Made by a program: the position numbers and the translations under genes
In this document: in pieces, positions 1-64,000 of the stretch
Layout of the letters: each line of letters opens with the position of its first letter
Position numbering within the stretch: the first letter of the stretch is position 1
DNA from: Bacteroidia bacterium
GTDB taxonomy: Bacteria > Bacteroidota > Bacteroidia > UBA4408
Direction: 5' to 3'
DNA: 64,000 nucleotides
Assembly: GCA_020845635.1 (NCBI GenBank)
Contig: JADLFI010000048.1
Coordinates: 1-64,000, forward strand
Notes under the pieces: generated by a model
Told to the model about the DNA's origin: nothing
Databases searched by the model: none
The model's input: the letters and a program-made list of their open reading frames with translations, nothing else

Positions 1-3000
1 ACGGAGTGGCAGAGTTTAAAAACAACTTAATAATAGGCCCATCAGCCGATGGCGGCAACGGAACAATAACTGCTAATGGCACTGGCGCACAAGCCTATTC
101 TGTGAATGCATCGGCACCTCGTTCAGTTCATTTAATAGTAAATAAAACCTCAGGAGCATTAACCCCTGATGTGGGTACCACTGCCTTAACACTTACCAAG
201 TTTAGTTTGATTAGTGGAGATTTTACTGCTCCAAGTGGTAATTTTAAAATCGGTGGAATGCAAACCACAGCAACAATTTTTAACCATAGCGGAGGAACAT
301 TTACTCATAATAATGGAAGAGTAATTTTTGACCCACAAATCTCGCCTTGTGTTGCCGGAACTTATACCATTGATGTTTTACCGGCAACATTATTCTATAA
401 TGTAACCATAGATGGAGTTCAGGCTTGCGGAACAGATGCAATTATCAATTCAGCTATTGGAGATGTTATTGTGTCGGAGAACGACTTTGTACATAATGAT
501 GGTATATTTAACGGTGCAGCAGAGTTTCAAAGGGACTTTTATGTAAATGCAGGAGCTGATGGCGGAACTGGAACTATTACTGCCACCGGAAATTTTGCTC
601 AAACTTATAATGCAGCACCATCAGTGCCAAGAACAGCTCACTTAAGAGTTAATAAAACCGGCAATACTTTACAAGAAGGAGCCGGAACAACAAGTTTCTC
701 CGTTACTCGCTTTTCTATTTTAGACGGTACTTTTATAGCACCTTCGGCTAGTTTCAATATTGGAGGAAGACAATTGTCTGGAACAATTTTTACCCAAACC
801 GGTGGAAATTTCAATCACAATAATTCAAATGTTGTTTTCGACCCTCAAATGGCGTCATGTACACCTGCCACTTATACAGTTGATGTACTACCAACTACAT
901 GGTTTAATAATGTTAACATAAAAGCTACAGGACTTTGCGGAGGAACCCCAAATATTACTACTCCTGTAGGAGACACTATTAATATTTTGATGGACTTAAT
1001 TCATAATGATGGTTATTTTAATGGGCTTGCCGCTTTTCACAATAATCTTATTGTAAATGCCGGAGCTGATGGCGGTACCGGTAGTTATATTTTTAGTGGT
1101 GTAGCAGACCAAACATATAATATTTCTACATTATCAGCTCGTTGTCCTAATGTTAAAGTAAACAAAGGAACAGGAACAGTAACTGCTGATGCTACTACAG
1201 ACTGGAGAATAAGAGGATTTGAAATAATTCAGGGTAGTTTTGACGCCCCAACCGGAACATTAAATCTTACTCATTATTTTGGCAATTCAGGGGTGTTTAA
1301 TCATAATAATGCAACTGTGTTATTTGCCGGAAATACTGCTCAAGTAATCTTCGGAACAACGATTACCTCATTCTATAATTTTACATTAAATAATGCTGCA
1401 AATTCTTCATTAAACCAGAATGCAATTATTGAGAATAACTTAACCTTTTTGAATGGACGTTTTAATGTTAATGCAAAAAAACTGACTCTAAACGAGAATT
1501 GTACTATTACAGGTGCTACTTCAAGTAGATTTATCCAATCTAATGGTTTAGCCTCCGGTCAAGGAGTCGAAAAATTATTCAACTCGGGAACAGCCAACTT
1601 TACTTTCCCTATTGGAACATCTTCAAGATATACTCCTGTAAACTATAATATTACAGCTAATTCAGCGCCCGGCTCTATTAGAATACAACCTGTAACAGGG
1701 GCACATCCAAATACCACTAACCCGGCCAATAGCCAATTAAATTTCTATTGGAAAGTTTTTGAATCGGGTTTTTCAGGATTAACCGTAACCCATCAGTATA
1801 ATTATATTCAGGCCGATGTAACCGGGGCTGAAGGGAGCTACGTGGCAGGAAGGTTTCTTGCTCCTACATGGACACCACTTGGTGGTATAGCCGGTACGGT
1901 AAACGCTTCATTAAACACTATTACCCTAACGAATGTTAATTATTTAGTGGGAGATTATACTGCCGGAGCTACAACTGAATTTCAAAACACACCTGCTGTT
2001 GTTATAGCATCGACCCCTTCAGGTACTATTTGCCAAGGTACTACCGTAAACTTTACTGCCACTCCTACTAATGGAGGTGCTACACCAACCTATCAATGGC
2101 AAATAAATGGAGTAAATGTGGGTAGCGGTGGAAATACCTACTCAACCAGCAGCTTGAATGATGGGGATGTTGTAACTTGTTGGTTAACAAGCAGCCTTAT
2201 GGGTGCATATCCTAATCCGGTGGAAAGTAATGCACTGACTTTCTTAGTTAACCCAAGCGTTACCCCTACAATTTCTGTTAGTGCCAATCCAGGAAGTACT
2301 GTTTGTAACGGATCCTCCATAACCTTTACGGCATCAATTACCAATGGAGGTTCAAGCCCTTCTTTCCAATGGAAAAGAAATGGGGTTAACGTAGGAACAA
2401 ATAGCCCTACTTATACATTAGTTACTCCTGTAACCGGAGATATAATTAGTTGTGTACTTACAAGTAATGCCGATTGCCGAACTTCAAACACAGCCACAAG
2501 CTCAGGAATTACTATTACTGTTAACCCGGCTGTTACTGCAACAATTAATATTACCGCTAATCCTCCAGGAGGTATTTGTACAGGAACTTCGGTAACATTT
2601 ACTGCTGCAACAACAAATGGAGGAGCTACGCCTACCTATCATTGGAAGTTAAATGGCAATAATGTTGGAGCCAATTTGCCAACTTATACGCATCCTTCAT
2701 TAAGTAATGGTGCTATAATTACCTGCGAATTAGCTTCAAGTATTACTTGTGCCGCCCCGGTTGTGAGTAATGTAATTACTATGACTGTAGGCAATATTTT
2801 AGCTCCAAGCATTAGCATTACAGCCGATCCTTCTGATAATGTTTGTTCCGGAACAAGCGTAACATTTAATCCGACACCGGTAAATGGCGGAGCAAGCCCA
2901 AGTTATGAATGGTTCTTGAATGGAGTTTCGCAAGGAGTAAGCCCAACTTTTGTTTCAAATACGTTAGTTACAGGAGATTATGTTAATGTTGAAATGACTA

Positions 3001-5657
3001 GTTCATTGGCATGTGCTGTACCTACTACTGCTAATAGTAATACAATTACAATGACTGTTAACCCAACAGTTTCACCTACTATTAGTATTGCAGGAAATCA
3101 AAATAACCTATGTACATCAGGTTATGTTTTTACCAGCTCTATTACAAACGGTGGCGCCACCCCAACATATCAGTGGAAAAGAAATGGTGTTAACGTAGGA
3201 ACAAATAGCCCTACTTTTACCGCTAACAACCTATTGAATGGTGATGTGATTACTTGTGAAATGGCTTCTAGCTTGATATGCCCTGTTCCGACAATTGCTG
3301 TTAGTAACTCCATAGTTATTAATTTGACGGGGGCTGTTACAAATTGGTTAGGACTTACCTCTGATTGGAGTGTAGGCTCACCACTTAATTGGGATAATGG
3401 ATACCCATCAAGCAACACTACTGCTGTTATTTCTACCGGTACACCATTTAGCCCTGTTATTAATGGCTCGGTTGAATGTTTTAATTTAGTGATTAACACC
3501 GGTGCTTCATTGACCGTTAACGGAGTAAATCAGCTAGCGGTTTACGGAAGATTTATTAATGATGGAACATTTAATTCAAACTTTGGTTCTGTTGAATTTT
3601 TGAGTTGTTCAGGAAGCACAGCTCAACCACATGAAATAACAACTAATACAGGAGTTAAAACAACTTTCTTTAACCTTGAATTAAATGATGCAGTAGGGTT
3701 AAACTTATATTCAGACATAGACCTTGTAGGAACCTTAACGCTTACTAATGGTACCTTTACCAATACAGGGGAAGATGTTGTATTCTTATCTACAGCATCG
3801 GGTACTGCTCGTTTAGCTGCTGTACCAACAGGGGCCAATTATGTAGGTAATATTACAATGCAGCGCTTTGCACCCGGACCAATTACCGGTTGGGCTCAAT
3901 TAGGAACTCCTATTATTGGTTCAACTATAGCTCAATGGCAAGATGATTTTGCTACTTCGGGCTTTTTGGGATCTACAGGATGGGCCGGTGGATTTATTTC
4001 TGTATATACTTATGATGAAACAGTTCCCGGATTCTTTGATGCACCTGCTGCTTATGTTCCTGCTACCAATGTTACCAATAACGTACCTGTTGGAAAAGGC
4101 TTTTGGGTGTATTTAGGTACTGGTTTTGGTACAACATCTGACATAACCATAGATGTTACCGGTCAACCACACATAGGTGATTTTGATTTTGGAGTTACTT
4201 TTACCAATAGCGGATTCCCTGATGATGACGGCTATAGTTTAATTGCTAACCCTTATCCTAGCGCCATAAATTGGGATTCGCCAAATTGGACAAAAACAAA
4301 TATTAACGATGCTATTTATATGTATCAGGCCGATAATGGTCAATATGCTAGTTATGTTGGTGGGGTAGCTACTAATGGAGGTTCTAAGTATATTGCATCT
4401 TCACAAGGTTTCTTTATTCAGGCCAATGCTGCCGCTCCGGTTCTGAGAACTACGGAAGGGGTTAAAACTTCTGCAAATCCGGTGTTGATTAAAGAAGCTG
4501 AACCTTTAAATATAATTCGTATTAAAGTTGAAGGAAATGATGTAAACGATGAAACTGTGGTTAGACTTACTAATGAAGCTACAGTTAACTTTGATGGTAG
4601 CTTTGATGCTAAAAAGATGGCAAGTGATAAACCTCAGAACCCTACCTTAAGCTCTGTTGTCAATGGCAAAGACTTATCTATTAACAGCTTACCATTTAGC
4701 GGTAATGAAATTGTTATTCCAATCAGATTAATTGTTGGAATTGGCGGCATGTATCAGTTTACTTGGACCGGTACAGAAAGTTTTGCAGAAGGAAGCTGTT
4801 TTGTTTTGGAGGATTTGGATAAGGGAATAAAAACAGTATTGGAAGAAGGTGGTTCGTATTATTTTAACGCTAATATTGGGTACCGCGAACCTCGTTTCTT
4901 ATTACATATCAATACCCCGCTACCTTACGAATCTACCAACACCAATTGTAGTAATGCCAACAGTGGTAGTATTACGGTTACAAATGCCGGAAACACCGCA
5001 AGTACCGTAAAATTATTAAATTATGACGGTACAGTTAAGGCTGTGGCTCAGGTTAATGGTTCATATACCTTTGATAATCTTGCCGAAGGAACTTATCAAT
5101 TAAGTTACCCGTCAAGTAGTGTTTGTGGAGATGTTAATCAAACCATAGTAATTGGCTCAGATAAAAACATAAGTGCTCAATTTGAGGTTTCTGCTGAGGA
5201 TATTACTGTTGATCAGTCTGTAGTATTTACTGCTAAGACCGGAAAAAATTCTAATGTGAAGTGGGATTTTGGTGATGGTACTATTGTTAACGGACAAGTA
5301 AAAGTTACACATCAATATAATCAGGCAGGTAATTATACCGTAAGTTTATATAACGAAAATGGTGACTGTAATGAAACCGAAACAATAGCGTTACAAGTAA
5401 AAGATAGGGTTACTGCTTCAAATACTATGAATGTAACACAACGCAATGGAAGTTATTATGCCGAGTTTGATTTTAACCAAGAGGCACAAGTTGATATTAC
5501 CATTATCAACAGCTTAGGTCAAGAAATAGCCGAGACCCAACATTTTACCGGAAAGAAAGGGGTTGTAAAACTCAATCTCGATGGTGTTGCTGAAGGTATT
5601 TATTACATAAGCATGAGAAAAGACAATGAATTGTTTACCAAGAAGATTGTTAAATAA
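1..5657 (+). CDS. Giant T9SS-exported multidomain surface protein (5' end outside window)
   Basis: The reading frame is open to the left edge, and the first in-frame GTG (position 6) lies inside a repeat, so at least 1883 residues are the C-terminal part of a larger protein. In order: about 2.5-3 tandem modules of about 170 residues that share the NAGADGG and FNHNN-type motifs (to about residue 500); five Ig-like modules of about 89 residues with TYQWKxNGxNVG cores (about 664-1109); a passenger region with NPYPSAINWDS; a PKD domain with WDFGDG and HQY (about 1726-1798); and a type A T9SS sorting domain with SLGQEI, GIYYISM and a terminal KKIVK. These features indicate export by T9SS and display or release at the cell surface. 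Adhesion is inferred from architecture only. A strong hairpin follows the stop codon. Confidence 0.9.
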   Translation, partial: GVAEFKNNLIIGPSADGGNGTITANGTGAQAYSVNASAPRSVHLIVNKTSGALTPDVGTTALTLTKFSLISGDFTAPSGNFKIGGMQTTATIFNHSGGTFTHNNGRVIFDPQISPCVAGTYTIDVLPATLFYNVTIDGVQACGTDAIINSAIGDVIVSENDFVHNDGIFNGAAEFQRDFYVNAGADGGTGTITATGNFAQTYNAAPSVPRTAHLRVNKTGNTLQEGAGTTSFSVTRFSILDGTFIAPSASFNIGGRQLSGTIFTQTGGNFNHNNSNVVFDPQMASCTPATYTVDVLPTTWFNNVNIKATGLCGGTPNITTPVGDTINILMDLIHNDGYFNGLAAFHNNLIVNAGADGGTGSYIFSGVADQTYNISTLSARCPNVKVNKGTGTVTADATTDWRIRGFEIIQGSFDAPTGTLNLTHYFGNSGVFNHNNATVLFAGNTAQVIFGTTITSFYNFTLNNAANSSLNQNAIIENNLTFLNGRFNVNAKKLTLNENCTITGATSSRFIQSNGLASGQGVEKLFNSGTANFTFPIGTSSRYTPVNYNITANSAPGSIRIQPVTGAHPNTTNPANSQLNFYWKVFESGFSGLTVTHQYNYIQADVTGAEGSYVAGRFLAPTWTPLGGIAGTVNASLNTITLTNVNYLVGDYTAGATTEFQNTPAVVIASTPSGTICQGTTVNFTATPTNGGATPTYQWQINGVNVGSGGNTYSTSSLNDGDVVTCWLTSSLMGAYPNPVESNALTFLVNPSVTPTISVSANPGSTVCNGSSITFTASITNGGSSPSFQWKRNGVNVGTNSPTYTLVTPVTGDIISCVLTSNADCRTSNTATSSGITITVNPAVTATINITANPPGGICTGTSVTFTAATTNGGATPTYHWKLNGNNVGANLPTYTHPSLSNGAIITCELASSITCAAPVVSNVITMTVGNILAPSISITADPSDNVCSGTSVTFNPTPVNGGASPSYEWFLNGVSQGVSPTFVSNTLVTGDYVNVEMTSSLACAVPTTANSNTITMTVNPTVSPTISIAGNQNNLCTSGYVFTSSITNGGATPTYQWKRNGVNVGTNSPTFTANNLLNGDVITCEMASSLICPVPTIAVSNSIVINLTGAVTNWLGLTSDWSVGSPLNWDNGYPSSNTTAVISTGTPFSPVINGSVECFNLVINTGASLTVNGVNQLAVYGRFINDGTFNSNFGSVEFLSCSGSTAQPHEITTNTGVKTTFFNLELNDAVGLNLYSDIDLVGTLTLTNGTFTNTGEDVVFLSTASGTARLAAVPTGANYVGNITMQRFAPGPITGWAQLGTPIIGSTIAQWQDDFATSGFLGSTGWAGGFISVYTYDETVPGFFDAPAAYVPATNVTNNVPVGKGFWVYLGTGFGTTSDITIDVTGQPHIGDFDFGVTFTNSGFPDDDGYSLIANPYPSAINWDSPNWTKTNINDAIYMYQADNGQYASYVGGVATNGGSKYIASSQGFFIQANAAAPVLRTTEGVKTSANPVLIKEAEPLNIIRIKVEGNDVNDETVVRLTNEATVNFDGSFDAKKMASDKPQNPTLSSVVNGKDLSINSLPFSGNEIVIPIRLIVGIGGMYQFTWTGTESFAEGSCFVLEDLDKGIKTVLEEGGSYYFNANIGYREPRFLLHINTPLPYESTNTNCSNANSGSITVTNAGNTASTVKLLNYDGTVKAVAQVNGSYTFDNLAEGTYQLSYPSSSVCGDVNQTIVIGSDKNISAQFEVSAEDITVDQSVVFTAKTGKNSNVKWDFGDGTIVNGQVKVTHQYNQAGNYTVSLYNENGDCNETETIALQVKDRVTASNTMNVTQRNGSYYAEFDFNQEAQVDITIINSLGQEIAETQHFTGKKGVVKLNLDGVAEGIYYISMRKDNELFTKKIVK
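2370..3220 (+). repeat. Near-identical 47-bp direct repeat pair inside Ig-like modules
   Basis: Positions 2370-2416 and 3174-3220 are the same 47-bp sequence with two differences by eye, spaced 804 bp apart. Both encode WKRNGVNVGTNSP in Ig-like modules two and five of the giant surface protein. The flanking modules are much more diverged in DNA, so this reads as recent duplication or gene conversion between modules. Confidence 0.85.
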
Positions 5658-5680
5658 ATAGTTCGTTTGCTGTTATTTTT

Positions 5681-5712
5681 AAGGAGGCTGTTTTTTTAAA
5701 AACAGCCTCCTT
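5681..5712 (+). terminator. Strong hairpin after the T9SS surface protein gene
   Basis: AAGGAGGCTG is followed by T7A5 and then CAGCCTCCTT, an almost perfect inverted repeat starting 24 bp past the stop codon. The stem can extend to 15 bp through the T/A tracts. It probably ends transcription of the upstream gene before the DUF4175 operon. Confidence 0.75.
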
Positions 5713-5754
5713 CTTATTTATAGAACTTTAGCAAAATATTACCTAAAAATTTAG

Positions 5755-5762
5755 TATATTTG
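5755..5762 (+). promoter_or_regulatory. Bacteroidota-type -7 element for the DUF4175 operon
   Basis: TATATTTG matches the TAnnTTTG consensus of Bacteroidota housekeeping promoters and sits 17 bp before the ATG at 5780. The -33 region is weak: TTTAG near 5727 replaces TTTG. The proposal rests on the motif alone. Confidence 0.5.
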
Positions 5763-5779
5763 AAATCAGTATTTAAGGT

Positions 5780-8700
5780 ATGAATAATTACGATTTACTC
5801 ATCTCTAAGTTAGATGAGTTTGTTAGAAAGTATTATAAAAATAAACTGATACGAGGTGCAATATATTGCGCCTCTTTACTTCTATTGTCATATCTGTCGG
5901 TTACACTTTTGGAATACTTCGGTAATTTTGGTATAGTAGTGCGTACGGTGTTATTTTACGGTTTTATTCTCTCTGCATTTGTAGTTATTGGATTTTGGGT
6001 GGTTATTCCTTTAACCAAACTATATAGGTTAGGCAAGATTATCTCACATCAGCAGGCTGCTATTATCATTGGTCAACACTTTAATCATATTAACGATAAA
6101 TTAACCAATGTACTGCAATTAAAAGAAAATGCAGCAAACAATAATCAAGGTTCATCACAATTAATTGAAGCAGCCATTAATCAAAAAATATCGGAGCTTA
6201 AACCTATTCCTTTCAGTTCGGCTATTGATTTAAAGCAGAATAAGAAATATTTAAAATATGCTTTAACTCCATTGCTTATTATTTTAGCCTTAATGATTGC
6301 CTCGCCTAAGGTTCTTACCGAAAGTACCAAGCGTATTGTGGCACATGAAACTTATTTTGAAAAACAAAGCCCTTTTACTTTTAATATTGAGAATGATAAT
6401 TTAAAAGCTATTGAACAACAAGATTTTGAATTAAAAGTTAAAGTTACAGGCACTGAAATTCCTGATGTGGCCTATATTGTCATCAATAATAACCAATATA
6501 GACTTGATAAAAGCGACAAATTACATTTTAGTTATTTATTTAAAAACATCCCTAAATCCATCACATTTAAACTATTTGCCGATGGTTTCTATAGCAAAGA
6601 ATATACATTAGAAGCTTTACCTAATCCTTCTTTGTTGAGTTTTAATGTACATTTGGATTATCCCGGGTATTTGCAAAAAAAGAGTGAAGAACTACAGAAT
6701 ACAGGTGATTTAATAATACCGGCCGGAACAAAGGTAACTTGGAGTTTTTATACCAAAAACACCGAAGAATTGGGATTGAAATTTAAGGAGCAAATAGTAC
6801 CGGTAAAAAAGGTAGGCGAAAATAATTTCAGGTATTCTCAATCTTTTCATCAAAATGAAGGTTATTCCATAAACACTTCCAATAATTTTATCAAGGGGAA
6901 AGATGCTGTTAGCTACACTATTGAAGTTGTTCCTGATGCCTATCCAAGTATTAATGTTGAGGAACGACCTGATAGTAATTCATCAAAGCATATTTACTTT
7001 AAAGGAGAAATAAAAGATGATTACGGTTTTTATGATGTAAGTTTTGCCTATAAAAAATTTAATGCCGACTCCTCAATTACTGCATCTAAAGAAAAGAAGA
7101 TACAAATACCCATAAACAAGCAAAGTACTCAAGATAATTTTTTTTACCATTGGGACTTAAATAAGTTAGACCTACAGATGGGCGACAGTTATGAGTATTA
7201 CTTTGAAGTACGCGATAATGATGCCTTGAACGGTTACAAAATTGCTCGCTCGCAGAAAATGGTTTACAAGGCTCCAACCATGAAAGAATTAGCAGCGCAG
7301 GCCGAAAAAGAAAATCAAAAAATAAAGAATGAGTTAAGCGCCTCGGTACAACAAGCTAAAGACTTGCAGCGCGAAATGAATGAAATAAACAAGAAACTGA
7401 TAGAAAAGAAAAATCTCAATTTTGATGAGATTAAAAAGATGAGAGATTTGATTGAAAAGCAGAAAGATCTTCAGGACAGAGTTGAACAAATACAAAAAGA
7501 GAATAAACAAAATCAGGAAAAGCAGAACGAATTTAAGAACCCTGATGAGCAATTGCTTGAAAAGCATCGTCAGTTAGAAGAACTGATGAAAAATATTTTG
7601 TCGGAGGAAATGAAGGAAAAATTAAAAGAGTTGGAGAAGTTGCTCGAAAAACTAGATAAGGAAAAGACACAAGATGCACTTGAAAAGTTGAATATGGATA
7701 CCAAAGATATGGAGAAAGAACTAGATCGAACTCTTGAGATTTTTAAAAAAATGGAGGTTGAGCAGAAGATGGACGATATTGTAAAAGATATTGATAAATT
7801 AAGTGAAGAACAAAAGCAACTATCTGAAAAGACCGAGAATAAACAAGAGAGCCCAGAAGAATTACAGAAGCAACAAGAAGAATTGAATAAGAAATTTGAA
7901 GACCTGAAGAAAGAAATGGAAGATTTGGAAAAGAAAAACGCTGAGCTTGTAGATCCGCTGAGCCTGCCGGATACCAAGAAACAAAAAGAAGAGATTGAAA
8001 AAGATATGAAAGATAGTAAAGAGCAGCTTAACCAAAAACAAAATAAGAAAGCTTCAAAAAGCCAGAAGAATGCTGCCCAAAAAATGGATGAAATGAGTAT
8101 GCAAATGAAAATGGCACAGAAAGAAAACGAAGATACGTCAGAAGATGAGCAAGCATTACGTCAAATTTTGGAGAACCTACTATCGGTATCATTTACACAA
8201 GAAGCCTTGATGAATAATGTAAAAAGTGTAGATAGAATGAACCCTCAATACCTCAAGATGGTTCAGGAGCAGAAGAAAATTAAAGATGATGCCAAAATGA
8301 TTGAAGACTCTTTGTTTGCATTAAGCAAAAGACAACCCAAAATACAATCATACGTAAATCGCGAGATTGCCGATGTAAACAGCAATATGGCCAAAGCCTT
8401 GAACTATATGGAAGCCAGAAACATTGGCGAGGCAGCCTCAAGGCAGCAATATGTAATGACTGCAATTAATAACTTAGCTTTATTATTAAGCGAATCGTTA
8501 CAACAAATGCAGCAACAAAACCAGCAAAATAAAAATTCAAAACCGGGTTCGGGAAGCTGTTCAAAACCCGGAGGTGCCGGCAAAAAGCCTTCCATGAGCA
8601 AAATGAAAAGTATGCAAGATCAAATCAATAAACAAATTGAAAAGTTAAAAGAGCAGATGGCTAAGGAGAAATCTCAGCAAGGAGAAAAAGGAAAAGAAAA

Positions 8701-9154
8701 AGGAAAAGATAAGCCCGGGGGGCAAGGCGGAATGAGTGAGAGCTTAGCTAAGCTTGCTGCCCAACAGGAAGCCTTACGCAGAGAACTACAAAAAGCTGCC
8801 GACCAAATTGAGAAAGACGGCAAACAAGGAAACGGAGGTTTAAAGAAAATTGCTGAGGAAATGGAAAAAACCGAGAACGATTTAGTGAATAAAATGATAA
8901 GTCAGGAAACTTTAAGACGCCAGCAAGATATTTTAACCCGTTTGTTAGAGGCCGAAAAAGCTGAGCGGGAGCGAGAGTTGGACGAAAAAAGAGAATCACA
9001 GGAACAAAAAAATGAAATTTTTCGTAACCAAAATGAATTTTTTGAGTATAATATGCTAAAACAAAAAGAAGCGGAGATGTTACAAACTATTCCGCCATCG
9101 TTAAACCAATTTTATAAAAACAAGGTAAATGAGTATTTCAACAACTTTAATTAA
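5780..9154 (+). CDS. DUF4175 family membrane-anchored coiled-coil protein
   Basis: This 1124-residue protein has two membrane segments near the N terminus (about 24-45 and 52-78) and a third at about 155-173. A beta-rich extracytoplasmic-looking part follows to about residue 500, then a very long Lys/Glu/Gln coiled coil (about 500-770) and a charged, low-complexity C-terminal part. The layout is that of the DUF4175 proteins widespread in Bacteroidota, whose biochemical role is not established. Its 3' end overlaps the next gene by 26 bp if the upstream start of that gene is used, which suggests translational coupling. Long-range envelope scaffolding is a possible role, but this is inference from structure. 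Confidence 0.85.
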   Translation: MNNYDLLISKLDEFVRKYYKNKLIRGAIYCASLLLLSYLSVTLLEYFGNFGIVVRTVLFYGFILSAFVVIGFWVVIPLTKLYRLGKIISHQQAAIIIGQHFNHINDKLTNVLQLKENAANNNQGSSQLIEAAINQKISELKPIPFSSAIDLKQNKKYLKYALTPLLIILALMIASPKVLTESTKRIVAHETYFEKQSPFTFNIENDNLKAIEQQDFELKVKVTGTEIPDVAYIVINNNQYRLDKSDKLHFSYLFKNIPKSITFKLFADGFYSKEYTLEALPNPSLLSFNVHLDYPGYLQKKSEELQNTGDLIIPAGTKVTWSFYTKNTEELGLKFKEQIVPVKKVGENNFRYSQSFHQNEGYSINTSNNFIKGKDAVSYTIEVVPDAYPSINVEERPDSNSSKHIYFKGEIKDDYGFYDVSFAYKKFNADSSITASKEKKIQIPINKQSTQDNFFYHWDLNKLDLQMGDSYEYYFEVRDNDALNGYKIARSQKMVYKAPTMKELAAQAEKENQKIKNELSASVQQAKDLQREMNEINKKLIEKKNLNFDEIKKMRDLIEKQKDLQDRVEQIQKENKQNQEKQNEFKNPDEQLLEKHRQLEELMKNILSEEMKEKLKELEKLLEKLDKEKTQDALEKLNMDTKDMEKELDRTLEIFKKMEVEQKMDDIVKDIDKLSEEQKQLSEKTENKQESPEELQKQQEELNKKFEDLKKEMEDLEKKNAELVDPLSLPDTKKQKEEIEKDMKDSKEQLNQKQNKKASKSQKNAAQKMDEMSMQMKMAQKENEDTSEDEQALRQILENLLSVSFTQEALMNNVKSVDRMNPQYLKMVQEQKKIKDDAKMIEDSLFALSKRQPKIQSYVNREIADVNSNMAKALNYMEARNIGEAASRQQYVMTAINNLALLLSESLQQMQQQNQQNKNSKPGSGSCSKPGGAGKKPSMSKMKSMQDQINKQIEKLKEQMAKEKSQQGEKGKEKGKDKPGGQGGMSESLAKLAAQQEALRRELQKAADQIEKDGKQGNGGLKKIAEEMEKTENDLVNKMISQETLRRQQDILTRLLEAEKAERERELDEKRESQEQKNEIFRNQNEFFEYNMLKQKEAEMLQTIPPSLNQFYKNKVNEYFNNFN

Positions 9155-9590
9155 CCCTAAAAATGCCTATGAAATGATAACCGACCAATCTGTAAAATTT
9201 GCTTCAAACTATGAAAATCTCTCGGTTGCAGAGAAGCTCATTAATGATATTAGTGAGTTTTATAAGCTTCCGGAGGATTACTATGGCAATATTTTGGTGG
9301 CAGTTACCGAGGCAGTTAACAATGCTATTCAGCATGGAAATAAATCAAATCCTGATAAGAGTATTGAGCTTACCTTCAAGAAGGAAGATGATACTCTTCA
9401 TTTTATAGTTAAAGATGAAGGAGATGGTTTTGATTATGAAAATGTGCCCGACCCTACCGATCCGGCAAATATTGAAAAAATAAATGGGAGAGGTGTTTTT
9501 TTAATGAAACATTTGGCCGATAATATTGAGTTTTTGGATAATGGAAAAGCTGTTCAACTCGACTTTCAAATTAAGCAATCATATAATTGA
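9129..9590 (+). CDS. RsbW-like serine kinase / anti-sigma regulatory ATPase (HATPase_c_2)
   Basis: The 153-residue protein has the GHKL-type ATPase boxes: an N box with TEAVNNAIQHG, a G1 box with DEGDGFDY, and a G2 box with NGRGVFLMKHL. The small, single-domain form matches the RsbW/SpoIIAB-like anti-sigma kinase family, which phosphorylates an anti-anti-sigma partner in partner-switching systems. No partner gene is visible nearby. The upstream ATG overlaps DUF4175 by 26 bp. A second ATG at 9174 would remove the overlap and better fit the usual N terminus of the family. The stop overlaps the start of ybeY. Confidence 0.88.
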   Translation: MSISTTLINPKNAYEMITDQSVKFASNYENLSVAEKLINDISEFYKLPEDYYGNILVAVTEAVNNAIQHGNKSNPDKSIELTFKKEDDTLHFIVKDEGDGFDYENVPDPTDPANIEKINGRGVFLMKHLADNIEFLDNGKAVQLDFQIKQSYN

Positions 9591-10096
9591 ATTTAGTTGC
9601 AGTGAAGGAAAAAATAAAAACTTCCATTCATTTTAATAACGCTGATAATAATTATTCGGTTAAAAATAGAAACATACTGAAGCAATGGATATGTCAAATT
9701 GCGGGTAGTTATAACTGTTCAGTTGCACAGATTGACTTTATTTTTTGTTCTGATGATTATTTGCTTCAGATCAATCGTCAATTTTTAAATCACAATACCC
9801 TTACTGATATTATTACTTTCGATTATTCTTTTTCTCAAAAAATTAAGTGTGCAAACACAATAATTTCTGGCGAAATTTATATTAGCATTGACAGGGTTAA
9901 AGAGAATGCGGTAAAATTTGGAAATTCTATGGTGCAAGAATTACATAGGGTTATAATACACGGAATTCTGCATTTGTGCGGGTTGAAAGATAAGTTAAAG
10001 GACGACCAACATAAAATGCGGAAAGCTGAAGATAAAGCTCTTTTAACTCTTGAGCAACTTTTTATAGAGTATCATCAAAGGGTTTCTTCTAATTAA
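9587..10096 (+). CDS. ybeY: Endoribonuclease YbeY (16S rRNA maturation)
   Basis: YbeY is a zinc-dependent endoribonuclease used in 16S rRNA 3'-end processing and ribosome quality control. The 169-residue protein carries the family's central TLTDIITFDY and SGEIYIS blocks and the HGILHLCG metal-binding helix (His125, His129). The third ligand is not obvious because GLKD replaces the textbook G-x-D-H, a variation I associate with Bacteroidota members. There is no ATG. A TTG at 9587 overlaps the upstream TGA, and a GTG at 9602 is the alternative. The gene is translationally coupled to the ATPase gene. Confidence 0.92.
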   Translation: MNLVAVKEKIKTSIHFNNADNNYSVKNRNILKQWICQIAGSYNCSVAQIDFIFCSDDYLLQINRQFLNHNTLTDIITFDYSFSQKIKCANTIISGEIYISIDRVKENAVKFGNSMVQELHRVIIHGILHLCGLKDKLKDDQHKMRKAEDKALLTLEQLFIEYHQRVSSN

Positions 10097-10122
10097 TTCT
10101 ATTATTATTTTAAGTTTACAAT

Positions 10123-10989
10123 ATGATAAAAAAAATACTTATACTCTTTATTTTACTAACAACAATCTATTTTCCAACGTTTACTTATGCCCAATTACAA
10201 AATGCATCTTTTGAAGATTGGGATAATGGTTATCCTGTAGGTTGGATAACCTCTGAAATTTATGATCCGGGAACAGCTGTTCAATCAACCGATGCCCATT
10301 CAGGCAATTTTGCTTTGAAGCTAAGTACTTATATTGATAGTATTGGCGATGAAATATCACCTGCAGCCATATATAACTTCCCTTTAACTACTTTACCCGA
10401 AATTTTTAGCTGTTGGGTAAAAGGAAGTTTGAATGGAAATAATACTTTCAGAGCCTCATTCGATTTAATTAATGCCGACTCGATATCTGATATTATTGCA
10501 CATGGAGAGAATGAATTTATTGCTTTAAACAACGTTTATCAATACAAGTTCATGAATATCTTGCCTTTTACCGCACCATCTTTATTGGGAACAGCAACCA
10601 TTTACTTAACCATTGAGACAAATAACACCAATAATCCTAATACCCAGCCTTCTTATATTATTGTTGATGATTTGTATATAGGACCTGATAATAGTGGGGC
10701 TGCAGCAGTAAATAATTTGGGTAAAGAATCTCATATAGTGGAAAAATTATATCCAAACCCTGCCAATGATATAGCCTATTTGGTTTTTAATATCGAGCAC
10801 CAAGGGGCTCATGTTTCACTAAAAGTATTTGATTTATTGGGAAATGAAGTTCAGGAAGTATTTAATAGCAATATGTACAAGGGGAAGTATAAAGCAGAGA
10901 TTAATACATCCGAACTTAAGCGTGGAGTTTATTTTTGTAAGCTAAATATTAACGGAACAATATTTAGCGCTAAGTTTGTAAAAGCTTAA
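10123..10989 (+). CDS. T9SS type A sorting-domain secreted protein
   Basis: The 288-residue protein starts with a clear signal peptide (KKILILFILL, ending near TYAQ). A central beta-sandwich region resembles carbohydrate-binding-like jelly rolls: NASFEDWDNGYPVGW at the start and a DDLYIG ending are typical of such modules. A type A T9SS sorting domain closes the protein, with YPNPAND, FDLLGNEV and RGVYFCKL. It should be exported through the inner membrane by Sec and through the outer membrane by T9SS. No catalytic residues are recognisable. The stop overlaps the convergent PorV-like gene by 4 bp. Confidence 0.85.
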   Translation: MIKKILILFILLTTIYFPTFTYAQLQNASFEDWDNGYPVGWITSEIYDPGTAVQSTDAHSGNFALKLSTYIDSIGDEISPAAIYNFPLTTLPEIFSCWVKGSLNGNNTFRASFDLINADSISDIIAHGENEFIALNNVYQYKFMNILPFTAPSLLGTATIYLTIETNNTNNPNTQPSYIIVDDLYIGPDNSGAAAVNNLGKESHIVEKLYPNPANDIAYLVFNIEHQGAHVSLKVFDLLGNEVQEVFNSNMYKGKYKAEINTSELKRGVYFCKLNINGTIFSAKFVKA

Positions 10990-12059
10990 ATTTTCTTTTT
11001 AGCATCAATATTAGCCCTTATAGTAAATACATGAGAAAGCAGACCTACCTGCTGTCCTACGTTGGTTAAGGCGTAATCTAAAGTAATATTATAAATTTTT
11101 ACACCAACCCCAAAATTAGGTTGGGCTGTTTGAATAATTACATTGTTTTGCTCTTTTACTTCCTGAATATTGTTTATTCCGGCTCTCAGAAATACAAGTT
11201 TATTATAGTCTAACTCCAGACCAAAGTGGGGGTCAATGCTAATTACTTTAGATTTAATCATTACATTTCTTTTTCCATCAGTAGTTACATCTAAATCTAA
11301 AGAAGGAGTGGCACTAAACTTCTTAAACTTAAAGCAATAAGAAATACCCGGAATAATTTTAGGCAAGGTAACTTCCATACTGTTTACCGGAATTTCGTTA
11401 CCGGTTTGGGTAAATATTTCTTTTGTTCTTTCACTTAAGGAGTAACTCCAAGCATTATAGGTTCCGGTTATATCTCTAAGCATTAAGCCTACCTTTAAGT
11501 TATTTTTCTGATATTGCAAACCTGCATCAACACCAAAGCCCCACGAGTTAGCAAAATCTCCAATAAGCCTGCGTACTACTTTGGCATTAGCGCCAAAACT
11601 CAACCCTGGGTAAGCAAGCTTTCGTGAATAGGAACCCATAAAGGCATAATCGGCAGCCGAGAAAGTAGTAATACGATTATAATCTATTTGTCCATTACTG
11701 TTAATCAGTTCGGTGGTGTTAGGAATATCGTCCACTCCAAAACGAATAACACTAAAAGCTGCTACCGATGAACTGTCGATTCGTTTAGATACAGCACCAT
11801 AATCATACTTTGCAATACCGGCAAAATATTCGGAGTGCATAAATGCGGCCTGCATATTATTTTCAATATGAATTAAACCGGCAGGATTCCAGTATGCCGC
11901 ACTAACATCGTTAACGGTTGAAGAAACTGCTTTGCCTACGCCAAGCGCCTGCGAACCAACACCAATAGCCAGAAACTCGTTGCTGTACTTGGGGGCTTGA
12001 GCATAAACACTACTAAACAATGTAAGTATTCCAAGAAGCAGTGTTAATCTTTTATTCAT
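10986..12059 (-). CDS. PorV/PorQ family outer-membrane beta-barrel protein
   Basis: The 357-residue protein has a signal peptide (LTLLLGILTLFSSVYA) and the hallmark start of the PorV/PorQ (UPF0164-like) family: GVGSQALGVGKAVSSTVND followed by AAYWNPAGL. Alternating beta-strand patterns run to the C terminus, as in FadL-like 14-stranded barrels. Family members include T9SS shuttle PorV and attachment-complex PorQ, but this sequence is not clearly either, so I give only the family. Its place beside a T9SS cargo gene is suggestive, not proof. It is convergent with that cargo gene. Confidence 0.82.
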   Translation of the reverse strand: MNKRLTLLLGILTLFSSVYAQAPKYSNEFLAIGVGSQALGVGKAVSSTVNDVSAAYWNPAGLIHIENNMQAAFMHSEYFAGIAKYDYGAVSKRIDSSSVAAFSVIRFGVDDIPNTTELINSNGQIDYNRITTFSAADYAFMGSYSRKLAYPGLSFGANAKVVRRLIGDFANSWGFGVDAGLQYQKNNLKVGLMLRDITGTYNAWSYSLSERTKEIFTQTGNEIPVNSMEVTLPKIIPGISYCFKFKKFSATPSLDLDVTTDGKRNVMIKSKVISIDPHFGLELDYNKLVFLRAGINNIQEVKEQNNVIIQTAQPNFGVGVKIYNITLDYALTNVGQQVGLLSHVFTIRANIDAKKKI

Positions 12060-12198
12060 CAGTATTTCTTAATGGTTTAATTAAACGCAAAAATAATTTT
12101 ATTATTGCATTTTGAACTTATTATTGAAAAATATTAAGAAAATATACAATATAATCTTATTGTTGCAATAGTTACAAAGAATTTGAATTATAGTTAAG

Positions 12199-13290
12199 AT
12201 GGCGGAAATAGTGAAACAATTAAAAGTCCTGGAAGAATTACAGTGTTGTAATGTTATTTATTTTTCTGATGGATTATTTCCTGTAAAGCGGGTATGGGCT
12301 AAAGGATTATATTCAAGAAATGATAATACTGCTTTTTTTACAGCCTGCATTGGTTTTACTTTGATACGGTATTTTGATGCATTAAACGAAAATGAAAAAG
12401 AGATTGTGCAAGGGATACTGGAAAGGATGAGAAAGAGTTTTTATTTATTTAGAAATAAAGACGGGGAAGCATCATATAACTTCTGGGAAACGCGCTTTGG
12501 GAAACAATTTCCCGGAGGGTATTTGGCTCACCATTTTATGTTCTTTATGATTCCTGATGATATTGATGATAGTTCAATGATACATTTGGTTTTAAAGCAC
12601 AGTGAGCAAGAGAGGATAGAACTGAAGGAAAAAATGACGCGCTATGCCATTGGGAATTTAAAATGGCCCGATATGCCGGTTAAAGGGTATGAGAAACTAA
12701 AACCCTACAATACATTTTTTGTTAAGAAAATGCGCTCGGCCTTTGATGTTTGCGCTTTGTGTAATACCCTGTACTTTGTGTATTATTATCAATTGCCGTT
12801 AAATGAGCAAGATGAAGATAGTTTGAAGGTTATATTACGCTGTATTCAGGAAAAAGATTTTATTAATAATCCTCATTCAGTTTCTCCTTATTACCCTTAC
12901 ACCGTTTTGATCATATATCACGTAGCACGTTTAATGGCAGATTTAAAAATTGAAACATTAGAGCCGTTAAGAGCCGAGTTGGTACAATATTGCAAGGAAT
13001 TTATAAAATCTTCGAGAAACAAAGTTGAACGATTGATACTGGCCATTTGTATAGCCAAATTAAATCATGAAATTATTATTATTGAAGAACCATCAGCGGC
13101 CGAAAAAGATAAATACGTATTTTTTGTTGCAGGTTTGTTGGGTGAGGTTTCGCCAAAGTGGTTGAGATTATTTTCCTATCATCCCAAAACACATATAAAA
13201 TATAGATGCCGTGCTTATGCAGAGGTTTTATGGTTAGAATATATATTGTTGCGCAAACGATATTTTGTTAGCTCAACCAAGAACAGTTGA
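12199..13290 (+). CDS. Uncharacterised helical protein with a DIDD motif, possible alpha/alpha-toroid
   Basis: I do not recognise this 363-residue protein by name. It has no signal peptide or membrane segment and looks almost entirely alpha-helical. Several helices begin with a short polar turn followed by an Ala/Leu/aromatic stretch: SRNDNTAFFTACIGFTL, DDIDDSSMIHLVL, MRSAFDVCALCNTLYF and YYPYTVLIIYHVARL. That spacing recalls the alpha/alpha barrels of terpenoid cyclases and prenyltransferases. D121-I-D-D124 followed by SSM resembles the DxDDTA acid motif of class II terpene cyclases. The protein is shorter than such enzymes, so a toroid fold is more defensible than an activity. A DgkA-like kinase gene follows 51 bp downstream. 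Confidence 0.6.
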   Translation: MAEIVKQLKVLEELQCCNVIYFSDGLFPVKRVWAKGLYSRNDNTAFFTACIGFTLIRYFDALNENEKEIVQGILERMRKSFYLFRNKDGEASYNFWETRFGKQFPGGYLAHHFMFFMIPDDIDDSSMIHLVLKHSEQERIELKEKMTRYAIGNLKWPDMPVKGYEKLKPYNTFFVKKMRSAFDVCALCNTLYFVYYYQLPLNEQDEDSLKVILRCIQEKDFINNPHSVSPYYPYTVLIIYHVARLMADLKIETLEPLRAELVQYCKEFIKSSRNKVERLILAICIAKLNHEIIIIEEPSAAEKDKYVFFVAGLLGEVSPKWLRLFSYHPKTHIKYRCRAYAEVLWLEYILLRKRYFVSSTKNS

Positions 13291-13341
13291 GATTAATTTA
13301 TTAAAACATTTATTGTAGTATAATCATTAAAAATATTGCAA

Positions 13342-13722
13342 ATGAAAGAAAGCACTTTTACCATAAACCACAGGCTTAAAAGTTTTATGTATGCCTTTAA
13401 CGGAATAAAAGTTCTGCTAAAAGAAGAACCTAATTTTATTATTCATTTTATATTGGCACTACTTGCTGTTATTATCTCTTGGGTATTACAGGTTAGTACA
13501 TGGGAGTGGGTAGCAGTAATATTTTGTATTGCTATTGTTTGGGTTGTAGAGGCTATAAATACAGTTGTTGAGAATATGGCTGATTTTGTGTGTCCTGAAA
13601 AGAATGAAAAAATAAAAAGAATAAAAGATGTTTCGGCAGCTGCTGTATTGATAAGTGCCATAGCAGCAATGATTGTTGGTTTAATAATTTTTCTTCCTAA
13701 AATATTATTAATGGTTGTATAG
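13342..13722 (+). CDS. DgkA family kinase (diacylglycerol or undecaprenol kinase)
   Basis: This is a small integral membrane kinase of 126 residues from the ATG at 13342; an in-frame TTG two codons upstream is less likely. The family signature EAINTVVENMADF carries the catalytic Glu/Asn residues. Three hydrophobic helices are visible (about 32-48, 51-70 and 98-122). Gram-negative DgkA recycles diacylglycerol, whereas many other members phosphorylate undecaprenol for wall synthesis. The sequence alone does not decide between these. It lies just downstream of the DIDD protein and could be co-transcribed with it. Confidence 0.88.
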   Translation: MKESTFTINHRLKSFMYAFNGIKVLLKEEPNFIIHFILALLAVIISWVLQVSTWEWVAVIFCIAIVWVVEAINTVVENMADFVCPEKNEKIKRIKDVSAAAVLISAIAAMIVGLIIFLPKILLMVV

Positions 13723-13852
13723 GTAAAAAGAAACAGTATAGAATAATTTAGAATAGTATTAAAATAAAAGTTTTAACAATTGAGTTGGAGAATTGACTTT
13801 GTAATTTAAAAAAATATTTTTTAGTATTGCTAAAAATAAATCCATTTCTGCT

Positions 13853-14245
13853 ATGCCAAAAGTTTCGCAAATTACCAAAGGCATCTTAATTCAGGTCGAA
13901 CCATTGTTCAGTGAATTATATTCAAATGCAGATGCTCAGAATTTTGTATTTATCTACAAAATAACTATTCAAAACAATACCGATTTTACTTGTAAACTTG
14001 TAAGTAGAAAATGGGAAATTTTTGACTCTATTAATCATCACAGTGAAGTAGAAGGCGATGGAGTAATAGGCAAACAACCTATAATTACTCCCGGAGAAGT
14101 TTATAGTTATGAATCGTATTGTCCTCTACGTTCGGAAGTAGGCTATATGAAAGGTATATTTAACATGTTTCGTTTAGATAATAATACCTACTTTGAGGTG
14201 GTTATTCCGCAATTTGAGTTGATAGCAAAACAACGCTTAAATTAA
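13853..14245 (+). CDS. apaG: ApaG-domain protein
   Basis: The 130-residue protein is a single ApaG/FBXO3-type immunoglobulin-like beta sandwich. Family motifs include FVFIYKITIQN, the RKWEIFDS strand, the glycine-rich VEGDGVIGKQPIITPGE segment and YSYESYCPL. ApaG-domain proteins are linked to cobalt resistance and dinucleoside polyphosphate metabolism in enterobacteria, but the molecular role is unresolved. Length and motif order are normal for a free-standing ApaG. Confidence 0.92.
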   Translation: MPKVSQITKGILIQVEPLFSELYSNADAQNFVFIYKITIQNNTDFTCKLVSRKWEIFDSINHHSEVEGDGVIGKQPIITPGEVYSYESYCPLRSEVGYMKGIFNMFRLDNNTYFEVVIPQFELIAKQRLN

Positions 14246-14328
14246 TTGCCTTAGACAATACCTGTTGATTTTGTGTTTCCTGAACTTATAAAATGTGGCA
14301 AAATATTTGTATATACATCATAAAAGAC

Positions 14329-15069
14329 ATGATGAAAGTATTTGCATTAACTTCTGCCATAATCCTTACGGGTATTATAAATACGCAAGCTCAAATAAAA
14401 TTACCCAAGCAGGTTGTTGAAAACTCAACTGTTAATTCTGTTATCGGGGGGAGTAACCATAGTAACTTAAGCGAATCGCAAATTATACAAGGTTTAAAAG
14501 AAGCTTTAAAGGTAGGTACAAACAATGCCGTTGGTATAGTTTCTAAGACAGACGGGTATTTAAAAAACCCTTCGATTAAAATACCATTTCCGCCCGAAGC
14601 TAAGAATGTTGAGTATGCCGTAAGACAAGTTGGTTTTGACAAGCAAGCCAATGACTTTATAAAAGCCTTAAACAGAGCCGCTGAAGATGCTGCTAAAAGT
14701 GCAACACCCATTTTTGTTCAAGCTTTAAATGAAATGACTTTTAGTGAAGCCAAAAATATATTGAAGGGTAATGAAACTGCCGCAACACAATATATGGCCA
14801 ATAAAACTACCGATAATTTAGTAAAGGCATTTAAACCAATAGTTCAAAAAAGTATAGAAAAAACTGAAGTTACCAAGTATTGGCAGACAGTAGCCCAAAA
14901 ATATAATCAATTGCCGCTTACACAAAAAGTAAATCCTGATTTGGAACTATATGTTACCAATAAGGCCATAGAAGGGCTTTTTAAGATGATAGGCGAGGAA
15001 GAAACAAAAATAAGAAAAGACCCCGCAGCACGTGTAAATGATATATTAAAGAATGTTTTTGGGTCATAG
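14329..15069 (+). CDS. DUF4197 family exported protein
   Basis: From the ATG at 14329 the protein has a good signal peptide (MMKVFALTSAIILTG, cleavage near TQAQ). The ATG 36 bp upstream would place charged residues before it and is less likely. The mature protein is alpha-helical with the DUF4197 pattern: ESQIIQGLKEAL near the start, VGFDKQANDFIKALNRAAEDAA in the middle, and TTDNLVKAFKPIVQ towards the end. DUF4197 proteins are common in Gram-negative periplasms and their function is unknown. Confidence 0.85.
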   Translation: MMKVFALTSAIILTGIINTQAQIKLPKQVVENSTVNSVIGGSNHSNLSESQIIQGLKEALKVGTNNAVGIVSKTDGYLKNPSIKIPFPPEAKNVEYAVRQVGFDKQANDFIKALNRAAEDAAKSATPIFVQALNEMTFSEAKNILKGNETAATQYMANKTTDNLVKAFKPIVQKSIEKTEVTKYWQTVAQKYNQLPLTQKVNPDLELYVTNKAIEGLFKMIGEEETKIRKDPAARVNDILKNVFGS

Positions 15070-15105
15070 CAGCTTTGAAAATAATAGTATTAAAATAAAT
15101 TAAAT

Positions 15106-15450
15106 ATGATTACCATTTTTCATAAAAATACTTGTAGTACAAGCAGAAAGGTTTTAGATATTCTTAAGAACTCAGAGAAAGAATACAAAATTATTGAATA
15201 TATGAAAACCCCACCAACAGCAGATGATATACGTTCATTGGTTAAGAAGTTGAATATCCCTGCCGAGAAATTAGTAAGAAAAAAGGAAACTCTTTATAAA
15301 GAGAAGTATGCAGACAAAAACCTGACTGAAGAACAGTATATTGAAATTATGGCCCAACATCCTGAACTGATTGAAAGGCCAATATTAGTGAAGGGTAACA
15401 AAGCTGTAATTGGACGTCCGGTGGAGATAGTAGCTGAATGGTTAGGCTAA
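15106..15450 (+). CDS. ArsC/Spx-like thioredoxin-fold reductase
   Basis: The 114-residue protein has the ArsC-family fold: TIFHKNTCSTSRK with a single N-terminal active-site Cys, EYMKTPPTADDI, and the C-terminal ELIERPILVKGNKAVIGRP with the conserved Arg. These residues fit glutaredoxin-linked arsenate reductases and the closely related YffB-like proteins. No arsenic-resistance genes are nearby, so a housekeeping YffB-type role is as plausible as arsenate reduction. Confidence 0.88.
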   Translation: MITIFHKNTCSTSRKVLDILKNSEKEYKIIEYMKTPPTADDIRSLVKKLNIPAEKLVRKKETLYKEKYADKNLTEEQYIEIMAQHPELIERPILVKGNKAVIGRPVEIVAEWLG

Positions 15451-15456
15451 GTGAAT

Positions 15457-16500
15457 TTATTCCTGAGTTATTTGTGTATCGGTAGGGGTTTTTGAAATAA
15501 ATTGCTCTTTATAAATATTAACCATCAGTAAGAAGTAGGAGATTAATAAGGGGCCAAAAATGATGCCCGGAAGCCCAAACAATTTAAGCCCTAAGATTAC
15601 TCCCATTACGGTAATTAAGGGATGTACATCGGCAAATTTCTTTTGAAACACAAAGCGCAGTACATTGTCAATCATAGAAATAATTAAGATACCATAAACC
15701 ATTAAGGCAAGAGCCTGGTATTTATCACCTTGCGAATAGAGCAATAATGCCGATGGAATCCATATTAAGGCGCCCCCAACCATTGGGATAAATGAAAATA
15801 TTCCGGTAATCATACCCCAAAAGAGAGGCTCAGGCAAGCCAAAAATCCAATAGCCTAAAGCAGCCACCAAACCTTGTAGGACAGCTAGTATAGGTGCTCC
15901 CAAAACATTGCTTAAAGTTTGTGCTTTAAGCTCCTCGGTGAATAGAATTAGCTCGTTGTTTTTAACAGGAATAATTTTTTTAATAAAAATTTCTAAATAA
16001 CCGGTGTTACTAAGCAAATAGTATAAGAACAAAAGCATAATCCCTATATCGCCCAGAATGGACACTGATTGGCCTAAGATTTGTGTAATATAGTTGGCTG
16101 CCTCACTTTGCAGTTTTTTTATGTTTTCATCGCTAACCAAACGCTGACCGCTAATTTCATATATCTTATCATCTAAGTTTTGCAATGTTTGCGTAATTAC
16201 ACTCGTATCACTAAAAAGATGCTGTAACTTAGGAATAAACATATTGAAAACTAAAATCAAAGGAACAAGAATAATAATAATGCTAAAAAGCATTATGACA
16301 AGCGATGTTAGGCCTCTTTTCCACTTTCTTTTTTCAATTAAATATTTAGTTAGGGGCTTAAATAACACGTAAATAATAACAGCTCCCAGAAAATCGGCAA
16401 AGAAATTTATTAATGTAAAAAAGATGATAGAGCCAACCGTAACAAGGCATGCCAGAAGGAATATCTGATTGAACAGGTCGGAATTAATTTTTTTAAACAT
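15457..16500 (-). CDS. AI-2E family transporter (PerM-like permease)
   Basis: The 347-residue protein has about eight membrane helices with a large soluble loop between the first group and the last, as in AI-2E/PerM proteins. Typical motifs are GLPEPLFWGMITGIFSFIPM followed by GGALIWIPSALLL, and the C-terminal GLKLFGLPGIIFGPLL. Characterised relatives export autoinducer-2 or act in Na+/H+ exchange, and substrates differ within the family. It is convergent with the ArsC-like gene with only 6 bp between stops. Confidence 0.9.
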   Translation of the reverse strand: MFKKINSDLFNQIFLLACLVTVGSIIFFTLINFFADFLGAVIIYVLFKPLTKYLIEKRKWKRGLTSLVIMLFSIIIILVPLILVFNMFIPKLQHLFSDTSVITQTLQNLDDKIYEISGQRLVSDENIKKLQSEAANYITQILGQSVSILGDIGIMLLFLYYLLSNTGYLEIFIKKIIPVKNNELILFTEELKAQTLSNVLGAPILAVLQGLVAALGYWIFGLPEPLFWGMITGIFSFIPMVGGALIWIPSALLLYSQGDKYQALALMVYGILIISMIDNVLRFVFQKKFADVHPLITVMGVILGLKLFGLPGIIFGPLLISYFLLMVNIYKEQFISKTPTDTQITQE

Positions 16501-16552
16501 CGCTGAGCTTGTTTAGTAAGAAATAACAAAGTTATTCTATCTGTTTGATAAA

Positions 16553-17011
16553 TTATCGTTTAGAATTGAAAAAGTCGGTTAAAATTTTTGAACAAGGTTG
16601 TTCCATTATACCCCCCTTAATTTGAGTTTTAGGATGCAGAATATTTGTTTGCAGTTTTGAAAACCCTCTTTTGGTATCGGGTGCGCCATATATAACCTGT
16701 TTGAGTTGTGCCCAATAAATAGCTCCGGCACACATAATGCAAGGCTCCAGAGTTACATATAGGGTACATTCATTCAGATATTTTCCACCCAAATGATTGG
16801 CTGCTGCAGTTATTGCCTGCATTTCTGCATGAGCAGTTACATCGTTTAGGCTTTCGGTTAGGTTATGTGCACGGGCTATTATTTGGTTTTGACAAACAAT
16901 GACAGCTCCTACCGGGACTTCATCGGCATCATAAGCCTTCTGCGCCTCCTTATAGGCTTCGCGCATAAAATAATCATCGGTAAATAAATTCAGTATTGGC
17001 TCTGTACTCAT
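16553..17011 (-). CDS. tadA: tRNA-specific adenosine deaminase TadA
   Basis: TadA converts A34 to inosine in the tRNA-Arg(ACG) anticodon. The 152-residue protein carries the zinc cytidine/adenosine-deaminase signature: HAEMQAI with the catalytic Glu, then PCIMCAGAI with the two Cys ligands. EVPVGAVIV and YGAPDTKRG are as expected for TadA. The start codon overlaps the stop of the upstream DUF4910 gene as ATGA, so the pair is translationally coupled. Confidence 0.93.
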   Translation of the reverse strand: MSTEPILNLFTDDYFMREAYKEAQKAYDADEVPVGAVIVCQNQIIARAHNLTESLNDVTAHAEMQAITAAANHLGGKYLNECTLYVTLEPCIMCAGAIYWAQLKQVIYGAPDTKRGFSKLQTNILHPKTQIKGGIMEQPCSKILTDFFNSKR

Positions 17012-18294
17012 TGCTTTATTTTTTTCTTTACCAACCCTTGTTCTAGCGCAATTGTAAGGGCAGTATTAAGCTGTAATATATTAGTGTTTAGCCTTTGGGC
17101 AATTTCAAGTGGTGTATGGTTTACTTCACTCAATGTAATAATGCTCAACAAATATATCAAATCATCATTCATAATTCCGGCACCGCCTTTTTCAGGGTAA
17201 AGTTTTCTTTTACCTAACATGGGTTCGCCATACAGCAAGGCCGGCTCAATAGGCTGATTCATTTCCATAGCCTGACAAATATCGTTAAGTAAACAAACAA
17301 CTTCTTTTAAAGCTGAAAAATCAATTACCTTTTTATTATCTAAACTGGTGTGATACTCAGGATAAATCTTGTAAGGTGTACGCATTATGGTACCTACCGG
17401 AAAATTGAAACCCGGAGAGCAGTATTGTCTTTCATCGCTTCCGCCAACCCTAAAATCTCTTATTACGCTATTGGGGTATTTTGTTTCTAAAAAATGTTGC
17501 ATCATATTGTCGGCAATAGTATTGGTGCGCTTACTTAGCTGATAGGTTATTTTTCCATTATCGCCACAACAAGTTAAAACATAGCCTGCCACAATATTGT
17601 TTTTTAGAGCATGCCCATGTCGAGCCAAAAAAGCTATTACACCTATAGTTTCGGGGGCTAAAACAAAACGATAGGTATAATATCTGTTTTCTTTTTTAGC
17701 TAATTTCTTGTAGAGAAAGGCCAAAGCTAAAGGCCCCGACAACTCGTTATTAGCCATACTCGGATGGCATAAATAGGAGCTGAATATAATTTCCTTGTTT
17801 GAGCTGCCTTTTAAAACATATTGCCCATAGGTTAATGAACCGTTCTGTAAGCTGCTGTCAATGTACACTTTATAGCTGCCCTGTTGAGGTAAATTTTTAT
17901 ATTCGTTGTAAGTTATACAAAAACCCCATGTTTCTTTGTAGTAAGTAGTTAAATAGGGTATAGCATCAGGTTTATCGGGCAATGTATGTAAATGGTTTTT
18001 AAGTTCGTCCCATCCCATTTCTTTATTTACAGAGATACTGTAATTCATAATGTGCAGGTTGTTTACCTTAAATTCGGCTATTTTTTTTCCGTCAGGAGTA
18101 ACAATATAGGCGTCATTAATGTTCCATTCTTTTGGAATTTTCCAGTCGAGCACCTGTGTATCGGTAGGTACTTCTGTAAGCTCTAAGGGAATTATTTCTT
18201 GTAGTATTTTGAAACTTTGTCTTAAACCGTTCCCTGTTATACTTCTGCAAATAGGCCACAAAGTATCAAAATATTGTTCTAGTAATTTTTCCAT
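17008..18294 (-). CDS. DUF4910 aminopeptidase-like protein with C-terminal winged helix
   Basis: The 428-residue protein shows the DUF4910 layout: an N-terminal domain starting near YFDTLWPICRSITGNG, an M28-type peptidase-like core, and a C-terminal winged-helix segment (about 370-428, TPLEIAQRLNTNI). Likely metal ligands are the His of CHPSMANNELSG, the Glu of PETIGV, the Asp of GGSDERQ and the His of YHTSLDN. In the first motif an Asn stands where classical M28 enzymes have the bridging Asp. Relatives are often found with surface-polysaccharide genes, and a membrane acyltransferase and a flippase lie just upstream here. Substrate unknown. Confidence 0.82.
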   Translation of the reverse strand: MEKLLEQYFDTLWPICRSITGNGLRQSFKILQEIIPLELTEVPTDTQVLDWKIPKEWNINDAYIVTPDGKKIAEFKVNNLHIMNYSISVNKEMGWDELKNHLHTLPDKPDAIPYLTTYYKETWGFCITYNEYKNLPQQGSYKVYIDSSLQNGSLTYGQYVLKGSSNKEIIFSSYLCHPSMANNELSGPLALAFLYKKLAKKENRYYTYRFVLAPETIGVIAFLARHGHALKNNIVAGYVLTCCGDNGKITYQLSKRTNTIADNMMQHFLETKYPNSVIRDFRVGGSDERQYCSPGFNFPVGTIMRTPYKIYPEYHTSLDNKKVIDFSALKEVVCLLNDICQAMEMNQPIEPALLYGEPMLGKRKLYPEKGGAGIMNDDLIYLLSIITLSEVNHTPLEIAQRLNTNILQLNTALTIALEQGLVKKKIKQ

Positions 18295-18419
18295 ATATAA
18301 ATATTAAAATACACACACTGCAAATATAGTGTTTAGAGCATTAAAAACAGAAGTAAGTAAATACAAGTTAAGGCTATTTATATTTATAGGGATAAGGGAA
18401 ATGAAATTTAGTTTTGTAT

Positions 18420-18449
18420 TTTGTAAAGATAAATAAAAGCCTACTTTTG
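18420..18449 (+). promoter_or_regulatory. Bacteroidota-type promoter of the acyltransferase gene
   Basis: TTTG (18420-18423) and TACTTTTG (18442-18449) are separated by 18 bp and lie 21 bp before the ATG. Both elements and the spacing match the -33/-7 consensus. Confidence 0.65.
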
Positions 18450-18470
18450 AAACGAATAATCAAGTAGCCT

Positions 18471-19535
18471 ATGAAAGTGTATTTTCCACATTTAAACACG
18501 CTTCGTTTTTTTGCTGCTTTGTTAGTATTTGTACATCATGTAGAGATGTATAAAAAACTCTTTAGTTTAAATAACTTTTTTGATAACTCTACAATACAGC
18601 TAATGGGTAAGATTGGTGTTACCTTATTTTTTGTGCTGAGTGGTTTTTTAATTACTTATTTGTTAATAGCAGAGGAGAAAGAGCATGGGTTTATCAGTAT
18701 TAAAGCTTTTTATATACGTAGAATTAAACGGATATGGCCTTTGTATTTTTTATTAATCATACTTGCATTTTTTGTGTTGCCACAAATTTCATGGATGAAC
18801 TTACCGGGGCATAACAATGAGCACTTTTATACGAAGCTTGCTTTTTTTGTGCTGATGATGCCTAATGTTATTCATGCATTGGGTGCAGGAGTTGCTTATG
18901 CTACACCGGCCTGGTCAATTGGGGTAGAAGAGCAGTTTTATTTAATATGGCCTTGGTTAATGAGATATGTAAGAAATAAAATGAACATAGTACTCGGGGT
19001 TATTTTATTTTATTTGGTGGTAAAATATACATTAGCCTGGAATACAGATGTTGAATTTATTAATCAATTAAATAAAATATGGAACTTGTTTCCTATTGAT
19101 AATATGGCTGTTGGCGGATTTTTTGCCATTGCATTTCATTATCATTATTCAGGCATTATTGCTTTTGTACAAAATAAATGGTTGCAAATTGCAGTATGGA
19201 TAACCACAATTTCCCTAATAATTTCAGGGAAGAGTCTGGGATTTTTTCATTATCAGATTTACGCAGTATTATTTGGACTAATTATATTTAACTTGGCACT
19301 TAATAAAAACAGTATAGTTCAATTCCGTTCGGATATTATTGAATATTTAGGGCGAATTTCTTATGGTATTTATATGTATCATTCTATTACTATTGTTGTG
19401 TGTATTAAACTGCTTATGCACTTTGCCATCTTTAATCAAGTGCTTTTATATTTGCTAAGTTTATTGATGACTATAGGAGTTTCGGCCTTATCATACGAGT
19501 TTTTTGAAGTAAAAATTACAGGAAAAAGAAAGTAG
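18471..19535 (+). CDS. Acyltransferase family 3 (OafA/YrhL-like) membrane protein
   Basis: The 354-residue integral membrane protein has about ten helices and the acyltransferase-3 signature: LNTLRFFAALLVFVHHVE at the N terminus with the catalytic His, GVTLFFVLSGFLITY, FYIRRIKRIWPLYF, and WSIGVEEQFYLIWP. Such enzymes transfer acetyl or other acyl groups to extracytoplasmic sugars such as O-antigen, peptidoglycan or capsule. The substrate cannot be read from sequence. A consensus promoter lies directly upstream. Confidence 0.9.
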   Translation: MKVYFPHLNTLRFFAALLVFVHHVEMYKKLFSLNNFFDNSTIQLMGKIGVTLFFVLSGFLITYLLIAEEKEHGFISIKAFYIRRIKRIWPLYFLLIILAFFVLPQISWMNLPGHNNEHFYTKLAFFVLMMPNVIHALGAGVAYATPAWSIGVEEQFYLIWPWLMRYVRNKMNIVLGVILFYLVVKYTLAWNTDVEFINQLNKIWNLFPIDNMAVGGFFAIAFHYHYSGIIAFVQNKWLQIAVWITTISLIISGKSLGFFHYQIYAVLFGLIIFNLALNKNSIVQFRSDIIEYLGRISYGIYMYHSITIVVCIKLLMHFAIFNQVLLYLLSLLMTIGVSALSYEFFEVKITGKRK

Positions 19536-19625
19536 TTACTTGAAATATGGTTTCTGTAAATACAGGAGAATAGGTATGCTGAGGCAGAATAACAATTTTT
19601 AAGCCCTTTAGCCCAAATGCTTTTG

Positions 19626-19633
19626 TATATTTG
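19626..19633 (+). promoter_or_regulatory. Bacteroidota-type -7 element of trxB
   Basis: TATATTTG lies 17 bp before the ATG at 19651 and matches TAnnTTTG. The -33 element is not clear. Confidence 0.5.
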
Positions 19634-19650
19634 TGATAAATAATAATACT

Positions 19651-20598
19651 ATGGAAAATACCACAACAGAAAAAGTAAATTGCCTTATTATAGGTTCGGG
19701 ACCCGCAGGATATACCGCTGCAATATATACCGCCCGTGCAGATATGAAACCGGTTATGTATCAGGGATTGCAACCGGGTGGACAATTAACCATAACTACT
19801 GAAGTAGAAAATTTTCCCGGATATCCTGATGGAGCACAAGGGCCTCAAATGATGGAGGATTTTAAGAAGCAAGCCGAAAGATTTGGCACTGACATTCGTT
19901 GGGGCATGGTTACATCTGTTGATTTCAGCAGCTATCCGCATAAAGTTGTTGTTGACGAAAAACATCATATTGAAGCTAATGCGGTAATTATTGCTACCGG
20001 AGCATCGGCCAAGTGGTTAGGATTACCTTCCGAGAAAAAGTTGAATGGTTTTGGTGTGTCGGCCTGTGCAGTATGTGATGGTTTCTTTTTTAAAGGTCAA
20101 GATGTGGCTATTGTTGGTGCCGGTGATACGGCAGCCGAAGAGGCTTCATATTTGGCCAAACTTTGTCGAAAAGTATATATGTTGGTAAGAAGAGATGAAA
20201 TGAGAGCCTCAAAAGCCATGCAACATAGGGTACAAAACACTGCTAATATTGAAATTTTATACAACCACAGCACTGTTGAAATTTTGGGAGAACAAGGAGT
20301 TACCGGAGTAAAGGTATTTAATACCAAAACCAATCAGGAAAGAATATTAGATATTACCGGTTTCTTTGTGGCTATTGGTCATGAGCCTAATTCAAAAGAG
20401 TTTAAGCCATATTTGAATATGGATGAAAATGGTTATATTTTAACTGTTCCCGGAAGTACGCGTACCAATGTTGAAGGTGTTTTTGCCTGTGGAGATGTGC
20501 AAGATCATATTTATCGACAAGCTGTAACAGCAGCAGGTAGTGGTTGTATGGCTGCTTTAGATGCTGAAAGATTTTTAGCAGCCAAAGGCTTGCATTAA
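19651..20598 (+). CDS. trxB: Thioredoxin reductase
   Basis: This NADPH-dependent flavoenzyme keeps thioredoxin reduced. The ATG at 19651 gives 315 residues; the in-frame GTG at 19633 overlaps the promoter element and is unlikely. Visible motifs are the FAD-binding IIGSGPAGYTAA, the redox-active CAVCDG (CxxC), the NADPH-binding VGAGDTAAEEA and the C-terminal FAD motif ACGDVQDHIYRQ. The arrangement is that of low-molecular-weight bacterial TrxB. Confidence 0.96.
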   Translation: MENTTTEKVNCLIIGSGPAGYTAAIYTARADMKPVMYQGLQPGGQLTITTEVENFPGYPDGAQGPQMMEDFKKQAERFGTDIRWGMVTSVDFSSYPHKVVVDEKHHIEANAVIIATGASAKWLGLPSEKKLNGFGVSACAVCDGFFFKGQDVAIVGAGDTAAEEASYLAKLCRKVYMLVRRDEMRASKAMQHRVQNTANIEILYNHSTVEILGEQGVTGVKVFNTKTNQERILDITGFFVAIGHEPNSKEFKPYLNMDENGYILTVPGSTRTNVEGVFACGDVQDHIYRQAVTAAGSGCMAALDAERFLAAKGLH

Positions 20599-20633
20599 TA
20601 TACTTTAAACAATATGCCATTTTAGGGGAAGTT

Positions 20634-20654
20634 CCCATGAGCTTGATGGGTTTT
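20634..20654 (+). terminator. Weak hairpin after trxB
   Basis: CCCAT and ATGGG form a 5-bp stem with a 7-nt loop followed by TTTT, 36 bp past the trxB stop. The stem is short, so this is a tentative intrinsic terminator. Confidence 0.35.
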
Positions 20655-20761
20655 GCTATTGAAAGTGGGCGGATGTTTTAAGAATAGGGTATTACTCATA
20701 TTTTGAAGTAGAGAAACAATAATACGGGCAGAAAGCAGTTAATGAATATATCTATAAAAGG

Positions 20762-22213
20762 ATGCAAAAAAAATTCATAACCAATTTAGCACTTCTGTTG
20801 TTATTGAATCTTTTGATAAAGCCTTTTTGGATTTTAGGAATTGACCGTACCGTTCAAAACACAGTAAGTCCGGAAGAGTATGGTTTGTTTTATGCCTTGT
20901 TTAATTTCTCTTTTCTTTTTAATATTCTGCTCGACTTTGGAATAACCAATTTCAATAACAAGAATATTGCACAAAACAATCACTTATTACAAAAACATTT
21001 ATCGGGAATTATCATATTACGGTTTTTGTTAGGTGTTTTGTATGTCTTTATTACCATGCTTTTCGGGTATTTTGTGGGATACAACAGTTATCAGCTTAAG
21101 CTATTGCTGATTATGACCTTTAATCAATTTCTGGCTTCATTTATTTTATATATACGAAGTAATTTATCGGGTTTGCACTTGTTTAAAACCGATAGTATAA
21201 TATCGGTCCTAGACCGATTAATTATGATTGCCATTTGTGCACTCCTGTTATGGGGTGGCGTAACCGGAAGTCAGAATCCTTTTAAGATTGAATGGTATAT
21301 TTACAGCCAGACTATTGCCTATGTGATATCGGCCATAATTTCAATGTTTATAGTTTGGGAGAAAGCCCGGTTTAGAAAATTACAATGGAATAAAGCCTTT
21401 TTTATAATTATTCTAAAACAAAGCTATCCTTATGCCATATTGGTTTTACTGATGACTTTTTATAACCGAATTGATGCTGTAATGCTTGAGCGTATGTTGA
21501 TTGACGGTAAAGAACAGTCGTCAGTGTATGCATCTGCTTATCGACTATTAGATGCATCAAATATGATTGCTTACTTATTTGCAGGATTACTGCTTCCTAT
21601 ATTTGCACGTATGATAAAGCTTAAGCAAAACATTGAAGAGATGGCAAAACTCTCATTCTCCTTATTGTTTATGCTTTCGGTTTGTGTGGCTATGTTTTCG
21701 TATTTTTATAATTACGATATTATGAATTTACTCTATCATCACCATACCAACGAGTCGGCTCCGGTTTTTTCGATATTAATGTTTTGCTTTGTGTTTGTAT
21801 CAACAACCTATGTTTTCGGCACATTGCTAACTGCCAATGGCAGTATGAAAATACTTAATTTGATGGCAGGAGGCGGTATGATACTAAACATTATTTTGAA
21901 CCTAATATTTATTGAGCAATATAAGGCTTTGGGGAGCGCTGTAAGCAGCCTGATAACACAAGGACTAACAGCTTTATTTCAGGTTTTTGCAGCAGTATAT
22001 ATTTTTAAAATGCGAGTTAATTATCGCTTTATTGGAGCTGTACTCTTATTTATTGTTGGAGCATGGATTATTACCTATACGGTAAAGCAATATGTTGCCA
22101 ATATTTATTTAGCAGTTATAGCCTGTGTTTTTGGAATAACAGTTTATGCCTTATTATTACGTTTAATTGATATTAAAGGATTGATAAAAGAGTTTAGAAT
22201 AAAGACAAGTTAG
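20762..22213 (+). CDS. Oligosaccharide flippase family protein (Wzx/MVF-like)
   Basis: The 483-residue, very hydrophobic protein has about 12-14 membrane helices and the polysaccharide_synt N-terminal pattern: KPFWILGIDRTVQN, then EYGLFYALFNFSFLFN and DFGITNFNNKNIA. The family flips lipid-linked sugar units across the inner membrane. An acyltransferase lies upstream, but no glycosyltransferase is adjacent. Its stop overlaps that of convergent gmk by 4 bp. Confidence 0.85.
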   Translation: MQKKFITNLALLLLLNLLIKPFWILGIDRTVQNTVSPEEYGLFYALFNFSFLFNILLDFGITNFNNKNIAQNNHLLQKHLSGIIILRFLLGVLYVFITMLFGYFVGYNSYQLKLLLIMTFNQFLASFILYIRSNLSGLHLFKTDSIISVLDRLIMIAICALLLWGGVTGSQNPFKIEWYIYSQTIAYVISAIISMFIVWEKARFRKLQWNKAFFIIILKQSYPYAILVLLMTFYNRIDAVMLERMLIDGKEQSSVYASAYRLLDASNMIAYLFAGLLLPIFARMIKLKQNIEEMAKLSFSLLFMLSVCVAMFSYFYNYDIMNLLYHHHTNESAPVFSILMFCFVFVSTTYVFGTLLTANGSMKILNLMAGGGMILNIILNLIFIEQYKALGSAVSSLITQGLTALFQVFAAVYIFKMRVNYRFIGAVLLFIVGAWIITYTVKQYVANIYLAVIACVFGITVYALLLRLIDIKGLIKEFRIKTS

Positions 22214-22794
22214 GCATAAATAAAATCAGCCACTAACTTTTCAGCATCAGTCAAAGCCTGAATAATATCATCATTCACGAGAATATAATCAAACTCGGCC
22301 GAATACTTCATTTCCTTTTCGGCTTTATCCATTCTGCGTTTAATACTTTCGGGAGTTTCTGTAGCTCTTTGTTTTAATCTTTCTTCCAAATCTTTAATAG
22401 AAGGGGCTTTTACAAATATAGCCAGTGCCTTATCCCCAAATATTTTTTTTAAATTTAATCCGCCAACTACATCAACATCAAAAATAACATGATGTTTCTT
22501 AGCCCATATACGTTCTATTTCGGATTTTAGAGTTCCGTAATAATTATTCTCATAAACCTCTTGCCACTCAATAAAAGCGTTTTCCTCAATTTTTTTCTTA
22601 AACTCTCTAACACCAATAAAATAGTAGTCTTTGCCATCTTTCTCGCCAGTACGCCTTTTACGGCTGCATGCCGAAACAGAAAACTCTATTTCGGGGAATT
22701 TACTTAGGATATGATGAACAATAGTAGTTTTTCCGGCTCCCGAGGGGGCAGAAAAAATAATTAATTTACCGCTTGGTATATAGTTTCCGGTCAT
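22210..22794 (-). CDS. gmk: Guanylate kinase
   Basis: The enzyme phosphorylates GMP to GDP with ATP. At 194 residues it has normal length. It carries the P-loop SAPSGAGKTTI, the GMP-binding ACSRKRRTGEKDGKDYYFI block, FDVDVVGGLNLKK, and the lid segment with Arg-rich RLKQRATETPESIKRRM. Its start overlaps the stop of yicC as ATGA, forming a two-gene operon that is common in bacteria. Confidence 0.96.
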   Translation of the reverse strand: MTGNYIPSGKLIIFSAPSGAGKTTIVHHILSKFPEIEFSVSACSRKRRTGEKDGKDYYFIGVREFKKKIEENAFIEWQEVYENNYYGTLKSEIERIWAKKHHVIFDVDVVGGLNLKKIFGDKALAIFVKAPSIKDLEERLKQRATETPESIKRRMDKAEKEMKYSAEFDYILVNDDIIQALTDAEKLVADFIYA

Positions 22795-23666
22795 AAAACG
22801 TTCATCAATTGTTCTTTAATTTTTTCTAATTCATCTTTCATCTGAACAACTATTTTCTGTATTTCTGCATCGTTAGCCTTTGAGCCTATAGTATTTATTT
22901 CCCTGCCTATTTCCTGCGAAATAAAACCAAGCTTACGACCTGAGGATTCTTCTTTAATTAAGGTGTCCAAAAAATAGTTGCAATGAGTCTTTAGTCTTAA
23001 CTTCTCTTCTGTAATATCCATCTTTTCGAGATAATAAATAAGCTCTTCTTCAAATCTGTTCTTGTCTATTTTATCTTTAACAATAGTTTGGTTTAAGTGG
23101 TTATCAATTCTTTTTCTTACTTGTATTATTCTTTTTTTATCTAAGGGGTCAATTTTTTTAAAAAGATTTAGAATGTTGTTTATTCTTTTTTGAAAATCTT
23201 TTCCTAATAATTTTCCTTCATCAGCTCTAAACTTGTTGAATTTATTAAGCGCTATGCCAATAGCCTCTTTTACCTTTGTTATTTCGTTGCTGTCGGCAGT
23301 CGCAATTTCTTGCTTAAAAACATCGGGTAAGGTAAGAACTTTTGATAAGATATCGCTTTTTTCTTGATGTATTTCTTTGGCAAAACTAAATAATTCGTGA
23401 TAGTATTTTTGGGCAGTCTTACGGTCAAACAATATTTTTTTATCAGAAAAATCTCCTTCAAAAGAAATACAAAAATCAATCTTTCCACGCTCTACATAAT
23501 CAGCAATTATTGTTCTAAATTCTGATTCGTAAATACGCAATGAGGAAGGGAGCTTCAGGAATAAATCTAACTGCTTGCTGTTTACAGACTTGATTTCAAC
23601 AACAATTTGCTTCTTCAAATAGCTTAATTTTGCATTTCCAAAACCGGTCATTGACCTTATTTTCAT
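22791..23666 (-). CDS. YicC/YloC family endoribonuclease
   Basis: The ATG at 23666 opens with MKIRSMTGFGNA, the canonical family N terminus; an in-frame ATG 39 bp further upstream is probably not used. The 291-residue protein ends with the typical acidic block SGRKLGFISQEIGREINT followed by GSKANDAEIQ. E. coli YicC and Bacillus YloC are endoribonucleases affecting small RNA and mRNA decay. It is coupled to gmk. Confidence 0.92.
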   Translation of the reverse strand: MKIRSMTGFGNAKLSYLKKQIVVEIKSVNSKQLDLFLKLPSSLRIYESEFRTIIADYVERGKIDFCISFEGDFSDKKILFDRKTAQKYYHELFSFAKEIHQEKSDILSKVLTLPDVFKQEIATADSNEITKVKEAIGIALNKFNKFRADEGKLLGKDFQKRINNILNLFKKIDPLDKKRIIQVRKRIDNHLNQTIVKDKIDKNRFEEELIYYLEKMDITEEKLRLKTHCNYFLDTLIKEESSGRKLGFISQEIGREINTIGSKANDAEIQKIVVQMKDELEKIKEQLMNVL

Positions 23667-23690
23667 TACTTTGAATTTGTTGGTTTGCCG

Positions 23691-23698
23691 GCAAATGT
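23691..23698 (-). promoter_or_regulatory. -7 element of the yicC-gmk operon
   Basis: On the minus strand this reads TACATTTG, matching TAnnTTTG, 24 bp before the yicC ATG. No -33 element of the right spacing is evident. Confidence 0.45.
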
Positions 23699-23875
23699 AT
23701 AACAAAAATCAGAGCTAAGCGTATATCACTGATAATTTCATTAGAAAATTGGTTGGTGGAAGATTAATGATGTGCATTACAAAGTTCTGAAACTCTATGT
23801 TAGTCGCAATATTTATGATTTATATAGTAAATTTGAAAGTACGGCAAGAAGAAAAATATACAACGAATTAGATTA

Positions 23876-23915
23876 AATTAGCAACGCTAATTATTGAGGT
23901 ATTTTAGCACCTCAA
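23876..23915 (+). repeat. Two tandem inverted repeats upstream of the P-loop kinase gene
   Basis: The first is AATTAGC-AAC-GCTAATT (23876-23892). The second is TTGAGGT-8 nt-ACCTCAA (23894 arm start, ending 23915). Both have perfect 7-bp arms and sit 17-57 bp before the ATG at 23933. A TAAATTTG -7-like element at 23828-23835 would put both in the mRNA leader. They could be operators or leader hairpins; function unknown. Confidence 0.55.
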
Positions 23916-23932
23916 AAAGAGTGACAAGTTAC

Positions 23933-24343
23933 ATGGACATAAATCAAAATTTAATTTTACTCAGAGGATTACCGGGAGCCGGAAAAACAAGCTTTGCGCA
24001 CTTAATTTCTGAACAAGGAAAGTATCCGGTATTTTCTGTTGATGATTATTTTACCGACTTGAAGGGGAATTATAATTTTAATTTTAAAGAAAATTTCTTG
24101 GCATATCGTTGGTGTGTGGAAAATACAGAAAAGGCCATACTGGATAAACATCAAAAAATTATTGTTCATAATACCTTTACCATGGACTGGGAGATGGAAC
24201 CTTATTTTTTATTGGCTCAAAAACACCATTGTGCCATTTATGTAATGACTATGGAGAATTATAATGCCTATAAGAATATACACGGTGTTACGAAAGAGCA
24301 GATAATGAAGATGGCAGAAAAATACAAAGTAAAACTTTTTTAA
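23933..24343 (+). CDS. Small P-loop ATPase/kinase (N4BP2-like)
   Basis: The ATG at 23933 is preferred over an in-frame TTG at 23894 that lies inside an inverted repeat. The 136-residue protein has the Walker A motif RGLPGAGKTSFA, an FSVDDYF segment, and a KIIVHNTFTMDWEME region typical of small AAA_33/N4BP2-like kinases. Such proteins include polynucleotide-kinase-like enzymes, but the substrate is unknown. It ends with KYKVKLF. trpS follows 50 bp later with its own promoter. Confidence 0.75.
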   Translation: MDINQNLILLRGLPGAGKTSFAHLISEQGKYPVFSVDDYFTDLKGNYNFNFKENFLAYRWCVENTEKAILDKHQKIIVHNTFTMDWEMEPYFLLAQKHHCAIYVMTMENYNAYKNIHGVTKEQIMKMAEKYKVKLF

Positions 24344-24345
24344 AC

Positions 24346-24374
24346 TTTGGTATTAAATTTTGATATTACATTTG
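24346..24374 (+). promoter_or_regulatory. Bacteroidota-type promoter of trpS
   Basis: TTTG (24346-24349) and TACATTTG (24367-24374) are spaced 17 bp and lie 19 bp before the ATG at 24394. Confidence 0.6.
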
Positions 24375-24393
24375 CAAATGAAATATATAAGTT

Positions 24394-25365
24394 ATGGCAA
24401 GAATACTTACGGGAATACAAAGTTCGGGAGTTCCTCACTTAGGAAATATTTTAGGAGCTATACTACCGGCTATAAAAATTAGTAAAGAATCGGGAAATGA
24501 GTCGTTTTTCTTTATTGCCGATTTACACTCATTTACATCTATTAAAGAAGCCTCTGTGCGCAGGTATAATACTAATGCTGTAGCAGCCGCATGGGTTGCC
24601 TTTGGTTTTGATACCGATAAAAATATTTTATATCGCCAAAGTAAGGTGGCTGAGGTTTGCGAGTTGAGTTGGTACTTGAATTGTTTAACACCTTATCCAA
24701 TGCTGGCTAATGCACACTCGTTTAAAGACAAGTCGGGTAAATTAGCTGATGTAAATGCCGGACTATTTACTTATCCTGTATTGATGGCGGCTGATATATT
24801 ATTGTATAATGCCAATTATGTGCCTGTAGGAAAAGACCAGATTCAGCATTTGGAAATAACCCGTGATATTGCCCTTAAATTTAATAGTTTATATGGCGAA
24901 ACCTTTGTGGTCCCCGAGGCAATAACAGATACACAGGTAATGATAGTTCCCGGGACTGACGGACAAAAAATGAGTAAATCGTATCATAATTTTATTGATA
25001 TTTTTAAAGCCGATAATGAATTGCTGAAAGATATAAAATCAATAGTAACAGATAGTTTACCACTTGAAGCTCCAAAAGACCCGGAGGCTTGTAATGTTTT
25101 TAAAATTTACAAATTAATAGCCAATGATGAGCAAATAAATACTATGCGCAATAACTATATCAAGGGAGGCTATGGTTATGGTCATGCCAAGAAAGAACTG
25201 TATGAGTTAATTGTGAGTAAATTTGCTACGCAGCGTGAGGAGTTTAAGTTTTTGATGAGTAATGAATCTGCTTTGTATCATATCTTGGAAAAAGGAGAAA
25301 ACAAAGCCCGTGAGTACGCTCAGGACACTTTAAGTGTGGTAAGAAAAAAATTAGGTTATAGTTAG
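24394..25365 (+). CDS. trpS: Tryptophanyl-tRNA synthetase
   Basis: This class I synthetase charges tRNA-Trp. The 323-residue length is normal for bacteria. It has the HIGH-like PHLGN after GIQSSG, a PVLMAADILLY segment, the VGKDQIQHLEITRDIA block that contacts substrate, and the KMSKS loop as GQKMSKSYHN. It is convergent with the cytochrome oxidase gene, with 9 bp between stops. Confidence 0.96.
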   Translation: MARILTGIQSSGVPHLGNILGAILPAIKISKESGNESFFFIADLHSFTSIKEASVRRYNTNAVAAAWVAFGFDTDKNILYRQSKVAEVCELSWYLNCLTPYPMLANAHSFKDKSGKLADVNAGLFTYPVLMAADILLYNANYVPVGKDQIQHLEITRDIALKFNSLYGETFVVPEAITDTQVMIVPGTDGQKMSKSYHNFIDIFKADNELLKDIKSIVTDSLPLEAPKDPEACNVFKIYKLIANDEQINTMRNNYIKGGYGYGHAKKELYELIVSKFATQREEFKFLMSNESALYHILEKGENKAREYAQDTLSVVRKKLGYS

Positions 25366-25374
25366 ATCTTATCG

Positions 25375-25968
25375 TTATCTGTAAAATAACAAGAATAAAA
25401 AGAGGTAAATCCAAAGAATATCTAAAAAGTGCCAGTATATGGCGCTTAACTTAAGTTTCAAGTAGTTTTCGGAGTTGAATTGTTTGAGGAAAGAACGAAC
25501 AATTACACCAATTAAATATATTAAACCGCCAAAAAGATGGGCAACGTGAAGCCCTGTAATAATATACAGAAAAGAACCCAAGGGGTTGCTTTGTTTTCCG
25601 GCAAAATATACTTTGTTTTGATATAACTCGCCCCAGGCCTTATATTGCACATAAGTAAACGCTAAACCCAAAATAAAGGTAATAATAAGCCATAAACTAA
25701 TTTGGTTATAATTGTTTTTGCGTACTGCAACCAATGACATATTGATGGTTAAACTGCTGATAAGTATAATGGCGGTACTATAATAAAATGTAAAGGGCAA
25801 ATCAAAATAAATATCGGGTTTGCTGCCCTTTGTTACTACATAGGCACTGGTTAGCCCGGCAAAAGCCATAATAATACTAGCTATGGCAAGAAACAAAAGA
25901 AACTTGGCCGAACGCTCTTTTAGTGCTTTGTTGTATCTTAAATCGTTACTTTGAGATAGATTTTCCAT
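25375..25968 (-). CDS. Cytochrome c oxidase subunit III (heme-copper oxidase)
   Basis: The 197-residue protein has five membrane helices and the subunit III signature: FLLFLAIASIIMAFAGLTSAY in helix one, LYIITGLHVAHLFGGLIYL, and the C-terminal IYWHFLDILWIYLFLFL. It is the short five-helix form. It directly follows the heme O synthase gene on the same strand, so cofactor synthesis and oxidase subunit are likely co-transcribed. Other oxidase subunits are not in the window. Confidence 0.92.
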   Translation of the reverse strand: MENLSQSNDLRYNKALKERSAKFLLFLAIASIIMAFAGLTSAYVVTKGSKPDIYFDLPFTFYYSTAIILISSLTINMSLVAVRKNNYNQISLWLIITFILGLAFTYVQYKAWGELYQNKVYFAGKQSNPLGSFLYIITGLHVAHLFGGLIYLIGVIVRSFLKQFNSENYLKLKLSAIYWHFLDILWIYLFLFLLFYR

Positions 25969-26886
25969 TTATAATTTGTCAATAATTAAGGCAATTTGAA
26001 TAACCGGTAAATACAAAAACGAACCAAACATAAGTTGCTTTGCAGATTTTATATCGCGTTTAATATATAAATTAACTGCCTGTAAAGCAAATAAAATACT
26101 GCTGATGGTAGTAATTATCAAGGCCATATTGCCGGCCACTCCGTAGTACATAGGCAATAAACTTACAGGAATTAAACAAACGGTAATAAACAAAATTTGT
26201 AATGCGCTATTCTTGTTTCGGCCTCCGCGCGAAGGCAATAAATAATATCCTGCTCTGAGGTAATCATCATTTAAAACCCAGGCTATAGCCCAAAAATGGG
26301 GAAACTGCCATACAAACTGTACGAGAAAAAGGATGATGGCAACCGTGCTTAACTCACCCGTTACAGAAGCATATCCCAGCATAGGAGGTATAGCTCCGGG
26401 AATAGCTCCTACGTGTACTGCCAAGGTAGTAACTTTCTTAAGCGGAGTATAAACAAAGGAGTATAAGATAAGAGCTAAGGTACTAAGTATTCCGCTCAAA
26501 GGGTTTAGCCCCAGCCAAAGCATTAAAATACCTACCGTGGCCATTGTTACGGCAATAAATATGGCCTGATTTACGGTCATTCTGCCGGCAGGTAGGGGGC
26601 GGTCCTTAGTTCTGTTCATTAGTTTATCGCGATGGCGTTCAATTATTTGGTTAAAACCATTACTAGCTGCGGTTACCAAAAAACCACCAATAACAAGAAT
26701 CATTAGTTTGCCGTAATCAAGCTTACCGGAGGCTAATATATAACAAAAAGCAGCAGACATAACCACTAAGGTGGCCAGTCGTAGTTTGCCAAAAGCGGCA
26801 ATATCACGTATGCTTATTCTTACGTGTACATCTTCTTCTTTTAACACTTCACTATTCAAAATATTTGTAAAATTGGGATGGAACAA
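25969..26886 (-). CDS. ctaB: Protoheme IX farnesyltransferase (heme O synthase)
   Basis: The enzyme attaches a farnesyl group to heme B for heme O/A oxidases. The 305-residue UbiA-superfamily membrane protein shows the prenyl-diphosphate binding block NQIIERHRDKLMNRTKDRP, the second aspartate-rich loop region around LNDDYLRAGYYLLP, and GAIPGAIPPMLGYA. The start appears to be a TTG at 26886 because the next ATG would delete the first helix. It abuts the subunit III gene with no gap. Confidence 0.93.
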   Translation of the reverse strand: MFHPNFTNILNSEVLKEEDVHVRISIRDIAAFGKLRLATLVVMSAAFCYILASGKLDYGKLMILVIGGFLVTAASNGFNQIIERHRDKLMNRTKDRPLPAGRMTVNQAIFIAVTMATVGILMLWLGLNPLSGILSTLALILYSFVYTPLKKVTTLAVHVGAIPGAIPPMLGYASVTGELSTVAIILFLVQFVWQFPHFWAIAWVLNDDYLRAGYYLLPSRGGRNKNSALQILFITVCLIPVSLLPMYYGVAGNMALIITTISSILFALQAVNLYIKRDIKSAKQLMFGSFLYLPVIQIALIIDKL

Positions 26887-26989
26887 AGGTATTAATATTT
26901 TTCAAAAGGAAGAGATAAAAGCTGCAAAAAGTAATACTGTATTGCGGCAAGTACTGTGTGAGCTGTGAATGGTTAGAAGAGGTTTGTTC

Positions 26990-27655
26990 CTATGAGTTCA
27001 ATAAAAACTCTGCCAGTTTTAAATCAAAAGGATTGGTAATCTTTATATTTTCGTTATTCCCTTCTGTTAGATAAACTTTCGCGCCTGAATACTCAAGAAC
27101 CGAAGCATCATCTGTAAACTCTTGGCGATATTCCTGAAAATAGGCTTTTTTTATGTCAGAAACTTTAAAACACTGCGGAGTTTGAATAATCTTGTAATTG
27201 CTACGATTTACAGCGTGGTTATGAGTTTCGTTAAATTTACGTAATGAGTCTTTTATACTTATGGCCGGAATACCATTTCCCCGGGTAGCAGCCGAAGCAA
27301 AAGCCAAATCAATAGTTTGTTGACTAACTAAAGGACGCACGGCATCATGTATAGCCACAATACCTTCAAGGTTAATTGTGTTTAACGCATTTTGTACTGA
27401 AAAAAAGCGCTCAGCACCGCCTTTCACAATTTGATGCGGAATGTTAAATTTATATTTTATACAAAGCCTTTCCCAAAAGTCTATTTGTTTTTCGGGTAAA
27501 ACAACAATTATTTGCAGGTGGTTATCAAAATCAAAAAACCTGCTTATGCTATGCATTAAAACAGGTTTGTGATGAATTTCTAAAAACTGTTTAGGTATTT
27601 CTGTTCCCATTCGAGAACCTGAACCACCGGCAACAATGATAGCGTATCTATTCAA
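26990..27655 (-). CDS. ispD: 2-C-methyl-D-erythritol 4-phosphate cytidylyltransferase
   Basis: IspD performs the third step of the MEP isoprenoid pathway, making CDP-methylerythritol. The 221-residue protein has the nucleotide-binding AGGSGSRMGTEIPKQFLEI, the central AIHDAVRPLVS, and TPQCFKVSDIKKAY then FTDDASVLEYSG. It lies 15 bp after queA on the same strand. Confidence 0.95.
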   Translation of the reverse strand: MNRYAIIVAGGSGSRMGTEIPKQFLEIHHKPVLMHSISRFFDFDNHLQIIVVLPEKQIDFWERLCIKYKFNIPHQIVKGGAERFFSVQNALNTINLEGIVAIHDAVRPLVSQQTIDLAFASAATRGNGIPAISIKDSLRKFNETHNHAVNRSNYKIIQTPQCFKVSDIKKAYFQEYRQEFTDDASVLEYSGAKVYLTEGNNENIKITNPFDLKLAEFLLNS

Positions 27656-27670
27656 TTCTATTAGGTTTGA

Positions 27671-28720
27671 TTATAAAATCAACATGGCATCACCATAGCT
27701 TAAGAAACGATATTTTTCTTTAACTGCTTGCTTGTATGCCTCCATAACTAAATCGTAATCGGCAAAGCCGCAAATCATCATAAGCAGGGTAGATTCAGGC
27801 ATGTGAAAATTGGTAATCATACAATTGGCAATACTGAAATCGTATGGTGGAAAAATAAACTTATTAGTCCACTGATTGTAGGGCTTTAAAGTACCTGTGG
27901 TTGAAACACTGCTCTCGATAGCACGCATAACAGTAGTACCAACGGCACAAACTTTTTTCTTGTTTTCTTTGGCTTTATTAACAATATTAGCTGTTTCTTC
28001 ACTAATAATTACCTGCTCGCTATCCATTTTATGCTTGGTTAAATCTTCTACCTCAACCGGTCTGAAAGAGCCTAAACCAACATGTAGTGTTAACGGAGCA
28101 AAATCAATTCCTTTAAGTTCCAATCTTTTGTATAATTCTTTGCTTAAGTGCAAGCCTGCAGTAGGAGCTGCAACAGCGCCTTCGTGTTTTGCAAAAATGG
28201 TTTGATAGCGCTCTTCGTCTTCAGGAACAGGAGCTCTCTTGATATATTTTGGAAGTGGTGTTTCGCCTAAAGATTCAATGGTAGCTTTAAACTCAGTATA
28301 GTCGCCATCAAATAAAAAACGAAGAGTTCTGCCTCTTGAAGTTGTATTATCAATTACTTCGGCTACTAAAGAGTCATCTTCACCAAAATATAGTTTATTT
28401 CCTATTCTTATTTTTCGGGCAGGATCAACTAAAACATCCCAAAGGCGACTTTCACGATTTAATTCACGGAGCAGAAATACTTCTATTTTAGCACCTGTTT
28501 TTTCTTTGTTACCGTATAAACGGGCAGGAAAAACCTTGGTGTCATTAATTATCATACAATCGCCATCATTAAAATAGCCCAAAATATCTTTAAATACTTT
28601 ATGTTCTATTTTACCGGTACTGCGATTTACTACCATTAAGCGGGCTTCGTCTCTATTTTTGGCTGGATGTTCGGCTATTAATTCTTTAGGGAGGTGGAAA
28701 TTAAACTGAGAAAGTTTCAT
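27671..28720 (-). CDS. queA: S-adenosylmethionine:tRNA ribosyltransferase-isomerase
   Basis: QueA transfers the ribose of SAM to 7-aminomethyl-7-deazaguanine in tRNA, the penultimate queuosine step. The 349-residue protein begins [23 protein letters not shown] and includes [36 protein letters not shown] and the C-terminal [11 protein letters not shown], all family blocks. It is the first gene of a queA-ispD pair. Confidence 0.96.
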
Positions 28721-28943
28721 AAGTTATAAAAATTATTACGGTAATTTTTTTGAATTGGCGTGCAAAGGTAATAATTTTAATTGATTTTTTAAAAAATATT
28801 CGTATAAGCATAGTTTTTAGCCAGTTGTAAAATATAATACAAAATAAAAATATTCAATAGTTTAATAAATATCATAAGCCCTGAGATAGTTATTAGGGAT
28901 TGATAATTTTAGCTATGATTTAAAGTTAGCATAACTTTATTAT

Positions 28944-28973
28944 TTTGAAATAGAATATTATCTTATATCTTTG
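28944..28973 (+). promoter_or_regulatory. Promoter of the metal-efflux operon, apparently giving a near-leaderless mRNA
   Basis: TTTG (28944-28947) and TATCTTTG (28966-28973) are spaced 18 bp and match the consensus. The -7 element ends only 4 bp before the ATG at 28978, so a start site about 5-8 bp downstream would fall at or inside the start codon. Confidence 0.6.
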
Positions 28974-28977
28974 TGAT

Positions 28978-29391
28978 ATGAAAAGAGTTTTAGCTATCTT
29001 TTTTCTTTTACAAATTATCAGTAACAATTCCTTTGCGGAAGAGTTGGTAAAGATGCCTTGGCTTTTCATTCATTTTTATCATCATACTTACGAACATAAA
29101 GACACCAACAGTTTTAGCGAGTTCTTATACAATCACTATGGCGAGCGCCATGATGATATTACAGAACATAGTTCGGAACACAATGGTCAGGATAATGATT
29201 GCAGGCTCCCTTTTAAACATTGTGGCGACTGTTGTTTAATGCAACATCATTATGTAAATACTTTTGTGATAGGCAATTCTCCTGAGGGTTTAGTATATCC
29301 CGATAATCAAATAGTTTTACATGCTATAAAAAACGATACCATTAATAGTTATTGTTTCTCTTACATTTGGCAACCGCCTAAGCTGGCATAA
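28978..29391 (+). CDS. Small exported His/Cys-rich protein, probable metal-binding partner of the efflux pump
   Basis: I do not recognise this 137-residue protein as a named family. It has a signal peptide (LAIFFLLQIISNNSFA). The mature part is rich in His (about residues 32-68: HFYHHTYEH, RHDD, EHSSEH) and carries a compact Cys/His cluster at 75-91 with the core KHCGDCCLMQHH. It lies 92 bp before the CusA-type pump and on the same strand. A periplasmic or membrane-associated metal chaperone or sensor is inferred from composition and position. Confidence 0.65.
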   Translation: MKRVLAIFFLLQIISNNSFAEELVKMPWLFIHFYHHTYEHKDTNSFSEFLYNHYGERHDDITEHSSEHNGQDNDCRLPFKHCGDCCLMQHHYVNTFVIGNSPEGLVYPDNQIVLHAIKNDTINSYCFSYIWQPPKLA

Positions 29392-29483
29392 TTATTCTTT
29401 CAGCAATTTCGAAAGATTAAGAATCTAATTTCCGGTTATTTTTTTAATGCAGCAATAAGTGCTGTAATAATTTATGCTATTAT

Positions 29484-32400
29484 ATGTTAGACAAAATAAT
29501 TCATTTTTCCATAAAAAATAAATTTATTGTTGGGTTATTAACTTTAATGTTAGTGGGGTGGGGTAGCTATTCGGTAAGCAAACTTACTATTGATGCCGTT
29601 CCTGATATTACCAACAACCAAATACAAGTAATTACTTCATCTCCGGCACTGTCTGCCGAAGATATTGAACGTTTGGTAACTTTCCCGATAGAACAAACTA
29701 TGGCTAGTATTCCTCATATTGAGGAAATACGCTCCTTTTCACGTTTTGGCCTATCTGTAGTTACTATAGTTTTTAAAGACAATGTTGATATATATTGGGC
29801 TCGACAACAGGTAAATGAAAGATTAACCGAAGCAAAAGCAATTATTCCCGAAGGGGTTGGAATACCTGAAATGGCTCCTGTTACCACCGGTTTAGGCGAG
29901 ATATATCAATACGTTATTCATACCAAGGCGGGCTATGAGAATAAATATTCGGCTATGGAATTACGTACTTTACAAGATTGGTTAGTACGCAGGCAGTTGT
30001 TAGGAATTGAAGGAGTTGCCGATGTAAGCAGCTTTGGCGGTTACTTAAAACAATACGAAATAGCCGTTAACCCCGACCAATTAAATAGCATGAATGTTTC
30101 TGTGAAGGACATCTTTGATGCCTTACGTAAAAACAATCAGAACACAGGAGGGGCTTATATTGATAAAAAACCAAACTCGTATTACATACGCAGCCAAGGT
30201 TTAATTGGATCAATAGAAGATATCGAAAAAATTGTAGTAAAAGTAAACGATAAAGGTATTCCGGTATTGATTCGCAACGTGGCCAGCGTTAAATTTGGAC
30301 ATGCTCCCAGATATGGAGCTATGACAAGAAACGAACAAGGTGAAGCGGTTGGCGGTATAGTTTTAATGCTAAAAGGAGAAAACGCCTCAGAAGTAATTAA
30401 AAGGGTAAAAGAAAGAATGGAACAGGTGAAGAAAAATTTACCTGAAGGTGTAAGTATTGAAACTTATCTAGACAGAGCCGATTTGGTAAACAGAGTTATA
30501 AAAACGGTGGGAAAGAATTTAGCAGAAGGAGCACTCATAGTTATTTTCGTATTAGTACTATTATTAGGCAATTTCAGGGCAGGTTTTATTGTGGCTTCTG
30601 TTATTCCTTTAGCTATGCTTTTTGCCATTTCTATGATGAATATTTTTGGGGTGTCGGGTAACTTAATGAGCTTAGGGGCAATAGACTTTGGGTTAATTGT
30701 TGATGGAGCAGTAATTATAGTAGAAGCCACATTGCATCATTTAACCGGAAAATCTATTTTATCGAAATATGGCCATAGAAGCCTTACACAAAATGAAATT
30801 GATGAGGAAGTTTATTTAGCATCGAGCAAGATAAGAAGCTCAGCCGCTTTTGGAGAAATAATCATTCTTATAGTTTACTTGCCTATACTGGCATTGGCAG
30901 GAATAGAGGGTAAAATGTTCAGACCTATGGCAGCCACAATTTCTTTTGCCATTCTTGGTGCATTTATCCTATCACTTACTTATGTTCCTATGATGACCTC
31001 TCTTTTTATTGAAAAGAAACAAACATATAAAGAAAATATATCGGATAAAATAATCAAGTTTTTCTTAAAGGTATATACCCCTGTTTTGCATTTTGCCCTT
31101 CAAAAGAAGAAATCTGTTATGGCTTTTTCTCTAACGCTACTTTTAATCAGTTTATTTGTTTTTACACGATTAGGTGGTGAATTTATTCCCTCACTTGATG
31201 AAGGCGATTTTGCGGTTGAGTTACGAGTAATGCAAGGAAGCTCCATGTCGCAAACCATTGAGGCATCGCTTAGAGTAGCAAAAATTTTGCGGGATAAATT
31301 CCCTGAGGTAAAAGATGTAGTTGGTAAAATTGGAACTGCTGAAATTCCAACAGACCCTATGCCCGTTGAGGCCTGCGATTTAATGGTTGTGTTAAAGGAC
31401 CGTTCGGAATGGACAAGCGCAACAAATAAGCACGAGTTAGCCGAAAAGATGGCAAAAGAATTAGAAAAAATTCCGGGCTTGGTATTTAGCTTTCAGCAGC
31501 CTATACAGCTTCGGTTTAACGAGTTGATGACCGGTGCAAGACAAGATGTAGTGATAAAAATTTATGGTGAAGATTTAGACTTGCTGAGTAAGTATGCGGC
31601 AAACGTTGGAAAAATTGCCTCTTCGGTTGAAGGGGCGCATGATATTTTTGTGGAATCAGTAAGTGGCCAATCGCAAATAGTTATAACATTTGATAGAGAT
31701 AAGATAGCATTATTTGGATTGAATATTGAAGATGTCAATCAAACCATAAGAACTGCTTTTGCAGGTGAATTTGCCGGATTTGTATATGAAGGAGAAAAAC
31801 GCTTTGATATGGTAGTAAGACTTGAAAATTCAAGCCGTCAAAGCATTAATGATGTAAATAATTTATATATAAATTCTTCTGAAGGGCATCAAATTCCATT
31901 ATCACAAATTGCTTCGGTAGATTTTAAAATGAGTCCCTTTCAAATTCAAAGAGATGATGCCAAGAGACGAATAATTGTGGGTTTCAATGTAAGGGGACGT
32001 GATGTAGAGAGTATTGTTAAAGAAGTACAAGCTAAAGTAGATAAAGAGGTTAAGCTTAATGCAGGTTATTTTGTAACCTACGGAGGCGCTTTTAAAAACT
32101 TGATTGAGGCTCGCAATCGTTTGTTAATTGCTGTGCCTTTAGCTTTATCTTTAATATTAATACTTTTATATTTTACTTTTCATTCATTAAAACAAAGTCT
32201 GCTCATTTTTACTGCAATCCCAATGTCGGCCATTGGGGGTATATTTGCTTTATGGTTGCGTGATATGCCTTTTAGCATTTCGGCAGGTATCGGATTTATT
32301 GCTTTATTTGGAGTTGCGGTACTTAACGGCATTGTGCTTATTGGTGAATTTAATCGTATTAAACAAAGTGGTGAATCAGACATTCATCAAATAATTATTG

Positions 32401-33860
32401 CCGGAACAGCCGTAAGAATGCGTCCGGTTGTCATGACAGCCTTAGTGGCATCATTAGGATTTTTACCCATGGCACTATCAACAAGTGCAGGAGCAGAGGT
32501 ACAAAAACCATTGGCAACAGTTGTTATAGGCGGATTAATTACAGCAACCTTGCTTACTTTAGTTGTACTTCCGGTTTTATATTGGTATCTCGAGAAAATA
32601 AAAAAGCCTTTGATTCATAGCAATAATTTATTGATTGTGCTCCCTTTTGTTCTATTTTTTGCAGGCACAGGCAGCTTAAAAGCACAAAAAACAATTGTTA
32701 ACTTACCACAGGCTATTGATAGTGCTGTCAAGAATAATGTATTGATAGAAGCCGGAAAATATGAAATTGATTATAATAAAGCGCTCAAAAAATCATCTTT
32801 TGACATAGGTAAAACCAGCGCTATGCTTAGCTACGGTCAGTACAATTCATTTTTTAATGATAACAACTTTACCATTAGTCAGGAAATTCCTTTTCCCACA
32901 GTGCTTGCCAATCAGAATCAACTGTATAAAGCCTTAATTCAAGATGCAGTATTAAAAGTTGAGATGAATAAAAACACTTTGATATATAAAGTTAAATCAG
33001 CTTATTATCAATTGTCTTATTTGCATGCTCGTCAGCAATTATTGGAGCGTATGGATAGTATATACACGCTCTTTGCCACAGCAGCAGCGCATCGTTTTAA
33101 TGCTGGCGAAAGCAACATTCTGGAAAAAACAACAGCCGAAACGGAATTGATGGAAATAAAAAACCAGATACAGCAAAACGAATATGATTTGTTGATTTAC
33201 CAATCGCAATTACAAATGCTTATGAATAGTAAATCAATGATAGACATTGAAAAAAATAGCTTTACTAAAATAAGTAATGAAGGGGGAAGCAATAATATCA
33301 ATAACAATCCGGAAATACTTTGGTATGAACAACAAGTTGAGATTAGTCGTTTGCAGAAAAAAGTGGAAGTCTCAAAATCTTTCCCCAATTTCTCATTAGG
33401 GTATTTTAATCAATCATTGATTGGATATCATAAAAGAAATCAAACAGAGAGTTTTTATCCTAGCTCGCAAAGATTCATCGGTTTTGAATTTGGCATTTCA
33501 GTTCCATTATGGTTTAGACCCTACACAGCACGTATTAGGGAAGCCGAAATATTCCGCAAAAAAGAAGAAAGCAACTATACTTATTTTAAAAATATTATGT
33601 TGACAGCTTATTACGAAACATTTCAAGAACATCATAAAAATATGAATACACTGAGCTATTATGAAAAAAGTGCTTTACCTAATGCTAATTTAATAATTGA
33701 TAGTGCAGAGCTGAGTTTTAAACAAGGTGAGATAGGGTATGTTGAATATTTGCTTGGTTTGAAAAACGCCCTTCAAATTAAATCAGGCTATTTGAATGCA
33801 ATGAATATGTACAATCAAAACGTAATTAAAATTGAATATTTAATTGGAAATAAAAAATAA
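29484..33860 (+). CDS. CusA/CzcA-type heavy-metal RND pump fused to a TolC-family channel domain
   Basis: Residues 1 to about 1045 form a complete heavy-metal-efflux RND transporter: one N-terminal helix, two large periplasmic loops, and TM4 with AIDFGLIVDGAVIIVEAT carrying the Asp residues of the proton relay. The rest (about 1070-1458) is a CusC/CzcC-like outer-membrane factor, helical with QAIDSAVKNN near its start and a repeated second half. Between them lies a hydrophobic segment ending LKAQ (about 1053-1071) that looks like a signal peptide. Such fusions are known in Bacteroidota. The metal is not determined; Cu(I)/Ag(I) or Co/Zn/Cd are options. The adaptor gene follows at once. Confidence 0.92.
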   Translation: MLDKIIHFSIKNKFIVGLLTLMLVGWGSYSVSKLTIDAVPDITNNQIQVITSSPALSAEDIERLVTFPIEQTMASIPHIEEIRSFSRFGLSVVTIVFKDNVDIYWARQQVNERLTEAKAIIPEGVGIPEMAPVTTGLGEIYQYVIHTKAGYENKYSAMELRTLQDWLVRRQLLGIEGVADVSSFGGYLKQYEIAVNPDQLNSMNVSVKDIFDALRKNNQNTGGAYIDKKPNSYYIRSQGLIGSIEDIEKIVVKVNDKGIPVLIRNVASVKFGHAPRYGAMTRNEQGEAVGGIVLMLKGENASEVIKRVKERMEQVKKNLPEGVSIETYLDRADLVNRVIKTVGKNLAEGALIVIFVLVLLLGNFRAGFIVASVIPLAMLFAISMMNIFGVSGNLMSLGAIDFGLIVDGAVIIVEATLHHLTGKSILSKYGHRSLTQNEIDEEVYLASSKIRSSAAFGEIIILIVYLPILALAGIEGKMFRPMAATISFAILGAFILSLTYVPMMTSLFIEKKQTYKENISDKIIKFFLKVYTPVLHFALQKKKSVMAFSLTLLLISLFVFTRLGGEFIPSLDEGDFAVELRVMQGSSMSQTIEASLRVAKILRDKFPEVKDVVGKIGTAEIPTDPMPVEACDLMVVLKDRSEWTSATNKHELAEKMAKELEKIPGLVFSFQQPIQLRFNELMTGARQDVVIKIYGEDLDLLSKYAANVGKIASSVEGAHDIFVESVSGQSQIVITFDRDKIALFGLNIEDVNQTIRTAFAGEFAGFVYEGEKRFDMVVRLENSSRQSINDVNNLYINSSEGHQIPLSQIASVDFKMSPFQIQRDDAKRRIIVGFNVRGRDVESIVKEVQAKVDKEVKLNAGYFVTYGGAFKNLIEARNRLLIAVPLALSLILILLYFTFHSLKQSLLIFTAIPMSAIGGIFALWLRDMPFSISAGIGFIALFGVAVLNGIVLIGEFNRIKQSGESDIHQIIIAGTAVRMRPVVMTALVASLGFLPMALSTSAGAEVQKPLATVVIGGLITATLLTLVVLPVLYWYLEKIKKPLIHSNNLLIVLPFVLFFAGTGSLKAQKTIVNLPQAIDSAVKNNVLIEAGKYEIDYNKALKKSSFDIGKTSAMLSYGQYNSFFNDNNFTISQEIPFPTVLANQNQLYKALIQDAVLKVEMNKNTLIYKVKSAYYQLSYLHARQQLLERMDSIYTLFATAAAHRFNAGESNILEKTTAETELMEIKNQIQQNEYDLLIYQSQLQMLMNSKSMIDIEKNSFTKISNEGGSNNINNNPEILWYEQQVEISRLQKKVEVSKSFPNFSLGYFNQSLIGYHKRNQTESFYPSSQRFIGFEFGISVPLWFRPYTARIREAEIFRKKEESNYTYFKNIMLTAYYETFQEHHKNMNTLSYYEKSALPNANLIIDSAELSFKQGEIGYVEYLLGLKNALQIKSGYLNAMNMYNQNVIKIEYLIGNKK

Positions 33861-33864
33861 AAAT

Positions 33865-35031
33865 ATGAAAACATATATCTATAAAATTATTTGGATTATT
33901 GGATGTATTATGTTAACCATTTCATGTGGAAATAAACACACACATGACCACCAAGACGACACGCATTTTCATGAAGAAGACGATATGGTGGAGTTAAGCA
34001 AAGAACAACAAGAAATGATAGGATTAGTAACAGGGAAAGCAGAAGAGAAAGAAATAAGTGAAATAATAAAAGTAAGAGGAATGCTTGATGTTCCACCTCA
34101 AAATCTTATCAGCATATCAACACCTATGGGAGGTTTTGTAAAAAATACAGAGCTGCTTCAAGGAATGAAAATCCGAAAAGGGCAAGTTATAGCTGTTATG
34201 CAACATCCCGATTATATACAAATTCAACAAGACTACTTAGAAAGTAAAACACAATTAGAATACCTCCGCAGCGAGTATGAAAGACAACAAAGTTTGGCTA
34301 ACGATAAGGTAAGTTCGCAAAAACTATTGCAACAAGCCAAAACACAGTTTGAAAGTGTGGAGATTAAAGAGGCGGCACTGAGAACAAAGTTACAATTGCT
34401 GGGAATAAATACCGATAATTTGAATATTCACAACATTCAAAAAAATATCAATATAGTTTCCCCTATTTCGGGCTATGTTACCGTAGTGAATGTAAATATA
34501 GGGATGTATGTAAATCCAACCGATGTTATGTTTAAGATTGTTGATACGGAGCATTTACATGCTGAACTTACCGTGTTTGAAAAAGACATTTCAAAAATAA
34601 AAATTAATCAACGTATATGGTTTACCTTAGCTAACGAAACCAAAGAAAGAACAGGTACAGTGCATTTAATAGGACGTGAAATTGATACCGACCGTACAGT
34701 GCGTGTTCATTGTCATTTAGATAAAGAAGATATTGATTTATTACCCGGAATGTATTTAAAAGCCTATATTGAAACCGACCCTAAAAAGGTAATTTCAGTA
34801 TCTGATGAGGCTGTAGTTGAGTTTGAGGGCGATTGGTTTATTTTTCTCACCACTAATCATCCCCATAAATTTAAAATGATAAAAGTGAATAAAGGCTTAA
34901 GTGATAATGGCAGCACCGCAATAGAGTCAGATGCATTAAGTGATACCCATACTGAAATAGTAATAAAAGGGGCTTATGATTTATTGGCCAAAAAGAAAAA
35001 TTCCGAAGAAGGAGGAGGGCATGCACATTAG
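33865..35031 (+). CDS. CusB/CzcB-type periplasmic adaptor lipoprotein with His-rich tails
   Basis: The ATG at 33865 gives a lipoprotein signal ending ISC at residue 21; a TTG seven codons upstream overlaps the pump gene and is unlikely. After the lipid Cys comes a His/Asp stretch (HTHDHQDDTHFHEED), and the C terminus ends GGGHAH. The body has the adaptor order: beta-barrel strand, lipoyl half-motifs (ISTPMGGFV, VSPISGYV), a coiled-coil hairpin with QQDYLESKTQLEYLRSEYER, and a membrane-proximal domain. It links pump and outer-membrane channel. The His tails suggest metal capture. Confidence 0.9.
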   Translation: MKTYIYKIIWIIGCIMLTISCGNKHTHDHQDDTHFHEEDDMVELSKEQQEMIGLVTGKAEEKEISEIIKVRGMLDVPPQNLISISTPMGGFVKNTELLQGMKIRKGQVIAVMQHPDYIQIQQDYLESKTQLEYLRSEYERQQSLANDKVSSQKLLQQAKTQFESVEIKEAALRTKLQLLGINTDNLNIHNIQKNINIVSPISGYVTVVNVNIGMYVNPTDVMFKIVDTEHLHAELTVFEKDISKIKINQRIWFTLANETKERTGTVHLIGREIDTDRTVRVHCHLDKEDIDLLPGMYLKAYIETDPKKVISVSDEAVVEFEGDWFIFLTTNHPHKFKMIKVNKGLSDNGSTAIESDALSDTHTEIVIKGAYDLLAKKKNSEEGGGHAH

Positions 35032-35149
35032 TGAAATTTAGTTATTTATATATGTTTATTATTAACAAGTAAATTGCATTTATTAAACTATTATTATTTT
35101 TATTTCATTGGTAATAGTTTTCGGCCTCAATTTTGCACTATAACTATTG

Positions 35150-35617
35150 ATGAGAATGAACAAATATTTATTTTATATATTTTTTACGTTTATTGGGTTT
35201 CAGGCAAAAGCCCAACTATACTTACAGCAAATTCCCGACAGAGGGTTATATGAGGCAGATGCTATTTATATGCAGAAAGGGTATAAATTGGCCTTTAGCA
35301 ATATGACCTCAGAGAATTATTTGTTTAAAGGCAGAGAGGAGGAGTGGAAAAAACAGTGGTCTGATTTCTTGTCAGGAATATACCACACCATTTCAGAAAA
35401 ACAATTATGGCCTTCATCAGTGGGCGAATGTTATTTCAGGGTTTATTTTAATAAAGATGGAACGGTAGCGGCATGTTTGTACCAAATGGCAGGATTGGAT
35501 AAAGATAAAGAAGAAAAGTTAAAGGAACTAATATTCAATTACCTCATAAAGCAGAAACTAAAAATTGAAACTACTGAAAATTATTGGCAGTATGGAGTAT
35601 TGAAATTCGGGCAATAA
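35150..35617 (+). CDS. Exported protein of unknown function
   Basis: This 155-residue protein begins at one of two close ATGs (35150 or 35156) and has a signal peptide ending near QAKAQ. The mature sequence includes YFRVYFNKDGTVAACLYQMAG, a strand-turn-strand pattern loosely like TonB C-terminal or similar alpha/beta domains, then a Lys/Glu helix. I do not recognise a family. A clear terminator follows directly. Confidence 0.65.
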   Translation: MRMNKYLFYIFFTFIGFQAKAQLYLQQIPDRGLYEADAIYMQKGYKLAFSNMTSENYLFKGREEEWKKQWSDFLSGIYHTISEKQLWPSSVGECYFRVYFNKDGTVAACLYQMAGLDKDKEEKLKELIFNYLIKQKLKIETTENYWQYGVLKFGQ

Positions 35618-35645
35618 AAAAGCCACCTGTGGAGGTGGCTTTTTT
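35616..35645. terminator. Bidirectional intrinsic terminator
   Basis: A5-AGCCACCT-GTGG-AGGTGGCT-T6: an 8-bp GC-rich stem with a 4-nt loop, with A and T runs on either side. It can end the plus-strand exported-protein gene and the minus-strand tRNA-Ala transcript. Confidence 0.85.
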
Positions 35646-35648
35646 CTG

Positions 35649-35722
35649 TGGAGAATACCGGATTCGAACCGGTCACCTCTTGCCTGCCAGGCAAGCGCTC
35701 TAGCCAAATGAGCTAATTCCCC
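35649..35722 (-). tRNA. tRNA-Ala (GGC anticodon)
   Basis: The minus strand folds as a full cloverleaf of 74 nt with acceptor GGGGAAT / ATTCTCC, D arm GCTC-GAGC, anticodon loop CTGGCAG (anticodon GGC) and T loop TTCGAAT. The acceptor contains G3:U70, the main alanine identity element. The CCA end is not encoded. Confidence 0.96.
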
Positions 35723-35737
35723 ATAAATTTTGTGGCG

Positions 35738-35772
35738 CAAATATAAACATTAAAATAGTATATTCGCACAAA
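35738..35772 (-). promoter_or_regulatory. Promoter of tRNA-Ala overlapping the peptidase promoter region
   Basis: The minus strand reads TTTG (complement of 35769-35772), a 23-bp spacer, then TATATTTG (complement of 35738-35745), 16 bp before the tRNA. On the plus strand the near-consensus TATATTCG (35759-35766) lies in the same interval before the M16 peptidase. Confidence 0.55.
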
Positions 35773-35787
35773 AAATTATTGGAAAGT

Positions 35788-38637
35788 ATGAAATATTTAT
35801 TTAACTTATTTGTTTTTACTCTTTTATCACTATTTACTGCCAATGCTCAAACCAAATTGGTGGAAAAAGTAGATAAAAAAGGGAATCCTTTTAATATTCC
35901 TTACGAAAAATATGTTTTAAGCAACGGATTAACCGTTATAGTTCATGAAGACCACAGCGACCCAATTGTGCATGTTGATGTAACCTATCATGTAGGGAGT
36001 GGGCGCGAAGTTCTGGGGAGAAGTGGTTTTGCTCATTTCTTTGAGCACATGATGTTTCAGGGGAGCGACCATGTTGGCGATGAACAACATTTTAAGATAA
36101 TATCGGCAGCAGGAGGGACTTTAAATGGAACAACAAATACCGACCGTACCAATTATTTTGAAACCCTGCCTTCTAACCAGTTAGAAGTTGCTTTATGGCT
36201 AGAATCCGACAGAATGGGCTTTTTGTTAGATGCTGTTACACAACAAAAATTTGAAATTCAGAGAAGTACGGTAAAAAACGAGCGTGGTCAAAACTACGAC
36301 AACCGCCCTTATGGGTTAGTAAACGAAAAAATAGGTCAAGCCTTATACCCTTATGGACATCCTTATAGCTGGCCAACCATAGGATATATCAGAGATTTAA
36401 ACAATGCTACTTTAGAAGATTTAAAACAATTTTTCTTACGTTGGTATGGCCCTAATAATGCTACTTTAACTGTTGCAGGCGATGTTAATACTAAAGAAGT
36501 GATAAAGTTAGCCGAGAAGTATTTTGGTAAAATTGTGCCATGTCCTGAGATTCCTAAAGTTGATAAAACACCCGTTGAGCTAGAAAAGAGCCGATATATT
36601 AGTTATGAGGATAACATTCGTCAACCTCTAATTTCTATTAACTTTCCAACAGTTCCACAAAACCATAAAGATGAAATAGCATTAGATGCTTTATCAGAAA
36701 TATTGAGTGGGAATAAAAGTAGTATTATATACCGTAAATTCGTAAAAGACCAAAAAGCTTTACAGGCCTACACCAATCACCCAACACGTGAATTAGCCGG
36801 ACAGTTTAATTTTACTGCACTAACCATGCCTGATGTTTCCCTGTCGGATTTAGAATTTTTATTTAACGATGCTTTAGAAGAATTTAAAATGAATGGCTTG
36901 CTAGATGATGCTGTAATAAGTTTTAAAAATAAAACAGAAGCCGAAATGTTCAACTATTTGTCAAGCATCAAAGGGAAAGCTTCAAGTTTAGCGGCAGGTC
37001 AAACATACTTTAACGACCCAAACTATCTGACTAATTATTATACTGAGCTACAGAAATTAAGAACTTCTGATGTGCTTCGTGTTTTTAACCAATATATTTA
37101 CAAGAAACCTGCCGTTATTCTTAGTGTTTATCCTAAAGGGATGCCTACCATTGTAGCCAAGCCCGATAACTTTATCACAGACACCACCAAGCTTTATGAG
37201 CATGCCAATAAGAAAGAAGATTTAGATTTGAAATATATTAAGGCAAAAGATGATTTTGACCGTTCAGTTCAACCTCAGCCGGGGAACGTTCCTGAATTAA
37301 AAACTCCACAATATTGGACTAATAATTTTGATAATGGTTTAAAAATGATAGGCACTTTCTCTGATGACGTGCCTTTGATTAATATTCAGTTGACTGTTGG
37401 GGCAGGTCATGTATTCGATCAGTTGGATAAAGCAGGAACAGCCACCTTAACGGCCGAAATGTTGAAAGAGTCTTCCATTAATTATGACGGTGAGGTGTTA
37501 AGTCAGGCTTTGAGTAATTTGGGGAGTCGTATTGATGTAAGTGCTAATGCTACCGAGATAGTTTTTTCTATCAGTTGTTTAGCCAAAAACATTGATTCAA
37601 CTATGGCCATTTTTCGTGAAATGTTTTTTACCCCGGTGATGGATCAAGACGAGTTTTTTAGGGTAAAAAATAAATTGCTGCAAAGTATTTCTAACCAAAA
37701 CATGCAGGCTCAGGCTGTTGCCAGTAATATGTTTAATAAGTTCTTATATGGCGACAAAAATATTTTTTCTACACCGGTTATTGGCACATCAGAGAGTGTT
37801 GATAAGGTAACTATTGAGGATGTGAGAAAATTTTATGAAGATTATTTCTCTCCTAACAATAGCTCAGTTGTTGTTGTTGGCCCCTTAAAGCGTGAAGAAA
37901 CATTGAAGAAACTCGATTTTCTAAAGACATGGAAAAATAAGAATATTAAAATGCCCGCTGAAGTGCCTGCCCCTGAAATTAGCAAAACAAAAATATATTT
38001 TATAAATAAAGACAAAGCTCCACAAAGTGAAATACGTGTGGGGTATTTGGCTTTACCTTTTGATGCTTATGGCGATTTTAATAATTGTCAATTAATGAAC
38101 TTTATTTTAGGTGGTACCTTTAACAGCCGTATTAATCTTAATTTACGTGAGGACAAAGGTTATACATACGGAGCTCGTTCTTCATTTAATGGCTCACAAT
38201 ACAAAGGTCCGTTTGTGGTTTCAACCGGGGTTATTTCTCATGCTACAGATAGCAGTGTAGCTGAGATTATGAAGGAAATAAAAAAATATAGAAAGGGTGG
38301 CATTACTAAAGATGAATTGAACTATACCAAGAGTTCTATAGGATTGTCGGAAGCTTTGAAATACGAAACCAATGCCCAAAAGGTAGGCTTCTTAAAGAAA
38401 ATAGTGGAGTATAATTTAGACAAAGATTTTACTAAAAAACAAGAGGATATATTAAAGGCAGCAACTATAAATTCGATTAACCTTACTGCAGCTAAGTATT
38501 TACCTGACGATAAAATGATTATTGTAATAGTGGGAAACAAAGAAAGTATATTGGAGCCATTGAAAAATTTGGGATACGAAATTGATGAATACAATGCCGA
38601 CTTTAAGTTTGTTATGACACATCAGGCCAAACCATAG
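35788..38637 (+). CDS. M16 family zinc metallopeptidase (two-half, exported)
   Basis: The ATG at 35788 gives a signal peptide (LFNLFVFTLLSLFTANA). The 949-residue protein contains two M16 halves in one chain. The N-terminal half has the inverted zinc motif HFFEH (in FAHFFEHMMFQGS) and the downstream Glu in VKNERGQNYDNRPYG. The C-terminal half has no HxxEH and keeps the typical R/Y block REDKGYTYGARSSFNG. This is the pitrilysin-like layout of one catalytic and one structural half. The likely role is periplasmic peptide degradation. Confidence 0.93.
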   Translation: MKYLFNLFVFTLLSLFTANAQTKLVEKVDKKGNPFNIPYEKYVLSNGLTVIVHEDHSDPIVHVDVTYHVGSGREVLGRSGFAHFFEHMMFQGSDHVGDEQHFKIISAAGGTLNGTTNTDRTNYFETLPSNQLEVALWLESDRMGFLLDAVTQQKFEIQRSTVKNERGQNYDNRPYGLVNEKIGQALYPYGHPYSWPTIGYIRDLNNATLEDLKQFFLRWYGPNNATLTVAGDVNTKEVIKLAEKYFGKIVPCPEIPKVDKTPVELEKSRYISYEDNIRQPLISINFPTVPQNHKDEIALDALSEILSGNKSSIIYRKFVKDQKALQAYTNHPTRELAGQFNFTALTMPDVSLSDLEFLFNDALEEFKMNGLLDDAVISFKNKTEAEMFNYLSSIKGKASSLAAGQTYFNDPNYLTNYYTELQKLRTSDVLRVFNQYIYKKPAVILSVYPKGMPTIVAKPDNFITDTTKLYEHANKKEDLDLKYIKAKDDFDRSVQPQPGNVPELKTPQYWTNNFDNGLKMIGTFSDDVPLINIQLTVGAGHVFDQLDKAGTATLTAEMLKESSINYDGEVLSQALSNLGSRIDVSANATEIVFSISCLAKNIDSTMAIFREMFFTPVMDQDEFFRVKNKLLQSISNQNMQAQAVASNMFNKFLYGDKNIFSTPVIGTSESVDKVTIEDVRKFYEDYFSPNNSSVVVVGPLKREETLKKLDFLKTWKNKNIKMPAEVPAPEISKTKIYFINKDKAPQSEIRVGYLALPFDAYGDFNNCQLMNFILGGTFNSRINLNLREDKGYTYGARSSFNGSQYKGPFVVSTGVISHATDSSVAEIMKEIKKYRKGGITKDELNYTKSSIGLSEALKYETNAQKVGFLKKIVEYNLDKDFTKKQEDILKAATINSINLTAAKYLPDDKMIIVIVGNKESILEPLKNLGYEIDEYNADFKFVMTHQAKP

Positions 38638-38690
38638 ACGGCTCAATATATGGCAATATTTTATAGTTGTAAATAATTCGGGGGTATGGT

Positions 38691-39581
38691 ATGGAACGAA
38701 AAAATTTCATTAAAAAAGTCAGTACCTTTACTATTGCTGCAACGTTTATGAAAGGTTTGAGTTTAAATAGCTTTGCTCAAGGGCTTGTGCCGAGTAAAAA
38801 AATGCCTGTTTTATTTGTTGGACATGGAAGTCCTATGAATGCTATAGAAAGTAACGAGTTTACCAAACAATGGCAAACAATAGGTAAGAAAATTCCACGT
38901 CCACAAGCTATACTTTGTGTTTCGGCACATTGGGAAACAGCCGGTACACTGGTTACTGCCATGTCACAGCCACGTACTATACATGATTTTGGGGGCTTCC
39001 CAAGAGAGTTGTATGAGGTTCAATACCCTGCACAGGGAAACCCGCAACTGGCCAATAACACGCGCAGTATGGTAAAGCAGTTTATGATTGACTTGGATAA
39101 AGAATGGGGCTTAGATCATGGCTGCTGGAGTATATTAAAACAGATGTATCCGCAGGCCGATGTGCCTGTAATACAATTAAGTTTAGATTATAAAAAAGAT
39201 GCAGAAAAACATTACCAACTGGCCAAAGAACTGTCTGCCTTAAGAGAGAAAGGAGTTTTGATTATTGCCAGCGGAAATATCGTACACAATTTGGGATTGG
39301 TTGATTGGAATAATTTAAATACTCCCGGATTTGGTTTTGAATGGGCTTTGGAAGCAAAAGAATTAATCAATAAAAAGATATTAAGCGCAAATCATCAGGA
39401 TTTAATAAATTATAATAAACTTGGGCGTGCTGTATCACTTGCTGTTCCAAGTCCCGAGCATTACTTGCCTTTGTTGTATGCCTTGGCCTTACAAGAAAAG
39501 AGTGATAAGGTAAGTTTCTTTAACGATAAAACACTGGCAGGTTCTTTATCAATGACCTCGCTAATTATTGAGCAGGGCTAA
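38691..39581 (+). CDS. Class III extradiol dioxygenase family protein (YgiD-like), possibly exported
   Basis: The 296-residue protein matches the YgiD/4,5-DOPA extradiol dioxygenase family: FVGHGSPMNAIE with a metal His, CVSAHWETAG with a second, WGLDHGCWSILK, and ASGNIVHNLG. Unlike cytosolic YgiD it has about 30 extra N-terminal residues that resemble a signal or anchor (TFTIAATFMKGLSLNSFAQ). The family includes ring-cleaving enzymes, but the substrate here is unknown. The last 17 bp overlap the convergent hydrolase gene. Confidence 0.86.
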   Translation: MERKNFIKKVSTFTIAATFMKGLSLNSFAQGLVPSKKMPVLFVGHGSPMNAIESNEFTKQWQTIGKKIPRPQAILCVSAHWETAGTLVTAMSQPRTIHDFGGFPRELYEVQYPAQGNPQLANNTRSMVKQFMIDLDKEWGLDHGCWSILKQMYPQADVPVIQLSLDYKKDAEKHYQLAKELSALREKGVLIIASGNIVHNLGLVDWNNLNTPGFGFEWALEAKELINKKILSANHQDLINYNKLGRAVSLAVPSPEHYLPLLYALALQEKSDKVSFFNDKTLAGSLSMTSLIIEQG

Positions 39582-40449
39582 ATTCTGAACTGTACGAGGT
39601 TTCCGGCCACGATTTTAAAATGAACAAATATTTAATTACGGTATCCGGAGCTTCGCTGCTTATTAAATGACCGTTCTCGGGAAGAAAAATATATTGATGC
39701 GGAGCGTTAACCAGAACACTGTCGGTAAAATGCCCGTTCTCCGGGGAAATAATCACATCTTTCCCACCTTGCAAAACAATGGTAGGTTGCATAATTTCTT
39801 TCCATTTCGGTAACATCAGTTCTAATTCTTTTTGATGGGCAAATTTCTCGTCTCCGGCAACATTTAAAGGTTTACGAAGTAACATTTTCCCGATAGCACT
39901 GTGTGCCGGTTTTGAAAACCACCAAAACTTTTCTAGTTGGGGCGCAGCAGCATTTGAAATTAGCATTAAACCTTTTACTTTGTCTTGGTTATTTGCAGCC
40001 AAATATGCCGCTATTGGCGCACCATAACTTCGGCCTATTACAAATATAGGTACTTGTTCGTATTGATTAATTATAGGTTGCAATAATAGCGCCTGCTCTT
40101 TTATTGACACCAAAGCCCCTCCTTTGGCCGATTTCCCATATCCCGGTCGGTCAACCGATATTATCTGAAAATGCTTCAGCAAGCTGCTGTCGTTCAAAAA
40201 TTGTTTGTACCCGTACCAGCGCCCCGGAGCACCATGAATAAACAAAAGAAGAGGCAAATTACAATCTCCCGCATGGGCATAGAATATACTTCGGTTAAGA
40301 GTATCATAGCTGAAGTATTGTGGCTCCGGTCCATGTGTTTTATAATAGGCTTTAATTTCTTTCTCGCTCATCACAAAGCGTTTATAACAGCCCGTCATCA
40401 ATACCATAGCAAACAGCAGTAATATGATTTCATATAACTTAATTTTCAC
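39565..40449 (-). CDS. Alpha/beta hydrolase lipoprotein
   Basis: The 294-residue protein has a lipoprotein signal (IILLLFAMVLMTGC, lipid Cys at about 21). The alpha/beta-hydrolase landmarks are the oxyanion-type HGAPG, the nucleophile elbow GRSYGAP with Ser, an acid region in LQGGKDVI and the late His in PENGHLIS. It probably acts at the periplasmic face of a membrane on an unknown ester or amide. Its 3' end overlaps the dioxygenase gene on the opposite strand. Confidence 0.86.
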   Translation of the reverse strand: MKIKLYEIILLLFAMVLMTGCYKRFVMSEKEIKAYYKTHGPEPQYFSYDTLNRSIFYAHAGDCNLPLLLFIHGAPGRWYGYKQFLNDSSLLKHFQIISVDRPGYGKSAKGGALVSIKEQALLLQPIINQYEQVPIFVIGRSYGAPIAAYLAANNQDKVKGLMLISNAAAPQLEKFWWFSKPAHSAIGKMLLRKPLNVAGDEKFAHQKELELMLPKWKEIMQPTIVLQGGKDVIISPENGHFTDSVLVNAPHQYIFLPENGHLISSEAPDTVIKYLFILKSWPETSYSSEFSPAQ

Positions 40450-40483
40450 AGCAATGGTGTGTTATGTGTTTGATATGGAAAAG

Positions 40484-40930
40484 TTAGTTGAGTTTAAAAT
40501 TTACGGGCAAAGTCATATAAACATTGGCTGCTTTTCCCTCTTGTTTTCCCGGATTCCAGTCAGGCATGCTGCTGATAACTCTAACGGCTTCCTTCTCTAA
40601 CAACTCTCCATCAGGAATGCCCTTAATCACTTTTACATTTTCTATCTTTCCTAATTTAGTTACAATAAATTTAATATATACTCTCCCTTCCAAACCCATT
40701 TTTCGAGCCTCTTGAGGGTATTTTAAATTATTCGTCAAATAGGTCATTAATGCCTTTGGTCCTCCCGGAAACTCAGGCATTTGCTCAACTACAACAAGTA
40801 CTTCAGTGCTCTCAAATTCATCTACTAAATCCGGTAATGAATCTTTATCTGTATTTTGGGCTTTGGCCGAAATAACTAATATTAAAAAGAACAGAATAAT
40901 ATTAACTACCGAAATCTTTGAAGAATACAT
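40484..40930 (-). CDS. TonB C-terminal domain protein
   Basis: The ATG at 40930 is preferred over a TTG at 40951. The protein of about 148 residues has one N-terminal membrane or signal segment (ISVVNIILFFLILVISA) and then the TonB-C consensus: PEFPGGPKALMTYLTNNLKYP, EGRVYIKFIVTKLGKIENV, and the MPDWNPGKQEGKAANVYMTLPV end. It lacks the long Pro-rich linker of a full TonB, so it may act outside classical energy transduction. Confidence 0.88.
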   Translation of the reverse strand: MYSSKISVVNIILFFLILVISAKAQNTDKDSLPDLVDEFESTEVLVVVEQMPEFPGGPKALMTYLTNNLKYPQEARKMGLEGRVYIKFIVTKLGKIENVKVIKGIPDGELLEKEAVRVISSMPDWNPGKQEGKAANVYMTLPVNFKLN

Positions 40931-40990
40931 AATTGTAATTTTATTTATCAAATATAGAAAATATTCAGGAACACAAAGATTTATATGGCC

Positions 40991-42241
40991 TTAATCTTGT
41001 TTGATGATAGCCGCTAACCCATTTTCTTCTATTCTGGTAATGTTTCGTGTAGCTATAATTGAGGCCAACAAGCCTATGCATAATACTATCAGCAAAACAT
41101 AAAAAATATCTGTAAACATTATCTTAACAGGATAGGCATCAATAACAAAGCTACCCGTACCTGCCAAACTTATTATACCAAATTGTTGTTGTAAAAAGCA
41201 AATAATTAAACCCGTAATAATACCGCCAATGCCACCATATCCGGAAATAAGCATTCCTTGAAAAAGAAATATTTTTTTTACGGTAGTCATTGGAGTGCCC
41301 ATACTTTTTAAGATGGCTATATCTTTTTGCTTATCTATAATGAGCATAGTTAATGAGCCTATAACATTAAAGGAAGCTACAATAAGTATAAACACCAATA
41401 TAAAGAAAACTGCCCATTTTTCCGACCTCATTATTTTGTAAAGTAGCTCATGCTGCTGTACTTTATTCTTTACTTCGTATTCAGGCCCAAATATATTTTG
41501 CAAATACTTTTGAACCCCTTTCTCTGAGACACCTTCATTTAAATACACCTCAATGGCATTTACTTCTTTTTCATAACTTAATAACTCTCTTGTAAAATCT
41601 ATGGGAGCCAAGAAGTATTTTGAATCAACATCTTGCTGTACACTAAAAACCGATCCTACATTAATATTTAAAATTTTGAAAGCATTGGCAGTATTACTTA
41701 AATCGGGTGTTACAAGCCTGTTTGGAACATATACGGTTAAAGGCATTAAACTGTTGTTTGATGATAGACTCAACCCTATGGCCACACCTTGCCCCAAACT
41801 GGCATAAGGCAATCCTCCCGCTGTTAACTTTAAATTTCCGTCAATAATTAAATGCTGTAAGCGACTTACCTTAGAAACTTCGGGCGAAACTCCTTTTATC
41901 TTGGCAAAGTATTGTTTATCTCCATTTCTTAATAAAACATTTTCTTCCAACACTTCGCTTACCAACTGTATTCCTTCAATGCCCTTTATGGTTTTAATTT
42001 TATCATTGTCGGGAATAAATGTTTTGCCGTTTTTAATACTGATAACATAGTCTGCATCAAACGAATTATATAAACTGGTAACTAACGATTCAAAACCGTT
42101 AAAAACGGAAAGTACAATAATAAGTGCCGCTGCCCCCACAAAAACGCCTGCAGTAGCAATGATTGACATAATATTAATTGCATTTTGTGATTTCTTTGAT
42201 TTAATATATCGGCCTGCTATGTATAATGCAAAATGCTTCAA
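40991..42241 (-). CDS. FtsX/LolE-type ABC transporter permease
   Basis: The 416-residue protein has four membrane helices: one at residues 20-45, then a large extracytoplasmic MacB-like domain, and three at the end with the FtsX block GSLTMLIIDKQKDIAILKSMG followed by IFLFQGMLI. This is the LolC/LolE form that moves lipoproteins in proteobacteria. No ATPase gene is adjacent, so the substrate is open. The methyltransferase gene lies 16 bp upstream on the same strand. Confidence 0.9.
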   Translation of the reverse strand: MKHFALYIAGRYIKSKKSQNAINIMSIIATAGVFVGAAALIIVLSVFNGFESLVTSLYNSFDADYVISIKNGKTFIPDNDKIKTIKGIEGIQLVSEVLEENVLLRNGDKQYFAKIKGVSPEVSKVSRLQHLIIDGNLKLTAGGLPYASLGQGVAIGLSLSSNNSLMPLTVYVPNRLVTPDLSNTANAFKILNINVGSVFSVQQDVDSKYFLAPIDFTRELLSYEKEVNAIEVYLNEGVSEKGVQKYLQNIFGPEYEVKNKVQQHELLYKIMRSEKWAVFFILVFILIVASFNVIGSLTMLIIDKQKDIAILKSMGTPMTTVKKIFLFQGMLISGYGGIGGIITGLIICFLQQQFGIISLAGTGSFVIDAYPVKIMFTDIFYVLLIVLCIGLLASIIATRNITRIEENGLAAIIKQD

Positions 42242-42257
42242 GACTTTAAAAATTAAA

Positions 42258-43064
42258 TTACTTCCAAGCCTTTACAACCAGCCCTGTACCAGTACTGTGG
42301 GTAAGGCGCGAGTCTAAAAAATTTAATATAAAAGAGAAAGGATAGGTAATGAGAAAATAAAAAGGAAGAATAATGAAAAATAATTTTGAAACGCCCAATA
42401 GGAGTATTGGGTATTTCATACTTAAGCGCCAGGCAATCTTTCCGGGGGCTCCGTACGAGTAGCGTGCTTCAACTCTTGAAAAACCTGCTTTCAATAGTTT
42501 ATCTTCTATTTCTTTAATATTATACCCATCGCGCACATGCTCCTCAATAAATGATGTTTCACCATCATCATGCACATCACTACCTCCTTGGTCTGACGGA
42601 GTTGAGATAAGCAGCATGCCTCCGCTTTTCATAGAACTGACATAGTTTTTAAAAACCAACACATCTTCCAAAATATGTTCCATCACATCTACGCATAGCA
42701 CCAAATCGTACTGTGGCTCGGTTTTATATTGAGTTAAATCAGCTATTTTAAAGCTTACATGATTATAATTTATCTGCTTAAAAAAATTACTGCAATCAGC
42801 AATTTGTTCTTCTTTAACATCAACCGCCAGTATTTCGGCATTTTTTAAATGTTTGGCCATAAAATAGGTATATTGACCAAAACCCATTCCGGCATCTAAT
42901 ATTTTGGGTTGGGCAGGAGCGTTTTTCATCCATTTCTTTAACTCCAAATGAATGTGCCAAGCACGCAGTAATAAAAGGTCAAGCAAGAAATAAAATACTT
43001 TGCGTAAAAAAGGCGATTGGTTAAAAAAGTTGCCTAAACTTCTTTTTATCGGGTCGTATTGCAT
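42258..43064 (-). CDS. Class I SAM-dependent methyltransferase with C-terminal membrane segment
   Basis: The 268-residue protein has the SAM-binding motif I ILDAGMGFGQYTYFMA, motif II EILAVDVKEEQI, and the post-motif DLVLCVDVMEHI with SGGMLLISTPS. The last 45 residues are hydrophobic (ILLLGVSKLFFIILPFYFLI), so it may be membrane-tethered. The substrate cannot be inferred. Confidence 0.85.
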   Translation of the reverse strand: MQYDPIKRSLGNFFNQSPFLRKVFYFLLDLLLLRAWHIHLELKKWMKNAPAQPKILDAGMGFGQYTYFMAKHLKNAEILAVDVKEEQIADCSNFFKQINYNHVSFKIADLTQYKTEPQYDLVLCVDVMEHILEDVLVFKNYVSSMKSGGMLLISTPSDQGGSDVHDDGETSFIEEHVRDGYNIKEIEDKLLKAGFSRVEARYSYGAPGKIAWRLSMKYPILLLGVSKLFFIILPFYFLITYPFSFILNFLDSRLTHSTGTGLVVKAWK

Positions 43065-43103
43065 AAATGATATTTAAACAGCTCATACAAACTGTTGTTA
43101 GGG

Positions 43104-43601
43104 CTAATAATTAAAGGTAATTTTTCCGTTGGCGGTTTTAAATTTTATCTTATCTATTTTGTAATTTACTACCCTCCCTTCATTTTTTGCCGGTAAAAAG
43201 GTGGGCAGTTCGCTTAAAGTATGATTAATGGCATTAATTAAGGCAAGCTCTGCAGGGTTTTCAGTATTTCCATACTTAATTAGTTTTAAGCTACCTACAT
43301 CGCCTTTGCAATTTACTATAATTTCAGCTACAATATTGGCATTGCCCTCTATGGCAGGTTCTTGATCAAGTTTCTGTTGAAACAAATCTTTAAAGAATAT
43401 TTTTTTATTTCCTTCTTTTATAAATGGCTGTTGGTCGGCATAAGTAAAATAAGTTTCATCGCCACACAATACAACTTTTTTACCACGTGCTGCAGCATAT
43501 TCTAAAGTATCGGTCCAACGGTTTTTTTTCTGGGCTAACAAAGTTTCGGTACTCAATAGCATGAATATCAATACTAACGAGAAAAAATGATATAATTTCA
43601 T
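43104..43601 (-). CDS. Exported protein of unknown function, TonB-C-like fold possible
   Basis: This 165-residue protein has a signal peptide ending near LLAQ. The mature part contains IVAEIIVNCKGDVGSLKLIKYG followed by ELALINAINHTLSELPTFLPA and a terminal strand pair, a pattern resembling TonB-C-like domains in which a growing residue change is followed by a helix and a PAxxxG turn. The match is weak. It sits after a methyltransferase-permease pair on the same strand. Confidence 0.6.
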   Translation of the reverse strand: MKLYHFFSLVLIFMLLSTETLLAQKKNRWTDTLEYAAARGKKVVLCGDETYFTYADQQPFIKEGNKKIFFKDLFQQKLDQEPAIEGNANIVAEIIVNCKGDVGSLKLIKYGNTENPAELALINAINHTLSELPTFLPAKNEGRVVNYKIDKIKFKTANGKITFNY

Positions 43602-43751
43602 AGAATATAAACTTTAAATGAATGATTATTTGATTTTTATTTCTTGTTTTGAATATTTAAGTCAAAGCAAATTTAGTAAGATTTGTTTTATTAATACTAT
43701 TGAAACATTGAATACTTGCAATTTTTTTAATTACATTTTAATCATAACCTA

Positions 43752-44666
43752 TTACTGTTTTAATACAATAGTTTTCATTATTAAATCGTAGGTCATTTCA
43801 CTAATATCATACTCATTTTGTTTATAATAAATTCCGCCCCAATCAAAAACTATTTTACGGTATATTACAATATCGCTATTCTCAAATACCACTTTTTTTA
43901 TATAAATAACATGATTTTGACCTTCAATGGAGTCTTCTGAAATGGATTGGACATAGCGCATTTTAGGCTCAAAATAGTTGGGGTTAAAATTAGCTAAGGC
44001 CTCTTCTCTCATTGCCTTTCTGAAGTTTTCCTCTTCCAATCTTTTAATTTCCAATTCTTTTGATCTTTCAGCAGCTTTTATTCTTCTTTGTTCCAGTTTG
44101 TCTAATTCCGATATCCCTGTTTCAACAGCAGATTTTTTTGTTTCTTGCTTTTTTCTTTCTGCTTTTCGTTTTTCTTTAAGCTCATCTTCTTTTTGCTTTG
44201 CCTCCGGATTTGGCATCCAAACAAAGTCCTTTTTTACTTCATCAAACATAATCATACCAAAGGCTTGCCTAAAGGCTGAGTAATCTTCACCCGGTATTTC
44301 CGTGAAAATCTCGGCCGAAACGTCAAATATATAATTTGGAATATTTTTTTCAGGATCAGGAACATTCCGGGTGCTAATGGTAATGGTTTTGCTAACATAA
44401 TTAGAACCTGATATTTTTAATATATAATCACGATTCTTCTCTAAGTTAAATTTTATTTTTTGATCAGAACTGCTAAAAGCTGAATACACCTTAGCCCCTG
44501 TATTTTTATCAGTAATCAAAATATTAGCTTCATTTAACTGCATTTTTGATTCGCTGTCTCTTACTGCTACTCCTAATGAAAATGTCCAGTCGCCTTCGGC
44601 ATTTACGGCTAATCCTAAAAGTAATAAGAGCAGCAGCCAGCAATATTTTATATAAGAATAATTCAA
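43752..44666 (-). CDS. Exported protein with carboxypeptidase-regulatory-like domain and charged helix
   Basis: The 304-residue protein has a signal peptide (CWLLLLLLLGLAVNA). Residues about 28-115 look like a carboxypeptidase-D-regulatory or SusD-type beta sandwich (VAVRDSESKMQLNEANILI, then DYILKISGSNYVSKTITI). A Lys/Glu-rich coiled coil follows (about 155-220) and a beta-rich end. I do not recognise a named family. Confidence 0.6.
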   Translation of the reverse strand: MNYSYIKYCWLLLLLLLGLAVNAEGDWTFSLGVAVRDSESKMQLNEANILITDKNTGAKVYSAFSSSDQKIKFNLEKNRDYILKISGSNYVSKTITISTRNVPDPEKNIPNYIFDVSAEIFTEIPGEDYSAFRQAFGMIMFDEVKKDFVWMPNPEAKQKEDELKEKRKAERKKQETKKSAVETGISELDKLEQRRIKAAERSKELEIKRLEEENFRKAMREEALANFNPNYFEPKMRYVQSISEDSIEGQNHVIYIKKVVFENSDIVIYRKIVFDWGGIYYKQNEYDISEMTYDLIMKTIVLKQ

Positions 44667-44813
44667 AACGAACTAAAGTGAATAAAAAAGTACAAATATA
44701 TTAACCTTTATTAGATGAGCAATTAACTACTATTTTTCAATATTTACACAAAAAGGTTACTAACATAAGTTCATAAAATCTTAACAAGGTCTCAAAAAAT
44801 ACTTTAAAACCAC

Positions 44814-44842
44814 TTTGGGCACTTTTTATTTGCTTACTTTTG
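44814..44842 (+). promoter_or_regulatory. Bacteroidota-type promoter of the PurF-like gene
   Basis: TTTG (44814-44817) and TACTTTTG (44835-44842) are spaced 17 bp, leaving a 24-bp leader region before the ATG at 44867. Confidence 0.65.
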
Positions 44843-44866
44843 TATTTTCAATATACCCTGTAAAAT

Positions 44867-46768
44867 ATGAGTGACAATATAAAGCACGAATGTGGTGTTG
44901 CCTTTATTAGACTTCGCAAACCTCTCCAATACTACTATGATAAGTATGGAACTTCTTTTTATGCTCTAAACAAAATGTATCTTTTAATGGAAAAGCAGCA
45001 TAACAGAGGTCAGGATGGTGCAGGATTAGCAAGTATAAAATTGGATACTCCACCCGGCTATCGCTTTATTAGTCGTGCTCGAAGTAATAGCAGCACACCA
45101 CTAAAAGATATTTTTGCTAAAGTAAACTCTAAGTTCATTGCATTAAAACAAAGTAAGCCCGAATTATTGGGCAAGCCTGAATGGTTGAAAGAAAATTTAC
45201 CCTGGTCCGGTGAAATATTTTTAGGACACTTGCGCTATGGCACTTATGGAAACTCAGGGATTGAATATTGTCATCCATTTTTGCGTACCAATAATTGGCA
45301 AACAAAGAACCTTATTTTGGCCGGTAACTTTAATCTTACCAATGTTGACGAGCTGTTTAATCAATTGGTTGATTTAGGTCAACATCCCAAAGAAAAGGCC
45401 GATACGGTTACTATTATGGAACGTATTGGGCACTTTTTGGATAAAGAAAACGAAAGATTGTTTGCATTGTATAAAGACCAAGGATTGAATAATGTGGAGG
45501 TTTCAAACAAGATTTCAGAAAATTTAGATATTGTAAAAATCTTGAAAGAGTCAAGCAAAAAGTGGGATGGAGGCTATGTAATGGCCGGAATAATTGGCAA
45601 TGGCGATAGTTTTGTGATTCGTGATGTGAATGGGATTAGACCCGCGTATTATTATATTGATGATGAAATTGTGGTTGTATGTTCTGAAAGGCCGGTTATA
45701 CAAACAGCCATGAATGTACCATTTGATTCAGTTAAAGAATTGAACCCGGGAAATGCTTTAATTGTTAGAAAAAACAACACCATCAACGAAGTTAATATTA
45801 ATGAGCCTGAAGTTCGTACTGCCTGTTCTTTTGAAAGAATATATTTTTCGCGCGGAAGCGATGCCGAAATTTATAATGAAAGAAAACAATTAGGCTATCA
45901 ATTATGTCCTTCCATTTTGCCGGCTATCAACCATAATCTTAAAGATACCGTATTTTCCTATATCCCCAATACTGCTGAGGTGTCATTTTATGGACTTATG
46001 AAAGGTTTAGAAGATTACATTAACACGGTTAAGAAAAGAAAAATTTTAGAAGCCGGCAATCAATTGACAGAAGAAGAGCTTGAGCGCATTTTAAACTACC
46101 GCCCGCGTGCCGAAAAAATTGCTATTAAAGATGCCAAGCTTCGAACTTTTATTACTGATGATGCCAATCGTTCCGATATGGTTGCTCACGTTTATGATAT
46201 TACTTACGGCACCATTAAAAAGGGACAAGACACTTTAGTCATTATTGACGATTCTATTGTAAGAGGAACAACCCTAAAGCAAAGCATTATTAAAATGCTT
46301 GATAGATTAGGCCCTAAAAAAATAATCATAGTATCATCTGCTCCTCAAATAAGATATCCTGATTGTTACGGAATTGATATGGCTAAGATGGGCGATTTTA
46401 TTGCCTTTCAGGCAGCAGTTGAATTATTGAAAGAGAATAATATGGGGCAATTATTGCAGGAAGTTTACCATAAAGCAAAACTGGAAATAACCAAGCCCAT
46501 GGAGCAAATTATTAATGTGGTTAAAGAAATTTATAAGCCTTTCAGCACCGAACAATTAAGTGATAAAATTGCAAAATTGCTTACACCTCAGGATACAAAA
46601 GCCGAAATTTGTATTGTTTATCAAACTATTGAAGGGCTTCACGTGGCTTGCCCAAATAACAAAGGCGACTGGTACTTTACAGGCAATTACCCTACTCCGG
46701 GAGGCAATAAAGTTGTTCTTCAGTCATATATTAATTATATTGAAGGGAAAAACAACAGGGCATACTAA
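44867..46768 (+). CDS. PurF-like class II glutamine amidotransferase / phosphoribosyltransferase, long form
   Basis: The enzyme family transfers glutamine-derived ammonia to PRPP. The catalytic Cys is residue 9 (HECGVAF), so an eight-residue propeptide must be removed to make it N-terminal. KQHNRGQDGAG and HLRYGTYG belong to the glutaminase half. The PRPP loop is VIIDDSIVRGTT. At 633 residues it is about 130-160 longer than ordinary PurF, with extra sequence around residues 150-240, 360-420 and the C terminus. It may be the purine enzyme or a specialised paralogue; the window holds no other pur gene. Confidence 0.88.
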   Translation: MSDNIKHECGVAFIRLRKPLQYYYDKYGTSFYALNKMYLLMEKQHNRGQDGAGLASIKLDTPPGYRFISRARSNSSTPLKDIFAKVNSKFIALKQSKPELLGKPEWLKENLPWSGEIFLGHLRYGTYGNSGIEYCHPFLRTNNWQTKNLILAGNFNLTNVDELFNQLVDLGQHPKEKADTVTIMERIGHFLDKENERLFALYKDQGLNNVEVSNKISENLDIVKILKESSKKWDGGYVMAGIIGNGDSFVIRDVNGIRPAYYYIDDEIVVVCSERPVIQTAMNVPFDSVKELNPGNALIVRKNNTINEVNINEPEVRTACSFERIYFSRGSDAEIYNERKQLGYQLCPSILPAINHNLKDTVFSYIPNTAEVSFYGLMKGLEDYINTVKKRKILEAGNQLTEEELERILNYRPRAEKIAIKDAKLRTFITDDANRSDMVAHVYDITYGTIKKGQDTLVIIDDSIVRGTTLKQSIIKMLDRLGPKKIIIVSSAPQIRYPDCYGIDMAKMGDFIAFQAAVELLKENNMGQLLQEVYHKAKLEITKPMEQIINVVKEIYKPFSTEQLSDKIAKLLTPQDTKAEICIVYQTIEGLHVACPNNKGDWYFTGNYPTPGGNKVVLQSYINYIEGKNNRAY

Positions 46769-46811
46769 CAATAACACTTTCAGAAAAAGAAGGAGAAAGT
46801 CTTAGTTTATC

Positions 46812-47879
46812 TCAGGCAAGATAAATACAACCTCCACATGAATCTTTAACTGCACCTGTTACACTGCTTAAAGCATTAGGTATTTGATTTATTCTTAACC
46901 AACCTAAGAAGGCAAAAATTACGGCTTCCTTAAAATCAATAAGCCTTTTATCAGGAACAATAAAATTAGCTTTACCGGGCTTACGAATACACTCCATTAG
47001 AAAATTATTTTTTGCTCCACCACCACTAACTAATACAGTACTATCTTTTTCAACAACAGAATTTATTTGATAAGCAATAAATTCACAAACAGTCCTTAAT
47101 TTATTTTGAATAGAAGCAGGGTAGTCCATAACAAGCAATCGTATATTTTTTTCGTACCACTCATAGCCTAATGATTTGTAATACCCGAACTGATTTTTTG
47201 TAGCAGCTTTTAAGGAGGCTAATAGTTTTTCTTCATTCATCCCCGATTGTGCCAAATGCCCCTCATGATCGTAATCTAAGCCCATGTATTGAGCAAGTTC
47301 ATTTAAAGCCATGTTGCAAATGCCAATATCAAATGCTTTTCTTATATCATCATCATTAAATGAAATATTGCTTATTCCGCCAAGATTTAAACAATAATCA
47401 TACTGATTAAAAAGTAATTTGTCGCCAATAGGTACCAAAGGAGCACCTTGACCTTTATAAGCCACATCGCTTGTTCTGAAATCACAAATAGTGTTAATGC
47501 CGCTTTGAGCAGCTATATTTGCACCATGTCCTAACTGAAAAGTATAACCTTTTTGCGGTTGATGAAAAATGGTATGCCCATGCGAAGCTATATACTTTGC
47601 ATTAATTTTATAATGTTTACAAAAAGCTAAAACTTTTTCGGCCAACAAGTTCCCGAACTGATGGTGCATGGCTATTAATTCAACCCCATTGGCATGGTAA
47701 GCGTTTTTTAAAAAGTTTTTCTCCGTAAGCGTGTAAGCAAATGTTTCAGCCTCTATAATCTCATAGTGCCATTTATTTTGTTCATTATTGAAAGTACAAG
47801 CGGCTATATCAACTCCATCAAGCGAGGTTCCGCTCATTACGCCTAAAATTACTCCGCTATTTTCTTTTTGAACGAGCAT
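46812..47879 (-). CDS. anmK: Anhydro-N-acetylmuramic acid kinase
   Basis: AnmK converts anhydro-MurNAc, released in cell-wall turnover, into MurNAc-6-phosphate. The 355-residue protein has the ATP-binding VMSGTSLDGVD, SHGHTIFHQP, the catalytic CDFRTSDVAYKGQGAPLVP (Asp), LNLGGISNI and the C-terminal SGGGAKNNFLM. No other recycling gene is adjacent. It is convergent with the PurF-like gene. Confidence 0.94.
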   Translation of the reverse strand: MLVQKENSGVILGVMSGTSLDGVDIAACTFNNEQNKWHYEIIEAETFAYTLTEKNFLKNAYHANGVELIAMHHQFGNLLAEKVLAFCKHYKINAKYIASHGHTIFHQPQKGYTFQLGHGANIAAQSGINTICDFRTSDVAYKGQGAPLVPIGDKLLFNQYDYCLNLGGISNISFNDDDIRKAFDIGICNMALNELAQYMGLDYDHEGHLAQSGMNEEKLLASLKAATKNQFGYYKSLGYEWYEKNIRLLVMDYPASIQNKLRTVCEFIAYQINSVVEKDSTVLVSGGGAKNNFLMECIRKPGKANFIVPDKRLIDFKEAVIFAFLGWLRINQIPNALSSVTGAVKDSCGGCIYLA

Positions 47880-48041
47880 TTTGATTTATTATCATTATTG
47901 CAAAAATATAGCTATTTATTGCAAAAAGAATTAAATTTTCAATTTGCAAATGCTCCCGGCAAATCATTAAAATATACTTATTGGGGGTGTAAAAAGGCGC
48001 TAATTACCTGATTTATAGAACTAGTAAGGGCATAAAATAAA

Positions 48042-48071
48042 AAAAGGCAATAGTTTTTGCTATTGCCTTTT
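48042..48071. terminator. Intrinsic terminator downstream of tRNA-Asn
   Basis: AAAAGGCAATAG-6 nt-CTATTGCCTTTT makes a 12-bp stem with U runs on both strands, placed 1 bp beyond the tRNA 3' end on the minus strand. It is also in position to stop any reading-through plus-strand transcript. Confidence 0.85.
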
Positions 48072-48072
48072 G

Positions 48073-48146
48073 CTCCCCGACCTGGGCTCGAACCAGGGAC
48101 CCCATGATTAACAGTCATGTGCTCTAACCAGCTGAGCTATCGAGGA
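48073..48146 (-). tRNA. tRNA-Asn (GTT anticodon)
   Basis: The minus strand folds as a 74-nt cloverleaf: acceptor TCCTCGA / TCGGGGA with one G-T pair, D arm GCTC-GAGC, anticodon loop CTGTTAA (anticodon GTT), T stem CCTGG-CCAGG with TTCGAGC loop, and discriminator G73 as expected for Asn. The CCA end is not encoded. Confidence 0.96.
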
Positions 48147-48164
48147 ATGTTAATTTTCAGGGCG

Positions 48165-48195
48165 CAAATGTAAAGAAGAAAGTTATATTTGCAAA
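48165..48195 (-). promoter_or_regulatory. Promoter of tRNA-Asn
   Basis: On the minus strand TTTG (complement of 48192-48195), a 19-bp spacer and TACATTTG (complement of 48165-48172) match the consensus. The -7 element ends 18 bp before the tRNA. It interleaves with the divergent pfkB-type promoter. Confidence 0.65.
48184..48191 (+). promoter_or_regulatory. -7 element of the PfkB kinase gene
   Basis: TATATTTG lies 28 bp before the ATG at 48220 and sits between the -7 and -33 elements of the divergent tRNA-Asn promoter. Its own -33 is not clear. Confidence 0.5.
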
Positions 48196-48219
48196 AAAAT
48201 TTTCAAACTATTTTTATTT

Positions 48220-49143
48220 ATGAGTCTATTAACAGTTGGCACAGTTGCTTTTGATGCCATAGAAACACCCTTCGGGAAAACAGATAAAATTGTAGGCGGA
48301 GCCGCAACATACATAGGGCTTTCGGCTTCTTACTTTACCAATAAGGTAAACTTAGTTTCGGTGGTCGGTGAAGATTTTCCGAAAGAATCTATTAAAATGT
48401 TGCAAGACCACGGTATTAATACTCAAGGCCTGCAGGTTAAACAAGGAGAAAAAACTTTTTTCTGGAGTGGTAAATATCATAACGATATGAATAGTCGTGA
48501 TACTTTGGACACTCAACTTAACGTACTCGAAACATTTGACCCGGTAATTCCTGAGCAATATCAAGATTGCGACTTCTTAATGCTCGGTAATTTGGTTCCT
48601 GCGGTACAACAAAAAGTTATTAACTCTCTTCGTACGCGCCCTAAATTAATAGTGATGGATACTATGAATTTTTGGATGGACATAGCCATGGATGATTTGA
48701 AAACTACTATTTCAATGGTTGATGTATTAACTATTAACGATGCTGAGGCCAGACAACTATCGGGCGAATACTCTTTAGTGAAGGCTGCTCAAAAAATTCT
48801 TAAAATGGGACCACGTTATCTTATTATTAAAAAGGGCGAGCATGGAGCCTTATTATTTAATAAAGGACAAGTGTTTTTTGCTCCTGCCTTACCGCTCGAA
48901 GATGTTTTTGACCCTACAGGTGCAGGCGATACATTTGCCGGTGGATTTATTGGATATTTGGCCGAAAGCAAAGATATTTCATTTGACGGAATGAAAAGAG
49001 CTATTATCTTTGGTTCTGCCATGGCATCATTTTGTGTTGAAAAATTTGGAACAGAAAGATTAGTAAATTTGAGCAAAGAAGAGTTAGAAAGCCGTGTTCA
49101 GGAATTTATTAATTTAGTACAGTTTGACATAGCCCTGGTGTAA
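48220..49143 (+). CDS. PfkB family sugar or nucleoside kinase
   Basis: The 307-residue protein has the ribokinase/PfkB fold: an N-terminal VGGAATYIGLSASYF (substrate-side Gly-Gly), VVGEDFPKESIKML, and the C-terminal signature DPTGAGDTFAGGFIGYLAE with the catalytic Asp and anion hole. The substrate, possibly adenosine, ribose or a sugar phosphate, cannot be decided by eye. It lies 10 bp before the GDP-fucose synthase gene but has its own promoter. Confidence 0.9.
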   Translation: MSLLTVGTVAFDAIETPFGKTDKIVGGAATYIGLSASYFTNKVNLVSVVGEDFPKESIKMLQDHGINTQGLQVKQGEKTFFWSGKYHNDMNSRDTLDTQLNVLETFDPVIPEQYQDCDFLMLGNLVPAVQQKVINSLRTRPKLIVMDTMNFWMDIAMDDLKTTISMVDVLTINDAEARQLSGEYSLVKAAQKILKMGPRYLIIKKGEHGALLFNKGQVFFAPALPLEDVFDPTGAGDTFAGGFIGYLAESKDISFDGMKRAIIFGSAMASFCVEKFGTERLVNLSKEELESRVQEFINLVQFDIALV

Positions 49144-49153
49144 CAGTTTAACC

Positions 49154-50092
49154 ATGATGAACAAGAATAGTAAAATTTATGTGGCCGGCCATCGTGGAAT
49201 GGTGGGAAGTGCTTTGGTACGCAGGTTACAAGCCGAAGGCTTTAATAATATTGTTTACAAAACCTCTAAGGAGTTAAACTTAATCAATCAACAGGATGTT
49301 GCCGATTTTTTTGAAAAAGAAAAACCTGAATATGTTATTTTGGCGGCTGCTAAAGTTGGTGGAATATTAGCCAATAATACTTACCGTGCTCAGTTTATAT
49401 ATGAAAATTTGATGATTCAAAATAATGTTATTCATCAAAGCTATTTAAACAATGTAAAAAAATTACTGTTTCTTGGCAGTTCTTGCATATATCCTAAAAT
49501 GGCGCCACAGCCCCTGAAAGAAGATTATTTGCTTACCGGCACCTTGGAATATACCAATGAGCCTTATGCTATTGCAAAAATTGCCGGAATAAAAATGTGC
49601 GAAGCCTATAGAAGTCAGTACAACTGTAATTTTATTTCGGCAATGCCTACCAATTTGTATGGCCCCAACGATAATTACGATTTAAATAATTCGCATGTTT
49701 TACCGGCATTGCTTAGAAAGTTTCATACCGCTAAAGTAAAACAGCAACCAAGTGTTGAAATATGGGGCACGGGAACACCCCGCAGAGAATTTTTGCATGT
49801 TGATGATTTAGCTGATGCTTGCTATTATTTGCTTGAAAATTATTCAGGTGAGCAACTGGTAAATATTGGTAGTGGTGAAGATATTACTATTTTAGATTTG
49901 GCCATGCTTATTAAGAAAATTGTAGGTTATACCGGTGAAATTGTTTTTGACCGCAGTAAACCCGATGGAACACCACGTAAATTAATGGATGTAAGCAAAC
50001 TCCAAAAAGTAGGATGGACTTATAGTATTTCGTTAGAGCAAGGTATTGCCGAGGTTTACAAAGAAGTATTATCAATAAAATTATTTGATTAA
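49154..50092 (+). CDS. fcl: GDP-L-fucose synthase
   Basis: The enzyme (epimerase-reductase, WcaG-like) makes GDP-L-fucose from GDP-4-keto-6-deoxymannose for surface glycans. The 312-residue SDR protein has the NADP motif VAGHRGMVGSALVRRL, AAKVGGILANN, the SSCIYPKMAPQPLKED block, and catalytic YAIAK (Tyr/Lys). The GDP-mannose dehydratase partner is not in the window. It opens the polysaccharide locus and overlaps no neighbour. Confidence 0.94.
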   Translation: MMNKNSKIYVAGHRGMVGSALVRRLQAEGFNNIVYKTSKELNLINQQDVADFFEKEKPEYVILAAAKVGGILANNTYRAQFIYENLMIQNNVIHQSYLNNVKKLLFLGSSCIYPKMAPQPLKEDYLLTGTLEYTNEPYAIAKIAGIKMCEAYRSQYNCNFISAMPTNLYGPNDNYDLNNSHVLPALLRKFHTAKVKQQPSVEIWGTGTPRREFLHVDDLADACYYLLENYSGEQLVNIGSGEDITILDLAMLIKKIVGYTGEIVFDRSKPDGTPRKLMDVSKLQKVGWTYSISLEQGIAEVYKEVLSIKLFD

Positions 50093-50102
50093 AAAATATT
50101 TT

Positions 50103-51710
50103 ATGGCTCCCTCTAAAACAATAAAATTCCGTTACGGAATATCTTATATTGTTTTTGCAGTAATGTTGCTGTCTGTGGTTTCGGCCAATGCCCAACCATT
50201 TATTATGCAGCATAACAAGTTCTTTGCTCAAGATGCCGACCGACAGGCCGCTCATTTAGACAATACTTATAATGCTACGGTAAAGCCCTTTGTAAATGGT
50301 CTTAATTATAACAAAGAAAAGCTTGACTCCTTATATAATCATCAGTATCATACCAAAAGTTTTCAGCAAATTTTTTGGCGAAAACTAAAGCACGAAAGCC
50401 TTTTGCTTGTTGATAGTCCAAATTTTAAAATCATGCTCGATCCTTTATTCTATTTTGAATTAGGAAAAGATTTAAAAAAGACCAATGAGACCTATTATAC
50501 CAATACCCGTGGTGTGTTAATACGGGGCAGCATAGGCCAAACCTTTGCCTTTGAATCTACTTTTTTAGAAAATCAGGCCGAATTTCCCGATTATGTGAGC
50601 GCATTTGTAAGTACCTGGGGCGTAGCTCCCGGACAAGGGAGAGTTAAAAGGTTTAAAAAATCAGGGGCAGATTATGCAGGTGCTACGGGAGTTATGGTAT
50701 ATAAGCCTAATAAGATGCTTAACTTTATGGCAGGCTCGGGCAAATTATTCTTAGGTGATGGGTATCGTTCATTATGGTTAAGCGATAATGCTTTTAGCTA
50801 TCCCTTTTTTAAAGCTAATTTAAACTTCCAAAAGTTAAGCTACACTGCAGCATGGGCATCAATGCAGATTATACAAAACGGAAAATTTGTTTTCAATCCT
50901 TTGAGCGAACCTATATTCAAGAAAAAAGTTTATACCTTTCAATATGTAAGTTACCGACCTATTAAACGTGTTGATATAGGACTGTTTCAAGCCGTTATGT
51001 GGAAAGCCCAGCAAACCGGCAATACTAAGTTTGATTATAATATATTAAACCCTTTAGTTTTTGCACATTCAGCTCAATATGGTTTGGATAGTGCAAATAA
51101 CGTAATGTTGGGAGCAAACATTAACGTAAAAATTACCCATAGCATTAATGCTTATGCACAAGTTATGGCCGATAACCTAAAGAACAACCAAATAGGATGG
51201 CAGGGCGGAATTAAATATTTTGATGTTGCAGCAATTAAAAACCTATATCTGCAATTGGAGTATAATAAGGTAAATGCCTATAGTTATTCTTTTCCAAACG
51301 CTTATCAAAGTTTTTCGCACTACAACCAATCCCTGGCACACCCTGTTGGAGCAAACTTTAGCGAAATTGTAGCTTTAACCAATTATCGCTTTAAAGATTT
51401 TTATGCAGCTTTAAAATTTAATTATATAAGTACAGGGCTTGATTCTTTTCCAAAATACTATGCCGGAAATCAAGTAATTACAGACTACAAGCCTGCCAAT
51501 GTTCAAAGCAATACTTTTTTAAATAAAGGAAAAACACAAATAATAGATTTTAAATTAGGATATATAATTAATAGAGGTTCAAACCTAAATATTGCTGTGG
51601 GGGCTTTGCTTAGAGATTTTAATAGTAATTTAAAATATGGAAAACTAAAGACCGATTATTTCTATATCAGTATAGGTACGGCCATTACAAATAAATATTA
51701 CGATTTTTAA
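50103..51710 (+). CDS. RemB/Wzi-like outer-membrane protein (copy 1)
   Basis: The ATG at 50103 gives a signal peptide ending near SANAQ; an upstream TTG overlaps fcl and is less likely. The 535-residue mature beta-rich protein has FLGDGYRSLWLSDNAFSYPFF and HYNQSLAHPVGANF, both also present with small changes in the protein encoded at 52896. It ends in a barrel-type aromatic residue (YYDF). The pattern resembles the Wzi capsule-assembly family and the Flavobacterium gliding protein RemB. It lies between fcl and the WecA-type transferase. Confidence 0.82.
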   Translation: MAPSKTIKFRYGISYIVFAVMLLSVVSANAQPFIMQHNKFFAQDADRQAAHLDNTYNATVKPFVNGLNYNKEKLDSLYNHQYHTKSFQQIFWRKLKHESLLLVDSPNFKIMLDPLFYFELGKDLKKTNETYYTNTRGVLIRGSIGQTFAFESTFLENQAEFPDYVSAFVSTWGVAPGQGRVKRFKKSGADYAGATGVMVYKPNKMLNFMAGSGKLFLGDGYRSLWLSDNAFSYPFFKANLNFQKLSYTAAWASMQIIQNGKFVFNPLSEPIFKKKVYTFQYVSYRPIKRVDIGLFQAVMWKAQQTGNTKFDYNILNPLVFAHSAQYGLDSANNVMLGANINVKITHSINAYAQVMADNLKNNQIGWQGGIKYFDVAAIKNLYLQLEYNKVNAYSYSFPNAYQSFSHYNQSLAHPVGANFSEIVALTNYRFKDFYAALKFNYISTGLDSFPKYYAGNQVITDYKPANVQSNTFLNKGKTQIIDFKLGYIINRGSNLNIAVGALLRDFNSNLKYGKLKTDYFYISIGTAITNKYYDF

Positions 51711-51756
51711 TAAAAATTAATTGCTTTTTCCGTAATTTGCCTAAATATTTTATTGA

Positions 51757-52842
51757 ATGGGATTAACATTACTCGCCTTTTTTACTTCTTTATTAATCGT
51801 CATTTTCTTTACTCCTTCTCTTATTAAGGTGGCCGAGTTAAAGAATCTTACCGATGTGCCCGATGCCCAAAGAAAATTACACAAACGTAGTATTCCTACT
51901 ATTGGCGGAATAATTATTTATGCCGGTACTTTATTTTCCTATGCCTTATGGCTTCCTACTGACGATGCCACTTATTTTAAATACATTGTAACTACAACCT
52001 TGCTTATTTTCTTTGTGGGTGTTAAAGATGATATTATTGGTACAGCTCCAATAAAAAAGTTGGGTGCTCAGCTTCTCTGTGCTATGGTTTTGGTTTTAAT
52101 GGCAAATATCAGAATAAAAGGCTTACACGGTATTTTTGGAATATACGAAATTCCTTATTGGGCAAGTATATTTTTATCATTATTTACTATTGTGGTTATT
52201 ATTAATGCCTTTAATTTGGTTGATGGGGTTGACGGGTTGGCCGGTGGGGTTGGATTAATTGCCTCTTTAGCATTTGGGATATGGTTTTTATTGGTAAAAG
52301 ACTTAGTTATGGCTTGTTTAGGCTTTTCATTAGCAGGGTCATTACTCGGGTTTTTATTTTATAATTTTTATCCGGCCAAAATATTTATGGGCGATTCAGG
52401 TTCATTAACCATAGGTTTAATTATTTCTATTTTGGCTATTAATTTAATTGAGTTCGACCGTGTAACTTTGATATACCCATTATCGGCAATGACTAAACCT
52501 GTCATCGCCATTGCTTTTATTATTTATCCTTTGGTAGATACCATGCGCGTTTTTATTTACCGCGCCATAAAAGGTATTTCTCCTTTTCATGCCGACCGCA
52601 ATCACATACACCACCGCTTACAAAAACTTGGATTTAACCATAAAGGAACATCATGGATATTATACTTGTCAAGCATTGCTGTTATTGCCGTGGCCTTGCT
52701 TACCAAAGATTTAGAGCCTACCTATGCTTTTTTGGTGGTATTAGGCTTTGTGTTGCTTTTGGTTTTTGCTCTTTTTTATTTCTTTAAAGAAAATAGTGAA
52801 CCCGAATTACTTCAAACCCATAACAAGCATGCAGATGCTTAA
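51757..52842 (+). CDS. WecA/TagO-type undecaprenyl-phosphate sugar-1-phosphate transferase
   Basis: This polytopic enzyme starts lipid-linked glycan synthesis by moving a sugar phosphate to undecaprenyl phosphate. The 361-residue protein has about ten helices and the family's catalytic blocks: VDGVDGLAGG, FMGDSGSLTIG, and HADRNHIHHRLQ (the His-rich loop). The first block after helix one is DVPDAQRKLHKRSIPTIGG. It sits between two RemB/Wzi-like barrel genes in the same direction. Confidence 0.93.
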   Translation: MGLTLLAFFTSLLIVIFFTPSLIKVAELKNLTDVPDAQRKLHKRSIPTIGGIIIYAGTLFSYALWLPTDDATYFKYIVTTTLLIFFVGVKDDIIGTAPIKKLGAQLLCAMVLVLMANIRIKGLHGIFGIYEIPYWASIFLSLFTIVVIINAFNLVDGVDGLAGGVGLIASLAFGIWFLLVKDLVMACLGFSLAGSLLGFLFYNFYPAKIFMGDSGSLTIGLIISILAINLIEFDRVTLIYPLSAMTKPVIAIAFIIYPLVDTMRVFIYRAIKGISPFHADRNHIHHRLQKLGFNHKGTSWILYLSSIAVIAVALLTKDLEPTYAFLVVLGFVLLLVFALFYFFKENSEPELLQTHNKHADA

Positions 52843-52895
52843 ACTTTATATTTTTATAAGCAATGTATATAACTTTTATAAACAACAATAAGTGT

Positions 52896-54494
52896 ATGAA
52901 TGGCATTAAAAAGTTATTCTTTGTCTTTGTATTATTGATGTTTTTAAAAGTAAATGTTTCGGCACAAACCGAAAATTTGTCGCTTCTGCGCGAAGCAAAT
53001 ATTGGAATAACCAATGCCGCAAACGCTAATCCTTATTGGTTTCATACCAATATCAGACCATATATACTTAGCGAAGTACAATTGCTTGAGGCCCCAACCG
53101 ACCGTGACACAAGTATGCCCTCAAGTAAAAAAATGGCTTTGCGGAACTACATAAACCAAGGCCATTTGCTTGGTGTTGATGCCGGTAAATTTTTTATTAA
53201 AGCTGACCCAGTTTTTTCCATTATTGGGGGCTACGATGCACAAGCCAAAGATAAATTAATGCAAAGTTCTATTGGTTTCAGAACCCAAGTGCAGTTGGGA
53301 AAAAAATTATTTGCTGAGGTTAAAATGGAAAGTATTAATGCCGATTATGCCAATTATATTGATTCGGTGATTGAACTCAGACAGGTTGTTCCGGGCGGTG
53401 ATTATGCAGGTAAAACCGCATTAGGATATAGCAGCCATTTGAACAGCGGTTATATTTCCTACTCGCCAAACCGTACTTTCAACTTTCAGGCCGGATTTGG
53501 TAAAAACTTTTGGGGCGATGGCTATCGCTCTTTACTCCTAAGCGATAATTCATACAGTTATCCATATTTTAAAACAAGCGCTCATTTTTGGCGTATTAAG
53601 TATATAAGCTTATTAGCTAATTTTAAGGATATACAAAGAGATCCGGGCAACTCCCTTACCTATCGCAACAAATATGCCACCATGCACTATTTAAGTTGGA
53701 ATGCTTTAAAGTGGTTAAATATTAGTTTGTTTGAAGCTATTGTTTTTCAAAATCGTCAGCAAGGAAGTTATTTCCCCTTTGATGTAAACTATTTAAATCC
53801 TATTATTTTTTATCGTCCGGTTGAGTATTCCTTGGGCTCCGGTGATAATGCTTTGATGGGCGCATCATTTAAAATTAAATTTCCGGCACGCATTCAGTTA
53901 TACGGTCAAGTTATTTTAGACGAGTTTTATTTGAAAGAAATAAAGGCCCGTAAGGGTTGGCAAGACAACAAACAAGGAGGGCAACTGGGAATAAAAATAT
54001 TTGATATTGCCGGGGTAAAAAACCTGAACTTTTTAACAGAAGTAAATGTGGTTCGTCCATATACCTATTATCATAAAAATTCTCTGCAAAATTACGGACA
54101 TTACAACCAACCTTTGGCACACCCTTATGGCGCAAACTTTTACGAAAGTATGAGCACACTTAATTATAAATACAATAGATGGTTTGTGGCTACTAAATTT
54201 ATTTATGCGGTGGTTGGTCTTGACAGTAATGCCACACAAAGCTTTGGGCAAGATATTTATAAACCTTATAACTTACGCCCTAATGTATATGGTAACTATA
54301 TAGCACAAGGTTTAAAAACTACGCTTATGTTTGCTACACTTAAAGCCTCATACTTAATCAACAGTGCTTATAATTTACGCATTGAGGGCTTAATAATTCC
54401 GCGGGTTGAAACCAATGCTTTGCATACCAAGAAAAATCTTATATTTCAATTAGGAATAAGTACTGCTTTAGATAACCGTTATCTTGATTTTTAA
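52896..54494 (+). CDS. RemB/Wzi-like outer-membrane protein (copy 2)
   Basis: The ATG at 52896 gives a signal peptide ending near VSAQT; an upstream ATG 33 bp earlier adds a non-signal-like lead. The 532-residue protein shares FWGDGYRSLLLSDNSYSYPYF, HYNQPLAHPYGANF and the terminal ALDNRYLDF with copy 1 at 50103. These are two related but clearly diverged paralogues. A role in capsule attachment or gliding motility is inferred from the family and the locus. The 3' end is 4 bp from the convergent polyprenyl synthetase gene. Confidence 0.82.
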   Translation: MNGIKKLFFVFVLLMFLKVNVSAQTENLSLLREANIGITNAANANPYWFHTNIRPYILSEVQLLEAPTDRDTSMPSSKKMALRNYINQGHLLGVDAGKFFIKADPVFSIIGGYDAQAKDKLMQSSIGFRTQVQLGKKLFAEVKMESINADYANYIDSVIELRQVVPGGDYAGKTALGYSSHLNSGYISYSPNRTFNFQAGFGKNFWGDGYRSLLLSDNSYSYPYFKTSAHFWRIKYISLLANFKDIQRDPGNSLTYRNKYATMHYLSWNALKWLNISLFEAIVFQNRQQGSYFPFDVNYLNPIIFYRPVEYSLGSGDNALMGASFKIKFPARIQLYGQVILDEFYLKEIKARKGWQDNKQGGQLGIKIFDIAGVKNLNFLTEVNVVRPYTYYHKNSLQNYGHYNQPLAHPYGANFYESMSTLNYKYNRWFVATKFIYAVVGLDSNATQSFGQDIYKPYNLRPNVYGNYIAQGLKTTLMFATLKASYLINSAYNLRIEGLIIPRVETNALHTKKNLIFQLGISTALDNRYLDF

Positions 54495-54498
54495 CCTA

Positions 54499-55482
54499 TC
54501 AACTTTCGCGCTGCATTAAGTTTTCAGCAAACTCCCTTATTTGTACTTTTACTTCATTATTGCAATGCTCAATGCTGTTGAGGTGTTCAAGAGCCTTCTC
54601 AAAATATTTTCTCATTTCTGCTTCGGCAATAACTTTTACATTTAGAAACTCGTAAATAGTTTTTACTGATTCTACTTTTTCGGCTGCATTTTCTTCCCCT
54701 GCCTGCATCCACATTTGCAGCTTTTCCTTACTGTATCTGTCAGCTACTTCTATGGCCTTTAAAAACAAATAGGTTTTTTTATTACTTACAATATCGCCAC
54801 CCTTTTGTTTACCCACTTTGTCACTTGCTCCAAATACATCTAAAATATCATCATGCAACTGAAAAGCAATACCTAAGTTTTTTCCGAACTCGTATAGGTG
54901 ATGGGCATCATTATTACCTGCACCACCTATTACAGCACCAATTTTTAAACTCCCAGCAAGTAATACCGAGGTTTTTAAACCAATCATTTTTATATACTGC
55001 GGAATAGTTACATTGTATTGCTTTTCAAAGTCCATATCTAATTGCTGCCCTTCGCAAACCTCTAGGGCTGTTTGGGTAAATATCTCCAAAACTTCTTTCA
55101 GCTTATCCGAAGGGCTTTGCATTATATACTGAACACTTTGTACAAACAAGGCATCACCACTCAATATAGCTATATCCTGATTCCACTGTTTTTGTACCGT
55201 GGGTTTGTTTCTACGCAATGGCGCCTTGTCCATAATATCATCATGTACCAAGGTAAAATTATGAAACAACTCAATGCCAATAGCAGCTTTTATAGCCTCT
55301 TCAGGTTTACCGTTAAATAATAAACAACCCATTAAAGTAAGCATAGGCCTAAAGCGCTTTCCGCCCAACTCTAAAGTATATTTTATGGGGGTGTATAAAT
55401 TTAAGGGTCTTTTGTTGTTTAATGCTTGGTCAAAGGCAATTAGCTCGGCCTCAATTAAACTTCTAAAATCATCTGTTTTCAA
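54499..55482 (-). CDS. Trans-isoprenyl diphosphate synthase (polyprenyl synthetase)
   Basis: The 327-residue protein has both aspartate-rich motifs, DDIMDKAPLRR (FARM) and DDILDVFG (SARM), together with GGKRFRPMLTL and the GDALFVQSV helix. It extends isoprenoid diphosphates from IPP and allylic primers. Chain length cannot be read reliably. ispD and ctaB in this window belong to the same isoprenoid-use network but lie far away. Confidence 0.93.
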   Translation of the reverse strand: MKTDDFRSLIEAELIAFDQALNNKRPLNLYTPIKYTLELGGKRFRPMLTLMGCLLFNGKPEEAIKAAIGIELFHNFTLVHDDIMDKAPLRRNKPTVQKQWNQDIAILSGDALFVQSVQYIMQSPSDKLKEVLEIFTQTALEVCEGQQLDMDFEKQYNVTIPQYIKMIGLKTSVLLAGSLKIGAVIGGAGNNDAHHLYEFGKNLGIAFQLHDDILDVFGASDKVGKQKGGDIVSNKKTYLFLKAIEVADRYSKEKLQMWMQAGEENAAEKVESVKTIYEFLNVKVIAEAEMRKYFEKALEHLNSIEHCNNEVKVQIREFAENLMQRES

Positions 55483-55492
55483 GGCTTACGCT

Positions 55493-56842
55493 TTATTGTA
55501 CAACCAGGTTCCTTCCTATACTTTCATAATGATAGCCCATTTCTTTCATTTGTTCAAGACCATACACATTACGGCCATCAAACACTACTTTGTTTTTAAG
55601 ATTTTTGTTCATCAGGTCAAAATCCGGTGTTCTAAAAACACCCCATTCGGTAGCAATTATAAGGGCATCAGCACCTTTTAGGGCATCGTATGGGTTTTCC
55701 GAAAATTGAATTTTATCGCCTAAAAGTTGTTTTACATTAGCCATAGCCTCAGGATCGTAGGCGCTTATGCTGGCACCTTCGGCCAATAGTTCTTTGATGA
55801 TGTATAAGGCCGGTGCTTCTCTTATATCGTCTGTATCGGGCTTAAAGGCCAAGCCCCATAAAGCAAAATGTTTGCCCTTTAACTGATGGTTAAAGTAACG
55901 CTTTATTTTCGGGATAATAATAGTTTTTTGAGATTCATTAACCTGCATTACGGCATTTAATAAATTAAAATTGTAATTTACCTCACCTGCCGATTTTGAA
56001 AGTGCCTGAACATCTTTAGGGAAACAACTTCCGCCATAACCAATGCCCGGAAACAAGAATCGCTTTCCTATACGGTCGTCAGAGCCTATCCCTATACGCA
56101 CCATATCTACATCGGCTCCTAAACGTTCGCATAAGTTAGCTATTTCGTTCATAAAAGTAATTTTAGTAGCCAAAAATGCATTGGCAGCATATTTGGTCAG
56201 CTCAGCCGATTTCTCATCCATAAAAATGATAGGATTACCCTGACGAACATAAGGCTTATACAACTCTTCCATTAATTTACGGGCTTTCTCACTGCTGCTG
56301 CCTATTACAACTCGGTCAGGCTTCAAAAAATCGTCCACGGCAAATCCTTCGCGCAAAAACTCCGGATTGCTCACTACATCAAAAAAATCTGAAGGGTTAT
56401 GAGATGTTTTAAAATGCGGATTTTCTTTTAACGAGGCTATTACTACTTCTCTTACCTTGTCGGCAGTGCCTACAGGTACGGTGCTTTTATCAACTATTAC
56501 TTTGTAGTCGTTTATAATTTTACCTAAATCTTTGGCTACTCCAAGTATATAGCTCAAATCGGCCGACCCGTCTTCGCCCGGAGGTGTAGGCAGGGCTAAG
56601 AAAATAATTTTTGACCCTTTAACGGCCTCTTCCAAATGGGTGGTAAAAGTTAAACGTCCGGCTTTTATATTTCTGTGAAACAAAACATCTAAGTGGGGTT
56701 CATAAATAGGGATTACGCCTTCCTGCATTTTCTTTACCTTCTCGGCATTAATATCTACACAGATAACATTGTTCCCTGTTTCGGCCAAACAAGTGCCGGT
56801 TACTAGTCCTACATATCCTGTTCCTACTACGGTTATATTCAT
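55493..56842 (-). CDS. ugd: UDP-glucose 6-dehydrogenase
   Basis: The enzyme oxidises UDP-glucose to UDP-glucuronate for glycan synthesis. The 449-residue protein has the NAD motif VVGTGYVGLVTGTCLAE, VDKSTVPVGTADKV, and the catalytic GIGYGGSCFPKD with Cys, then a C-terminal FKPDTDDIREAPAL. It is on the same strand as, and 46 bp after, the DegT aminotransferase gene, so together they supply sugar precursors. Confidence 0.95.
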   Translation of the reverse strand: MNITVVGTGYVGLVTGTCLAETGNNVICVDINAEKVKKMQEGVIPIYEPHLDVLFHRNIKAGRLTFTTHLEEAVKGSKIIFLALPTPPGEDGSADLSYILGVAKDLGKIINDYKVIVDKSTVPVGTADKVREVVIASLKENPHFKTSHNPSDFFDVVSNPEFLREGFAVDDFLKPDRVVIGSSSEKARKLMEELYKPYVRQGNPIIFMDEKSAELTKYAANAFLATKITFMNEIANLCERLGADVDMVRIGIGSDDRIGKRFLFPGIGYGGSCFPKDVQALSKSAGEVNYNFNLLNAVMQVNESQKTIIIPKIKRYFNHQLKGKHFALWGLAFKPDTDDIREAPALYIIKELLAEGASISAYDPEAMANVKQLLGDKIQFSENPYDALKGADALIIATEWGVFRTPDFDLMNKNLKNKVVFDGRNVYGLEQMKEMGYHYESIGRNLVVQ

Positions 56843-56888
56843 ATATTATGATTTAAATGAGGGGTTTATAATGATATTTATTTTTTAC

Positions 56889-58040
56889 TTATTGATTAAT
56901 AAACTCTAGTACTTTTTGGCAAATATAGGCAAGAGTTTCGTTTTCTAACTCGGTATGTATGGGCAATGATATTACACAGGAGCATAACTTCTCGGTTACC
57001 GGAAAATCGCCTGCTTGGTAACGAGGGTCGCTATACGCCTTTTGCAAATGTAGTGGTATAGGGTAATACACCATAGCCGGAATATCATGTTCGGCCAAAT
57101 ATGCGCGTAAAGCATTACGGTCAACATCAATTAATTGAAGGGTATATTGATGAAAAACATGAGTGCTGTTTTTTACACGGGCAGGAGTAATTATTTTGGC
57201 ATGTTGGGCAAATTTTTCATCATAATAGCTTGCGGCCTTATTTCTTGCTGCGGCATACTCATCAAGGTGTTTTAATTTTACTCTTAAAATAGCAGCCTGA
57301 ATACTGTCTAATCTGGAATTTACACCTATACTATCATGTACATACTGTGTGCTTTGACCGTGGTTGGCAATCATTTTAAGTTTTACGGCCAACTCATCAT
57401 TGTTGGTAAACATTGCTCCGCCATCGCCATAGCATCCTAAATTTTTGCTTGGAAAAAATGAAGTACAACCAACATCTCCAATAGTTCCGGCCTTACAGGT
57501 CTTACCATCGCTAAAAGTATAATCTGCACCTATGGCCTGAGCCGTATCTTCTATAACATATAGTTGGTACTTTTTGGCTAAAGCCATTATAGCCTCCATA
57601 TTGGCACATTGCCCAAACAAATGCACCGGAACTATGGCTTTGGTTTTAGGACTAATTGCTTTTTCAATGGCTTCAACATTAATATCAAAAGTGTTTGGAT
57701 AAACATCAACCAATACAGGTTTTAAACCAAGTAAGCCAATAACTTCGGCTGTGGCCACATAAGTAAAGTCGGCAGTAATTACTTCATCACCAGGTTTTAG
57801 GCCTAAGGCCATCATGGCTATTTGCAAGGCATCAGTTCCGTTGGCACAAGGTATAACATGCTTAACTCCCAAATATTTTTCTAACTCTTCCTGAAAGTTT
57901 TTTACTTCAGGACCGTTAATAAAGGCGGTATTATCTATTACACTTTGAATGGCATTGTCAACCTCAGTCTTAATTTTTAAATACTGGGTTTTTAAATCAA
58001 CCATTTGTATTTTGTGGGCGGGTTTGGCTATTGGTGTCAT
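56889..58040 (-). CDS. DegT/DnrJ/EryC1/StrS family sugar aminotransferase
   Basis: This PLP enzyme installs amino groups on keto-deoxy nucleotide sugars. The 383-residue protein has the PLP-binding region CANGTDALQIAM, AQAIGADY, the Schiff-base Lys in SFFPSKNLGCYGDGG, and the C-terminal VYYPIPLHLQKAY. Together with ugd it could feed UDP-glucuronate-derived amino sugars; the exact substrate is not determined. Confidence 0.93.
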   Translation of the reverse strand: MTPIAKPAHKIQMVDLKTQYLKIKTEVDNAIQSVIDNTAFINGPEVKNFQEELEKYLGVKHVIPCANGTDALQIAMMALGLKPGDEVITADFTYVATAEVIGLLGLKPVLVDVYPNTFDINVEAIEKAISPKTKAIVPVHLFGQCANMEAIMALAKKYQLYVIEDTAQAIGADYTFSDGKTCKAGTIGDVGCTSFFPSKNLGCYGDGGAMFTNNDELAVKLKMIANHGQSTQYVHDSIGVNSRLDSIQAAILRVKLKHLDEYAAARNKAASYYDEKFAQHAKIITPARVKNSTHVFHQYTLQLIDVDRNALRAYLAEHDIPAMVYYPIPLHLQKAYSDPRYQAGDFPVTEKLCSCVISLPIHTELENETLAYICQKVLEFINQ

Positions 58041-58120
58041 TTTAGTAAAAAATCGGGCAAATATAGTGTTTTATTTGCTAATATCTACTTTGTTTTGTTC
58101 CTTTGATTCTTAGTTTTTTT

Positions 58121-58906
58121 ATGAAATTAAAATTCTCCTTCCTTGTCCTACTCACATTGGGGTTGTTTTTGGGCAATATATTTTGCAGTAACATTTGTTT
58201 GGCTCAGGTAACCCCTAAAGACAGTGTTATTAATGCCCCCTTGTTAGGAGCAAGTTATGCTTTTCAACTCCCCGAGGGCGATTTAAAGCAGCGCTTCGGC
58301 TACAATTCCAGTGTAGGCTTACATTTTTTATACAAAACAAAGCATAATTTTATTTATGGAATTGATGCTACTTTTACTTTCTCCCCTCAAAGTCAGGTTA
58401 AAAACGCTTATTCGTTATTCGATTCTATCAGCTCTGCCAATAATGTTATTGACCGGAATGGCGAGTATGCCTCCATTTTGTTTTACCAAAGAGGCTTTAC
58501 TTCAACCTTAAAAGTAGGAAAACTTTTTCCCATGTGGGGACAAAATAAAAATTCGGGCTTATGCTTATTGTTGGGCTTAGGCTATATGCAACATAAAATC
58601 AGAATTGAAGATAAATACAATCGTACTCCGCAACTTTCAAAACCTTATATAAAGGGTTACGACAGGCTAACGAGCGGCCCTATGCTTAGTGCCTTTGCCG
58701 GCTATCTTTTTTTAGGGAATAACAGGTTGTTGAATTTTTATGCCGGATTGGAACTGATGGTCGGACAAACCCAAAGCCGCAGAAGCATTAATTTTGATAC
58801 TATGCAGCGCGACACTCAAATAAGAAAAGACATTTACTGGGGGCCGCGTGTAGGGTTTATATTGCCTTTGTACAAGCGCATGCCAAACGAGTATTATTAT
58901 AATTGA
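58121..58906 (+). CDS. Outer-membrane beta-barrel-like protein of unknown function
   Basis: The ATG at 58121 begins a signal peptide (FLVLLTLGLFLGNIFCSNICLAQ); a TTG six codons upstream is less likely. The 261-residue protein is beta-rich with repeated Gly/aromatic strands, and contains GFNSSVGLHFLYKTKH-like and LCLLLGLGYMQHKI segments. It resembles small T9SS-associated or OmpA-like barrels of Bacteroidota, but I see no specific family. Confidence 0.65.
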   Translation: MKLKFSFLVLLTLGLFLGNIFCSNICLAQVTPKDSVINAPLLGASYAFQLPEGDLKQRFGYNSSVGLHFLYKTKHNFIYGIDATFTFSPQSQVKNAYSLFDSISSANNVIDRNGEYASILFYQRGFTSTLKVGKLFPMWGQNKNSGLCLLLGLGYMQHKIRIEDKYNRTPQLSKPYIKGYDRLTSGPMLSAFAGYLFLGNNRLLNFYAGLELMVGQTQSRRSINFDTMQRDTQIRKDIYWGPRVGFILPLYKRMPNEYYYN

Positions 58907-59120
58907 TTTTCGGGGTTCAGGCATAAAAACAGACCATTTTTTTTCATGCTGTTTTAGCCCAAGGGTGTTTCCTAAAATACACTCAATAACAGGACTTTTA
59001 ATTATTGTTAAAGGCAGTAGTAATAATCATTTTTTCTCGTCATACAAGGGGCTGATACCATCACACATAAACTGTAGCGGGGGCAACAAACCTAAGGCTT
59101 ATTAGCATGTTCTCAAATAC

Positions 59121-59163
59121 AAAAAAACCGCAATGAACTTTGTTTGAGCATTGCGGTTTTTTT
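59121..59163. terminator. Bidirectional terminator 3' of the LRR protein gene
   Basis: A7-CCGCAATG, a 13-nt loop, then CATTGCGG-T7: an 8-bp GC-containing core extended by A/T pairs, 16 bp beyond the minus-strand stop. It may also serve the barrel gene on the plus strand. Confidence 0.85.
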
Positions 59164-59179
59164 GAATCGTATTTACTTG

Positions 59180-62100
59180 TTATTTTATAACAATCATACG
59201 CATTACCCATTCTCCGCTATCTGATTGTATTTTTAAGAAATACGTTCCCGGAGTAATTTGGGTATTAACTATCGTATTGTTTTCATGAATACTTACAGGC
59301 GCAGTAACTCTTGCACCCATAACCGATTCTATCCAATATTGGGCGTTTGGAGCTATTTCATTATTTTTCCAATTAATTACAAAACTACCGGTGTTAGGGT
59401 TAGGTAAAACCTTAAACTCATATTGCTTACTTTGCAGCCTTGGCACAAAATTAAGCGGATAAGCCAAATTAATATTTCCTGTTCCATTCGATACACTTCT
59501 GTTTCGCACAGCTCTTGTAGATTCGCATGGGGAACTTAAAACAGCCTGAATACGATATACGGTATTAACTCCGGCTACCGGATTAGTATCAATATACGGT
59601 CGAGAAATGGCATTAACCGTTGTTAAGTAACTCATATTATTATAATCGGGTCCCGAATAAACCAAGTAGGAAGTTATATTTTGCGATATTTCAACATACG
59701 GATTCCATGAAATTATTCGCTCATTACCAATACCCGGTAATACCTTTAAACCAATAGCCCGTACATAATCAGATAAGGCAGTTTCACCACCGCAGGTATC
59801 TATCATAGAAATTCGGTAACGATCTGTAACTACCGAAGCATCGGAGTTTACATCTATATACTCGCTTAACGAGTTATAGTCAACAGTATCTATCTGAACA
59901 TAGTTTGATGAGTTAAAAGGAATCTCTTTGTAAATAGCATAATAGGCAATATCCGTTGCAATAGGTTTTTCCCACACTAAAATATGTTGGTTGGTTGTAG
60001 TATCAACCGTTACCATACAAATGGTAGGTTTTGTAAGCATAGAGTTTGACACATCAAAAGGAGCCGACATTATTTCGCAGCCATCAGCAGTAATCCCTTT
60101 TACAAAGTAAGTTCCGGCTTGGTTTACTACTAAACTGTCGGCTAAAGTGCCATTAGTCCATTGGTATGAGTCAAATCCTCCCGAGGCTCTAAGAGTTACA
60201 TTTACGGGGGCACAATTTATTATAGTATCTGTTGTGCTTATAACGGGCGGAGCAATGGGTGTTAAATTAAAGCTTACAAAAACAGGATCTGATATTCGCG
60301 GGCAGCCGTTGGCATTAATAACATTAACCGTATAACTGCCACTTTCGGTAACTACAAGTTCACTATTATTTTCACCGTTCATGGCTACCCCATCTTTCAT
60401 CCATTGGTAATAATATTGAGATACAAATGGAGTAGTTAAAGTAACGCTTCCCCCCGCACATGCTTCGCGAAACATTGAACCATCAATAGCAGCAGGGTGA
60501 TTGCATACAATGCCGTCAGGACTATTACAAACCAAATAATCGGTGGTTATTGAAGAGGCGCAGCCCGTAACATTATTAACAGCCAATAAAGTTACATAAA
60601 ATGTATCGTTGTATTGGTAAGTATAATTTACATTAAAGTCATTGTTGTTAAACTGTGCACCATCGCCCGGAAACCAGGTAAAGGTATATAAATTCATATT
60701 AGGCGTGTTGTTGGTAAAAACCACATCCATGGGGCTTGAGTTTAACATTAAGCTGCTTACCGAAAAATCAAGGTTAAAATTACTATTATGTATGGTTATA
60801 GGGTAGGGCGTAGGCGAGCCTTCAATATAAGGTGTAGAGGAAACTACTCTTATTAAATATCCATTTCCGTCCGGAATATTGGTAGGTATAGTAGCATAAA
60901 TAATACCCGAACTCCCTGAATTTATCATACCTATATCAATAGGACTGCTAAAATCTCCGTTTTCGTCACTTAATTGAGCGGTAAAATAATTGCCTGAGGC
61001 AATAGAGCCTTGTACGTTTTGAGCGCTTTTTTGAAATTCTAAATTACCGTTGCTTAAATAATACCTTACCGGAATGGTACTACCCATACATATACTATAA
61101 TCACTAGTATCTATTTCTGTTGAAATGGTACCTAAAGCATCACAGTCGCTATAAAAGGTTCCCCAGGTATCTTTATTGGCAGCCCAATTATTATCCATAT
61201 ATGCCGGATCATCTACCGTAATACAATATAGGTTTTGATTGTTAACAGAACTGTAATAGCCTAAATTGGCATTATTCCCGTTTTTTATATTTAAACTACT
61301 CAAATTATTGTAGCTACAATCTAAACTATCTAATAAACTTAACGATTGCAATTCCAATGTTTCAATTTGATTATTAAAACAACTTAACAATCTTAGGTTA
61401 GGGTTATCAATAAATACAGCTTGGGCAAGTTGATTATTATAACAATAAACCACTTCCAAAGATGTACAGGTAGTATTGTCTAACATCGTTAAGTTATTAC
61501 CGCTGCAATTGATAAATACCAAACTTGAATCGTTTGTCAAAATTAAATCATTAAGTAAGTTATTCCAGCAATACAAACTGTCTAATTGCCCTAAATCTCC
61601 TGCATTGAGTGTGGTAAGTTGGTTATTATAGCAGCTTAAAAATTTTAACCCCGAAGTGCCTGTATTATTCAAATCTAAATTGGTCAATAAATTGTCATAA
61701 CATGCCAAGTCAACTAACGTACTTATCATAGAAACATCAAGCGAGGTTAATTCATTACTAAAACATGATAAATACTTTAACGAAATACAATTTGAAACAT
61801 TTAGCATGTTTATTTGATTGTTTGAGCAGTAAAGTGTTTGCAAGACATAGTTTTGACCTAAAGCCAGCGTAGTAATTGAATTATTAGAGCATGATAGTAT
61901 TTTTAATTGACTATGATTAGCAACATTGAGTGTGGTAATATTGTTGTCTCGGCAATATAGCTCCTCAAGATTCATAGCATTTGAAATATCTAAGCCACTT
62001 AACTGATTATTGCTGCATACCAATTTTACTAAACTCGACCCAAGTCCTGTTATACCGGTTAATTGATTGTTCTGACAGTACAAGTCAATAAGTTGTGGGT

Positions 62101-62413
62101 TGCCCGACAGGTCAAGAGTGCTTATTTGATTGTTATTGCAAATTAATTGAATAATATTCACAAAGGCCTCTATTCCTGTCATATCTTGTATATTCTGGTA
62201 GGAAACATTTATACCTCCATAAAAAGATTGAGCTTCGCTTACCTGAATTTCATTGTCCATGTTAATATTTAAAGCGGTATCGGCCAGTAATGCATTTTTA
62301 AAGTTTAGGTCCGGAATATTTACATTTTGGGCTTTTAAATACGAACCGCACAGAAGCATAATAAACAGCCCGAAACCGCTTACCCGTGCTAAAAAAGTAG
62401 AATTATTACTCAT
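59180..62413 (-). CDS. T9SS secreted leucine-rich-repeat protein with Cys ladder
   Basis: The 1077-residue protein has a signal peptide ending near LKAQ. Fourteen short LRRs (about residues 86-390, about 21-23 residues each) follow the consensus LxxLxCxxNxLxxL, so each repeat has Cys at the same place. An LRR cap follows (LYCITVDDPAYMDNNWAANK). Then come a beta domain, a PKD domain (FTWFPGDGAQFN, TYQYNDTFYVTLLAV), Ig-like modules and an FN3-like stretch, and the type A T9SS sorting domain with LPNPNTGSFVI and GTYFLKIQ. It is probably a secreted surface adhesin or binding protein; ligand unknown. Confidence 0.9.
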   Translation of the reverse strand: MSNNSTFLARVSGFGLFIMLLCGSYLKAQNVNIPDLNFKNALLADTALNINMDNEIQVSEAQSFYGGINVSYQNIQDMTGIEAFVNIIQLICNNNQISTLDLSGNPQLIDLYCQNNQLTGITGLGSSLVKLVCSNNQLSGLDISNAMNLEELYCRDNNITTLNVANHSQLKILSCSNNSITTLALGQNYVLQTLYCSNNQINMLNVSNCISLKYLSCFSNELTSLDVSMISTLVDLACYDNLLTNLDLNNTGTSGLKFLSCYNNQLTTLNAGDLGQLDSLYCWNNLLNDLILTNDSSLVFINCSGNNLTMLDNTTCTSLEVVYCYNNQLAQAVFIDNPNLRLLSCFNNQIETLELQSLSLLDSLDCSYNNLSSLNIKNGNNANLGYYSSVNNQNLYCITVDDPAYMDNNWAANKDTWGTFYSDCDALGTISTEIDTSDYSICMGSTIPVRYYLSNGNLEFQKSAQNVQGSIASGNYFTAQLSDENGDFSSPIDIGMINSGSSGIIYATIPTNIPDGNGYLIRVVSSTPYIEGSPTPYPITIHNSNFNLDFSVSSLMLNSSPMDVVFTNNTPNMNLYTFTWFPGDGAQFNNNDFNVNYTYQYNDTFYVTLLAVNNVTGCASSITTDYLVCNSPDGIVCNHPAAIDGSMFREACAGGSVTLTTPFVSQYYYQWMKDGVAMNGENNSELVVTESGSYTVNVINANGCPRISDPVFVSFNLTPIAPPVISTTDTIINCAPVNVTLRASGGFDSYQWTNGTLADSLVVNQAGTYFVKGITADGCEIMSAPFDVSNSMLTKPTICMVTVDTTTNQHILVWEKPIATDIAYYAIYKEIPFNSSNYVQIDTVDYNSLSEYIDVNSDASVVTDRYRISMIDTCGGETALSDYVRAIGLKVLPGIGNERIISWNPYVEISQNITSYLVYSGPDYNNMSYLTTVNAISRPYIDTNPVAGVNTVYRIQAVLSSPCESTRAVRNRSVSNGTGNINLAYPLNFVPRLQSKQYEFKVLPNPNTGSFVINWKNNEIAPNAQYWIESVMGARVTAPVSIHENNTIVNTQITPGTYFLKIQSDSGEWVMRMIVIK

Positions 62414-62824
62414 GTTGTCATATAAATAGGTTAATAATATAAAATTTACAAACTTGTTTTCCTGTTAATTGGTCATACCTTAAATTAATCTATCCTTATA
62501 AAATCCACATTCACATCTCATTTTTACGAATTAATGCTCAAAAATGTTTCATTTTTTGTTGTATTTTTTTATAAAATTTTAGGGAGTAAAAAATAGCGGA
62601 TAAACTTGTCCGTTTAGTTTTTTTGTTTACTTTTGCAAAGTTTAAATGTATGAGTTTATTATTTTAATGAATTAATAAGGGCTGTATTGACTACAAATAT
62701 AAATAAATATACAAAAAGTTGGTATAAATATAAAAATAGTTAGTTTATCACAATTTTAATGTTTTTATATAAGCTAATTAATACATTTGCATTTTAATAT
62801 TTAACTAAAAATAAAATTTAATTT
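62414..62824. other. 411-bp AT-rich divergent intergenic region
   Basis: No ORF or RNA gene is supported here. It contains the candidate promoter at 62606-62635 (TTG, 19-bp spacer, TACTTTTG) and a second -7-like TACATTTG at 62782-62789 about 36 bp before the ATG at 62825. Much of 62690-62770 is A/T repeats. I found no clear operator palindrome and no FNR/CRP-type TGTGA or TTGAT-N4-ATCAA site. Confidence 0.5.
62606..62635 (+). promoter_or_regulatory. Candidate promoter of the small membrane protein / hemoglobin / Ric operon
   Basis: TTG (62606-62608), a 19-bp spacer and TACTTTTG (62628-62635) fit the Bacteroidota pattern. It would leave a leader of about 180 nt; a nearer TACATTTG at 62782 could be used instead. 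Confidence 0.5.
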
Positions 62825-63139
62825 ATGACTGCTACAAATCAACATGAAACACAAGCTTTACCAAGTGGTAATTGGTATCAAAGACAAGTGGATGCTTTTG
62901 AAAGAGGTCGCCTGGCTTGGTTGTCAATTTACATTATTGCCCAAAGTTGTTGGGGCTCAGTAGCTTGTATGTATGCTTTACTGAACAACGCCAATGTGGC
63001 TCAATTAGCAATTTGTGCCGGAGTTTCTATGGCTTCTAATGCTATGTTTATTGCACAGGCACCGGCCAAGTGGTGTATTAATGTGTTTTATGTAAGTATA
63101 GTTTTAAATACCATTATTTTACTAATTAATATACTTTAA
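62825..63139 (+). CDS. Small three-helix membrane protein of unknown function
   Basis: I do not recognise a family. The 104-residue protein has a polar start (NWYQRQVDAFERGR) and three membrane helices at about 31-53, 57-78 and 84-103. Cys42, Cys48, Cys64 and Cys84 lie in or next to helices. It lies 24 bp before a truncated hemoglobin gene and is followed by ric in the same direction. Co-transcription and a role with nitric oxide, oxygen or iron-sulfur stress are inferred from position. Confidence 0.7.
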   Translation: MTATNQHETQALPSGNWYQRQVDAFERGRLAWLSIYIIAQSCWGSVACMYALLNNANVAQLAICAGVSMASNAMFIAQAPAKWCINVFYVSIVLNTIILLINIL

Positions 63140-63163
63140 TAGCCATAGTGCTGTTTGCGGGCA

Positions 63164-63553
63164 ATGGGTAACGATATTTTAGAAATTTCAGATATTAAAC
63201 TATTGGTTAATTCTTTTTACGAAAAAGTGCGTAAAGATAGTTTGTTAGCCCATATTTTTAATGATAGAATCCAAGATCGTTGGCCCTTGCACCTTCAAAA
63301 GATGTACCGTTTTTGGCAAACCGTTTTGCTTGACGAGCATACCTACGAAGGACGACCTTTTCCGCCCCATGCAAATTTACCGGTTGATAAAACTCATTTT
63401 AATCGTTGGTTAGAACTGTTTTACGAAACCATTGATGAAAATTTTGAAGGGGTTAAAGCCCAGGAAGCCAAATGGAGAGCCGAGCGCATGGCTGAGTTGT
63501 TTTACGAAAAAATTATTTATATTCAAAATAATCCAGGTAAGGTTATCTTATAA
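63164..63553 (+). CDS. Group III truncated hemoglobin
   Basis: The ATG at 63164 gives 129 residues; a TTG three codons upstream is less likely. Group III features are a FYEKVRKD start, HIFNDRIQDRWPLHLQKM, the FWQTVLL helix, and THFNRWLELF with the proximal His (about 78). Such proteins bind O2/NO and often sit with nitrosative-stress genes. It precedes ric by 54 bp. Confidence 0.9.
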   Translation: MGNDILEISDIKLLVNSFYEKVRKDSLLAHIFNDRIQDRWPLHLQKMYRFWQTVLLDEHTYEGRPFPPHANLPVDKTHFNRWLELFYETIDENFEGVKAQEAKWRAERMAELFYEKIIYIQNNPGKVIL

Positions 63554-63607
63554 ATAAGTTTGACAATACCCTTACTCTATTTGCAAATGATAAAAAAGTA
63601 AGACGAG

Positions 63608-64000
63608 ATGGAAATAACAAAAAACTCAATCATTGGCGACTTGGTTGCACAAGATTACAGAACAGCTTCGGTATTCAAAAAAAATAATATTGATTTTTGC
63701 TGCAACGGCAACCGCAGTATTCAAGAGGCCTGCACCACCAAAAATATTGATGTTGACCAATTAATTCACGATTTGGGAAACTCCACACAACAAGCTGCCA
63801 ACGGGGCAGTTGATTATAAAACATGGCCTTTAGATTTATTGGCCGATTATATTGAGAAAAAACATCATCGCTATGTGCGTGAAAAAATACAGGAAATTAC
63901 GCCTTATTTACGTAAAATAGCGCAAGTACACGGAGGGCATCATCCCGAACTTCACGATATTGAAAAATTATTTTCCGAATCGGCAGAGGAATTAACCAAC
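63608..64000 (+). CDS. ric: Iron-sulfur cluster repair di-iron protein Ric/ScdA/YtfE (3' end outside window)
   Basis: The ATG at 63608 opens a frame that runs to the window edge (131 codons). The N-terminal ScdA domain has SIIGDLVAQDYRTASVF and IDFCCNGN (adjacent Cys pair at about 31-32). The start of the hemerythrin-like domain follows with YIEKKHHRYV and a His-rich GGHHPELHDIE. Ric proteins repair iron-sulfur clusters damaged by NO or oxidants. It completes a likely nitrosative-stress operon with the hemoglobin. Confidence 0.93.
   Translation, partial: MEITKNSIIGDLVAQDYRTASVFKKNNIDFCCNGNRSIQEACTTKNIDVDQLIHDLGNSTQQAANGAVDYKTWPLDLLADYIEKKHHRYVREKIQEITPYLRKIAQVHGGHHPELHDIEKLFSESAEELTN

Follow-up and report, generated by a model that had tools for sequence, protein, structure and literature searches.

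A small membrane protein heads a truncated haemoglobin-Ric operon with a predicted Rrf2-family operator in a Bacteroidetes genome

Introduction

Flavohaemoglobin has a reductase domain that single-domain truncated haemoglobins do not possess, and it is, to our knowledge, still open how the latter return to the reduced state and at what place in the cell they work. Ctb of Campylobacter is under the control of NssR, a regulator of the Crp/Fnr type. NsrR is an NO-sensing repressor of the Rrf2 family with three Cys, whose targets include Ric (dnrN/ytfE) and a globin, according to the sections of PMC1274295 drawn on here. The same sections give the Legionella pair glbN-lpg2536, a cyanoglobin and a ferredoxin reductase, as an NsrR target (PMC1274295).

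Here we describe an operon in which a group III truncated haemoglobin (trHb3) and Ric are preceded by a small membrane protein, hereafter SMP, and by a predicted Rrf2-family operator. A literature search, with most subscription papers outside its scope, listed no paper on SMP or on such an Rrf2 regulon in Bacteroidetes.

Results

The window, by which we mean the whole stretch of 64,000 nt analysed here, covers positions 1-64000 of contig C48, which runs on to 70253 bp. Near its end lie the three genes of Table 1, with 24 bp between SMP and trHb3 and 54 bp between trHb3 and Ric. An earlier note, made from the letters of the window, had described three genes on one strand at these spacings (a 104-residue, three-helix protein with four Cys, a group III globin and Ric) and had suggested a look beyond position 64000 for further members; each of these descriptions is borne out, and the gene run does continue. 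Specifically, Ric is completed on the contig as a 237-aa protein (contig 63608-64321; L003 1609-2322) and is followed on the same strand, after 21 bp, by a 157-aa protein that reads by eye as a lipoprotein and has no match in Pfam or NCBIfam; a further 33 bp on lies the gene of an azurin of 169 aa (110.6 bits against a cut-off of 105.1). Downstream of azurin, after a larger gap, comes a DUF488 gene (Pfam). The globin passes Pfam Bac_globin (28.3 bits, cut-off 21), and its placement in group III follows from a PDB profile comparison in which the best match is 2ig3 (group III, E 2.7e-22) and the best group I chain reaches 1.4e-5, with no group II chain among the eight matches listed. Full-length Ric combines ScdA_N and Hemerythrin domains and passes TIGR03652 at 247.6 bits (cut-off 204.7). 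Divergent from the operon, at 59180-62413 on the minus strand, lies a gene whose 1077-aa product combines leucine-rich repeats and a Por_Secre_tail sorting domain; an Rfam search of 62400-63200 gave no match.

Table 1. Genes and predicted control elements at the end of the window
Feature	Position	Strand	Remarks
Predicted Rrf2 operator	62592-62617; core GGATAAACTTGTCC 62598-62611	+	promoter-trained matrix, 20.65 bits
Predicted Bacteroidetes-type promoter	62606-62635	+	TTG 62606-62608 inside operator, 19-bp spacer, TACTTTTG 62628-62635
SMP (small membrane protein), first gene of the operon	62825-63139	+	104 aa, 3 predicted helices, unnamed family
Group III truncated haemoglobin (trHb3)	63164-63553	+	129 aa from its ATG
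Ric (ScdA/YtfE-type di-iron Fe-S repair protein)	63608-64000	+	cut by window end

The first protein had struck the earlier note as unfamiliar, and it indeed falls below all Pfam and NCBIfam cut-offs. Its best Pfam match has an E of 0.14 (12.5 bits, cut-off 27), the best among 23 members of its family an E of 0.013 with none above cut-off; NCBIfam gives no match for the window protein, and the best E among the 23, 3.3e-4, is to an MFS efflux model and comes from a single member. A sequence search against solved structures likewise gave no useful lead, its best match being to a motility protein at E 0.51. The Cys residues lie at positions 42, 48, 64 and 84, and an AlphaFold model from three sequences places helices at 29-53, 58-76 and 81-103, with a short N-terminal helix at 17-27; the three-helix topology is thus supported by a model of modest quality (mean pLDDT 71.6, pTM 0.57). 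Comparison of the model with known structures was discarded as a lead, returning unrelated small helical bundles only: the SCIN complement inhibitors match with Z of 9.2 and 8.5 (rmsd 2.5 and 4.0 over 78 and 81 residues) at 7-8% identity, which may be no more than a common helix arrangement and neither points to a known fold nor speaks against one.

As judged from its recurrence across genomes, SMP is a genuine, unnamed family. A three-row profile matches it at 53 places, which fall in 48 of the 395 class genomes searched. In a phylum-wide sample, also of 395 genomes and partly overlapping the class sample, a 23-row profile has matches in 24, several SMP genomes being common to both. Its distribution is patchy, since only two of the nearest 40 genomes, the window's own included, have a match and three genomes of the same genus have none. 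Conservation was read from a 23-row alignment hand-picked from the family and biased to globin-linked members. Across the window protein and ten rows linked to an Rrf2 gene, C42, N72 and K82 are kept in 11 of 11, C64 and C84 in 10 each and C48 in 7, while C42 and N72 each persist in 20 of all 23 rows. No His column is common to four or more of the 23 rows, and there is hence no conserved His for haem binding. In a tree of the family the window SMP branches as the sister of a group of eight Rrf2-linked SMPs (support 98/82), with Rrf2-linked row L046 next outside and Rrf2-linked L058 unresolved; none of the 20 rows in the other large branch is linked to a globin.

Whether these genes keep company elsewhere was the test that the earlier note had set for its proposal, and they do. 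We compared 51 SMP neighbourhoods (the 53 places less L065, a partial match at a contig end, and L086, whose frame is broken by stops), with genes called by a longest-ORF rule under which starts and gaps may err by some bases. The next same-strand gene after SMP is trHb3 in 14 of the 51, spread over six families (f1, f20, f21, f33, f41 and f54); the gap is at most 4 nt in 11 of these 14, four being overlaps of -4. Two further runs have trHb3 four or five genes on (L038, L040), one has it convergent (L070), and Ric is present in several. Assuming a probability of 1/3000 per place, 14 adjacencies in 51 would arise by chance at ~3e-37, a figure that is far too extreme owing to the relatedness of the genomes; the association is nonetheless above chance on the gene orders compared. 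The phylum-wide sample agrees: trHb3 adjoins SMP at 13 of its 25 places, and family f54 accounts for 12 of these. Genome content agrees too, trHb3 occurring in 38 of 48 SMP genomes versus 158 of 347 others (Fisher p 1.1e-5, uncorrected for kinship). The coupling is incomplete: 10 of the 48 SMP genomes have no trHb3 match, and in 35 of the 51 loci, among them L047 with its Rrf2-SMP pair, the run contains no globin gene of the same direction. Furthermore, Rrf2-trHb3 runs that lack SMP exist at L096-L099, L109, L116 and L118 at least, and SMP is therefore not needed everywhere.

Two kinds of regulator gene stand before SMP. An Rrf2-family gene directly precedes it in 10 of the 51 loci, and a Crp/Fnr-type gene on the same strand in three (L066, L074, L082); in the phylum-wide sample, a Crp/Fnr-type gene lies upstream in 11 of the 13 adjacent places. 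In the fullest Rrf2 runs the order is Rrf2-SMP-trHb3 and a 144-aa membrane protein, after which comes either a Trp-dioxygenase-like protein, a methyltransferase or Ric. This second unnamed membrane protein (~144 aa, YLWIGFVxAISFMEAWLKF...) directly follows trHb3 in L039, L041, L042, L044 and L045 (gene +2), in L040 (gene +6) and, by eye, in L098, L116 and L118, and has no match in Pfam or NCBIfam. Trp-dioxygenase-like genes recur in trHb3 runs. Separately, the SMP relatives at L048, L050, L051, L052, L080, L084 and L087 lie near DoxX genes and mostly near Usp genes too, and L080 and L087 have a nearby response regulator fused (by eye) to a Crp-type domain, which suggests a stress role of their own for these members.

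Upstream of Rrf2 genes a palindrome resembling ATTTCGGATAAATTTGTCCGAAAT recurs. From 33 Rrf2-gene promoters we took 19 training sites, none from this genome, and built a matrix whose seed consensus was chosen after the window's upstream region was visible, so that the search was not blind. Within the window, the best score by far is the site upstream of SMP, the next best reaching 10.3 bits; the maximum was 17.1 bits in 60 Markov-simulated sequences of 64 kb, and across ten simulated 3-Mb genomes a single site reached 20.6 bits. Applied as well to 175 loci chosen around SMP, globin and Rrf2 genes (~1.05 Mb, overlaps counted), the matrix found 32 distinct sites of at least 15 bits, of which 28 lie beside an Rrf2 gene, the other four being the window site, two on contig C44 and one upstream of Ric in L093. 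The core GGAYAWNNTTRTCC has three exact matches in the genome (3.05 Mb), namely the window site and the two on C44, which is the chance level (mean 1.8, up to 4, in 20 simulated genomes), and with one mismatch there are 79 strand-matches against 181 for the reversed control, that is, below the control. Because core counts do not exceed chance, it is the score with the long matrix, the spacing to the promoter and the locations of the sites that carry the weight.

The spacing was assessed against a -33 element and TAnnTTTG, which we take as the Bacteroidetes-type promoter consensus. Of the 19 promoters used for training, 16 have the TTG of the -33 element within the operator, 17-21 bp before TAnnTTTG, and the window's spacer falls inside this range. 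Since the operator overlaps the -33 element, binding of a protein to it should close the promoter, which is how a repressor would act. A second operator-like site, outside the training set, lies between Rrf2 and SMP in 8 of the 10 Rrf2-SMP loci (12.7-17.7 bits); among 102 control regions upstream of other genes in the same loci two exceed 12.7 bits, one in L082 beside a divergent Rrf2 gene and one before gene -3 of L059 (14.6 bits). The window locus, for its part, has no adjacent Rrf2 gene and retains the operator; as its sequence reads, it has lost or never had an adjacent regulator gene, yet carries the predicted operator of that regulator. This upstream DNA switch looks like the target of a repressor that controls genes for defence against damage, which supports the earlier note's idea of a stress operon.

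The Rrf2-SMP intergenic regions of L039-L045, L047 and L058 share a strongly conserved A-rich element, approximately AAAAGATAAAAAGGTCTT, near the start codon. We rejected it as SMP-specific, as it is also present after Rrf2 before trHb3 in a run without SMP (L109) and between Rrf2 and a Ric fusion gene (L121). This occurrence points to a second regulon site, perhaps an asymmetric Rrf2 site or a leader element.

The genome's Rrf2 protein closest to the query used (56% identity) is encoded on C44, a contig of 12.9 kb, and both other exact core matches of the genome sit on this same contig. One precedes a tryptophanase-family gene, a tyrosine phenol-lyase gene (above cut-off), an acyl-CoA-ligase-like gene and the Rrf2 gene (L175 2178-7557). 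The other precedes a methyltransferase-Ric-hemerythrin run, which holds the second Ric gene of the genome; on its other side is a divergent hemerythrin gene with no TAnnTTTG at the right distance on its own strand. Given where the operators lie, the C44 units and the window operon form a predicted regulon. The three Rrf2 genes of this genome (on C44, C26 and C39) have no operator site directly upstream of themselves. In genome G013, too, a beta-eliminating lyase gene lies near Rrf2 (L121); together with the C44 lyases and the Trp-dioxygenase-like genes of the trHb3 runs, it hints at a connection of the regulon with aromatic amino acids.

The motif C-X6-C-X5-C-X2-H in the C44 protein suggests an Fe-S cluster. 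Both this copy and that of L042 pass the rrf2_super model (85.0 and 87.8 bits, cut-off 73.3) and fail the NCBI NsrR equivalog (23.1 and 41.8 bits against a cut-off of 182); the NCBIfam IscR score, 59 bits, is also below its cut-off, yet above the NsrR scores. The published NsrR palindrome GATGYAT-N5-ATRCATC, with up to three mismatches, has six matches in the window (chance mean 9.87), none near the operon. A third Rrf2 homologue (L127, G000:C39; 42% identity), with no operator upstream, stands behind a FeS_assembly_P gene and the gene of a membrane protein with a weak likeness to COX1 (28.9 bits, short of the cut-off of 34.8). Pfam bears out the labels of the hemerythrin, COX1, FixO, Usp, DUF488, FeS_assembly_P and leucine-rich-repeat genes, which had first been read by eye.

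Discussion

We propose that SMP, trHb3, Ric, the lipoprotein-like protein and azurin form one unit of an Rrf2-controlled regulon against nitrosative and Fe-S damage, with SMP as the membrane partner of trHb3, and give this reading as a whole about an even chance (roughly 0.5). Judged by the operator and by the genes behind it, the operon is most likely part of an Rrf2 regulon that responds to NO or to damaged Fe-S centres. In the proposed mechanism, the C44-encoded Rrf2 repressor, with its Fe-S-type motif, would bind the palindrome upstream of SMP and, lying over the -33 element, block transcription of the operon, until NO or similar chemistry damages its cluster and releases the operon. trHb3 would then convert or bind NO, and Ric would repair di-iron or Fe-S centres. 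SMP, as a presumed three-helix protein of the inner membrane with its N-terminus inside, would work with trHb3 at the membrane, most likely by docking the globin or supplying it with electrons where NO and O2 concentrate, a site at which the respiratory chain would need protection. The genes for SMP and trHb3 stand tightly together, often overlapping, under two different kinds of regulator, which speaks for a common task of their products, and SMP is probably a missing part of the defence against NO or a similar stress.

The main rivals to this proposal concern what SMP does and what the regulon answers. Perhaps SMP is instead a small accessory or protective subunit of a terminal oxidase, akin to the small subunits of bd or cbb3 oxidases, and is co-induced because NO poisons the oxidase, with no contact to the globin. 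The run at L040 (Rrf2-SMP-COX1 family protein-FixO/cytochrome c protein-...-trHb3) fits this idea, and for seven of the 51 SMPs a DoxX gene is no more than three genes away, mostly with Usp genes near and in two cases with a response regulator-Crp-type fusion. Single members also match Pfam FixP_N (0.071) and YbgE (0.13) weakly, which may be chance, these being single members of 23. Where neighbours were annotated, however, oxidase genes were recognised beside SMP at L040 only, against trHb3 in 16 of the 51 runs, and we regard the oxidase subunit as unlikely.

The nature of the signal is the second point of dispute. As trHb3, Ric and hemerythrins are the predicted targets, we infer that the regulon most likely senses NO or damage to Fe-S centres; against NO speak the failure of the Rrf2 protein at the NsrR model and an operator unlike the NsrR palindrome, and iron, Fe-S status or O2 could be sensed instead. 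A regulon of the IscR or RirA kind, answering iron or Fe-S starvation or O2, with trHb3, Ric and SMP serving Fe-S upkeep or O2 handling, would account for the higher IscR score (59 bits, versus 23 and 42 for NsrR, all below cut-off) and for the Cys spacing and His of the Rrf2 protein, which we take to resemble those of IscR. Ric and globin genes are nevertheless targets of the NO regulon in other bacteria, as set out in the sections of PMC1274295 used here. The Rrf2 paralogue at L127 does adjoin a FeS_assembly_P gene, but it has no operator upstream, and no suf or isc genes were recognised behind operators among the runs listed; iron or Fe-S starvation or O2 as the signal seems doubtful to us.

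That SMP is a membrane thiol or metal sensor tuning the regulator, and not an effector, is improbable despite its conserved Cys (C42 in 11 of 11, C64 and C84 in 10, of the window and Rrf2-linked rows) and its place directly after Rrf2 in 10 loci, one of them (L047) with no globin nearby, for typical Rrf2 sensors are not known to need a partner and C64 and C84 are not kept in the globin-coupled rows L055, L066, L074 and L082.

Returning to SMP as the membrane partner of trHb3, it is conceivable that SMP founds a whole family of dedicated membrane partners of truncated haemoglobins, making with them a two-part membrane enzyme that consumes NO, under a new class of Rrf2 operator; we consider this extension rather unlikely. 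As part of that extension, and just as speculative, the conserved polar and Cys stripes, one on each of the three helices (Q40/C42, C64/S68/N72 and C84/S91/N95), might form a site in mid-membrane at which NO is collected or from which quinol electrons are handed on to trHb3. Under the plainer proposal, SMP is already a concrete candidate for the missing partner of trHb3, standing directly before it in six families and under two kinds of regulator, and the predicted operator offers a testable handle on damage defence in these bacteria.

Among known systems, Ctb of Campylobacter jejuni, which we take to be the protein of PDB 2ig3, shares globin group III with the trHb3 described here. We know of no SMP accompanying Campylobacter Ctb, and our Crp/Fnr-SMP-trHb3 loci are an arrangement merely analogous to NssR-Ctb. 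The NsrR regulon, as far as the sections of PMC1274295 drawn on here describe it, is alike in its Rrf2 regulator with three Cys, its Ric and globin targets and its predicted operators before NO-stress genes. It differs in its operator, gATGyAT-N5-ATrCATc as against the GGATAAnnTTGTCC-like operator here, and in its globin, a flavohaemoglobin there and a single-domain trHb3 with an extra unnamed membrane protein here (PMC1274295); our regulator, moreover, falls short of the NsrR model cut-off. Finally, whereas the partner in Legionella glbN-lpg2536 is a predicted reductase and SMP is a small membrane protein with no known cofactor site, the two loci are alike in joining a single-domain globin to a second gene, proposed in the same sections to help it oxidise NO (PMC1274295).
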